Below, in pieces: positions 1 through 37,807 of a stretch of 37,807 nucleotides of DNA. Positions within the stretch are counted from its first letter, which is position 1; each line of letters begins with the position of its first letter. The notes under the pieces are model-generated. The model had not been told where the DNA came from. It saw only the letters and a list, made by a program, of their open reading frames with translations, and did no database searches. The position numbers were made by a program, and so were the translations under genes. Origin of the DNA: Sulfurovum sp. 16-42-52 (lineage in GTDB: Bacteria > Campylobacterota > Campylobacteria > Campylobacterales > Sulfurovaceae); NCBI GenBank assembly GCA_002281755.1, contig NCHB01000016.1, forward strand, positions 1 through 37,807, in the 5' to 3' direction.

Positions 1-149
1 AAAAAACTTGTTTGCTGTTAGCTTTTGTGAAAACTATGAGTCTTTATTGAACCCAACCATATTTTAGTATTTTGGTTGGTAAATATATTATACGAAGGAG
101 TAACAATGAAATCAAAAAAATGATATGTGTTGTGCACCGCTCTCTGGAT
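1..149. other. Left-edge noncoding stretch with hairpin and orphan ribosome binding site
   Basis: No convincing gene lies here. Arms CCAACCA (53-59) and TGGTTGG (73-79) form a 7-bp inverted repeat with a 13-nt loop. An AAGGAG Shine-Dalgarno (95-100) precedes an ATG at 106, but the frame stops after five codons (MKSKK) at 121-123, right next to the 3' end of the converging Fur-family gene. It may be the 5' remnant of a deleted gene or a chance match. Confidence 0.4.
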
Positions 150-569
150 TCAGTTTTTAGACAATCCTTCACAGACTTTACACCGTTTATGCAAAGTGAT
201 GTATTCAAGTGTTTTGGTATGTTCCAAAAGAGTAAAAAACGCTTTTGCCTGTGAATTTTCTTTTTCTATCACCCCACATTGTGGACACAGTGTAAATACT
301 TTATTGTTTTCATCGGCGATGCAGTAATGTGCTTTTTTGTCTTCATTTTGAAGGACAATCACCAAATCACACGCGACAAAAAGGTTCAAATGCCTATAAA
401 CGGTGTTAACAGAGATTCGTTTTGGGTAATCCACTTTGATGATGTCACAGATTTGTGCCACACTCAGGCACTCCTGCGTCTCCAAAAGCACACGGAAAAT
501 CACTTCTCTGGCATGTGAATTATTGGCTTTGTTTTTTTCTATGCACCGATGCAGCATATTCATATTCAC
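150..569 (-). CDS. Fur-family transcriptional regulator
   Basis: This is a metal- or peroxide-responsive repressor of the Fur/PerR/Zur family (139 aa from the chosen start). The N-terminal winged helix holds the recognition-helix signature SVNTVYRHL (about residues 53-61). The C-terminal dimerisation domain keeps both structural-zinc CxxC pairs (C95/C98 and C130/C133). The usual His-rich regulatory metal motif before the first CxxC is absent (ENNKVFTLC instead), so its sensing specificity cannot be assigned. The start is taken as GTG at 569, seven bases after AAGAGG; ATG at 563 is an alternative. The in-frame ATG at 608 would place the AT-rich promoter repeat inside the gene. It is divergent from the DUF2325 gene, whose upstream region carries two Fur-box-like palindromes. 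Confidence 0.85.
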   Translation of the reverse strand: MNMNMLHRCIEKNKANNSHAREVIFRVLLETQECLSVAQICDIIKVDYPKRISVNTVYRHLNLFVACDLVIVLQNEDKKAHYCIADENNKVFTLCPQCGVIEKENSQAKAFFTLLEHTKTLEYITLHKRCKVCEGLSKN

Positions 570-580
570 AACGCACCTCT

Positions 581-614
581 TAATATTAATATTAATATCC
601 AATATCATTATTTA
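581..614. promoter_or_regulatory. AT-rich repeat upstream of the Fur-family gene
   Basis: Three tandem TAATAT units (581-598) are followed by AATATCATTATTT. This resembles the AT-rich Fur sites of Helicobacter and Campylobacter and lies just upstream of the chosen regulator start. Autoregulation is an inference. Confidence 0.35.
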
Positions 615-700
615 AATCAGAGCGAAGTATTTCGTTTTTATTCTTAAGAGACTATTAAAATGACATCCATTATCAATAATTTGGGATTTGTATTTTTTGT

Positions 701-719
701 ATTGATATTAACTATCAAT
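701..719. promoter_or_regulatory. Fur-box-like palindrome 1
   Basis: Arms ATTGATA (701-707) and TATCAAT (713-719) are separated by TTAAC. The 15-mer core TGATATTAACTATCA is close to the classic 7-1-7 Fur box TGATAATnATTATCA. It lies in the intergenic space between the Fur-family gene and the DUF2325 gene, about 65 bp before the latter's ATG. Confidence 0.6.
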
Positions 720-749
720 TTAATTATTGTTTAAGCTACTCTTGACTAT

Positions 750-772
750 TATTTGATAATTACTATCAAATA
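750..772. promoter_or_regulatory. Fur-box-like palindrome 2, abutting the RBS
   Basis: Arms TATTTGATA (750-758) and TATCAAATA (764-772) flank ATTAC. The core TGATAATTACTATCA differs from TGATAATnATTATCA at one position. The right arm touches the AAGGA ribosome binding site (772-776) of the DUF2325 gene, so a bound repressor would block transcription or early elongation there. It has the same 5-nt spacing as palindrome 1. Confidence 0.65.
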
Positions 773-782
773 AGGATGTGAA

Positions 783-1145
783 ATGTCAGTTTTAATTTTA
801 GGTGGAGACAGGATAGACCCTCTTAAGGAGTTGCTTTATGATTTGGGTGTACCAAACATTTTACACTGGGCAGCACGCAATCAAAAATGTGGCAGAAAAC
901 AAGACAAGCCCATCCCTACGGGTGTCAACATTGTCGTGATGCTGACCAATTTTCTCAACCACAACTCCATGAAACACTACAGAGCTGAGGCAAAATCAAA
1001 ATCAATCCCTATCATCTACACCACCAGAAGCACACAATGCCTCAGAGAGGATTTCCTCAAAGTCGTCTCAGAACTGGATCAAGAGAGCGAGATTTGTAAA
1101 CAGTGTAAACATTATCTTACGTGTTACAACGGGAGCAAAAAATGA
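783..1145 (+). CDS. DUF2325 domain protein
   Basis: This is a 120-aa cytoplasmic protein of the DUF2325 family, whose biochemical role is not established. The family pattern is visible: an N-terminal VLILGGDR (residues 3-10) like a Rossmann-type start, then a hydrophobic strand and NFLNH (56-60), and a strand PIIYTTRS. It has a C-terminal cysteine group C105-x2-C108-x5-C114 plus C36 and C86, which suggests metal or thiol chemistry; that is inference. AAGGA sits six bases before the ATG. Two Fur-box-like palindromes lie upstream and the stop overlaps the next gene's start (ATGA), so it probably forms a small Fur-controlled, translationally coupled operon with the ankyrin gene. Confidence 0.7.
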   Translation: MSVLILGGDRIDPLKELLYDLGVPNILHWAARNQKCGRKQDKPIPTGVNIVVMLTNFLNHNSMKHYRAEAKSKSIPIIYTTRSTQCLREDFLKVVSELDQESEICKQCKHYLTCYNGSKK

Positions 1146-1567
1146 CAGCACGAATGCCACAACAGCTGCTTCAAAAACCCATAAAGCAACCCGTCCGTAT
1201 CTATGATTTTATGCAAACGGTTCAACACAATACTTTATTAAATCCTCGCTTTATGAACGCGGTAGATATACATCAAAAAGACCGTTATGGAAACACGGCA
1301 CTCTACTGGGCTATTTATCATCACAATCTACAGAATGTAGAGATTTTGCTTCATCATGGATGCGCACTTGAAGTTACCGCAGAAGGCAGACATGCAGCAT
1401 TTTTTGCCATTGATACCAACAATCTTAAAATCCTTGCCTGCCTCATAGAACACGGTATCAATCCGCATACGCAGTACCGGAAAGAAAACGTGTATGAGTA
1501 TGCCAAACGTTTAGGCAGTAAAGAAATCAACGCTTATCTGCGCACAAACATGCTTGTCGGTTCATAA
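1142..1567 (+). CDS. Ankyrin-repeat protein
   Basis: A 141-aa protein with about three ankyrin repeats: DRYGNTALYWAIYHHNL, then GRHAAFFAIDTNNLKILACL, then a degenerate repeat ending in YAKRLGSKEI. Ankyrin repeats bind other proteins and have no catalytic role of their own. There is no signal peptide, so it is probably cytoplasmic. The start is ATG 1142, which overlaps the stop of the upstream gene (ATGA) and has GGGAG just before it; an in-frame ATG at 1121 lies deeper in the upstream gene and is less likely. The coupling suggests that it acts with the DUF2325 protein, but the partner is unknown. Confidence 0.75.
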   Translation: MTARMPQQLLQKPIKQPVRIYDFMQTVQHNTLLNPRFMNAVDIHQKDRYGNTALYWAIYHHNLQNVEILLHHGCALEVTAEGRHAAFFAIDTNNLKILACLIEHGINPHTQYRKENVYEYAKRLGSKEINAYLRTNMLVGS

Positions 1568-1744
1568 TCGATACGCATTGTCAATTTTATAGGACTCTCA
1601 ATCACGACATTTTATATACTTAAATCGGGTTGTCATTTGAAACACTACGTATTCTATAGATTAACCCATTTGTTAAACATCAAGATTTTCATATTTACTA
1701 CACATTTTTATATTTATAAAAGAATTTTATATTACAATATAAAC

Positions 1745-3577
1745 ATGGAACAGTTACGCATACTCATCGTAGATGACGACAGAACCACTACATCTATACT
1801 CAATCATATGCTAAATCCCTATGCCGATTTTATTATTACTGCAACTGACGGCATCGATGGACTTGCCCGTTTCCAAGAACACTCTCCTGATATTATTCTC
1901 TCGGATATCAATATGCCACGCATGAATGGTTTAGAGATGGTTGAAAAGATACGTCAAATAGATGAAAATGTAAAAATAGCCATCTTTACAGACTTTGAAA
2001 ATCGAGATATATTACTCAAAGCCATCGAACTGGGTGTCAATCAATTTCTCTCCAAACCTTTTGATTCTAAAAGTTTTTCAAAAACCATACAACAACTCTA
2101 TAACGATGTCATGGAAAAAAGACGAACTAAACGCGAAATACAAAGACAACAAAATATTCTGCATGCGATCAACAAAATGTCCCATAATTTTTTGCAACAA
2201 AGCGACTGGACAAAAGCCCTGTATCAAGAAATGCAAAACCTTAAACAGGCTTCTATGATGTCATCTATCTTTATTTATCAAAACGAACAAGATGATGATC
2301 CGCTCAGAGCCCATCAATTTTTATACATCAATGATAACCCCAAAGCAAAAAGCAAAAAGCATATTCATTATCGTAAAAATTATTTTATGCGATGGAAAAA
2401 CCAGCTAGAAAAAAACAAGCCTATTAACGGCAGCATAGAAGACTATGATCACTCAAAAAAGAAACTTTTAGATCTGTTTAAAATCAATTCTCTTCTTATC
2501 CTGCCCATTTTTGTACAATATAAATGGTGGGGATTTTTAGGTATAGGAGACGAGCGTAAACAGATACTCAATCCGACCAATGTTGAAATGCTCGGTACAG
2601 CAGCATCTATTATTGGTGCAGCGATCAATAACAGAAACAACCTCAAATCCCTTGAAATGTCGTCTGCAGTTTCACAACACACGATGGATGGTGTCATCAT
2701 TACAGACCATCACAATCAAATCATCCATGTCAATGATGCATTTACGAGCATTACAGGCTACGCGTCTTCTTTTGTCATCGGTAAAGACCCTAAAATCCTC
2801 AAATCAGGGCAACACGATAAACACTTTTATCAAAAAATATGGAATCAATTATCCCTCAACGGCTATTGGCAGGGAGAGATAACAAACCGTAAAAAAAACG
2901 GAGAGATTTATATAGAATGGCTCAGTATCAATGCCATCAAAAATGCACAAGGTCAAACGGAAAATTACATCGGTATCTTTTCAGATGTAACACACCAACG
3001 CAAGCATGCACACGATCATGCCTATTTGGCGACACATGACCCTCTAACGGGTCTTTCCAATAGACTATTATTTGATGACAGACTCGAACATGCGATGAAT
3101 CATGCTGAAAGGTTTGGCAAATGTATCTCTCTTATCTTTTGTGATCTGGATAATTTCAAACCGATTAACGACACGTATGGTCATGCCGTAGGGGATGAAA
3201 TCTTAAAAACAGTGGCACGTTTTCTGCAAGATACCTTACGTAAAGAAGATACTATTTGTCGTTTCGGCGGAGATGAATTTGTCATTTTAGTGGAAGAGTT
3301 AGAAAGTTTTGAATACCTTGAGACTATTTTACAAAGAATTAATTCACTAAGTAAAACCCCTTATGTTGTAGACGGTAACACCTTTTCCATTGACATGAGT
3401 ATTGGTGCATCAATTTATCCAGATGATGGCAATACTGCGCAAGAGCTGATAAAATCTGCTGACACCGCGATGTATAGAGCCAAAAATAAAGGCAAAAGCT
3501 GCATACAGTATTTTAAATCAAACCACCATGAATACTGTTTACAACAAAAAGACACATCACTGCACTATAGTATTTAG
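1745..3577 (+). CDS. Response regulator / PAS / GGDEF diguanylate cyclase
   Basis: A 610-aa soluble signalling protein predicted to make cyclic di-GMP in response to phosphorylation. Domains in order: a receiver (residues 4-120) with acidic triad D10-D12, phospho-acceptor D54, T82 and K104; a GAF-like segment (about 155-295); a PAS domain (about 300-425); and a GGDEF domain (about 435-595). The catalytic motif is GGDEF at 508-512, and an intact RxxD inhibitory site (R499-D502) lies five residues before it, so product inhibition is expected. There is no EAL domain. The start is taken at MEQLRILIVDDD; the upstream in-frame extension is AT-rich and atypical. No clear Shine-Dalgarno is seen. The 3' end overlaps the convergent ribF by 21 bp. 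No cognate kinase is adjacent. Confidence 0.9.
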   Translation: MEQLRILIVDDDRTTTSILNHMLNPYADFIITATDGIDGLARFQEHSPDIILSDINMPRMNGLEMVEKIRQIDENVKIAIFTDFENRDILLKAIELGVNQFLSKPFDSKSFSKTIQQLYNDVMEKRRTKREIQRQQNILHAINKMSHNFLQQSDWTKALYQEMQNLKQASMMSSIFIYQNEQDDDPLRAHQFLYINDNPKAKSKKHIHYRKNYFMRWKNQLEKNKPINGSIEDYDHSKKKLLDLFKINSLLILPIFVQYKWWGFLGIGDERKQILNPTNVEMLGTAASIIGAAINNRNNLKSLEMSSAVSQHTMDGVIITDHHNQIIHVNDAFTSITGYASSFVIGKDPKILKSGQHDKHFYQKIWNQLSLNGYWQGEITNRKKNGEIYIEWLSINAIKNAQGQTENYIGIFSDVTHQRKHAHDHAYLATHDPLTGLSNRLLFDDRLEHAMNHAERFGKCISLIFCDLDNFKPINDTYGHAVGDEILKTVARFLQDTLRKEDTICRFGGDEFVILVEELESFEYLETILQRINSLSKTPYVVDGNTFSIDMSIGASIYPDDGNTAQELIKSADTAMYRAKNKGKSCIQYFKSNHHEYCLQQKDTSLHYSI

Positions 3578-4375
3578 ATAGTTTTTTGTTTGAGCGATAT
3601 CTTCATCAATCTGTTCTTTTAATGCTTCAAGCGTTTCAAACCGCTGGTTGCATCGTATATACACTATAAATTTTAGCAAAACCACACCTCTCACTTCTGC
3701 AATATCAGTATCCAAAAGATGTGTTTCCACCGCGAAAGAGTCATCGGTAGTCACGCGGTGCCCTAAAAAACTCACCGAATTAAACCATACACCGTTGATA
3801 CAGGTGCGTGTTGCATACACCCCTTCAAGCGGAAGCTGATAGCCTTCTGTTCTAAGATTAATCGTAGGAACAAGTTCTTTTTTACCCAATCCCTGCCCCT
3901 GCACAACCACACCTTCGATGACATAGGATCTGCCAAGAAGTTTGTTCGCCATCTTAATATTGCCTTCTTTTAAAAAGTCTTTGATGGTACGCGAATGTAT
4001 GGGGATCTGCTCAAAAGTGACTTGCTCAACGATGATGATTTCTTTGTCACATAGTGTGCGAAGCAGCTCTGCATTCCCTGCTTTGTCTTTTCCAAAATGA
4101 AAATCATACCCCACCACAATCCGCTCTAAAGCAGGAAAATCTGTTTGCAACTTCAACACAAACTCAAGTGGAGTGAGTCCTTTTATCTTGTCGAAATGAT
4201 AAAAACAACAGATCTTGTGAGTATAGAGTGAGCGTTTGTATCCTGGTGTTAGGTATCCACTGTTTCGCTCTATGATGACAGCAGCATCCACCCTGTCAAG
4301 CAGTGCCTTGTGTCCAAGATGGATACCATCAAACGAACCGATCGCGATGGATTTTATGGGATGTCCAGCAGCCAC
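3557..4375 (-). CDS. ribF: Bifunctional riboflavin kinase / FAD synthetase
   Basis: It converts riboflavin to FMN and then FAD. The N-terminal nucleotidyltransferase motif GSFDGIHLGH is at about residues 13-22, and VVGYDFHFGK follows. The C-terminal kinase part has PTINL and GVYATR. At 272 aa it is on the short side, as in other Campylobacterota. The start is a GTG at 4375 immediately after the tlyA stop (TAAGTG), so translational coupling to tlyA is likely. It is the last gene of the long minus-strand run. FAD supply is relevant to several flavoproteins, including the sulfide-dehydrogenase-like protein in this window, but the link is only metabolic. Confidence 0.93.
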   Translation of the reverse strand: MAAGHPIKSIAIGSFDGIHLGHKALLDRVDAAVIIERNSGYLTPGYKRSLYTHKICCFYHFDKIKGLTPLEFVLKLQTDFPALERIVVGYDFHFGKDKAGNAELLRTLCDKEIIIVEQVTFEQIPIHSRTIKDFLKEGNIKMANKLLGRSYVIEGVVVQGQGLGKKELVPTINLRTEGYQLPLEGVYATRTCINGVWFNSVSFLGHRVTTDDSFAVETHLLDTDIAEVRGVVLLKFIVYIRCNQRFETLEALKEQIDEDIAQTKNYLNTIVQ

Positions 4376-5095
4376 TTAACGCCCACTCTTTACAAAATGG
4401 TACAGGTATTCCTGATTGCCCTCTTTACCCTGAATGTGTGAGAGTGTCTGATACATCTCTTCCCATCCCATATTTTCCGCTTGGGCTTCAAACGCCTCTT
4501 TGCGTCTAGCGATGGCATCTTTGTCCTGTACCACCCCTTTTGCATCCCGTTTCACCTCTTTACCGACTTCAAACTGCGGTTTGTACAAGATGATGATATC
4601 TGTACCCTGAGCACTCAATCTGTCGATGGCATCACTGATCTGAAGCACCGAGATGAACGAAACATCACAAGTGATAAGCTCAAACGGTTCAGCGGCTTCA
4701 AAATCACGGATATCTGTCTCTTCAAACAGTGAGAGTTTTGCATTGTCCCGCAGGGAGATATGCAGTTGGTCTTTTCCTACATCGACACAAGTCAATGCAC
4801 CGACATCATGTTCCAACAAAATCTGCGCAAACCCGCCCGTACTTGAACCGATGTCTAGCGTCCGTTTGCCTTTAACTTCCAGCGCATACGCTGCCAAAAA
4901 GCTTTCCAGTTTACGCGCGGCACGGGAGACATAAAACTTCGCATCCTCTACTTCAACGACAGTATTTTCGTCGATGTTTGCCGAAGGCTTCGCCACTTTG
5001 CCATCCACCCTCACCTGCCCCGCTTTTATCGCCTCATGCGCACGGTTACGGCTCTCAAAATAGCCCTCATCCATTAGGTATTTGTCTAGTCGCAT
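4376..5095 (-). CDS. tlyA: TlyA family rRNA (cytidine-2'-O)-methyltransferase
   Basis: A 239-aa protein with an N-terminal S4 RNA-binding domain (MRLDKYLMDEGYFESRNRAH, VRVDGK) followed by a FtsJ/RrmJ-type methyltransferase fold. The SAM-binding motif LDIGSSTGGF is at about residues 79-88, and ITCDVSFIS and a YKPQFE motif are present. In this family the enzyme 2'-O-methylates rRNA cytidines and affects capreomycin sensitivity; older annotations call it a hemolysin. It lies directly upstream of ribF, a conserved pairing in Campylobacterota. Confidence 0.92.
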   Translation of the reverse strand: MRLDKYLMDEGYFESRNRAHEAIKAGQVRVDGKVAKPSANIDENTVVEVEDAKFYVSRAARKLESFLAAYALEVKGKRTLDIGSSTGGFAQILLEHDVGALTCVDVGKDQLHISLRDNAKLSLFEETDIRDFEAAEPFELITCDVSFISVLQISDAIDRLSAQGTDIIILYKPQFEVGKEVKRDAKGVVQDKDAIARRKEAFEAQAENMGWEEMYQTLSHIQGKEGNQEYLYHFVKSGR

Positions 5096-5129
5096 ACTCT
5101 ATCCTTCATCTTACCACTATTCTTTACCC

Positions 5130-5381
5130 TCAATACACTTCTTTTCTGCGGGCTATCTTAGATACAAGCATCAAGTTACCTTCTTGGTAAAATATCACTC
5201 TATAATCCTCAATCCTCAGTCTATATGCACCATCAAACGGCGTTTTAAGTTTTTTTATCTTTGTGATGACAGGCGTATTGGCAAACGCTTCGATGCCATC
5301 AAGCAACTCTTTGGCTATCGTTGGATTAAGTTTTTGAAGTTGTTTAACTGCATTTGGGTCATATTCTATATCATAAGCCAA
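5130..5381 (-). CDS. RelE/ParE-family toxin
   Basis: An 83-aa basic protein with the RelE/ParE pattern: an N-terminal strand (YDIEYDPNAVKQLQKL), a central helix pair, then AYRLRIEDYRVIFY and a C-terminal KIARRKEVY. In the family such proteins are ribosome-dependent mRNA endonucleases or gyrase poisons; which applies here cannot be read. It overlaps the upstream antitoxin gene by 11 bp, the usual antitoxin-first arrangement. It forms part of an accessory insertion in the ligA-tlyA interval. Confidence 0.88.
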   Translation of the reverse strand: MAYDIEYDPNAVKQLQKLNPTIAKELLDGIEAFANTPVITKIKKLKTPFDGAYRLRIEDYRVIFYQEGNLMLVSKIARRKEVY

Positions 5382-5589
5382 GTGATTTTCTCACATCACT
5401 ATGTTTAACTGTTTTTAGCGTTCCCATTTTATGTTCAGTGACTGTTTTAGTTACCGCGCTCATATCAAAATAATCTTGCAAAGCCTCTCTGATAATTTGC
5501 GTTTTTTTCTTACCACTCTCAAGCGCCATACTATCTATCTCATCTATGAGCGACTCTTCTAATGTTATGGTCATTTTTTTGGTCATCAT
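5371..5589 (-). CDS. Ribbon-helix-helix (CopG-type) antitoxin
   Basis: A 72-aa protein with an N-terminal ribbon (KKMTITLEESL) and two helices (IDEIDSMALESG, TQIIREALQDYF) typical of RHH DNA-binding antitoxins; the C-terminal tail would bind the toxin. Two adjacent ATGs exist (5589 and 5586); AAGG at 5594-5597 is better spaced for 5586. The promoter carries 10-bp-spaced direct repeats suited to RHH autorepression. Confidence 0.88.
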   Translation of the reverse strand: MMTKKMTITLEESLIDEIDSMALESGKKKTQIIREALQDYFDMSAVTKTVTEHKMGTLKTVKHSDVRKSLGL

Positions 5590-5612
5590 ATTGCCTTGTG
5601 TAAATTTACCCT

Positions 5613-5635
5613 ATTATACCATACTTTGCCATACT
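5613..5635 (-). promoter_or_regulatory. Toxin-antitoxin promoter and direct-repeat operator
   Basis: On the minus strand a TATAAT -10 box occupies 5618-5613. Just upstream, CCATACT occurs twice on the plus strand (5619-5625 and 5629-5635), exactly one helical turn apart. RHH repressors typically bind such phased repeats cooperatively, so this is a likely autoregulatory operator. Confidence 0.5.
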
Positions 5636-5660
5636 ATTTTTGTTTGTCCCATGATGGCTT

Positions 5661-6245
5661 TTATTCTTGTCCCAAACAATCTGGAAAATTATTTACCATC
5701 TCTTCATAGGTTTTATTTTTTTCTAACGCAGTCACTACTTCGACTAATGGCTTTTCATATATTGTTGGCAAATTATACTCATTGTCTTGCAGTTCAAATG
5801 CCAATTTTTCAATGGGTGGATTAAACTGTGCGTCAAGACCCTCTTTGTTTCCTCTTGCATCCACTTTATACCAACCATAGTTTTTGAGATATATAGCATT
5901 TAAACCATGCAAACAATACACATCATCTTTGTATTCACTACAACTCAGTCTTTGATAACAAAATCCAGTAGGAATTTTATTTGCTCTAAGCAATGCAGCC
6001 AATAAATGTGATTTTGCATAACACCAACCAGTTTTGTATTTCAATACATCACTAGCAATCAAGGTGGTAATCGTTGATTTACAATCACCACTATGCTGTA
6101 TCTCATCTCGTACAAATAAAAAACACTTTTTTGCGATCTCTTCATCAATCTCACAACCATTTGAAAGCAACAACGCTAAAGCCTGTATATCTGGATGAGA
6201 GAAATTAATTATCCCAGTTTCTTCTAAAAAATTAGACATATTCAT
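5661..6245 (-). CDS. Transglutaminase-like cysteine protease-fold protein
   Basis: A 194-aa protein of the transglutaminase-like superfamily. The catalytic triad is visible: Cys in GWCYAKSHLLAALLRA, His in LHGLNAIYL and Asp in KVDARGNK. There is no signal peptide, so it is probably cytoplasmic. Bacterial members are mostly proteases or amide hydrolases with unknown substrates, and none can be proposed here. It follows the GNAT gene by 12 bp and is likely cotranscribed with it. Both look like accessory genes inserted after ligA. Confidence 0.8.
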   Translation of the reverse strand: MNMSNFLEETGIINFSHPDIQALALLLSNGCEIDEEIAKKCFLFVRDEIQHSGDCKSTITTLIASDVLKYKTGWCYAKSHLLAALLRANKIPTGFCYQRLSCSEYKDDVYCLHGLNAIYLKNYGWYKVDARGNKEGLDAQFNPPIEKLAFELQDNEYNLPTIYEKPLVEVVTALEKNKTYEEMVNNFPDCLGQE

Positions 6246-6257
6246 GATTTAACCTTT

Positions 6258-6653
6258 TTACCCCAAAACCCAAGCGGATGGATGCTGTTTAAACCCTATT
6301 TTGGGATAGTACTCTGTCGCTTTTGGAGCTGAGAGCAAAATAATTTTACAACCATTTTTTAGGCTTTCTTTTGTTTTTTTAATGAGCATTTTTCCTATGC
6401 CTTGTTGTTGATAAGCGACATCTACAGCCAAATCTGATAAATAACAGCAGTAACTAAAGTCTGTAAGCGACCTTGCTAGACCCACAATCTTTTCTCCATC
6501 AAATGCCAGAACTAAAACATCTGCATTGACTAGCATATCAGACAAACGTGCTTTGTCATCAATCGGTCTTCTTTCTCCCAAAGTAGAACGATTTAAAATA
6601 TCTACAAAATCATCTGTTAAGATTGCTTCATTTATCTTGTAAGTTATGTTCAT
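6258..6653 (-). CDS. GNAT family N-acetyltransferase
   Basis: A 131-aa protein with the GNAT acetyl-CoA motif QQQGIGKMLIKK (motif A, R/QxxGxG/A) preceded by LAVDVAYQ, and a C-terminal YYPKIGF typical of motif B. It transfers an acetyl group from acetyl-CoA; the acceptor is unknown. It lies 15 bp after ligA and 12 bp before the transglutaminase-like gene on the same strand. Confidence 0.85.
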   Translation of the reverse strand: MNITYKINEAILTDDFVDILNRSTLGERRPIDDKARLSDMLVNADVLVLAFDGEKIVGLARSLTDFSYCCYLSDLAVDVAYQQQGIGKMLIKKTKESLKNGCKIILLSAPKATEYYPKIGFKQHPSAWVLG

Positions 6654-6668
6654 TTTTGCACTTTCAAT

Positions 6669-9253
<2,585 letters not shown>

Positions 9254-9257
9254 ACGA

Positions 9258-10397
9258 CTACTTCATCGCTTCATAAACAGCCAAAGCCTGTTTATGTTCT
9301 TTGACATCATGACATCGCACAATGCTTGCGCCATTCTCAACAGCTTTAAGATGCAGTGCCAATGTGCCTGCCAAACGCTCTTGTACAGGAGTGGGAATGA
9401 TTTTATCGATCATCGATTTTCTGCTTCCACCTACGAGTACTTCACAGCCAAATACTTTAAAATGTGCCATATGCCTAAGAAGTGTCAGGTTATGCTCTAA
9501 CGTTTTGCCAAACCCTAAACCCACATCAAGGATGATATTTTCACGAGCCAACCCCAAAGCTTCACATCTGGCAATGCGCTCCTCAAAAAACTGACTCACC
9601 TCCACTACGACATCTTCGTACTGTGGTGCAACCTGCATATTTTGAGGTGTGCCCTGCATATGCATGATACAGAGTTTTGCATTGTATTTCACCGCAAGAG
9701 TGATGATAGCGGTATGACTTGCACCGCTGATGTCATTGATGAGCCTAAATCCGCTTTGTAGTGCATACTCTACCACCAAAGGTGTGGTACTATCGACAGA
9801 AAATACTGCATTTTCATGTAAGCTCTCTGCCTTAATCACATCACAAATAGGCTTCATTCGCGCCATCTCCGCCTCTTGGCTCACTTCTGCTGCCCCAGGA
9901 CGGGATGAGACTGCCCCGATGTCTATGATATCTGCACCGTCGTGTATCATCTGCTTGATTTGCACCCCCGCATCACCGGCAACAAAACGGCTTGCTGCGT
10001 AAAAACTGTCATCATTTGCATTGATAATACCCATAATGCGTGGTGGAAAGTGTGGAATATGGAGATGTTTTTTAAGCTCCAACGCAAACGTTTTGAGTCC
10101 AAAAGGCTGTACTAACTCTTTTTTGCAGAGTATCTCTATCTGTTTTCGCGTTCCCATCAAAAGACAGTCATAACTGGGCTTTTCGCAGAGTATCACCCCT
10201 GAGGGCACAGCTAAGTCAGCTCCGATACTAAGTGCATCTTGCTTAAGTATGTTGGCTGCAGGTGTTTTAAGATCTTTGATCAAAAAACAAAGCGTCTGCA
10301 TTTTCTTTGCCATAATACTCACCCCGCCACTCTCAACACCCAGCACTTTCAGTGCAGCTTTTTTATCCGAGATATTTCCAAGTTGATACAGATACAT
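9258..10397 (-). CDS. folP: Dihydropteroate synthase
   Basis: It condenses 6-hydroxymethyl-dihydropterin pyrophosphate with p-aminobenzoate in folate synthesis. The core TIM barrel starts at IMGIINANDDSF, followed by GADIIDIGAVSSRPGA, DSTTPLVVEYAL, NDISG, IMHMQGTP and GSRKS. At 379 aa it has a roughly 110-residue N-terminal extension compared with E. coli FolP, a known feature of Campylobacterota enzymes. AAGGAG lies nine bases upstream of the ATG at 10397. Confidence 0.95.
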   Translation of the reverse strand: MYLYQLGNISDKKAALKVLGVESGGVSIMAKKMQTLCFLIKDLKTPAANILKQDALSIGADLAVPSGVILCEKPSYDCLLMGTRKQIEILCKKELVQPFGLKTFALELKKHLHIPHFPPRIMGIINANDDSFYAASRFVAGDAGVQIKQMIHDGADIIDIGAVSSRPGAAEVSQEAEMARMKPICDVIKAESLHENAVFSVDSTTPLVVEYALQSGFRLINDISGASHTAIITLAVKYNAKLCIMHMQGTPQNMQVAPQYEDVVVEVSQFFEERIARCEALGLARENIILDVGLGFGKTLEHNLTLLRHMAHFKVFGCEVLVGGSRKSMIDKIIPTPVQERLAGTLALHLKAVENGASIVRCHDVKEHKQALAVYEAMK

Positions 10398-10418
10398 GCG
10401 AAACGCTCCTTGGGACTT

Positions 10419-11111
10419 TTATCGTTTTTTTCTTGCCAACAGTTTGAGCAAGAGCGTAGTCAGTACAAACACAGGCGGAGAGCCTACATCCAAAGCCATG
10501 AACGCCTGCGAAAAGAGATTCAGCGTTTTTTCATCCAAGTCAAATTGCCCTGATGTCATAGCCTCTTTTCCGATATATTCAACCACCGATTTCATCGCTT
10601 TGGCATCGGTACGCTTTTGTGTTTGAACAAATGCATATACCGTACCCAATGAGAGCCCCGATACATTTAACTCCGTTACTGCTTGGGTTTTGTGTTCTGC
10701 CAACACCACGATGGGCAGACGCGAACGAATGGTATCGAGTATGGTTGCCTTATGCGGCGTGATTAGAATAAACTCTTTTTTAGGTGGAGGCTCTTCAAGC
10801 ACTTTAAGCAGTTTATTTTGAACCACGGAAGAAAAAGCATTGGCAGCAAGGATGATGATCGTGACCTCTTCACTTGCCATATAGGCTTTTTCAACCGCAA
10901 GCCTTGCATCATCCACAGAAAATGTCTCTTTTTCTGTCACAATCCTGTGAACATAAGGTGGACAGCTTTCCTGCGACCCATCGCTGGATGGTTCAGAAAG
11001 GAGACTGGGTGAGAGAATCTCGATGATACTCTCATCACTTCGCAGCGCCTCAAGTGAGGCTAGCGTTTTTTCAATCTCTACACTGATAATAACTTGACTG
11101 TGCAGGGTCAT
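10419..11111 (-). CDS. holB: DNA polymerase III subunit delta'
   Basis: The clamp-loader delta prime subunit. The 230-aa form is short compared with E. coli (334 aa), as in Helicobacter. NKLLKVLEEPPPKKEFILIT is the diagnostic AAA+ sensor region (L-K-x-L-E-E-P-P), followed by TIRSRLPIV. There is no Walker A motif, as expected for delta prime. The start overlaps the hobA end by 4 bp. The window also encodes delta (holA) at 30779. Confidence 0.9.
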   Translation of the reverse strand: MTLHSQVIISVEIEKTLASLEALRSDESIIEILSPSLLSEPSSDGSQESCPPYVHRIVTEKETFSVDDARLAVEKAYMASEEVTIIILAANAFSSVVQNKLLKVLEEPPPKKEFILITPHKATILDTIRSRLPIVVLAEHKTQAVTELNVSGLSLGTVYAFVQTQKRTDAKAMKSVVEYIGKEAMTSGQFDLDEKTLNLFSQAFMALDVGSPPVFVLTTLLLKLLARKKR

Positions 11112-11656
11112 GATTCGAAATCTAAGTCACCAAAAAGTGCGGCAGAAAGGGTATTGTCAAAAAGTTTAAAGAGTTGCAGGAGTTTGATATCGAGCAGTTT
11201 GTCGCTACTACGAAGTGCAAAACTGTTTTGCACCTCTTCATCCATGATCCAAAGAAAACTGTCATCATTACGATACGCCATTTTGGTGTAGGGATGGTCT
11301 CCTCTTCCGATATACCAGATATAATATCCATTGGGATACGAAATATCGAGCATATCTTCAACAAGTTGCAACTCCTGTGTGGACTTCATGAGAGTCAAAG
11401 AGGGAAAACAGTTATGAAGCAGATAAAAAGGCAAAAGTGGTCTGTTTTTCTTAACATCATTGATGTGTGTCACCATATATTTGGCAAACCACTCATGGGC
11501 TTCATCGGTCACAATCAAAGCCGTTTTACCTTCAATGCTTTGAGAGATGGCACTTTTTGCTAAAGGGGCCCACTCGTAACGGTACTCTTCCATCCATGAA
11601 AAAGAAGAATCCTCCTCACGAATGTTCTCAAGTGTCCACTTTAGAAATTGTTTCAT
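11108..11656 (-). CDS. hobA: DnaA-binding initiation factor HobA
   Basis: A 182-aa homologue of Helicobacter pylori HobA, a SIS-like-fold tetramer that binds DnaA domain I and promotes orisome assembly; it is functionally comparable to DiaA. Recognition rests on length, gene order next to holB and the conserved C-terminal stretch LLDIKLLQLFKLFDN, with SFLWIMDEE before it. The family is restricted to Campylobacterota, so this gene fixes the taxon. It begins 4 bp after lysC and overlaps holB by 4 bp. Confidence 0.9.
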   Translation of the reverse strand: MKQFLKWTLENIREEDSSFSWMEEYRYEWAPLAKSAISQSIEGKTALIVTDEAHEWFAKYMVTHINDVKKNRPLLPFYLLHNCFPSLTLMKSTQELQLVEDMLDISYPNGYYIWYIGRGDHPYTKMAYRNDDSFLWIMDEEVQNSFALRSSDKLLDIKLLQLFKLFDNTLSAALFGDLDFES

Positions 11657-11660
11657 CGCT

Positions 11661-12866
11661 TTATTTGTCTAACTCGTAAGCATCATGAAGCGCACGTATG
11701 GCTAGCTCTCCATACTGCTCGTCTATCACCATAGAGACTTTTATTTCAGACGTTGATATCATCTGGATATTGATACCGTTTTTTGCCAAGGCAGAAAATG
11801 CCGTAGCTGCTACACCCGAATGAGACTTCATCCCTACACCGACAACAGAGACTTTGCACACATGCCCGTCAACATCCATACCCTGAATATCATGGTCAAA
11901 ACTCTCCATGACTCTCTTGGCATTAAGATGTTCGCTTTGAGGCACGGTAAACCCAAGGTTTGTTGTACCATCTGTGCCCACGTTTTGGATGATCATATCG
12001 ACATTGATATGCTCTTGTGCCAACATCGTAAAGATCTCAGCTGCGATGCCTGGTCTATCTGAAACACCTCTAAGTGTTACTCTTGCCTGATTTTTATCGA
12101 GTACCACACCCGATACCAATACTTCTTCCATGTTGTCACTCTCCTCTGTTATCAATGTACCTTCATTATCTGAAAAACTGCTTTTGGCGTAGAGCTTTAT
12201 GTTTAACTTTTTTGCCAACTCCACCGAACGGTTCTGCAACACTTTTGCCCCAAGTGATGAAAGTTCAAGCATTTCATCATAGGAGATGGTATCAAGTTTC
12301 TTTGCTTTTGGCTCGATGCGCGGATCAGTGGTGTAGATACCGTCTACATCGGAGTAAATCTCGCACTGATCTGCTTTGAGTGCACCGGCTAGAGCAACCG
12401 CAGAAAGGTCAGAACCACCACGCCCTAGCGTCGTGACCGAACCGTCTTTGTTGATGCCCTGAAATCCTGCCACAATGACGATTTTGCCTTCTTGAATCGC
12501 AGCAAACATCGCAGAAGGATCAATCGACTCAATCCGTGCATACGTATGCACATCATCGGTAACGATACCCGCTTGACGTCCCGACATGGCAACCGCATCA
12601 AACCCTTTTGCCTGCAAAGCAATAGAAAGCAGTGCTGCGGTGACTCTTTCACCAGAGCTCAAGAGCATATCCATCTCTTTTTTAGCAGGTGTCGGCGTAA
12701 AATGTTCTGCAAAGCTTATGAGCTTGTTGGTCTCGCCGCTCATGGCTGAGACGACCACCACGATATCTTGCCCTGCCTCTCTTGCCTTTATCACACGATT
12801 GGCAACGTTTTCAATACGTTCCAAATCGCCTACACTTGTACCGCCATACTTATGTACAACCAACAT
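11661..12866 (-). CDS. lysC: Aspartate kinase
   Basis: It phosphorylates aspartate, the first step towards lysine/diaminopimelate, threonine and methionine. The N-terminal kinase domain begins at VHKYGGTSVG and contains GFQGINKDG and TTLGRGGSDLSAVALA. Two ACT domains follow (about residues 260-400), with GVSDRPGIAA and NIQMISTSEIKVS, which give allosteric feedback. The start is placed at ATG 12866 (MLVVHKYGG), with AGAGAG just before it; in-frame upstream codons come from a repeat element. Its 5' leader contains one copy of the structured 83-bp repeat. Confidence 0.95.
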   Translation of the reverse strand: MLVVHKYGGTSVGDLERIENVANRVIKAREAGQDIVVVVSAMSGETNKLISFAEHFTPTPAKKEMDMLLSSGERVTAALLSIALQAKGFDAVAMSGRQAGIVTDDVHTYARIESIDPSAMFAAIQEGKIVIVAGFQGINKDGSVTTLGRGGSDLSAVALAGALKADQCEIYSDVDGIYTTDPRIEPKAKKLDTISYDEMLELSSLGAKVLQNRSVELAKKLNIKLYAKSSFSDNEGTLITEESDNMEEVLVSGVVLDKNQARVTLRGVSDRPGIAAEIFTMLAQEHINVDMIIQNVGTDGTTNLGFTVPQSEHLNAKRVMESFDHDIQGMDVDGHVCKVSVVGVGMKSHSGVAATAFSALAKNGINIQMISTSEIKVSMVIDEQYGELAIRALHDAYELDK

Positions 12867-12888
12867 CTCTCTAACCTTTTTTATTTGA

Positions 12889-12971
12889 TATAACGCTTTA
12901 TTGGGCAAGCCCAAAAAGCTGCGTTGTCACTAGGACTGCTTCAGCAGCAGACTCATGCGACTGGTCGCATC
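12889..12971. repeat. Structured repeat, copy 1 (lysC-proximal)
   Basis: An 83-bp unit repeated 98 bp away at 12987-13069. It holds a hairpin with arms TTGGGC (12901-12906) and GCCCAA (12909-12914), extended by AACGC/GCGTT, and a second hairpin ATGCGA-CTGG-TCGCAT (12955-12970). If the -10 box at 12985-12990 is used, this copy lies in the untranslated leader of lysC. Confidence 0.8.
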
Positions 12972-12984
12972 TTTACATTTTTGA

Positions 12985-12990
12985 ATTATA
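12985..12990 (-). promoter_or_regulatory. -10 box for lysC operon
   Basis: TATAAT on the minus strand, positioned between the two repeat copies and overlapping the edge of copy 2. It predicts a lysC leader of about 110 nt that includes repeat copy 1. Confidence 0.45.
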
Positions 12991-13069
12991 ACGCTTATTG
13001 GGTAAAACCCAAAAAGCTGCGTTGTCACTAGGACTGCCTCAGCAGCAGGCTCATGCGACTGGTCGCATC
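12987..13069. repeat. Structured repeat, copy 2 (rppH-proximal)
   Basis: This second copy differs from copy 1 at only a few positions. The first hairpin arms are TTGGGT (12998-13003) and ACCCAA (13007-13012): a C-to-T change in one arm is matched by G-to-A in the other, so pairing is kept. The terminal hairpin ATGCGA-CTGG-TCGCAT (13053-13068) is identical. It resembles REP- or MITE-like dispersed elements. Confidence 0.8.
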
Positions 13070-13078
13070 GTAAACTGT

Positions 13079-13552
13079 TTAAATTAAACCTTCTTCTTTA
13101 AAATAGTCAATCACCCTGCGATAGACTTTTCGTTTAAAGTAGGTCACCTTTTTGAACAACTCTTCATACTCTACAAAGGCATACTCTTCAAACTCTGGGA
13201 TATCATACGCTTCCAGATTGATGGTTGCACTTTCTTTGAGACGCACCAAAAAATACTTTTGGGTCTGTCCGTCAAACGGATAGGTTTTGCCTCGGGATTT
13301 TTTAGGAAAATCGTAGGTAATCCACTCAGGGAACTCTCCCAATACTTCTACATGATTACAACCTATCTCTTCAAGCAATTCCCGCTTCAGGGCTTCTCTG
13401 GGTGTTTCGCCTTCATCGATGCCCCCTTGCGGAAACTGCCACGCATTCTTAATATCACTCCTGTGTGCGACAAAAAACTCACACTTATCTGGATATTTGG
13501 AAGAGAGTATTACAGCTGCAACATTTGGCCTATAGGTCTTTTTTGTTTGCAT
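13079..13552 (-). CDS. rppH: RNA pyrophosphohydrolase (Nudix)
   Basis: It removes pyrophosphate from 5' triphosphate mRNA ends or related dinucleoside polyphosphates, priming RNA decay. The Nudix box (GX5EX7REUXEEXGU) is intact at about residues 43-65: GGIDEGETPREA, then RELLEEIG. AWQFPQGG precedes it, as in all RppH/NudH proteins. The start is taken at MQTKKTYRPNVAAV (157 aa), matching the family N-terminus, with a weak GAG seven bases upstream; ATG 13564 is an alternative. It is divergent from hemW. Confidence 0.9.
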   Translation of the reverse strand: MQTKKTYRPNVAAVILSSKYPDKCEFFVAHRSDIKNAWQFPQGGIDEGETPREALKRELLEEIGCNHVEVLGEFPEWITYDFPKKSRGKTYPFDGQTQKYFLVRLKESATINLEAYDIPEFEEYAFVEYEELFKKVTYFKRKVYRRVIDYFKEEGLI

Positions 13553-13617
13553 ACTTTTACTCATTTCATTCAAACTAACTATATTTTTTTCTAGTATTAT
13601 TCTACCAAAAATGTGGT

Positions 13618-13623
13618 TATAAT
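13618..13623 (+). promoter_or_regulatory. -10 box for hemW-tatBC-queA run
   Basis: TATAAT about 35 bp upstream of the hemW TTG start, in the gap between divergent rppH and hemW. No -35 box is obvious, as is usual in Campylobacterota. Confidence 0.45.
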
Positions 13624-13657
13624 CATTTGAAACCATCCCAAAAAGCGAGAAAATGAT

Positions 13658-14713
13658 TTGTTAGCCTACATCCACATCCCCTACTGCGATTCAAAATGTC
13701 ACTACTGTAGTTTTAATACCTACGTGGACAAATTTGACACCCAAAGCCGATACATGAAAGCACTGTACAAACAGCTCTCCTTTGAACTGGAACGCTTTGG
13801 GGCAACACCCCGGAGTATCGAAACACTGTTTATCGGCGGTGGCACTCCTTCGACGGTTTCGCCTGAACTCTACGCACCCATTTTTACCCTTTTAGAGCCT
13901 TATTTGCAGGAAAATGCAGAGATCACCACAGAAGCAAACCCAAATTCAGCCAGCAGGTCTTGGCTTTCAGGCATGAAAAATCTTGGTGTGAACCGTGTGA
14001 GTTTTGGCGTGCAGAGTTTTAATGCCCAAAAGCTCAAAGCCCTCAACCGCGCGCACAACCCAGAGCAAGCCAAAGAAGCCATCCTGCATGCCAAAGAACT
14101 GGGGTTTGAGCATCTTTCACTGGATCTGATTTACAACTATCAGGGAGATACCAAAACCTTACTCCTTCATGACATCAATGAGGCATTTACTTTGCCCATA
14201 GACCACATCTCTGCTTACGAACTCACCATAGAAGAGGGTACAAAGTTTTCACACACCCCAGAGGTCAGGCAAGAAGATGAAAATCTTGCTTTTTATGTCA
14301 CAGAGGAGATAGAAAAAAGAGGGTTTAAAGCGTATGAAATCTCTAATTTCGGCACCTATCAAAGCAGGCATAACCAAGGTTACTGGCACCTCAAAGACTA
14401 TATCGGTGCAGGTGCAGGTGCGGTAGGATTTCTCAAAGAAAAACGCTTTTATCCTCACACCGCGATTGAAGCCTATGTGTCAGACCCTTTTTACGCGACA
14501 GAAGAACATCTAAGCCAAGATGAACTGCTCACGGAAAAAATATTTTTGGGATTACGCAGTACAACGGGCATCGCAAAAACGCTTCTTACTGAGGCAATGA
14601 GACAAAAGGCGGAGTATCTGTGTCAAGAGAACAAACTCTCAAGTGATGCAACACATTACCGTAATACCAATTTCTTTCTCAGCGATGCCCTCGCACTCTA
14701 CATTTTAGGATAA
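13658..14713 (+). CDS. hemW: Radical SAM heme chaperone HemW
   Basis: A 351-aa radical SAM protein. Cys ligands C10, C14 and C17 (CDSKCHYC) bind the 4Fe-4S cluster, and IGGGTPS and SFGVQSFN are HemW/HemN signatures. HemW inserts heme into respiratory proteins and is often mislabelled as oxygen-independent coproporphyrinogen III oxidase. The start is TTG at 13658 (translated as Met), because the conserved AYIHIPYC follows directly. The next gene, tatB, starts 38 bp downstream. Confidence 0.93.
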   Translation: MLAYIHIPYCDSKCHYCSFNTYVDKFDTQSRYMKALYKQLSFELERFGATPRSIETLFIGGGTPSTVSPELYAPIFTLLEPYLQENAEITTEANPNSASRSWLSGMKNLGVNRVSFGVQSFNAQKLKALNRAHNPEQAKEAILHAKELGFEHLSLDLIYNYQGDTKTLLLHDINEAFTLPIDHISAYELTIEEGTKFSHTPEVRQEDENLAFYVTEEIEKRGFKAYEISNFGTYQSRHNQGYWHLKDYIGAGAGAVGFLKEKRFYPHTAIEAYVSDPFYATEEHLSQDELLTEKIFLGLRSTTGIAKTLLTEAMRQKAEYLCQENKLSSDATHYRNTNFFLSDALALYILG

Positions 14714-14751
14714 TTTGATAAAATACAGCAAATACTACGCAAAGGCTACCT

Positions 14752-15156
14752 ATGTTTGGCATCGGCTTTACCGAATTACTGCTTATCGCTATCATTGCTA
14801 TACTCTTTTTAGGTCCGGATAAGCTTCCTACTGCGCTTGTTGATATGGCGAAGTTCATCAAAAGCGTCAAAAAAACCATTGGGGAAGCAAAAAGCTCGCT
14901 TGAAGAAGAGATGAAGATAGCTGAACTCAAAGAAGAAGCACTCTCTTACAAAAAACAGCTTGATGAAGCAACCAATGAACTCAAAAATTTTAAAAATATA
15001 GACTTTGACTCCTTTGCAAACACCACCTATGAAACGGACATTTCCAAAGACGCTCCTCAACTTACAGAGCCGCTCACCACACAAATAGAACCTGAAAATG
15101 ACACAGTCACGTTTAAGAAAAAAGACAAAGCAGACGCATCCAAAGGGGAAGCATAA
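14752..15156 (+). CDS. tatB: Twin-arginine translocase subunit TatB
   Basis: A 134-aa membrane protein with the TatA/B hallmark: a short N-terminal helix (MFGIGFTELLLIAIIAILF), the hinge LGPDKLP, then an amphipathic helix and a charged coiled-coil tail. The FGIG start and the length favour TatB over TatA. It works with TatC to recognise twin-arginine signal peptides. The stop overlaps the tatC ATG by one base (TAATG). No tatA is in the window. Confidence 0.92.
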   Translation: MFGIGFTELLLIAIIAILFLGPDKLPTALVDMAKFIKSVKKTIGEAKSSLEEEMKIAELKEEALSYKKQLDEATNELKNFKNIDFDSFANTTYETDISKDAPQLTEPLTTQIEPENDTVTFKKKDKADASKGEA

Positions 15157-15935
15157 TGTTTAGCGAACTCAGACCCCATCTTGTAGAACTGCGAAAAAGA
15201 CTCGGACTTTCTGTACTATCAGTATTTATTGCATTTATGATTGCGTTTACCTTCCATGATGCCATACTGACATGGGTCACCGCCCCACTCAATGAAGCAC
15301 TTGCACAGGTTGCCCATCTTTCAAAAAAAGCTGCGGATGGCATGGTTACCACCCATCAAGTAGGCGGTGCTTTTTTTGTGGCACTTAAAGTCTCTTTTTT
15401 TGCTGCTCTCTTGGGTGCACTGCCCTTTATACTTTACCAGCTTTGGCTCTTTGTTGCACCAGGTCTGTATAACAATGAGAAAAAAATGATCCTTCCTTTT
15501 GTGCTCGGCGGAACGGTGATGTTTGTTGTGGGTGTCATGTTTTCTTACTATGTGGTGACACCTTTTGGATTTCAGTTTCTCATTGCTTTTGGCTCATTTC
15601 TCTATACACCGCTTATCAACATTGAAGACTATGTCGGATTTTTCACCAAGATGATGATGGGCTTTGGCATTGCGTTTGAGCTCCCTGTATTTGCCTACTT
15701 TTTGGCACTCTTAGGACTCGTTACAGACAAAACACTGAAAGATTTTTTTAAGTATGCCGTAGTGATTATCTTTGTGCTTGCTGCCATACTCACACCTCCG
15801 GATGTCTTGACACAACTTCTTATGGCTATACCCCTTGTAGTTTTGTACGGACTGTCTATTCTGATAGTCCGCATGGTCAATCCGCATAAAGAAGATGATG
15901 AGGTACCAGAAGATGAAAGCGACAAAGACGATTAG
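15156..15935 (+). CDS. tatC: Twin-arginine translocase subunit TatC
   Basis: A 259-aa polytopic inner-membrane protein with six predicted helices. Family motifs are HLVELRKRL near the N-terminus, LPFILYQLWLFVAPGLY, and a late ILTPPDVLTQLLMAIPL. It is the signal-peptide receptor of the Tat system. Substrates in this window include the RR-signal flavoprotein (31819) and the Rieske protein (33382). The acidic C-terminal tail is cytoplasmic. It is cotranscribed with tatB and queA (3-bp gap). Confidence 0.96.
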   Translation: MFSELRPHLVELRKRLGLSVLSVFIAFMIAFTFHDAILTWVTAPLNEALAQVAHLSKKAADGMVTTHQVGGAFFVALKVSFFAALLGALPFILYQLWLFVAPGLYNNEKKMILPFVLGGTVMFVVGVMFSYYVVTPFGFQFLIAFGSFLYTPLINIEDYVGFFTKMMMGFGIAFELPVFAYFLALLGLVTDKTLKDFFKYAVVIIFVLAAILTPPDVLTQLLMAIPLVVLYGLSILIVRMVNPHKEDDEVPEDESDKDD

Positions 15936-15938
15936 TTC

Positions 15939-16970
15939 ATGGATTTGCAGACGAAAAACTATGACTATATACTTCCCCCAGAGTATATAGCCACCACACC
16001 GGTTCACCCCCGAGACCATGCAAAACTTTTAGTGTATGACAGAAAAACCGATACCATTACCCACACCATCTTTAAAAATCTTTTAGACTTTATACCTGTA
16101 GAGTGTGCTGTTTTTCTCAATGATACCCGTGTAATCAAAGCACGTATTTTTGGGCACAAAAAACACACTCAACAGCAAGGCGGCGGAAAAGTAGAACTTC
16201 TTTTTAACAAGCCCCTTGATGCAGAACATTTTTTGGTGTTGATTAGAGGCAAAGTGCAGAGTGGCACAGAACTGTTGTTTGATGCAAATCTCTGTGCCAC
16301 TGTTACAAGTTGCAATGAGGATGGTACACGCATCGTTACTTTTTCCCAAAATGGTCAAACACTCCGCTTTGAAGAACTGGTGCTTATCTTGGATGAGATA
16401 GGGCATATACCGCTGCCACCGTATATGCAAAGAGAAGATAACAAAGAGGATGAAACAGACTATCAGACTCTCTTTGCCAAAAATGCAGGGGCAGTCGCTG
16501 CACCTACGGCATCCCTGCATTTTACACCTGAGCTTTTTGATGCACTGGGAAAAAAACACCCCACCCATACGCTCACACTGCACGTCGGAGCAGGCACGTT
16601 TAAACCCGTAGAGGCTGAAGCAATTTTAGATCATCCGATGCATGCAGAGTATTTTGATATTCCACCAACATCAGCAGCCATTTTAGAGAGTTCAACACCT
16701 ATTTTGGCGATCGGTACAACCGTGACAAGAACGATTGAGTATTTTGTACGAACAAAGAAAATACAGGGAGAGTGTGACCTTTTTTTGAACCCTGTAAATC
16801 CCCCACAAAGGGTCACCCACCTGCTCACTAATTTCCATTTGCCAAAAAGCACCCTCATCATGCTGGTTAGCGCTTTCATAGGAAGAGAAAAAACGTTACA
16901 ACTCTATAAAGAAGCGATAGAAAATCACTATCGATTTTTCTCTTATGGCGATGCGATGCTGATACTCTAA
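15939..16970 (+). CDS. queA: S-adenosylmethionine:tRNA ribosyltransferase-isomerase
   Basis: A 343-aa enzyme that makes epoxyqueuosine in tRNA by transferring the ribosyl moiety of SAM to 7-aminomethyl-7-deazaguanine. Typical motifs are YDYILPPEYIA at the N-terminus, FLNDTRVIKARI, GHIPLPPYM, AAPTASLHFT, HVGAGTFKPV and TNFHLPKSTL. The length matches the family. It sits between tatC and the lipoprotein genes with short spacers, so it shares their transcript. Confidence 0.95.
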   Translation: MDLQTKNYDYILPPEYIATTPVHPRDHAKLLVYDRKTDTITHTIFKNLLDFIPVECAVFLNDTRVIKARIFGHKKHTQQQGGGKVELLFNKPLDAEHFLVLIRGKVQSGTELLFDANLCATVTSCNEDGTRIVTFSQNGQTLRFEELVLILDEIGHIPLPPYMQREDNKEDETDYQTLFAKNAGAVAAPTASLHFTPELFDALGKKHPTHTLTLHVGAGTFKPVEAEAILDHPMHAEYFDIPPTSAAILESSTPILAIGTTVTRTIEYFVRTKKIQGECDLFLNPVNPPQRVTHLLTNFHLPKSTLIMLVSAFIGREKTLQLYKEAIENHYRFFSYGDAMLIL

Positions 16971-16976
16971 GGTGAA

Positions 16977-17627
16977 ATGATGAAAAACTTTTTATATACC
17001 ATGATGGCACTGTTGTATACGCTTTTGCTTTTTAGCGGATGCAGTGAATCCCAAAAGCCAGTGCCAAAACCCTACAGCTACCCCAATTATGATATCATCA
17101 AGCCTGACACCATCTGTAAACCCAACCGAAAAAACATTCAGGAACTTCTTGATTCTTATCTTGGCAAACCCTATGTGTGGGCAGAGGAAGGACCTGATGC
17201 CTTTGATTGTTCCGGACTGACTTACAACATTTACGGTTCTATGGGTATGGACATTCCGCGTGTAGCAAGAGAGCAAGCCAAAATGGGGAAAAAAGTTCCT
17301 TTTGAGCAACTGCATTACGGCGATTTGATCTTTTTTGGCTCAACAAACAAAAGAAGCACTCGCATCACCCACGTAGGTATCTATCTGGGTGGAGGATGGT
17401 TTGCGCATGCCAGCAGTAAGGACAGAAAAGTCACCATAAGCCATTTTGAAAAAGAACCTGTGTATGCAGAGCGTATGAAAGTCTGCAGACGGTATATGAG
17501 TAGAGATCAACGTGCCAAGTATATGAATTGTGACGTGCCTCTTAGAAAGATGAAAACAACAAGCACTGCCCATACAACACCGTGGAAAGCAGGTATGCGA
17601 CTACCCAAAAAAGCGGTACCACACTAG
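16977..17627 (+). CDS. NlpC/P60 lipoprotein peptidoglycan hydrolase
   Basis: A 216-aa lipoprotein with a lipobox ending at C22 (LLLFSGC). The NlpC/P60 domain has catalytic Cys78 (FDCSGL), His132 (ITHVGIYLG) and a third polar residue in WFAHAS. Such enzymes cut between D-Glu and diaminopimelate in stem peptides. It is followed 21 bp later by a paralogue with the same layout (KPYVWAEEGP and PYVWAEEGP; IPRVAREQA in both), an evident tandem duplication. Confidence 0.9.
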   Translation: MMKNFLYTMMALLYTLLLFSGCSESQKPVPKPYSYPNYDIIKPDTICKPNRKNIQELLDSYLGKPYVWAEEGPDAFDCSGLTYNIYGSMGMDIPRVAREQAKMGKKVPFEQLHYGDLIFFGSTNKRSTRITHVGIYLGGGWFAHASSKDRKVTISHFEKEPVYAERMKVCRRYMSRDQRAKYMNCDVPLRKMKTTSTAHTTPWKAGMRLPKKAVPH

Positions 17628-17648
17628 ATATTTGAGACGAAAAAGAGT

Positions 17649-18560
17649 ATGATACACAAAAGTATATCCCAAAGAGAAAGTATGCCTCACCTCAACACTA
17701 TGTATGCCCTATTGGCTCTGTTACTGATGTTTATGCTCGGTGCCTGTGGACAAAAACCGCACCATCACCCCAGAAAACCCAATTATGCCATCGTAAAACC
17801 CAAGGTCAAATACACGCCAAGCAAAAAAAATCTGCATAAAATGGTCAAAGATCTTCAAGGAAGCCCGTATGTATGGGCGGAAGAAGGACCGAACAACTTT
17901 GACTGTTCAGGTTACACGTACTACCTCTACGGCTCCATGGGCATAGAGATACCACGCGTTGCAAGAGAACAGGCACGATGCGGGAAAGCCATCAGCGTCA
18001 ATGAATTGGTCTATGGTGACCTCATCTTTTTTGACACTGACACAAGACCCAAAGGAAACATCACGCATGTTGGCGTCTATATGGGCAATGGCTGGTTTAC
18101 GCATGCCAGCACCAAAGATTATGAGGTCATTTACTCAAATCTAAACACAACTGCCTATTACAAACAAAGATTGCGTGTCTGCAGAAGAGTCCTGCCAAGT
18201 AGAGGAAAAGGAGGTAGCAAAGCGATCAAACCATGGAAGACACAGCAAAATGTACCTGCAACTCTGCCGCCTATCGCTCCGATAGCAAGCTCTATATCAC
18301 CTCAGAGACCTATCATACCAAGCCGTTCAGGCAATTATTTTGTGCAGGTCGGTTCATTTTCCGGGGAACCCAAAAAAGCTTTGCTTCTCAAGATTACACG
18401 GGCAGGCTATTATTACAAAATTATACGATTTCCTCAGGGTGGCAGACAAATCTCCAAATTGCTTATCGGTCCCTATAAGCAAAAAGAACAGGCTCTGCAG
18501 GTATTGCCTTCGGTTAAAGAGAACATCCAACAAGATGCATTTATCGCAGAAATCCGCTAA
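17649..18560 (+). CDS. NlpC/P60 lipoprotein with C-terminal SPOR domain
   Basis: A 303-aa paralogue of the preceding gene. The lipobox is LGAC (C33), catalytic Cys86 is in FDCSGY and His140 in ITHVGVYMG. After a Pro-rich linker (about 200-228) comes a SPOR domain (229-303, starting NYFVQVGSFSG) that binds denuded glycan at division sites, pointing to a septal hydrolase. ATG 17649 and in-frame ATG 17682 both have AAGAG-type sites; the latter gives a more usual 22-residue signal. A palindromic terminator follows. Confidence 0.9.
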   Translation: MIHKSISQRESMPHLNTMYALLALLLMFMLGACGQKPHHHPRKPNYAIVKPKVKYTPSKKNLHKMVKDLQGSPYVWAEEGPNNFDCSGYTYYLYGSMGIEIPRVAREQARCGKAISVNELVYGDLIFFDTDTRPKGNITHVGVYMGNGWFTHASTKDYEVIYSNLNTTAYYKQRLRVCRRVLPSRGKGGSKAIKPWKTQQNVPATLPPIAPIASSISPQRPIIPSRSGNYFVQVGSFSGEPKKALLLKITRAGYYYKIIRFPQGGRQISKLLIGPYKQKEQALQVLPSVKENIQQDAFIAEIR

Positions 18561-18569
18561 ATGAAATCG

Positions 18570-18596
18570 TTTTGGAAGTCAAAAAGACTTCCAAAA
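18570..18596. terminator. Bidirectional terminator hairpin
   Basis: A perfect 11-bp stem: TTTTGGAAGTC (18570-18580), loop AAAAA, GACTTCCAAAA (18586-18596). It lies between the convergent SPOR-protein gene and the hybrid-kinase gene. A-rich and T-rich flanks in the stem allow termination in both directions. Confidence 0.8.
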
Positions 18597-18599
18597 TAA

Positions 18600-20771
18600 T
18601 CAAGCAGCGCTAAGATATTTTTGTATAGATTTATTGAGTGTTTGAATTTCAAAAACATATTTTTCTTTGTAGTTTACCAATAATTCATACTTTTTGTAAA
18701 GAATCTGCTGTAAAATTTCGCTAATAAGCACGTGCATATCTTTTGCACCTATCGTAGCAGTCAGACCACGCATATCTACGCACAGCATTCTTACCTGCTC
18801 GTATCGGTGTTCACGCACCAATTTTTCAAAAATGGCATCACTCTGTCCATACGCTTCCATGAACTCTTTAAGCACCTCCATATAAAGCGCCTCACTGTTG
18901 TTGGAATGTTTAATACCGTCTTCAATATTGATACCTGTATAGCTAATCTTTTCTGTGGGCTGGGCTTCTTTTTCTTGTACTTTCACAACAGGCGTATCTA
19001 AAAGGTAGGTAGATAGCGCCGTGTACAGTTTGCCAACATTCAGTGGCTTTGCCAAGAATGCATTGATACCGCTATTGAACATTTTTTGTATTTCACTGTC
19101 CAGAACCAAGGCGGTAAAGGCAACAATAGGAAGAGCGTCAAACTTACTGTCAAGACGAATCATCTGCGTAGCTGTATATCCATCCATGATAGGCATGTTG
19201 ATGTCCATCAGTACCAGATCAAAGACGACTTTACCGCTTTTAACAATATTGACAGCTTCTTGTCCATTGCTGGCGATGCTAATATTGACGCCTGAAAGAT
19301 GAAAAAGGTTGATAAGCACTTTTTGATTAATAATATTGTCTTCGACAATCAAAATATGTTTCCCAGCAAAATCTTTGAATGAGTTTTGCGTGACACCTTT
19401 CGTCTCTACGATATGTGTTTTATGGGTCTGAACACGTTTAGCTACCTCTTTTTTCTCTTCAGGCACATATACAGAACTCTTAATATCGTACATATTGACA
19501 ATCATTTCAAACACACGCTCTTGGTTAAGCGGTTTAAAGAGATACACGTCAATCACTTCATTGACAAAGCTCTTTTTGGATGACTGAAGCAAAGAATTGA
19601 GTGCGATTACCTTGAGATCTTTGCCAAGTTTTATTTTGCTAAAGTATTCAACCAATCTAGGAGTAAAAAGACTCTCGTTCAAAACTACAATATCATAAGG
19701 TGTCAAATTGGGAATATTTTTACCAAACTCTTCTTTTGAGAGTACTTTGACTTCATGTCTAAAATAGGCGAACATTTTTTTAATCGCCAAAGCTGAATTG
19801 TAATTGTTGTCAACAATAAGCACTTTTTTCTCAACCAGTATCTTATCAGGCAATCGATACATTCTTAAATTGGCTTTTTCGACCACATCAAATGGCAAAG
19901 AGAGTGTATAGGTGCTTCCTCTGCCGACTGTACTCTGCACAGAAAGCTCTCCACTCATCATACCCAGCAATTCATTGGCGACAAAAAGACCCAATCCTAC
20001 ATACACACCTGATTTTTCATCATAGTAGGGAATAAACAGATTATTTAAAGCTTCAGCATCAAGACCTGCACTCATATCAACAAACTGAAACTGCAGTTCA
20101 CCACCCGCTTCAAAAGTATCAAACATCGATATCTCAAGCTTCACCTCATCCAAGTTTGGCTGGTTCATAATATGACCCAAAATACTGTTCAAGATTTGTC
20201 CTAGATGAAGTGAATCTCCGATGAGACGTCGTGGTATATTTTTATCAATATCAAAAATGAGTTCAACATGACTTCCTGAAAACTCTGAGCAGATAGAACC
20301 CGATAGTTCATTGAGCACGTTATTGATATTGAACTCTTCATTGATAATCTCAATTTTTCTTGATTTCAGTCTCAAAAAATCAATCAGATCGTTCGTAACA
20401 TCAAGCAGTCTATGTTCAACATTGACTAAGATTTCTCCGCCATATTTGAGTGATGATGTCACATTATTTGGGTTATTTTGGACTTTTTCTATGGCAAGTT
20501 TTGCCATATTGTGGATATTTTCACTCATGTTTGTGAGTAAAATATTTTGATTTTTTTCCATCTGAAGCTGCTTGTCTAGCATGGTTTGATGCATGAGCTG
20601 CATCTTATGGGTCTGCTGCGAAGAGATAAATAAGATAGCCACACCAACTGCACCCAATGCAAACAGTGCAACCCATATCCAAAATGTTTCTACACTGGCT
20701 CCATCACCTGCCTGCGCAAACGTCATCATACTTAAACCTGATGTGACTATACCGCCCTTATTCATGTTCAT
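18600..20771 (-). CDS. Degenerate hybrid histidine-kinase-like signalling protein
   Basis: A 723-aa protein with one membrane helix (about 28-50), a kinase-like core (about 70-295), two receivers (316-425 and 471-585) and an HPt-like end (about 610-700). Key residues are missing. The H-box reads NMSENIHNM, with Glu84 where His is expected. The N-box reads ILNSILGH instead of NAIK, and G1 is altered (DMSAGLD), while G2 (GLGL, 259-262) persists. Receiver 1 has Asn365 instead of the phospho-Asp (VVLNESLF). The HPt motif is CVDMRG, with Val665 in the His place. Only receiver 2 is complete (D478, D523, T553, K575). It probably acts as a non-catalytic scaffold or a receiver phosphorylated by another kinase. 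It is monocistronic. Confidence 0.85.
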   Translation of the reverse strand: MNMNKGGIVTSGLSMMTFAQAGDGASVETFWIWVALFALGAVGVAILFISSQQTHKMQLMHQTMLDKQLQMEKNQNILLTNMSENIHNMAKLAIEKVQNNPNNVTSSLKYGGEILVNVEHRLLDVTNDLIDFLRLKSRKIEIINEEFNINNVLNELSGSICSEFSGSHVELIFDIDKNIPRRLIGDSLHLGQILNSILGHIMNQPNLDEVKLEISMFDTFEAGGELQFQFVDMSAGLDAEALNNLFIPYYDEKSGVYVGLGLFVANELLGMMSGELSVQSTVGRGSTYTLSLPFDVVEKANLRMYRLPDKILVEKKVLIVDNNYNSALAIKKMFAYFRHEVKVLSKEEFGKNIPNLTPYDIVVLNESLFTPRLVEYFSKIKLGKDLKVIALNSLLQSSKKSFVNEVIDVYLFKPLNQERVFEMIVNMYDIKSSVYVPEEKKEVAKRVQTHKTHIVETKGVTQNSFKDFAGKHILIVEDNIINQKVLINLFHLSGVNISIASNGQEAVNIVKSGKVVFDLVLMDINMPIMDGYTATQMIRLDSKFDALPIVAFTALVLDSEIQKMFNSGINAFLAKPLNVGKLYTALSTYLLDTPVVKVQEKEAQPTEKISYTGINIEDGIKHSNNSEALYMEVLKEFMEAYGQSDAIFEKLVREHRYEQVRMLCVDMRGLTATIGAKDMHVLISEILQQILYKKYELLVNYKEKYVFEIQTLNKSIQKYLSAA

Positions 20772-20923
20772 CTTTGTACCCTTGTTTATTTAGTTTTACA
20801 CGCTTCTTCACTTTTTTTCATCTCTTATTCTAGCAAAGCATTTTATATTTTTACTTATTTTGAGGAATAAAATTATAAAGTATTATAAATTTTTTTATAT
20901 TAGAACACCCCCATCGATTCAAT

Positions 20924-20942
20924 TGTGGTACAGCCTACCACA
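20924..20942. promoter_or_regulatory. Palindrome upstream of ruvX
   Basis: Arms TGTGGTA (20924-20930) and TACCACA (20936-20942) with a CAGCC spacer, between the divergent hybrid-kinase and ruvX genes. It is about 24 bp upstream of the ruvX -10 box, so it could be an operator or a hairpin. Its regulator is unknown. Confidence 0.4.
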
Positions 20943-20965
20943 CTGAAAGAAAAAGCCTATTTGGC

Positions 20966-20971
20966 TATAAT
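20966..20971 (+). promoter_or_regulatory. -10 box immediately before ruvX
   Basis: TATAAT ends only five bases before the ruvX ATG (20977), so transcription would start at or next to the start codon and there is no Shine-Dalgarno. This implies a leaderless mRNA if the box is used. Confidence 0.5.
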
Positions 20972-20976
20972 TTTGC

Positions 20977-21369
20977 ATGAAATTAGCCAGTATAGATGTA
21001 GGACTCAAACGTATCGGTGTGGCTCTCTGCCTTGATGGGAAGATTGTTATGCCCCAAAATGCCATCCTGCGCAAAAACCGCAATCAGGCTGCAAGGGATA
21101 TCAATCTATTTCTCAAAGAATGGCAGATAGAACAACTGGTTGTTGGGCTGCCAAAAGATGCAGATAACTCTGAAGAGATGCAAAGACGCATTGAACATTT
21201 TGTCGCCTTGCTTAACCTCTCTATACCCGTAGTCTATCAAGATGAACAAAGCTCAAGCCTTGAGGCAAAAGAACTGACCCAAGGTCAGTTTAGACATACA
21301 AAAGATGGAAGAGTTGATTCTGTCGCTGCTAAGATTATCTTAGAACGTTACCTTCAGACTGTTTTATAG
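20977..21369 (+). CDS. ruvX: Holliday junction resolvase-like YqgF/RuvX
   Basis: A 130-aa RNase H-fold protein. Catalytic acidic residues are visible: Asp7 in ASIDVGLKRIGVAL, Glu in YQDEQSSSLEAKE and the Asp of GRVDSVAA. VVGLPKDAD is the family core. The family processes pre-16S rRNA and is predicted to act on Holliday junctions. The start must be ATG 20977, because the conserved D-x-G strand begins at once. It overlaps the convergent nagZ by 6 bp. Confidence 0.92.
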   Translation: MKLASIDVGLKRIGVALCLDGKIVMPQNAILRKNRNQAARDINLFLKEWQIEQLVVGLPKDADNSEEMQRRIEHFVALLNLSIPVVYQDEQSSSLEAKELTQGQFRHTKDGRVDSVAAKIILERYLQTVL

Positions 21370-22452
21370 TTTTTGTTTTAAAACAGTGATACGTCTGTTT
21401 GATGCTTCAATACTCGACATCTTCACTTCACCTGATCTGACAAGTAAGGCAATGGTATCTACGAGTGTTTTGACAGACACTACCTGACTAGGATCCAGCT
21501 GATTGCCTACAAGCAAGATATCATCCCCTGCGTTAATAGCAAGTTTGAGTGTATTTCGCAAACCATACTTTTGAGAAATCGCTCCCATTTGTAAATCATC
21601 GGTTATCACTACTCCCTCATAGCCAAGTTGTGAACGCAACACATCCGTGATGGTTTTATGGGAAAGACTTGCCGGGTACTCTGCATCAAAATTTTGGTTA
21701 AAGACATGGGCAACCATCACGGTATCTGCAACGTCTTTTAAAAGTCGGTAAGGTTCCATTTCACTTTTTTGATACAGTTTTGTCACATCCACAAAACCCT
21801 TATGAGTATCGCCCACCGACGAGCCATGCCCCGGAAAGTGTTTGATTGAAGTTAAGACATGATTGTCATGCATCGCTTTGATAAAAACACGTGCGTAGTT
21901 CGCCACCGTTTTAGGGTCTTTGCCAAATGAGCGACCCAAACTATGTATGACATGATTACGTGCATTGATATCAAGATCCACGACGGGTGCTAGATTATAG
22001 TTGATACCGACACTCTGTAGTTCTTTACTCATGTGAGTGTAGGTTTGGGTTATCGCTTGTTTATCCATCTTAACAAGCTCTGAAGCCTGAGGAAACTGAC
22101 CATAAAAGCCATAGATACGCTTGAGCCGCTGTACCCTACCCCCTTCCTGATCCACGGCAATCAGTAACTTACCATCACGACTACACGCTTGCAGTTCTTG
22201 TGTTAAGCGCGCTAATTGTTCTTTGGAAGCGATATTTTTCGGTTTCGTTTTATCCACAGGGTTGTAGTCAAACAAAATGACGCCACCCAAATCATAACGT
22301 TTGATATCTTTACAAATCTGGCTCTCTTTAGGCGCATGGGTTCCATGAAATCCCACCATCAGCATTGGACCGATTTTCTTCTCAAGCACAGCTTCTTGTG
22401 CATAGATATTTGCGCACAGAATGACCATCGAGGCTAAAACTTTTTTCACCAC
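21364..22452 (-). CDS. nagZ: Beta-N-acetylhexosaminidase (glycoside hydrolase family 3)
   Basis: A 362-aa protein with an N-terminal signal peptide (MVKKVLASMVILCANIYAQ), so it is periplasmic or envelope-bound, unlike cytoplasmic E. coli NagZ. The GH3 motif KHFPGHGSSVGDTH carries the catalytic His/Asp loop, and VITDDLQMGA contains the nucleophile Asp; AVDQEGGRVQRL is also typical. It releases N-acetylglucosamine from muropeptides during wall recycling. The start codon is GTG at 22452, next to AAAGGA. Confidence 0.9.
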   Translation of the reverse strand: MVKKVLASMVILCANIYAQEAVLEKKIGPMLMVGFHGTHAPKESQICKDIKRYDLGGVILFDYNPVDKTKPKNIASKEQLARLTQELQACSRDGKLLIAVDQEGGRVQRLKRIYGFYGQFPQASELVKMDKQAITQTYTHMSKELQSVGINYNLAPVVDLDINARNHVIHSLGRSFGKDPKTVANYARVFIKAMHDNHVLTSIKHFPGHGSSVGDTHKGFVDVTKLYQKSEMEPYRLLKDVADTVMVAHVFNQNFDAEYPASLSHKTITDVLRSQLGYEGVVITDDLQMGAISQKYGLRNTLKLAINAGDDILLVGNQLDPSQVVSVKTLVDTIALLVRSGEVKMSSIEASNRRITVLKQKL

Positions 22453-22488
22453 ATCCTATCCTTTAAAAAACTTCTCTTGTGAGCGTGT

Positions 22489-22494
22489 ATTATA
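22489..22494 (-). promoter_or_regulatory. -10 box for nagZ
   Basis: TATAAT on the minus strand about 36 bp upstream of the nagZ start, giving a roughly 30-nt leader. The inverted-repeat element at 22548-22644 lies upstream of it. Confidence 0.5.
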
Positions 22495-22547
22495 GTGTAA
22501 CTCTTTTCATTTGCATACGGTTTACCTTCAAGGACTATACTTCTTTC

Positions 22548-22644
22548 ATAAGAGCATCAGTTCATATAAACCTTGTCTCCCTTAATTTTTAGGTTTATTG
22601 TTCATCATTTCCCTCCTCCCTTTTTAGATTTATGATGCTCTTAT
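22548..22644. repeat. 97-bp inverted-repeat element with mini-ORF
   Basis: It is bounded by perfect 12-bp arms ATAAGAGCATCA (22548-22559) and TGATGCTCTTAT (22633-22644). Inside is a second 8-bp pair, ATAAACCT (22566-22573) and AGGTTTAT (22591-22598). On the minus strand a strong GGGAGGAGGG site (22620-22611) precedes an eight-codon frame MMNNKPKN ending at 22582. It could be a structured small RNA, a leader peptide or a tiny MITE-like element. Confidence 0.55.
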
Positions 22645-22680
22645 AAAAATCTTCACTTTTTTAGCCCTCCACTACACGTT

Positions 22681-22705
22681 TTATACACCTTGCATAGTGT
22701 ATAAT
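22681..22705 (+). promoter_or_regulatory. Promoter and overlapping palindrome for the TlpA-like gene
   Basis: TATAAT at 22700-22705 is a -10 box 28 bp before the ATG. It is overlapped by a perfect inverted repeat TTATACAC (22681-22688) / GTGTATAA (22697-22704). A repressor bound there would block RNA polymerase; its identity is unknown. Confidence 0.5.
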
Positions 22706-22733
22706 TGAACAAATTACATACAAAGGTTTATTG

Positions 22734-23309
22734 ATGAAAAAAATAATGACGGCTCTTGTGCTATTTTCCTTCTTGGCTTCTGCACAGGCAGCCCAGAGCA
22801 CAAGCCCTTCAATGCAAATGACAATGACTGACATTAATGGACTCAGCTATGATGTCACGGGTACAGAACAGGGACTTAAGATCAAAGGACTCGAAGGCAA
22901 AATCGTCTTTTTGGAATTTTTCGGTCATAAATGTCCTCCCTGTTTGGCTTCGATCCCACATCTTATAAGCCTGCAGAACAAATACAAAGACAAACTTGCT
23001 ATTGTAGCCATAGAGGTACAAGGCTTGAACACTGCCGAGGTAACTGCTTTTGTGAAAGAAAAAGGGATAAACTACATCGCTGTATCTGAAGAGAAAGCCG
23101 GTGAGCTTGTAGATTATATCTCCCAAAGAGCCCAATGGAACGGAAGTATTCCTTTCCTAGTTGCACTGGATACCAAAGGTGATGTGCAGTTTGTTCAAGT
23201 AGGTATGCTTCCGGAGTCTTCTTTGGAAGAGCTCATTGCACAACTCTCTAAACTGGATGAAAAAGCCGTTCCAACAGCCACTTCTACAGAAACAAATACT
23301 TCAAAATAA
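22734..23309 (+). CDS. TlpA/ResA-like periplasmic thioredoxin-fold protein
   Basis: A 191-aa exported protein with a signal peptide (MKKIMTALVLFSFLASAQA). The thioredoxin fold carries the redox motif C67-P-P-C70 (FFGHKCPPC), then VAIEVQG and a cis-Pro loop, GSIPFLVALD. Members reduce disulfides of periplasmic substrates such as apocytochrome c or cope with oxidative stress; the target is unknown here. The start is ATG 22734 with AAAGG upstream rather than the preceding TTG. It is convergent with dprA, 5 bp apart. Confidence 0.88.
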   Translation: MKKIMTALVLFSFLASAQAAQSTSPSMQMTMTDINGLSYDVTGTEQGLKIKGLEGKIVFLEFFGHKCPPCLASIPHLISLQNKYKDKLAIVAIEVQGLNTAEVTAFVKEKGINYIAVSEEKAGELVDYISQRAQWNGSIPFLVALDTKGDVQFVQVGMLPESSLEELIAQLSKLDEKAVPTATSTETNTSK

Positions 23310-23314
23310 GCGCT

Positions 23315-24091
23315 TTAGGCAAGTCTCACGATACCGTTTTGTATCGTGACGATACCTTCAAGCTCTGCCTCATAGACTCTGTCTCCAAACTGAGCCAAAG
23401 TTTCATCAAAAGTAGGCGCACCCTGACAAAAGTAAAAAAAATCATCTTTTTGGACACACTCATCCACTGCAGTGCCAAACTGTGAGGCAAATGTTTCGAT
23501 GTCGTAGATAGGGGTTGCCTGATAGGACTGAAGCAAGGTATTGGTACCCGAACTCTCACCAAGTCTATGAGGCAGAACAAATATCTTTTTACCCATCGCC
23601 AAAGCATACTCCGCTGAGCGCATCGAACCGCTATCAAGCCCAGCCTCGGTGATGACAAGCATCTCACCCAGTGCCACCACCAACTCATTTCGCACCACAA
23701 AACTCCATCCTGTAGCCTTAAAACCCTCTTCAAACTGACTGAGTACCAAACCTTTCTTTTCTATTGCTTCAATCATATTTTTATTTATAGCGGGGTAACG
23801 GATATCTACGCCGTTGGCGACTACGGCTATGGTGTTATCCTCGCCTGCACCCGTATGCGCGATGGCATCTACCCCCATGGCTGCACCACTAACAACACAC
23901 ACCCCTCGTTTAGCCAAAGCCTTTGCAAGCATGTGTGTAAAGTGTCGTGTATAGGCTGAGGGTTTTCTGGTTCCGACTATGGATACTTTGGGTCTGTCTA
24001 ACAAAGTCACATCACCCTTATAAAAGAGTGAAGAAGGATATTTTTTCATCTTCTCCAAAAAAGGAAAATGCTGTGTAAGTTGCTGGCTCAT
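23315..24091 (-). CDS. dprA: DNA-processing protein DprA
   Basis: A 258-aa protein that binds incoming single-stranded DNA and loads RecA in natural transformation. The Rossmann-like core is clear: VSIVGTRKPSAYT, VVSGAAMGVDAIAH, VVANGVDIRYP, EAGLDSGSM and KIFVLPHRLGESSGTN. It lacks the N-terminal SAM domain and C-terminal winged-helix extension, as in Helicobacter. The start is ATG 24091 with AAAAGG upstream; upstream in-frame Mets lie in unrelated sequence. Confidence 0.93.
   Translation of the reverse strand: MSQQLTQHFPFLEKMKKYPSSLFYKGDVTLLDRPKVSIVGTRKPSAYTRHFTHMLAKALAKRGVCVVSGAAMGVDAIAHTGAGEDNTIAVVANGVDIRYPAINKNMIEAIEKKGLVLSQFEEGFKATGWSFVVRNELVVALGEMLVITEAGLDSGSMRSAEYALAMGKKIFVLPHRLGESSGTNTLLQSYQATPIYDIETFASQFGTAVDECVQKDDFFYFCQGAPTFDETLAQFGDRVYEAELEGIVTIQNGIVRLA
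23327..23348. terminator. Hairpin inside the dprA 3' end
   Basis: CACGATAC (23327-23334), loop CGTTTT, GTATCGTG (23341-23348). It is part of dprA codons but lies 18 bp beyond the stop of the convergent TlpA-like gene, so it could end that transcript. There is no T-run, so this is tentative. Confidence 0.35.
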
Positions 24092-24166
24092 CTTATGCCT
24101 TTTTGTTAAGCATAGCATACGCAAGCACATCTTTGAAAAAATATTTCAAATTGTCATATCTCGACC

Positions 24167-25237
24167 TTAGTTATGTTTTTTGTAGATAGAATCGATATAC
24201 ACCACTTCCACTTCATCCAATAAACCTTTGGTATCCGAAAGTGCTCTCATTGTTACGTCATAAGGGTGCCCTATGGCAATGGCATAGCCGTTTTTTTTCG
24301 CTTCATTAACGGCTTGTTTGAGCTGTGCGTGAATGGCAGGAATACTTTTCTTGTTATCTAAAAATACATCTCTAGCAACATACACATCACCAAATTCATG
24401 CGCTATCTTCTGCACCGTTGTTTTGGCTGCTGTGCGACTATCGACAAAGACAAAACCTTCATTTCGTAATGCCCCATAGAGTCTCTTCATAGCAGGCTCA
24501 TTTTTAGTAAAGACTGAGCCTGTATGGTTGTTCACATACCGTGCCGTGGGAAAAAGTTTTCGAAGTTCTTTCGCTCTAGCAGACATAGTTTCCTCAGAGT
24601 CACTGACCCTTAGTGTACCTGATTGCTTATCATACACTTTGCCTGATTCCATAGGAAGGTGTATCATGTAGTGCTGCAAGCCTTTTGCCAAAAGATGATT
24701 TGATTTTGAAAGTGCATAAGGAGGAAAGAGCGAGGGTGTAACCTTGATGGGCAATGCTTTTATGGCAGCTAACTGCTTTGGACTTGTTACATCATCGATG
24801 ATGATGACCAATTTTGGTTTAGCCCCTCTATACGCCAATTGTGCAGGATTGGCATTTTTGACTTTAGCAGATACGACTTTGTTTTGCGTATCCACAGGAG
24901 CAATTTTCACACTTGCGTTATCCTCTGGTTTTATGTCTGCCTGTTTTGTAACCGCACTTTCTTTAGGTATTTCCTGTTTTAAAGGTGCAGGCTTGGAGAG
25001 ATTGGCTTCATCCTTTTGTGTCACGGTAAGCAGGGGTGCCGAAACAAATTTTTGTTTTACTGAATCACCTGCCGTACTCAGAGCAGAGTCATTTTTGCCT
25101 AAACTATACCCCAAAGCCACCAAGAAAACCATCAAACAAACACCTAAAAAAACAGTGATATGTTTCTTGAGATTTGCTGATTGGGTCGTATTTTTACGTC
25201 TGTTGGTTTGCGGGGGTCTTTTTTGTTGTGTTGCCAT
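24167..25237 (-). CDS. Divergent polysaccharide deacetylase family protein
   Basis: A 356-aa protein with a basic N-terminus, one membrane helix (about residues 27-47) and a Lys/Pro/Ala linker to about residue 135. A YibQ-type divergent polysaccharide deacetylase domain follows: LVIIIDDV, HLPMES, NNHTGS, FVDSRT and AIGHPY. The conserved Asp/His residues imply a metal-dependent amidase fold, but the substrate is unknown; homologues sit beside envelope and peptidase genes. The start is ATG 25237, preceded by a TATAAT -10 box at 25272-25267. Confidence 0.85.
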   Translation of the reverse strand: MATQQKRPPQTNRRKNTTQSANLKKHITVFLGVCLMVFLVALGYSLGKNDSALSTAGDSVKQKFVSAPLLTVTQKDEANLSKPAPLKQEIPKESAVTKQADIKPEDNASVKIAPVDTQNKVVSAKVKNANPAQLAYRGAKPKLVIIIDDVTSPKQLAAIKALPIKVTPSLFPPYALSKSNHLLAKGLQHYMIHLPMESGKVYDKQSGTLRVSDSEETMSARAKELRKLFPTARYVNNHTGSVFTKNEPAMKRLYGALRNEGFVFVDSRTAAKTTVQKIAHEFGDVYVARDVFLDNKKSIPAIHAQLKQAVNEAKKNGYAIAIGHPYDVTMRALSDTKGLLDEVEVVYIDSIYKKHN

Positions 25238-25266
25238 ATCTATCACTGTGAATTAAATTTTGGAAG

Positions 25267-25272
25267 ATTATA
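25267..25272 (-). promoter_or_regulatory. -10 box for the polysaccharide deacetylase gene
   Basis: TATAAT on the minus strand 29 bp upstream of the ATG at 25237. No -35 motif is evident. Confidence 0.4.
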
Positions 25273-25343
25273 ACTAAAAGTTTGAATAGTTGCAGAAGAG
25301 TACCTGCCCGCATCCAAAAGATACAGACAAGCATAAAAGAAGA

Positions 25344-26372
<1,029 letters not shown>

Positions 26373-26400
26373 TTATCCTTCATGTATGAAAATTTTGGCG

Positions 26401-26406
26401 ATTATA
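26401..26406 (-). promoter_or_regulatory. -10 box for ilvC
   Basis: TATAAT on the minus strand 31 bp upstream of the ilvC ATG. No riboswitch- or attenuator-like structure fits in the short leader. Confidence 0.45.
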
Positions 26407-26457
26407 TCCAAATAAAACTTATGTGTTTAAATCCTGTCCCAAACAAAACACTTATGG

Positions 26458-26463
26458 TATAAT
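26458..26463 (+). promoter_or_regulatory. -10 box for nfeD-SPFH operon
   Basis: TATAAT 29 bp before the nfeD TTG start, back to back with the ilvC promoter. Confidence 0.45.
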
Positions 26464-26492
26464 AAATTTTAAACCTTTTTAAAGGAGTAACG

Positions 26493-26957
26493 TTGATCGA
26501 ATTTCTAAACGAAAGCATTTTGTGGTGGCATTGGATTATTTTTGGCATCATTTTACTCATATTAGATATGACTTTGGCTACATTTTTCATCTTGGGACTG
26601 GGCGCAGCGGCTGTTATAGTGGGGGTCGTAGACCTTTTGGTGATGACTACGTTTACACAAGAGTTGAGTATCTGGATGATGCTTGCCATCCTCATCATCG
26701 CCGGCTGGTTTAAGTGGTTTAGACAAAAACCTCTCACCCAAAGCGGTCAATCCAACTACAGACTTGACACACTTGGCACTGTCACCGAAACCATAGAACC
26801 ACACAGCAGAGGCAAAGTCACCTTCGATACGCCCGTACTTGGCAACACAACATGGCACGCCACTTCAAAAATAGCTTTAGAGGCGAACACCCGTGTTCAA
26901 ATCGTACAGATAAACGGTCAGCTCATAGAAGTTGAACCGCACCATACCACAGTATAA
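26493..26957 (+). CDS. NfeD-like membrane protein
   Basis: A 154-aa protein with a short N-terminus, two or three membrane helices (about residues 14-37, 40-52 and 58-74) and a C-terminal OB fold (about 88-148, GTVTETIEPHSRGKV). This is the short NfeD class that pairs with SPFH proteins in membrane microdomains. The start is TTG 26493, five bases after AAGGAG. The SPFH partner gene follows after 10 bp, confirming the pair. Confidence 0.88.
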   Translation: MIEFLNESILWWHWIIFGIILLILDMTLATFFILGLGAAAVIVGVVDLLVMTTFTQELSIWMMLAILIIAGWFKWFRQKPLTQSGQSNYRLDTLGTVTETIEPHSRGKVTFDTPVLGNTTWHATSKIALEANTRVQIVQINGQLIEVEPHHTTV

Positions 26958-26967
26958 AGGAACACCC

Positions 26968-27825
26968 ATGGAAGCATTTTCTATCGTTATTATCTTATTT
27001 GTAGCCTTGCTCGTTACACTCTACAAAGGCATCAACATTGTCCCTCAAGGCGAAGAGTGGGTCGTGGAGCGTTTGGGCAAATTTTCCCGCACACTTACTC
27101 CTGGGCTTAACATCATCGTGCCTTACATCGAGTCTGTTCGTCAGCGCATCACCACAAGAGATATCATCTTAGAAATACCTCAGCAAGAGGTCATCACGCG
27201 AGATAATGCCGTCATCTTGACCAATGCCGTCACCTTCATACGCGTCACTAGCCCCAAAGATGCACTCTATGGCATCGAGGACTTTAGACTGGCAATCCAG
27301 CAACTGGTCATGACAACCTTGCGTTCCATTTTGGGAGAGTTGACACTAGATGAAGCACTTTCTAACCGTGACCAGATCAAAAGCAAACTCAAAAGTGAGA
27401 TAGTCGATGATGTAGCAGACTGGGGCGTGACCGTGAAATCTGTCGAGATACAAGACATCGCACCCAGCAAATCAATGCAAGCCTCCATGGAGAGACAAGC
27501 CGCGGCTGAGCGAGAAAGAAGAGCCATCGAAACCACCGCCGAGGGAAACAAAAACGCTGCCATCTTAGAAGCCGACGGTAAACTAGAAGCCGCCAAAAGA
27601 GAAGCACAAGCCCAAATCGCCCTTGCCAACGCCTCAGCCGAAGCCATCCGCATGATAAGCGAAAACATCAAAGACCAAGAACTCCCTGCCATGTTCTTGC
27701 TCGGTGACCGCTACATCACCTCACTCGAACAAATCAGCAAAAGCGACAACTCCAAATTTGTCATCTACCCTGCGGATTTACAAGGCGCTATTAAAGGTAT
27801 GTTGGGGAATGTGTTCAAGAAGTAG
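26968..27825 (+). CDS. SPFH/band-7 (stomatin-like, QmcA type) protein
   Basis: A 285-aa protein with an N-terminal membrane anchor (residues 3-20), a band-7 domain (VPQGEEWVVERLGKFSRTL, then PYIESVRQRITTRD) and a long Ala/Glu-rich coiled coil (about 175-240). It forms oligomeric rings that organise membrane proteins and often modulate proteases such as FtsH. The start is ATG 26968 with AAAGGA upstream, 10 bp after nfeD. Confidence 0.92.
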   Translation: MEAFSIVIILFVALLVTLYKGINIVPQGEEWVVERLGKFSRTLTPGLNIIVPYIESVRQRITTRDIILEIPQQEVITRDNAVILTNAVTFIRVTSPKDALYGIEDFRLAIQQLVMTTLRSILGELTLDEALSNRDQIKSKLKSEIVDDVADWGVTVKSVEIQDIAPSKSMQASMERQAAAERERRAIETTAEGNKNAAILEADGKLEAAKREAQAQIALANASAEAIRMISENIKDQELPAMFLLGDRYITSLEQISKSDNSKFVIYPADLQGAIKGMLGNVFKK

Positions 27826-27892
27826 GGTTGCAGATATTTACCTTCAGTTTGCATGACAGAGTTATACTAAATTAAAAAAGGATGTACCTTAC

Positions 27893-28720
27893 ATGGAACA
27901 ATTTAAAACCTATGCACTGATGATAGGACTGACACTGATATTTATCTGGTTTGGTGGGATGATAGGTGGGCAGAGTGGTATGCTTATTGCTTTTTTGGTG
28001 GCGGCGGGGATGAACTTTTATGCGTATTATTATAGTGATACACAGGTGCTCAAACACTACCATGCTTTGCCTGTTGAGCGCGACCATGCCACAGGACTCT
28101 ATGAGATAGTAGAAAGACTGACGCAGCGTGCCGATCTGCCGATGCCGGCACTTTACATCATCCCTGAAGCACAGCCCAATGCCTTTGCCACGGGGCGTGA
28201 CTATGAGCATGCTGCCGTTGCAGTCACTGAAGGGTTGCTGGACTTAATGAGTGAAGAGGAAGTGGAAGCGGTCATTGCCCATGAGTTAAGCCACATCAAA
28301 CACTATGATATGCTCATCGGTACAGTCACAGCGACCATCGCAGGTGCCATCGCGATGCTGGCAAATTTTGGTATGTTTTTTGGTGGAGACAAAGACCGTC
28401 CCAATCCTGTTGTGATGATAGTGCTGATGATACTCATGCCTTTGGCAGCGACCATCATACAAATGACCGTGAGCCGTAACCGTGAGTTTATGGCAGATGA
28501 AGGCTCAGCGCGTATGACAGGGCATCCTGAGTGGTTACAAAGTGCGCTCAGTAAACTGGACAGTTACGCAAGAGGTACGGTGATGCACGATGCAGACCCT
28601 CAGACAGCCCATATGTTCATCATCAACCCGTTCTCAGGGCAAAACCTATCTTTGCAACAGCTTTTTAGCACCCACCCCAGCACAGAACAACGCATCGCCA
28701 GACTCGAAGCGCTCAAATAA
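27893..28720 (+). CDS. htpX: HtpX-like zinc metalloprotease (M48)
   Basis: A 275-aa integral membrane protease for quality control of misfolded membrane proteins. Zinc ligands are H130 and H134 in HELSH, with a downstream Glu in [15 protein letters not shown]. Two N-terminal helices and two around residues 148-190 fit HtpX. It may act alongside the adjacent NfeD/SPFH pair, but a separate TATACT-like box in the 67-bp gap allows independent expression. Confidence 0.93.
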
Positions 28721-28729
28721 AATCTGTGC

Positions 28730-28735
28730 TATAAT
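28730..28735 (+). promoter_or_regulatory. -10 box ahead of rnr
   Basis: TATAAT with an upstream TG (TGTGCTATAAT). The predicted start of transcription is about 28742, which coincides with an ATG at 28743 opening a 21-codon frame. Confidence 0.5.
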
Positions 28736-28742
28736 GCACCTT

Positions 28743-28808
28743 ATGAAAAATCACCCACAAATTTCCGTCTCAGCACTTGTTTTAACCCTCTTTATGGGGG
28801 CTATCTAA
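28743..28808 (+). CDS. 21-residue upstream ORF before rnr
   Basis: A small frame, MKNHPQISVSALVLTLFMGA plus I, ends in TAA directly joined to the rnr ATG (28809). It begins at the predicted transcription start, so it could be translated from a leaderless transcript and couple to rnr. It has a short hydrophobic core with no known homologue that I recognise. Whether it is made is unknown. Confidence 0.35.
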   Translation: MKNHPQISVSALVLTLFMGAI

Positions 28809-30779
28809 ATGTCCCCATTTGCCATACAGTTACTGAATGGATGCCTACCCAGTGACATCGAACAAGAAGATAGCAACCACTTTCAAGCACTGCAACAACA
28901 AGGGGCACTTGAAGAAGTAAACGGGCTTTGGAAGCTGGGAAGTCTGTACCGTGTAGGGACACTTTACCTCGGCAAAGACGGCAAAGGCTACATCGAGGCG
29001 GAGCAAAAAGAACAGAAAGATTTGCTCGTTGAACCTGACCATCTGGCAGATGCCAGACAGGGAGATACGGTGGTTGCCAAACGCATCATCGCCAAACGCG
29101 GACGCGCCAGTGGAAAAGTAGTTCGTGTCATCACCAAAGCCCATCTTTTCATCATCGCCTACACACACAGAGATGAACAAGGCAATTTCTCTACCAAAAA
29201 CATCCGTACGGGTGAATACACCAACGCTGTGATGGAAGGCATGGATCTCAAAGCATTTAAACTCGGTACGGTACTGAAAGTCGATATAGACAACGACAAA
29301 GTCCTCGAAGTCATGGGGATACTGGATGACCCTAAAGTAGATGAAAAAATCTCTCTTGCTCTGTATGAGCGTGAAGATGCCTTTCCAGAACAGTGTCTCA
29401 AAGATGCGCTGGAAGTAGAGTCTGAAGTGACCAAAAGTGAACACCCTAACCGTACCGACCTCACCCATCTGGACTTTTGTACCATCGACCCTGTGACCGC
29501 AAAAGATTTTGATGATGCGATTTATTTTGATATGGCAAGCTATACACTCTATGTTGCCATCGCCGATGTAAGTCACTATGTGCCCTTTTTCACCCCCATA
29601 GACAAAGAGGCGAAAAAGCGCGGATTTACGACCTACTTCCCACACAAGTCGTTTCCGATGCTGCCACGCGAACTGAGCGAAAACATCTGTTCACTCAAAC
29701 CCAATGTCGACAGGCTTGCCTTCGTAGCCAAAATCGTTTTGGACAAAAATACACTCAAGCCGCTTGAAGAGACATTTTTTGAAGCCGTCATCCACTCCAA
29801 ATACCGCTTCAACTATGATACCATCGATACCATCATAGACACAAACGGCAAAGAGAGCACCGGTATCGTTGCCCAAATCCTCACATGGCTGCTTCCACTG
29901 CAAAAAATCACCGCCAGACTGCATCATGAACGACTCAAAAACGGCTTTGACTTCAGATCTGAAGAGACCAAACTCAGCATCGATGCGAACCATCTGCTTC
30001 TGGGCACACAGATAGAGACAGGCACACCCTCACACTCGCTCATCGAAGAGTGTATGCTGCTCGCCAACCAAGCTGCAGCCAAACGTTTTACAGGAGAGGG
30101 TGACAGCATTTTTCGTATCCACGAACCGCCGCAGCTTGCCAAAATGGAAGCCTTACTAACTGAACTTGCCACCATCGGAATCTACGTCGAAGAGTATGAA
30201 GATAGCCCTTCACTCATTCGTGCCATACAAAAAGAAGCCATCAAGCTTAACCTCGCCTCTGAAGTGGATGCGATGATTATCAAGTCTTTACGTAGAGCTT
30301 CATATGCCGCTACCAATGTAGGCCACTTCGGGCTTGGCTTTAGTCACTACAGCCACTTCACCTCTCCCATTCGTAGATACTCCGACCTCATCTTGCACCG
30401 TCTCATCAAAACGCAACTGCGCCAAGAGGAAGAAGAAGCGGGTTATCTGCTACGAAACATCGAACCCCTTTGTGCAAGAGTCTCTGAGCTTGAACGCGAA
30501 GCGACCAAAGCCGAGTGGGATTTTAGAGACCGCAAGTTTGCACGCTGGGCAGCAGAGCATTTGGGTGACATCTTTGAAGCAGAGATCATCGAAGCAGGCG
30601 AGAGTGCCAAAGCAGTCCTCAAAGGAGAGATCAAAGGTGTTACGGTAACGCTTATGGGTAAAGATGTGATGCTGTTTGACCACATCAAAGTAAAGCTCAC
30701 CGAAGCCAACATCCCTCAGGCTCTCATTTTGGCTGAACTGGTTGAGAAGCTGAGTAAAGATATTACGGAGCTTGTCTGA
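28809..30779 (+). CDS. rnr: Ribonuclease R (RNB family exoribonuclease)
   Basis: A 656-aa processive 3'-5' exoribonuclease. The RNB catalytic centre is FCTIDPVTAKDFDDAIYF with the Mg2+-binding Asp cluster, followed by HYVPFFTP, FPMLPRELSENICSL and SHYSHFTSPIRRYSDL. The C-terminal S1-like part is short (about residues 590-656), as in Helicobacter RNase R. The stop shares one base with holA (TGATG), so the two are translationally coupled. Confidence 0.93.
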   Translation: MSPFAIQLLNGCLPSDIEQEDSNHFQALQQQGALEEVNGLWKLGSLYRVGTLYLGKDGKGYIEAEQKEQKDLLVEPDHLADARQGDTVVAKRIIAKRGRASGKVVRVITKAHLFIIAYTHRDEQGNFSTKNIRTGEYTNAVMEGMDLKAFKLGTVLKVDIDNDKVLEVMGILDDPKVDEKISLALYEREDAFPEQCLKDALEVESEVTKSEHPNRTDLTHLDFCTIDPVTAKDFDDAIYFDMASYTLYVAIADVSHYVPFFTPIDKEAKKRGFTTYFPHKSFPMLPRELSENICSLKPNVDRLAFVAKIVLDKNTLKPLEETFFEAVIHSKYRFNYDTIDTIIDTNGKESTGIVAQILTWLLPLQKITARLHHERLKNGFDFRSEETKLSIDANHLLLGTQIETGTPSHSLIEECMLLANQAAAKRFTGEGDSIFRIHEPPQLAKMEALLTELATIGIYVEEYEDSPSLIRAIQKEAIKLNLASEVDAMIIKSLRRASYAATNVGHFGLGFSHYSHFTSPIRRYSDLILHRLIKTQLRQEEEEAGYLLRNIEPLCARVSELEREATKAEWDFRDRKFARWAAEHLGDIFEAEIIEAGESAKAVLKGEIKGVTVTLMGKDVMLFDHIKVKLTEANIPQALILAELVEKLSKDITELV

Positions 30780-31756
30780 TGGACCAAAGAGAGTTTGACC
30801 AAAAGCTCAAACAGGCACTTCCAAAAGCAGTGTTATTGTACGGTGAAAACGACTATCTTTTTGACTTTTATCTTAACTTCTATAGAGATAAAACCGATGC
30901 CAAAGAGAGTATGCTCACGCTTTATTTTGATGAGTGGAATTTTGATCAGGCAAAAGGTTTTCTCTCACAAACCTCACTCTTTGGTGGCACCAATCTGCTT
31001 GTGACTAAACATGACAAAAAAATACCCAAGAAAGAGCTCGACTACCTCATCGGGCTTGCTAACAAAAACCCTGACAACTACTTTTTGTACCTCTACCACG
31101 GTTCAGCCAATGATGCCAAAAGCATGCAAACTTCATTTGCCGATAAAAATGGCGGCGTTTGGGTGCGGTTTTTTGAGCCAAACCCTGCTGAGAGCATTGC
31201 TGCATTGCAGCAAAAAGCACAAAACATACGGCTAGACATAGACCACTATGCCCTCCAACATCTCATGATGATACTGAATAACAATCTGGCATTGTGCATG
31301 AACGAACTGGACAAGTTGGCGATTTTAGAGATGAAAGTGACTAGCAAAGACATTGACAGACTGGTCTACTCCACTTCTCCTTTGGCAACGGAGCAGTTGC
31401 TGATTGACCTGTTTAACAAAAAACCTATCACAACAACTATCAGTAAACTGCTTGATTTGGGAGAAGATGAAGCTTCACTGCTTCGCGCTACACAGTATTT
31501 TGTGACTCAGATTTTTCTTTTTCATGCCTACATTAAACTGCACGGGCATGTCGATTCTGCGGCGATCCTGGGCTATAAATTGCCAAAACCCATAGAAGAT
31601 CAAAAAGCACAGCTGGCATTGCGTGTCAAATCTGCCTCACTGCTCAAAATCTTTGAACATCTACTGGAGAGTGAAATCGGTCTCAAAAAAGCTTCCTCTG
31701 TACAAAAAGAAGTGTTGCTGTATGGGATATTTATAAAATTGCAAAGTTATTTGTAG
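30779..31756 (+). CDS. holA: DNA polymerase III subunit delta
   Basis: A 325-aa clamp-loader wrench subunit. Recognition rests on the N-terminal LLYGENDYLFDFY, the central ALCMNELDKLAIL with its spaced acidic/Leu pattern, and a helical C-terminal collar. The rnr-holA pairing is common in Campylobacterota. Together with holB in this window it gives both non-ATPase clamp-loader subunits. The C-terminal end runs to a hairpin at 31775-31804. Confidence 0.88.
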   Translation: MDQREFDQKLKQALPKAVLLYGENDYLFDFYLNFYRDKTDAKESMLTLYFDEWNFDQAKGFLSQTSLFGGTNLLVTKHDKKIPKKELDYLIGLANKNPDNYFLYLYHGSANDAKSMQTSFADKNGGVWVRFFEPNPAESIAALQQKAQNIRLDIDHYALQHLMMILNNNLALCMNELDKLAILEMKVTSKDIDRLVYSTSPLATEQLLIDLFNKKPITTTISKLLDLGEDEASLLRATQYFVTQIFLFHAYIKLHGHVDSAAILGYKLPKPIEDQKAQLALRVKSASLLKIFEHLLESEIGLKKASSVQKEVLLYGIFIKLQSYL

Positions 31757-31774
31757 AAAGGTGAAGAAAGATAG

Positions 31775-31804
31775 CTGAACCCACCCGCTATGTGGTGAGT
31801 TCAG
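31775..31804. terminator. Terminator-like hairpin between holA and the flavoprotein gene
   Basis: Arms CTGAACCCACC (31775-31785) and GGTGAGTTCAG (31794-31804) pair at 10 of 11 positions with an 8-nt loop, in the 62-bp convergent gap. No T-run follows, so termination efficiency is uncertain. Confidence 0.55.
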
Positions 31805-31818
31805 AGTGACACAGAGGA

Positions 31819-33183
31819 CTAGGCGAACATCTCTCTCATGACACCTTTAAACCACTCTCTCGTGGCTTTGGCTGTACCGGCAGATCTAAATTTGCCATTA
31901 CCGTCTTTTGGCTTAGGCACGCTCGCTACACTTCCCATAGTATTGTTTGGCCCGAGGATAAATTCATGGGTTACCATAATCGCTTCTTCAGGTTTTCCGC
32001 CTACCATTGAGTAACATACGTTTGCCGCATTTGCAGGAAGTCCTGCTGCTGGGTCATTGGCTTTGCCGTTCATCTGATCGACGATTTGTCTTGCTGCTCT
32101 ATGTGCGCACCAGATTGCTGTTTGACCACTTGGTGGAATACCGTGAGTTACCGCATCCCCGATAACATAAATGTTTTTATCTGTAGCCGATCTGAAACTG
32201 ACGCCATCCATGATCGCATACCCTGCACCATTGGTTTTAATGCCTGCCATTTCGATAACTGGAGAACATTTGTTGTTAGGCATAAAGTTACACACTTCAT
32301 ACTTTTCAGTCTTTACAACACCTTTTGTATCATCAATATTTGCATATTCTATATAGGTGATTGTTTTGGCTTTTGGGTCTATGTCGGTTACTTCAGTTGT
32401 GCCTTTGTACTCGATGATATCTGGGAAAAGATCTGCCCATGACTCTTTAAATGCTGCAGCTTTGGCAAATGCGCCGTCTTTGTTGTCAAGAACGATGACT
32501 TTTCCTTTAATGCCTTCATTTTTCATATAGTTTGCTACCATAGAGGTTCGCTCATACGGTGCAGGAGGACATCTGAATTTTCCTTTTGCCGGAGGCACGA
32601 TGATGATATTGCCATCATCCATATCTTCAAGTTGTCTTTTAAGGGCAATATGTTCATTGCCAGGAATCAAACCAGCCGGACAAGCCTGTGAAACCTCTGC
32701 AATTTTTTCTTTGGACCATTTTGGAAATTGCCCTGCATAATCATACGCGATACCCGGAGAAAGCACAAGAATATCGTATGACATACTCCCTTCAGTGGTT
32801 GTGACCGTTTTAGCTGCTTTATCGATAGCCGTTACGGTTGCATTGACAAAGCTGTAACCGTGTGCTGCTGAAGGCTGATAATAATCTCCCACAAAATTAT
32901 CTAAAGCCACATTGTCAAGTCCGCCCAAAAGTGTGTTACTAAATGGACAAGCCATAAAAACATTGTTTTTCTCGATTACTGTTACTTCAAGACTTTTATC
33001 AAGTTTTTTGAGTGCTTTGGCAATCGTAAGTCCGCCAAATCCGCCACCTATGACGACAACTGATTTACCGTTAGTTTTTTTAACGGCTTCAGCTTTTTCG
33101 CTTGCCATTGCCACGCCAGGCATAGCTGCTGTGACTGCTGCAATGCCTGCTAGCTTGAATGTGTCTCTTCTGTTCATAGCCAT
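31819..33183 (-). CDS. Flavocytochrome-c sulfide dehydrogenase-type flavoprotein
   Basis: A 454-aa periplasmic FAD protein like FccB/SoxF. A Tat signal (NRRDTFKLAG, then a hydrophobic stretch to ASA/ASE around residue 28) is followed by the Rossmann motif VVVIGGGFGG (43-52) and a second FAD motif YVIGDAVTHG. Cysteines C79, C169, C205 (RCPPAPYER), C298 and C306 are available for the redox-active disulfide, C205 with C298 or C306 being the likely pair. A C-terminal FCSD-type flavin-binding domain completes it. It should oxidise sulfide or a related sulfur species. No cytochrome c subunit gene is adjacent; a Rieske gene is. AGGAG lies eight bases before the ATG. Confidence 0.85.
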   Translation of the reverse strand: MAMNRRDTFKLAGIAAVTAAMPGVAMASEKAEAVKKTNGKSVVVIGGGFGGLTIAKALKKLDKSLEVTVIEKNNVFMACPFSNTLLGGLDNVALDNFVGDYYQPSAAHGYSFVNATVTAIDKAAKTVTTTEGSMSYDILVLSPGIAYDYAGQFPKWSKEKIAEVSQACPAGLIPGNEHIALKRQLEDMDDGNIIIVPPAKGKFRCPPAPYERTSMVANYMKNEGIKGKVIVLDNKDGAFAKAAAFKESWADLFPDIIEYKGTTEVTDIDPKAKTITYIEYANIDDTKGVVKTEKYEVCNFMPNNKCSPVIEMAGIKTNGAGYAIMDGVSFRSATDKNIYVIGDAVTHGIPPSGQTAIWCAHRAARQIVDQMNGKANDPAAGLPANAANVCYSMVGGKPEEAIMVTHEFILGPNNTMGSVASVPKPKDGNGKFRSAGTAKATREWFKGVMREMFA

Positions 33184-33204
33184 AATGTATCTCCTGTTTA
33201 AAAT

Positions 33205-33233
33205 ATTGTTAATGTCTTTATATTACTAAAGCA
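33205..33233 (-). promoter_or_regulatory. Shared upstream motif, flavoprotein copy
   Basis: The plus strand reads ATTGTTAATGTCTTTATATT, then ACT, then AAAGCA, ending 22 bp before the flavoprotein start codon. The same sequence, except for the three-base spacer, precedes the porin gene. On the minus strand it contains TATAAAG, a possible -10 box. Confidence 0.6.
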
Positions 33234-33322
33234 TATCAATTATGCCATATTTTTCTAATCTTTTCAAAACTAGAAGGGGAATATGGGGTTTAATGGTTGT
33301 GTGTAACCAAATGGTACAAAGC

Positions 33323-33371
33323 AAAAAAAATAAGTTAACGATAAGATATGATACTGTTCATCATATCTTAT
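33323..33371 (-). terminator. Intrinsic terminator after the Rieske gene
   Basis: A perfect 12-bp stem ATAAGATATGAT (33341-33352) / ATCATATCTTAT (33360-33371) with a 7-nt loop lies 11 bp past the Rieske stop. On the minus strand it is followed, ten bases later, by eight T residues (33330-33323). It would separate the Rieske and flavoprotein transcripts. Confidence 0.65.
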
Positions 33372-33381
33372 ACATGTGTGC

Positions 33382-34107
33382 TTACGACTGTATAATTTCT
33401 GCGGTGAAGTTTTTTAGTGGTTGCACTTTTGTCTCTGTTTTGACCAACTCTTTTGCACCGTTTCTTCCGTAAACTTCTTTGAGCTCTTTTTTGAATGCAT
33501 CAAAAAAGTCCTGAAATTTGACTGGACCCAGTACACCGACTGCCCAAAGGGTATCTTCTGCATCGATCTCTAAAACGATGGATGCCAACCCTTGACTTGC
33601 CGGTCCGCCTACCACTTTTCCACCCTGCTTTGGCTCAAAAGCCGAAAGGTGTGAGGTACAGACAAATACACCGCCCTTATCATAAGCTAATGTTTTGCCT
33701 TTTTCTCCTACGTACTGAAACATGGACATTGAAGCCTGCGGATAGGTGAGCTGATGAGGGCAGATAGCACTGTAGGCGACGATTGTTCCTTTTGCGCCTA
33801 CACCGCCCTTGTAAACATACTCCGTACCGTCTTCAGCTTTGAGTTTAACCTCTTTTTGGGTTGGAGTCGCAAGATTGACTGCAAGTGCGGGTGTTCCCGC
33901 ATACGGGTAGAAAAAGATATAATTTTCTTCTTGTGCCAATGCAGCCGCTTTCATCGGGTTGCCCTGCGCATCTTTGAGTTGTACTTTTTCAAATGTCTGA
34001 AACAAGCTCCCGTCTTCTGCATACAGCTTTTGTGTAATGAGAGATGGAGCAACCGCCACTGCCATGGCTGATGTAGCCGATAAACGTAAAAAATTTCTTC
34101 TTTGCAT
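33382..34107 (-). CDS. Tat-exported Rieske 2Fe-2S protein
   Basis: A 241-aa periplasmic or membrane-tethered electron carrier. A Tat signal QRRNFLRLS starts at residue 2. The Rieske cluster ligands are C116-x-H118 (ICPHQ) and C150-x2-H153 (VCTSHLSAF), about 31 residues apart. The two extra disulfide cysteines of bc1-type Rieske proteins are missing, so it is not the bc1 subunit. AAGGG lies nine bases before the ATG at 34107; further upstream in-frame codons look spurious. It lies between the porin and sulfide-dehydrogenase-type genes, which suggests an electron-transfer role in sulfur oxidation (inference). Confidence 0.85.
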   Translation of the reverse strand: MQRRNFLRLSATSAMAVAVAPSLITQKLYAEDGSLFQTFEKVQLKDAQGNPMKAAALAQEENYIFFYPYAGTPALAVNLATPTQKEVKLKAEDGTEYVYKGGVGAKGTIVAYSAICPHQLTYPQASMSMFQYVGEKGKTLAYDKGGVFVCTSHLSAFEPKQGGKVVGGPASQGLASIVLEIDAEDTLWAVGVLGPVKFQDFFDAFKKELKEVYGRNGAKELVKTETKVQPLKNFTAEIIQS

Positions 34108-34118
34108 CTGTAATTCCC

Positions 34119-34127
34119 TTGTTAATG
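34119..34127 (-). promoter_or_regulatory. Shared upstream motif, Rieske copy
   Basis: TTGTTAATG, followed by ATTTTA on the plus strand, 12 bp before the Rieske start. It matches the first nine bases of the motif found upstream of the flavoprotein and porin genes. Confidence 0.45.
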
Positions 34128-34177
34128 ATTTTAATGACGTTCGATAATACAAAAAGTGTGATTAAATTCTACCGTTT

Positions 34178-34204
34178 CTACACAAGGCGAAATACCTTAT
34201 GTAG
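34178..34204 (-). terminator. Hairpin between porin and Rieske genes
   Basis: On the minus strand CTACATAAGG and CCTTGTGTAG form a 10-bp stem (one U-G pair) with a 7-nt loop, 30 bp after the porin stop. There is no T-run, so it may be a weak terminator or an mRNA-stabilising structure. Confidence 0.4.
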
Positions 34205-34234
34205 TCAAACTAGCCCATATTTAATGCAGTGTTC

Positions 34235-35254
34235 TTAAAATGCATAAGAAGCGATTAGACGGATTGAATCAATCTCACGGCCTTTGTAAAACGGATAAGA
34301 AGCGTTTGCCGGCGTTTTAGTGTTATCTTGATCGTTGGTGAGAATGGTTGTATAAATTGCCATCAGATTCACTGGGCCCACTTTAGCCGTTGCTGAAAAA
34401 TCCAATCCATCAATGGTTTCTCCTCTGAGGTCTTGCGCATTGATGTAGGCTGCTGCTAAGCCAACACCCGCAACTGTCCCTGAACCGCCGATTTTAAAGG
34501 TATCAACACCTGGTGCAGTGAGAACACCGTCAAAATAGATAGAAGCAAGACCTGTATAGATATTGGTTTTGTCCCCTGTAGACAGGTTTGCAAAGCCGAA
34601 AAATCCATCATCCGCAGCTGAAGAATATGCAGCATACACATTCATACCCATCACATCTGTTGCAGCTTTTAGCGCCCAGATATTTGAATTGTTCAGATTA
34701 TCCGGTGTCATAGCGGCAAACTGTGCGCCAAGGGTAAACATATCCATCACTTTGGTATCGGCTTGAAGCCAAAATGCATCGATTTGACCTGTTCCTACCC
34801 CATTAAAAAGTGTTACACCCTCTTCTAAATAATAATACCAAGCCTGCAGTGTTGTATTTTCAACAGATTTATTGGTACCGCCTAGAAAAAACAAGTTAGC
34901 GCCGTCACGTCCTGTAAAATCATCCATATTGACCGTACGTCCCGGGCTGCCTGCCAAAAGACCACCACCTTCAAAAGCACCACCGCCATGGCCGTTGTGT
35001 CTTGTGACATATCCTGCAAGCAGTGCAGTTTGAGGCAAGTCCGTATTACTTAAGGTCAAGGCTTCAAAAGTATTATAGGCTAGGTTCCATTTTTCAGTAT
35101 TGAGAAGCGGTGTATCGAGTTCCATACGCCCTATTTTGGCTATTGTATTGCCAAACGTGCCTTCTATCCATATCTGACTCAGGTTTGCTTCTTCATCAAG
35201 ACGACTGTCAAAATCAGGTGTAAACCCTGTACTCCCATACGGTGCATTGATCAT
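34235..35254 (-). CDS. Outer-membrane porin, C-terminal part (frameshifted gene)
   Basis: The larger part (339 aa) of a 16- to 18-strand beta-barrel porin of the kind found in Campylobacterota. It has alternating hydrophobic strands, Gly/Asn-rich loops and a terminal aromatic (IRLIASYAF), the signal for BAM-dependent insertion. It lacks a signal peptide because the first 120 codons are in another frame (35251-35622). Adding one T to a T5 tract (35264-35268) rejoins the frames as VFFNDNMINAPYG. Its own ATG (35254) overlaps the upstream stop as ATGA but has no Shine-Dalgarno. The substrate of the pore is unknown. Confidence 0.85.
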   Translation of the reverse strand: MINAPYGSTGFTPDFDSRLDEEANLSQIWIEGTFGNTIAKIGRMELDTPLLNTEKWNLAYNTFEALTLSNTDLPQTALLAGYVTRHNGHGGGAFEGGGLLAGSPGRTVNMDDFTGRDGANLFFLGGTNKSVENTTLQAWYYYLEEGVTLFNGVGTGQIDAFWLQADTKVMDMFTLGAQFAAMTPDNLNNSNIWALKAATDVMGMNVYAAYSSAADDGFFGFANLSTGDKTNIYTGLASIYFDGVLTAPGVDTFKIGGSGTVAGVGLAAAYINAQDLRGETIDGLDFSATAKVGPVNLMAIYTTILTNDQDNTKTPANASYPFYKGREIDSIRLIASYAF

Positions 35255-35622
35255 GTTGTCATTAAAAAGACTGCCCCAAGTCCCAAAGCACCATAAAACT
35301 GCCCCTGAACACCGGCGCGTACATTTGAAAGTAGATTCGCTGTACCTCCGATACGACCGCTCACCCCGCCTGCAGAAGCTCCATTGTATGGTGAAACACC
35401 CAACACTTCCTGATTGCCTGATTCAAACAGTCCTGTCTCTGCCAATTCACCCGCATACAGCTCAGTGTCTGAGGTTTGATAGATGGCTTTGACATCTGCT
35501 GCAAATTTCCATATAGAATCCACTGGGACAACAGGGGCTGCTACTTCTTTGATTGGGGCGATGTCTCCGCCTGCCATAACGATTGTCGATGCTGCTAATG
35601 AAAGCAGGATAGTTTTTTTCAT
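35251..35622 (-). CDS. Outer-membrane porin, N-terminal part (frameshifted gene)
   Basis: This 123-codon frame begins with a Sec signal peptide (MKKTILLSLAASTIVMAGG) and the first barrel strands (SIWKFAADVKAIYQT), then runs out of frame at GAVFLMTT. The next frame continues the porin without missing sequence. The intact product would be about 460 aa. The single-base difference could be a real mutation, a sequencing error in a homopolymer, or recoding at the T5 tract. AGATTACA-type spacing with GGGAG upstream gives a normal start at 35622. Confidence 0.85.
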   Translation of the reverse strand: MKKTILLSLAASTIVMAGGDIAPIKEVAAPVVPVDSIWKFAADVKAIYQTSDTELYAGELAETGLFESGNQEVLGVSPYNGASAGGVSGRIGGTANLLSNVRAGVQGQFYGALGLGAVFLMTT

Positions 35623-35668
35623 TGTAATCTCCCAATTAAATCATTTTTACATATGATTTTTTGTTTTT

Positions 35669-35697
35669 ATTGTTAATGTCTTTATATTCATAAAGCA
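35669..35697 (-). promoter_or_regulatory. Shared upstream motif, porin copy
   Basis: ATTGTTAATGTCTTTATATT, then CAT, then AAAGCA on the plus strand, 47 bp before the porin start codon. It is identical to the flavoprotein copy outside the three-base spacer. Confidence 0.6.
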
Positions 35698-35755
35698 AAT
35701 GAAATGTGACATAACTTTTTAATAAAAGAACAGTTATTTTGACGAATTAAATCAA

Positions 35756-35780
35756 TTATTTTGTTAATGTAACAAAATAA
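35756..35780. promoter_or_regulatory. 25-bp palindrome
   Basis: Arms TTATTTTGTTA (35756-35766) and TAACAAAATAA (35770-35780) with ATG between. The centre TTGTTAATGTAACAA contains the same TTGTTAATG half as the shared motifs of the sulfur-redox genes, here completed to a full palindrome. It is likely the binding site of a dimeric regulator, possibly CRP/FNR-like in geometry, but no regulator gene is adjacent. Confidence 0.55.
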
Positions 35781-35892
35781 CACAGAATAAAATGATAATA
35801 TTAGAAAAAACGTCATCAGTACCTAAAGAACCAAAATAGCCCGTATTTACAAGTAAATAATGTCTATAGATGCACTAGGCTTTATGCTAAAC

Positions 35893-35907
35893 GTAACAAT
35901 ATGTTAC
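35893..35907. promoter_or_regulatory. 15-bp palindrome
   Basis: GTAACA-ATA-TGTTAC, lying 107 bp upstream of the rpsF -10 box. It has the same TAAC/GTTA elements as the 25-bp palindrome but in the opposite half-site order. Confidence 0.4.
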
Positions 35908-36013
35908 ACACTGTAGAGCTCTTTGTTTTATTCGTCATAAGTACTGTAGAGTATATGCTTTACTCTGGACTTTGAGGACTGGTTGTATTAGATTGTGTTA
36001 AGCGCTTTTTAGG

Positions 36014-36019
36014 TATAAT
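36014..36019 (+). promoter_or_regulatory. -10 box for rpsF-ssb
   Basis: TATAAT giving an rpsF leader of about 75 nt, long enough for the hairpin at 36051-36067. Confidence 0.5.
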
Positions 36020-36045
36020 ATCGCTTCCAAAATTCTTGCTCATTT

Positions 36046-36070
36046 TTGGACAATGCCGAATGCATTGCAG
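36046..36070 (+). promoter_or_regulatory. Candidate S6:S18-binding leader hairpin
   Basis: CAATGC (36051-36056) and GCATTG (36062-36067) form a perfect 6-bp stem with a CGAAT loop, so CCG sits at the stem-loop junction; GGA precedes the stem. A CCG-containing hairpin before rpsF is the known autoregulatory S6:S18 site in many bacteria. The match here is by position and motif only. Confidence 0.4.
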
Positions 36071-36100
36071 ATATGGGCTACTAAACCAAAAGGAGATAAC

Positions 36101-36505
36101 ATGACTTGTTATGAAACATTGTTTGTAGTGAAACCTACACTTACAGAAGAAGAGATTGCAGCACAGATTACGAAAGTAAAAGATGTACTTGCAAAAGAAG
36201 GTGCCGAACTTGTCGGTACACACGATATGGGTATGAGAAAACTAGCCTATACAGTTGATAAACATGCAAGAGGATACTATACCGTTCTTTTTTACAAGGC
36301 AGCAGGTAGCACTATCGAAGAGCTTGAGAGAAACATTAAGAACAATGAAGATATCATTAAATTCTTGACTGTTAAATACAGCAAAAACAAAGAGATTGCT
36401 CAATTTGACAAACTGGTTGCCAATGCAAACAAAAAAGTTGCACCTGAAGCAAAAGCAGCTGAAGTGAGCGAAGTACCAGACGTTACAGAAGCACCAGAAG
36501 CATAA
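36101..36505 (+). CDS. rpsF: 30S ribosomal protein S6
   Basis: A 134-aa small-subunit protein that binds S18 and the 16S central domain. It starts MTCYETLFVVKPTLTEEE; the family pattern RKLAYTVDKHARGYY follows, and the C-terminal tail is acidic and Ala/Glu/Pro-rich. The start is ATG 36101 with AAAGGAG upstream; an in-frame ATG at 36053 would place the leader hairpin in the coding region. ssb follows after 25 bp. Confidence 0.95.
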   Translation: MTCYETLFVVKPTLTEEEIAAQITKVKDVLAKEGAELVGTHDMGMRKLAYTVDKHARGYYTVLFYKAAGSTIEELERNIKNNEDIIKFLTVKYSKNKEIAQFDKLVANANKKVAPEAKAAEVSEVPDVTEAPEA

Positions 36506-36530
36506 TCAACCATAGATTAGGAGCAACCTT

Positions 36531-37028
36531 ATGTACAACAAGATTATTTTAGCCGGAAACCTTACAAGAGACATTGAGATTAAATACACACCGGGTGGCA
36601 GTGCTATAGGTAATACTGCCATAGCCACATCACGTAAATTTAAAGCTCAAGATGGCACACAAAAAGAAGAAATCCTTTTTATTGACATCACCTTTTTTGG
36701 CAGAACCGCTGAGATAGCCAATCAGTATTTACGTAAAGGTAGCAAGGTTTTAGTAGATGGAAGATTGAAGCTGGATCAGTGGACAGCGCAGGACGGCAGC
36801 AAAAGAAGCAAACACTCAGTCACTGTGGAAAACCTTCAGATGCTAGGAAGCAAAGACGAAGCAGCGCCTATGGGTGGCAACGGATACGGACAACAAAGCG
36901 AATCAGAGTATGAAGTCCCATCCACTGACCACTATAGCCAGCCAGCACCCTCTGCACCCAGAACTGCACCACAACCTACGTCAAACATCCCAGAAATTGA
37001 CATCAATGAAGATGAAATACCGTTTTGA
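36531..37028 (+). CDS. ssb: Single-stranded DNA-binding protein
   Basis: A 165-aa SSB. It has the N-terminal OB fold (MYNKIILAGNLTRDIEIKYT, DITFFGRTAEIANQYLRKGS), a flexible Gln/Ser/Pro-rich linker (about 112-152) and the acidic protein-interaction tip ending DEIPF. It is the second gene of the usual rpsF-ssb-rpsR unit. rpsR is not found in the 780 bp that follow. Confidence 0.96.
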   Translation: MYNKIILAGNLTRDIEIKYTPGGSAIGNTAIATSRKFKAQDGTQKEEILFIDITFFGRTAEIANQYLRKGSKVLVDGRLKLDQWTAQDGSKRSKHSVTVENLQMLGSKDEAAPMGGNGYGQQSESEYEVPSTDHYSQPAPSAPRTAPQPTSNIPEIDINEDEIPF

Positions 37029-37077
37029 CGTATAACAAATATATAATGTAAATAAATATACGATACACATAGTATAT

Positions 37078-37094
37078 TAGGGCTTTAAACCCTA
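37078..37094 (+). terminator. Weak hairpin after ssb
   Basis: TAGGG (37078-37082) and CCCTA (37090-37094) around a 7-nt loop, followed by a T-rich stretch. It may terminate the rpsF-ssb transcript ahead of the recombinase-like gene. Confidence 0.35.
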
Positions 37095-37128
37095 TTTACA
37101 CTTTTGTTTACTTATTTCAATTTTATGC

Positions 37129-37134
37129 TATAAT
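37129..37134 (+). promoter_or_regulatory. Extended -10 box for the recombinase-like gene
   Basis: TGCTATAAT (TGn plus TATAAT) 26 bp before ATG 37161; it predicts a leader of about 20 nt. Confidence 0.45.
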
Positions 37135-37160
37135 GTGTAACAATAAAAATGGAAATAAGT

Positions 37161-37754
37161 ATGACAGAATATATTATTAAAAGAATCCTCTTTTCTGATG
37201 GAGAGAGACTCCCCATGCTCATTGAGAGTGAAACAGGAATTCCGGATTATTGGAGTACTCTTTTTTCAATCACACAGTATAGAGCAAAAGGTCAAGCTGC
37301 TAACACTATTGAACAGATTCTTCGACAATTGATGTTACTCAATATTTTCTTGAAACATCACACTGCAGAAGGTATCAATCTGGATGAACGAATTGCTCAA
37401 GGAAAAATTCTACATCTATATGAAATTGAGAGTCTTTGTGATCTATGCAAACTTTTTCTAGAAGACATTAATAATGATATGCACAAGAAACCTCTCCCAA
37501 AAAATATCTCTCTATCTTCTTTAGAAAAATTCCGCTCAAGCAACTCAAAAAAACAAATTCGTACTGTCTCTTCTGACACAACAGGAAACAGGATCAGAGT
37601 GATCAGAGACTTTTTAGTATGGAAAGTAAAGACTAGTTTGACAAAGTTGCAGGAAGAAGATTTGACATTCAATAGACTTAAGGAATCCAGAGACCTTCTT
37701 GAGTCCAGTATGATCTGTCAACACTTTATAGGACACAGACTAAGAAAATATTAG
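37161..37754 (+). pseudogene. Tyrosine recombinase/integrase-like gene, truncated
   Basis: Up to 197 residues that resemble the N-terminal core-binding part of a phage-integrase-type recombinase: a helical region NTIEQILRQLMLLNIFLKHH, then basic KKQIRTVSSDTTGNRIRVIR. The catalytic domain (R...HxxR...Y) is absent. The last authentic codon is probably near 37710, because the sequence that follows looks like the end of an IS3 element, and the final residues up to the stop at 37752 would be IS-encoded. GGAA precedes ATG 37161; ATG 37149 is an alternative. Identification as a recombinase is by pattern only. Confidence 0.6.
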
Positions 37755-37807
37755 GCACTCATTTCATTTTGTAACAATTGATTTTCAAAGTCAACGGGTG
37801 ACATGTA
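37711..37807 (-). mobile_element. IS3-family insertion sequence, partial at window edge
   Basis: A presumed IS end begins TGATCTGTCAACACTTTATA, followed by GGACAC, similar to IS3-family terminal repeats (TG start, TTxxGGACAC interior). The 3' end of a transposase gene on the minus strand follows at 37751. The element continues past 37807, so the other end and target duplication cannot be seen. Confidence 0.6.
37751..37807 (-). CDS. IS3-family transposase (OrfB) C-terminus, partial
   Basis: The last 18 codons on the minus strand read YMSPVDFENQLLQNEMSA before the TAA at 37753-37751. YxSPxxFE near the C-terminus is characteristic of IS3-family DDE transposases (rve domain). The gene is cut by the window edge. 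Confidence 0.75.
   Translation of the reverse strand, partial: YMSPVDFENQLLQNEMSA

Follow-up and report, generated by a model that had tools for sequence, protein, structure and literature searches.

A kinase-dead hybrid histidine kinase of Sulfurovum with an intact receiver and a histidine-less HPt domain

Here, we describe a 723-residue protein encoded in a 37,807-nt stretch of DNA from Sulfurovum sp. 16-42-52 (hereafter, the window), which has the layout of a hybrid histidine kinase, lacks the phospho-accepting histidines of both its DHp and HPt domains and retains a complete set of active-site residues in its second receiver. As judged from the sequences, it is a pseudo-hybrid kinase, the kinase module of which was later lost in relatives that keep the transmembrane (TM) helix, the second receiver (REC2) and the pseudo-HPt domain. 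We would give about an even chance to the explanation that it is membrane-tethered and kinase-dead, repurposed rather than decaying, with REC2 charged in trans and docking with the pseudo-HPt helix. A preliminary description of this DNA had taken the gene to encode a maintained scaffold or sensor, of which only the last receiver could be phosphorylated, by an unlinked kinase; the intact REC2, the low dN/dS and the lack of an alternative conserved histidine all speak for a maintained protein whose last receiver alone can accept phosphate, which a separate protein would have to supply.

Architecture, predicted fold and phospho-site residues

The open reading frame begins with ATG, contains no internal stop and is complete, as had been proposed. 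It encodes, in this order, a signal-peptide-like N-terminus, a single TM helix, a coiled coil, DHp, CA, a first receiver (REC1), REC2 and HPt:

18600..20771, minus strand: gene of the kinase-dead hybrid histidine kinase, 723 aa, probably monocistronic (ORF, orthologue and neighbourhood data)
20622..20693, minus strand: the one TM helix, residues 27-50 (N-terminal sequence and alignment; the model has a helix at 27-98)
20358..20561, minus strand: pseudo-DHp, residues 71-138, H-box SENIH as against SHE[IL]R (alignment, structure match)
20520..20522, minus strand: Glu84 codon at the phospho-His position (homologue alignment)
19878..20354, minus strand: pseudo-CA of HATPase_c fold, residues 140-298, His200 for the N-box Asn, G1 Asp kept (Pfam, alignment, structure match)
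19488..19829, minus strand: REC1, a pseudo-receiver (residues 315-428) with Asn365 in place of the acceptor Asp (alignment, model)
19002..19364, minus strand: REC2, residues 470-590, an intact receiver that has E477/D478, D523, T553, F572 and K575 (Pfam, alignment, structure match)
18606..18953, minus strand: pseudo-HPt domain of HPt fold, residues 607-722 (domain folded alone, structure match)
18750..18803, minus strand: former phospho-His helix of HPt, residues 657-674, Val665 for His and Asp666 adjacent (alignment, conservation)

One HATPase_c domain (46.5 bits) and two Response_reg stretches are the only Pfam matches above cut-off, and the HisKA and Hpt models fall below detection on the 723-aa protein; proteins of this kind can escape these two models. 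The full-length structure, predicted from an alignment of 53 sequences (mean pLDDT 76), has ShkA as its top structural match (Z 21.2 over 396 residues). Its DHp-CA part (residues 65-297) superposes on the cores of HK853, DivL and RetS with Z about 20, and its REC2 matches phosphorelay receivers such as the Sln1 receiver (42% identity). Predicted alone, the C-terminal 117 residues reach a pLDDT of 96 and match the solved HPt domain of a Shewanella hybrid kinase (3myf; Z 18.3, rmsd 1.6, 114 residues) and that of BarA (Z 15.1); in this model, the C-terminal domain is an HPt fold devoid of its histidine. Structure prediction thus supports the earlier suggestion that the folds are preserved. A proposed role as a sensor finds no such support, because the predicted periplasmic part comprises only the signal-peptide-like N-terminus and a short stretch ahead of the TM helix, and neither the sequence nor the alignment of N-termini reveals a periplasmic sensor domain in this branch of the family.

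All residues named in the preliminary description (E84, N365 and V665, together with the intact D478, D523, T553 and K575 of REC2) were found in the sequence, as were H200 at the N-box Asn position and E477 of REC2, and we followed them through an alignment of 59 homologues with identity down to about 31%. The phospho-His position of DHp (84) is occupied by Glu in 54 homologues, Gln in two, Asn and Lys in one each and a gap in one, and never by His. The corresponding position of HPt (665) is likewise never His (Leu 26, Val 20, Ile 8, Met 2, Phe 2 and Thr 1), and its neighbours on the helix are strongly retained, with position 666 being Asp in 58 sequences and Glu in one, Lys or Arg at position 668 in 54/59 and G669 in 58/59. 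The active-site positions of REC2 are close to invariant (D478, D523 and K575 in 59/59, E477 in 58/59, and Thr in 54 or Ser in five at position 553).

In the CA domain, the N-box is altered as had been stated, His200 replacing the Asn that serves Mg-ATP, which persists in only three homologues (Tyr 37, His 12, Phe 6), but the G1 box (D232-M-S234-A-G236) is only mildly changed: its second Gly is kept, and the adenine-contact Asp232 is present in 45/59. The G2 and G3 glycines are present in the branch to which the 723-aa protein belongs, and the Sulfurimonas branch has lost the G1 Asp. REC1 does carry Asn365, but this point too is weaker than had been stated, since D321 and K413 are retained and the acceptor position varies among homologues (Asp 21, Asn 14, His 10, Ser 5, Lys 4, Glu 3 and others). 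The loss of the acceptor residue is therefore fixed in DHp and HPt, where His never occurs, but not in REC1. We also searched for conserved phospho-sites elsewhere in the protein, but in none of the alignment columns do all of the 59 homologues, or even 90% of them, have His. H87, H61, H339, H189, H450, H655 and H680 were each considered as a phospho-His and rejected, being substituted in many homologues; H87, which lies beside the H-box, is Tyr, Gln, Phe, Arg, Leu or Ser in others.

Selection and the history of the losses

Close pairs give dN/dS values of about 0.03-0.15 for every folded domain, and somewhat higher ones for the N-terminus and linker, which argues against decay. We identified orthologues at E below 1e-180 in 38 of 61 genomes of the genus, and the listed orthologous frames have no internal stop; together with the dN/dS values, they led us to reject frame decay or a sequencing error. 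Conservation along the protein peaks in the former phospho-His helix of HPt (mean 3.19 bits), followed by REC2 (3.04), HPt helix 1 (3.02), DHp helix 2 (2.69), REC1 (2.39), CA (2.37) and the H-box helix (2.28). Since the former phospho-His helix ranks first although its chemistry is gone, we infer from the sequences that it probably serves as a binding surface. REC2 also keeps the F/Y residue that couples receiver phosphorylation to the output face (PMC9981736).

On a tree built from the DHp-helix-2, CA, REC1 and REC2 columns, one step suffices to replace the H-box His by Glu and one to remove the His of HPt, both mapping to ancestors, and the REC1 Asp changes at least 13 times. A pseudo-receiver between CA and REC is a frequent feature of GacS/BarA and RcsC and is also present in ShkA (PMC7010744); the degeneracy of REC1 is common in this class of kinases, labile here and no special loss. 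With two ancestral His losses and an ordinary degenerate REC1, the earlier notion of four independent losses in one protein proves too strong.

The order of events is indicated by two Sulfurimonas relatives (loci L084 and L087), which are sister to all dead forms. Both still have SHELRTP, an N-box Asn and G1, and their HPt has Met-Asp replacing His; being intact kinases without an HPt His, they imply that HPt became inert before the kinase died. An apparent SPOR-like, periplasmic N-terminus of these two proteins (L084:3107-3400, L087:3083-3400) and of longer paralogues was noticed by eye and set aside, as it has no Pfam support. A short distance upstream of the dead kinase of the Sulfurimonas type, we also observed a response-regulator-like protein of 295-299 aa (L070:1308-2192, L080:1037-1933; IENEIYLAQSI...), which is atypical, appears degenerate in its acceptor region and, by eye, resembles orphan atypical regulators of Campylobacterota.

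The 723-aa protein belongs to a radiation within Campylobacterota, of which it represents a single branch. The same genome encodes a second dead relative of 616 aa without DHp or TM (L109:6896-8746, minus strand), located near guaA and a Na+/H+-antiporter-like gene, which is also the neighbourhood of the intact L084 and L087 kinases. Other Sulfurovum genomes encode TM forms of 660-680 aa resembling it (L127-L132, L135), as well as further long relatives of 830 aa (L137) and 697 aa (L136). Still shorter proteins of 300-400 aa consist of TM, linker, REC and pseudo-HPt with no kinase module (e.g. L113-L117, L119-L121, L123 and L124). REC-pseudoHPt proteins (L113-L121, L123, L124 and L126), mostly with an N-terminal TM, were observed in Sulfurovum as well as in a different family of the same order.

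In a tree of REC2 and HPt, the deeper branches of which are only moderately supported, the short TM-REC-pseudoHPt proteins are nested within the dead kinases and occupy two separated places, one holding L123 and L124 and the other a Sulfurovum group. This placement suggests, as far as sequences can tell, that the dead kinase was lost on at least two occasions. Two intact hybrids of the same genome that lack HPt (L110 and L111) also fall among the short and dead forms, on long branches. In the underlying 61-row set, the acidic pair, Asp, Thr/Ser and Lys of REC2 are intact in 61/61 rows, including proteins free of any kinase remnant, and outside the canonical outgroup no row with an HPt-type helix carries the acceptor His. 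The family thereby forms a graded natural series, from an intact kinase without HPt His through a dead kinase and a DHp-less kinase to a bare TM-REC-pseudoHPt protein, and, because these versions exist in sequenced genomes, the roles of pseudo-kinases and pseudo-HPt domains can be tested by comparing them.

Possible modes of action

In the explanation we favour, no phosphoryl group would enter from ATP at DHp and none would leave through HPt. With entry via DHp closed, REC2 would have to be charged from outside; either an HPt-bearing protein or a different kinase would presumably phosphorylate it in trans at the inner membrane. Its phosphorylation state would then alter docking on the inert helix of its own pseudo-HPt domain or, alternatively, charged REC2 would release this helix for a partner or itself dock on a helix-binding partner; the change in docking would switch a membrane scaffold. 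The pseudo-DHp, CA and REC1 part would contribute to dimerization or partner binding only. Two counterpoints deserve mention: the conservation of D666 and the former phospho-His helix could reflect an interaction that does not involve REC2, and the CA domain may bind a nucleotide, because the G1 Asp and the G2 and G3 glycines remain in this branch. Extended to the whole family, the proposal is more tentative, and we regard it as possible but somewhat doubtful that Campylobacterota hybrid kinases became membrane-tethered receiver switches, in which a His-less HPt reads the phosphorylated receiver and the kinase was first killed and then, in several lineages, discarded; a former phosphorelay would thereby have become a module of receiver plus reader.

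Putative donors of the phosphoryl group come from an inventory of kinases in this genome that rests on profile searches. They include a 201-aa protein with one TM helix, a Pro/Lys/Glu-rich linker and an HPt domain with intact His (HSIKG; L139:1407-2012), an HPt protein (L109:16681-18048) that adjoins an intact hybrid kinase (L110:557-3793), and a second intact hybrid kinase (L111:1357-4116). The first of these, a membrane-tethered HPt without a kinase, adjoins recN-like and tatD-like genes. It has matches in 31 of 32 good genomes of the genus, and co-occurrence was rejected as a diagnostic of partnership, the protein being nearly universal in the genus and present in many genomes without the dead-kinase gene.

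An unlikely alternative, yet one to be taken seriously, is a modulator of the RetS or DivL type, in which the pseudo-DHp would heterodimerize with, or dock on, an intact hybrid kinase and alter its activity, with REC2 acting mainly as its phosphate sink or sensor. DHp helix 2 is indeed well conserved, the superposition of the predicted DHp-CA on RetS and DivL fits as a similarity of fold only, and the genome offers two intact hybrid kinases as targets. There are also precedents, as DivL is devoid of kinase or phosphatase activity and senses DivK~P (PMC4211667), and RetS inhibits GacS through heterodimerization and by drawing phosphate (PMC12189002). Against this stand the several relatives that lost DHp or the whole kinase module and kept REC2 and pseudo-HPt, so that DHp is not the core of the family function, although it may be so in the branch of the 723-aa protein.

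That REC2 and pseudo-HPt merely drain a phosphorelay, as a phosphate sink with no output of its own, appears improbable: a hybrid-type receiver with intact Asp, Thr/Ser and Lys and the putative HPt donors would suit this role, which leaves the top conservation of the former phospho-His helix and the membrane tether unexplained. We consider it quite improbable that the protein is a pseudokinase sensing a nucleotide or metabolite, with a ligand bound by CA or REC1 (as c-di-GMP is by REC1 of ShkA) and tuned by REC2. The retained G1 Asp and G2/G3 glycines and the closeness of the full-length architecture to ShkA accord with it, but the REC1-REC2 linker has no DDR motif, the Sulfurimonas branch has lost the G1 Asp, and the minimal relatives dispense with both kinase and REC1. 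Finally, an ordinary degenerate gene heading for loss would fit the several lost motifs and the whole domains missing from some relatives, but is barely credible in view of the low dN/dS in every domain, the wide occurrence of orthologues with uninterrupted frames, the fixed synteny and a helix more conserved than the active receiver.

Related systems and genomic neighbourhood

The closest known layouts are those of BarA/GacS-type tripartite kinases, which share the order DHp-CA-pseudoREC-REC-HPt and the closest HPt fold, BarA also being the nearest NCBIfam model (residues 121-690). The 723-aa protein scores only 210 bits against its cut-off of 890, and, apart from the intact receiver, it lacks what marks an active BarA-type kinase, namely the DHp and HPt phospho-His and the N-box Asn, as well as HAMP and a periplasmic sensor. 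It shares with ShkA of Caulobacter the arrangement DHp-CA-pseudoREC1-REC2, with a pseudo-receiver between CA and REC2 (N365, at a position variable in the family). ShkA, however, has kinase activity, a c-di-GMP site and a DDR linker, whereas here the kinase is dead, a pseudo-HPt is added and the linker (residues 430-469), read directly, contains no DDR motif. RetS offers the DHp-CA fold of a hybrid-kinase modulator; it differs in its 7TM sensor and tandem receivers and is not known to contain an HPt. RcsD is membrane-bound, with degenerate kinase-like and receiver-like parts, an active HPt His and no known active receiver. The 723-aa protein, with V665 in place of that His, would be its mirror image, combining an apparently active receiver with an inert HPt. 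Plant pseudo-HPt proteins of the AHP6 type, which are free inhibitor proteins, have an HPt fold without His, whereas the pseudo-HPt described here follows an intact receiver within one membrane-tethered protein. Like DivL and other pseudo-histidine kinases, which are maintained for signalling (PMC4211667), the protein has a histidine kinase fold without phospho-His that is maintained by selection; DivL differs in having PAS sensors and neither receiver nor HPt, as opposed to an intact receiver and an inert HPt following the dead kinase.

Published rates of missing phospho-sites are low (HisKA, 0.9%; Hpt, 0.9%; receiver Asp, 2.0%; PMC12632262), and serve as a guide only, as they cannot be treated as independent here and leave out degenerate domains which, like those of this protein, escape the models. 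Given these rates, the loss of both His sites, fixed beside an invariant receiver across the genus and beyond, is far from typical. We searched the literature for reports of this family in Sulfurovum and found none.

The gene is convergent with an NlpC/P60-SPOR gene and divergent from ruvX, and is thus probably transcribed alone. The surrounding order (tat, queA, NlpC/P60, NlpC/P60-SPOR, the dead-kinase gene, ruvX, nagZ, tlpA, dprA) recurs in whole or in part at 34 of the 38 loci with at least 45% identity, and differs outside the main Sulfurovum clade. No kinase, HPt or regulator is linked to the gene in the comparison of these 38 neighbourhoods, and we rejected the neighbours as a source of partners, as tat, queA, NlpC/P60, ruvX, nagZ, tlpA and dprA look like housekeeping genes. 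The conserved neighbours include tandem NlpC/P60 lipoprotein-like endopeptidases on the plus strand (window positions 16977-17627 and 17649-18560), lying tail to tail with the dead kinase, the second of which carries a C-terminal SPOR domain (Pfam, 34.7 bits). A further receiver-bearing ORF of 646 aa is located at 1637-3577 on the plus strand of the window, with its receiver at 1760-2089 (94 bits).
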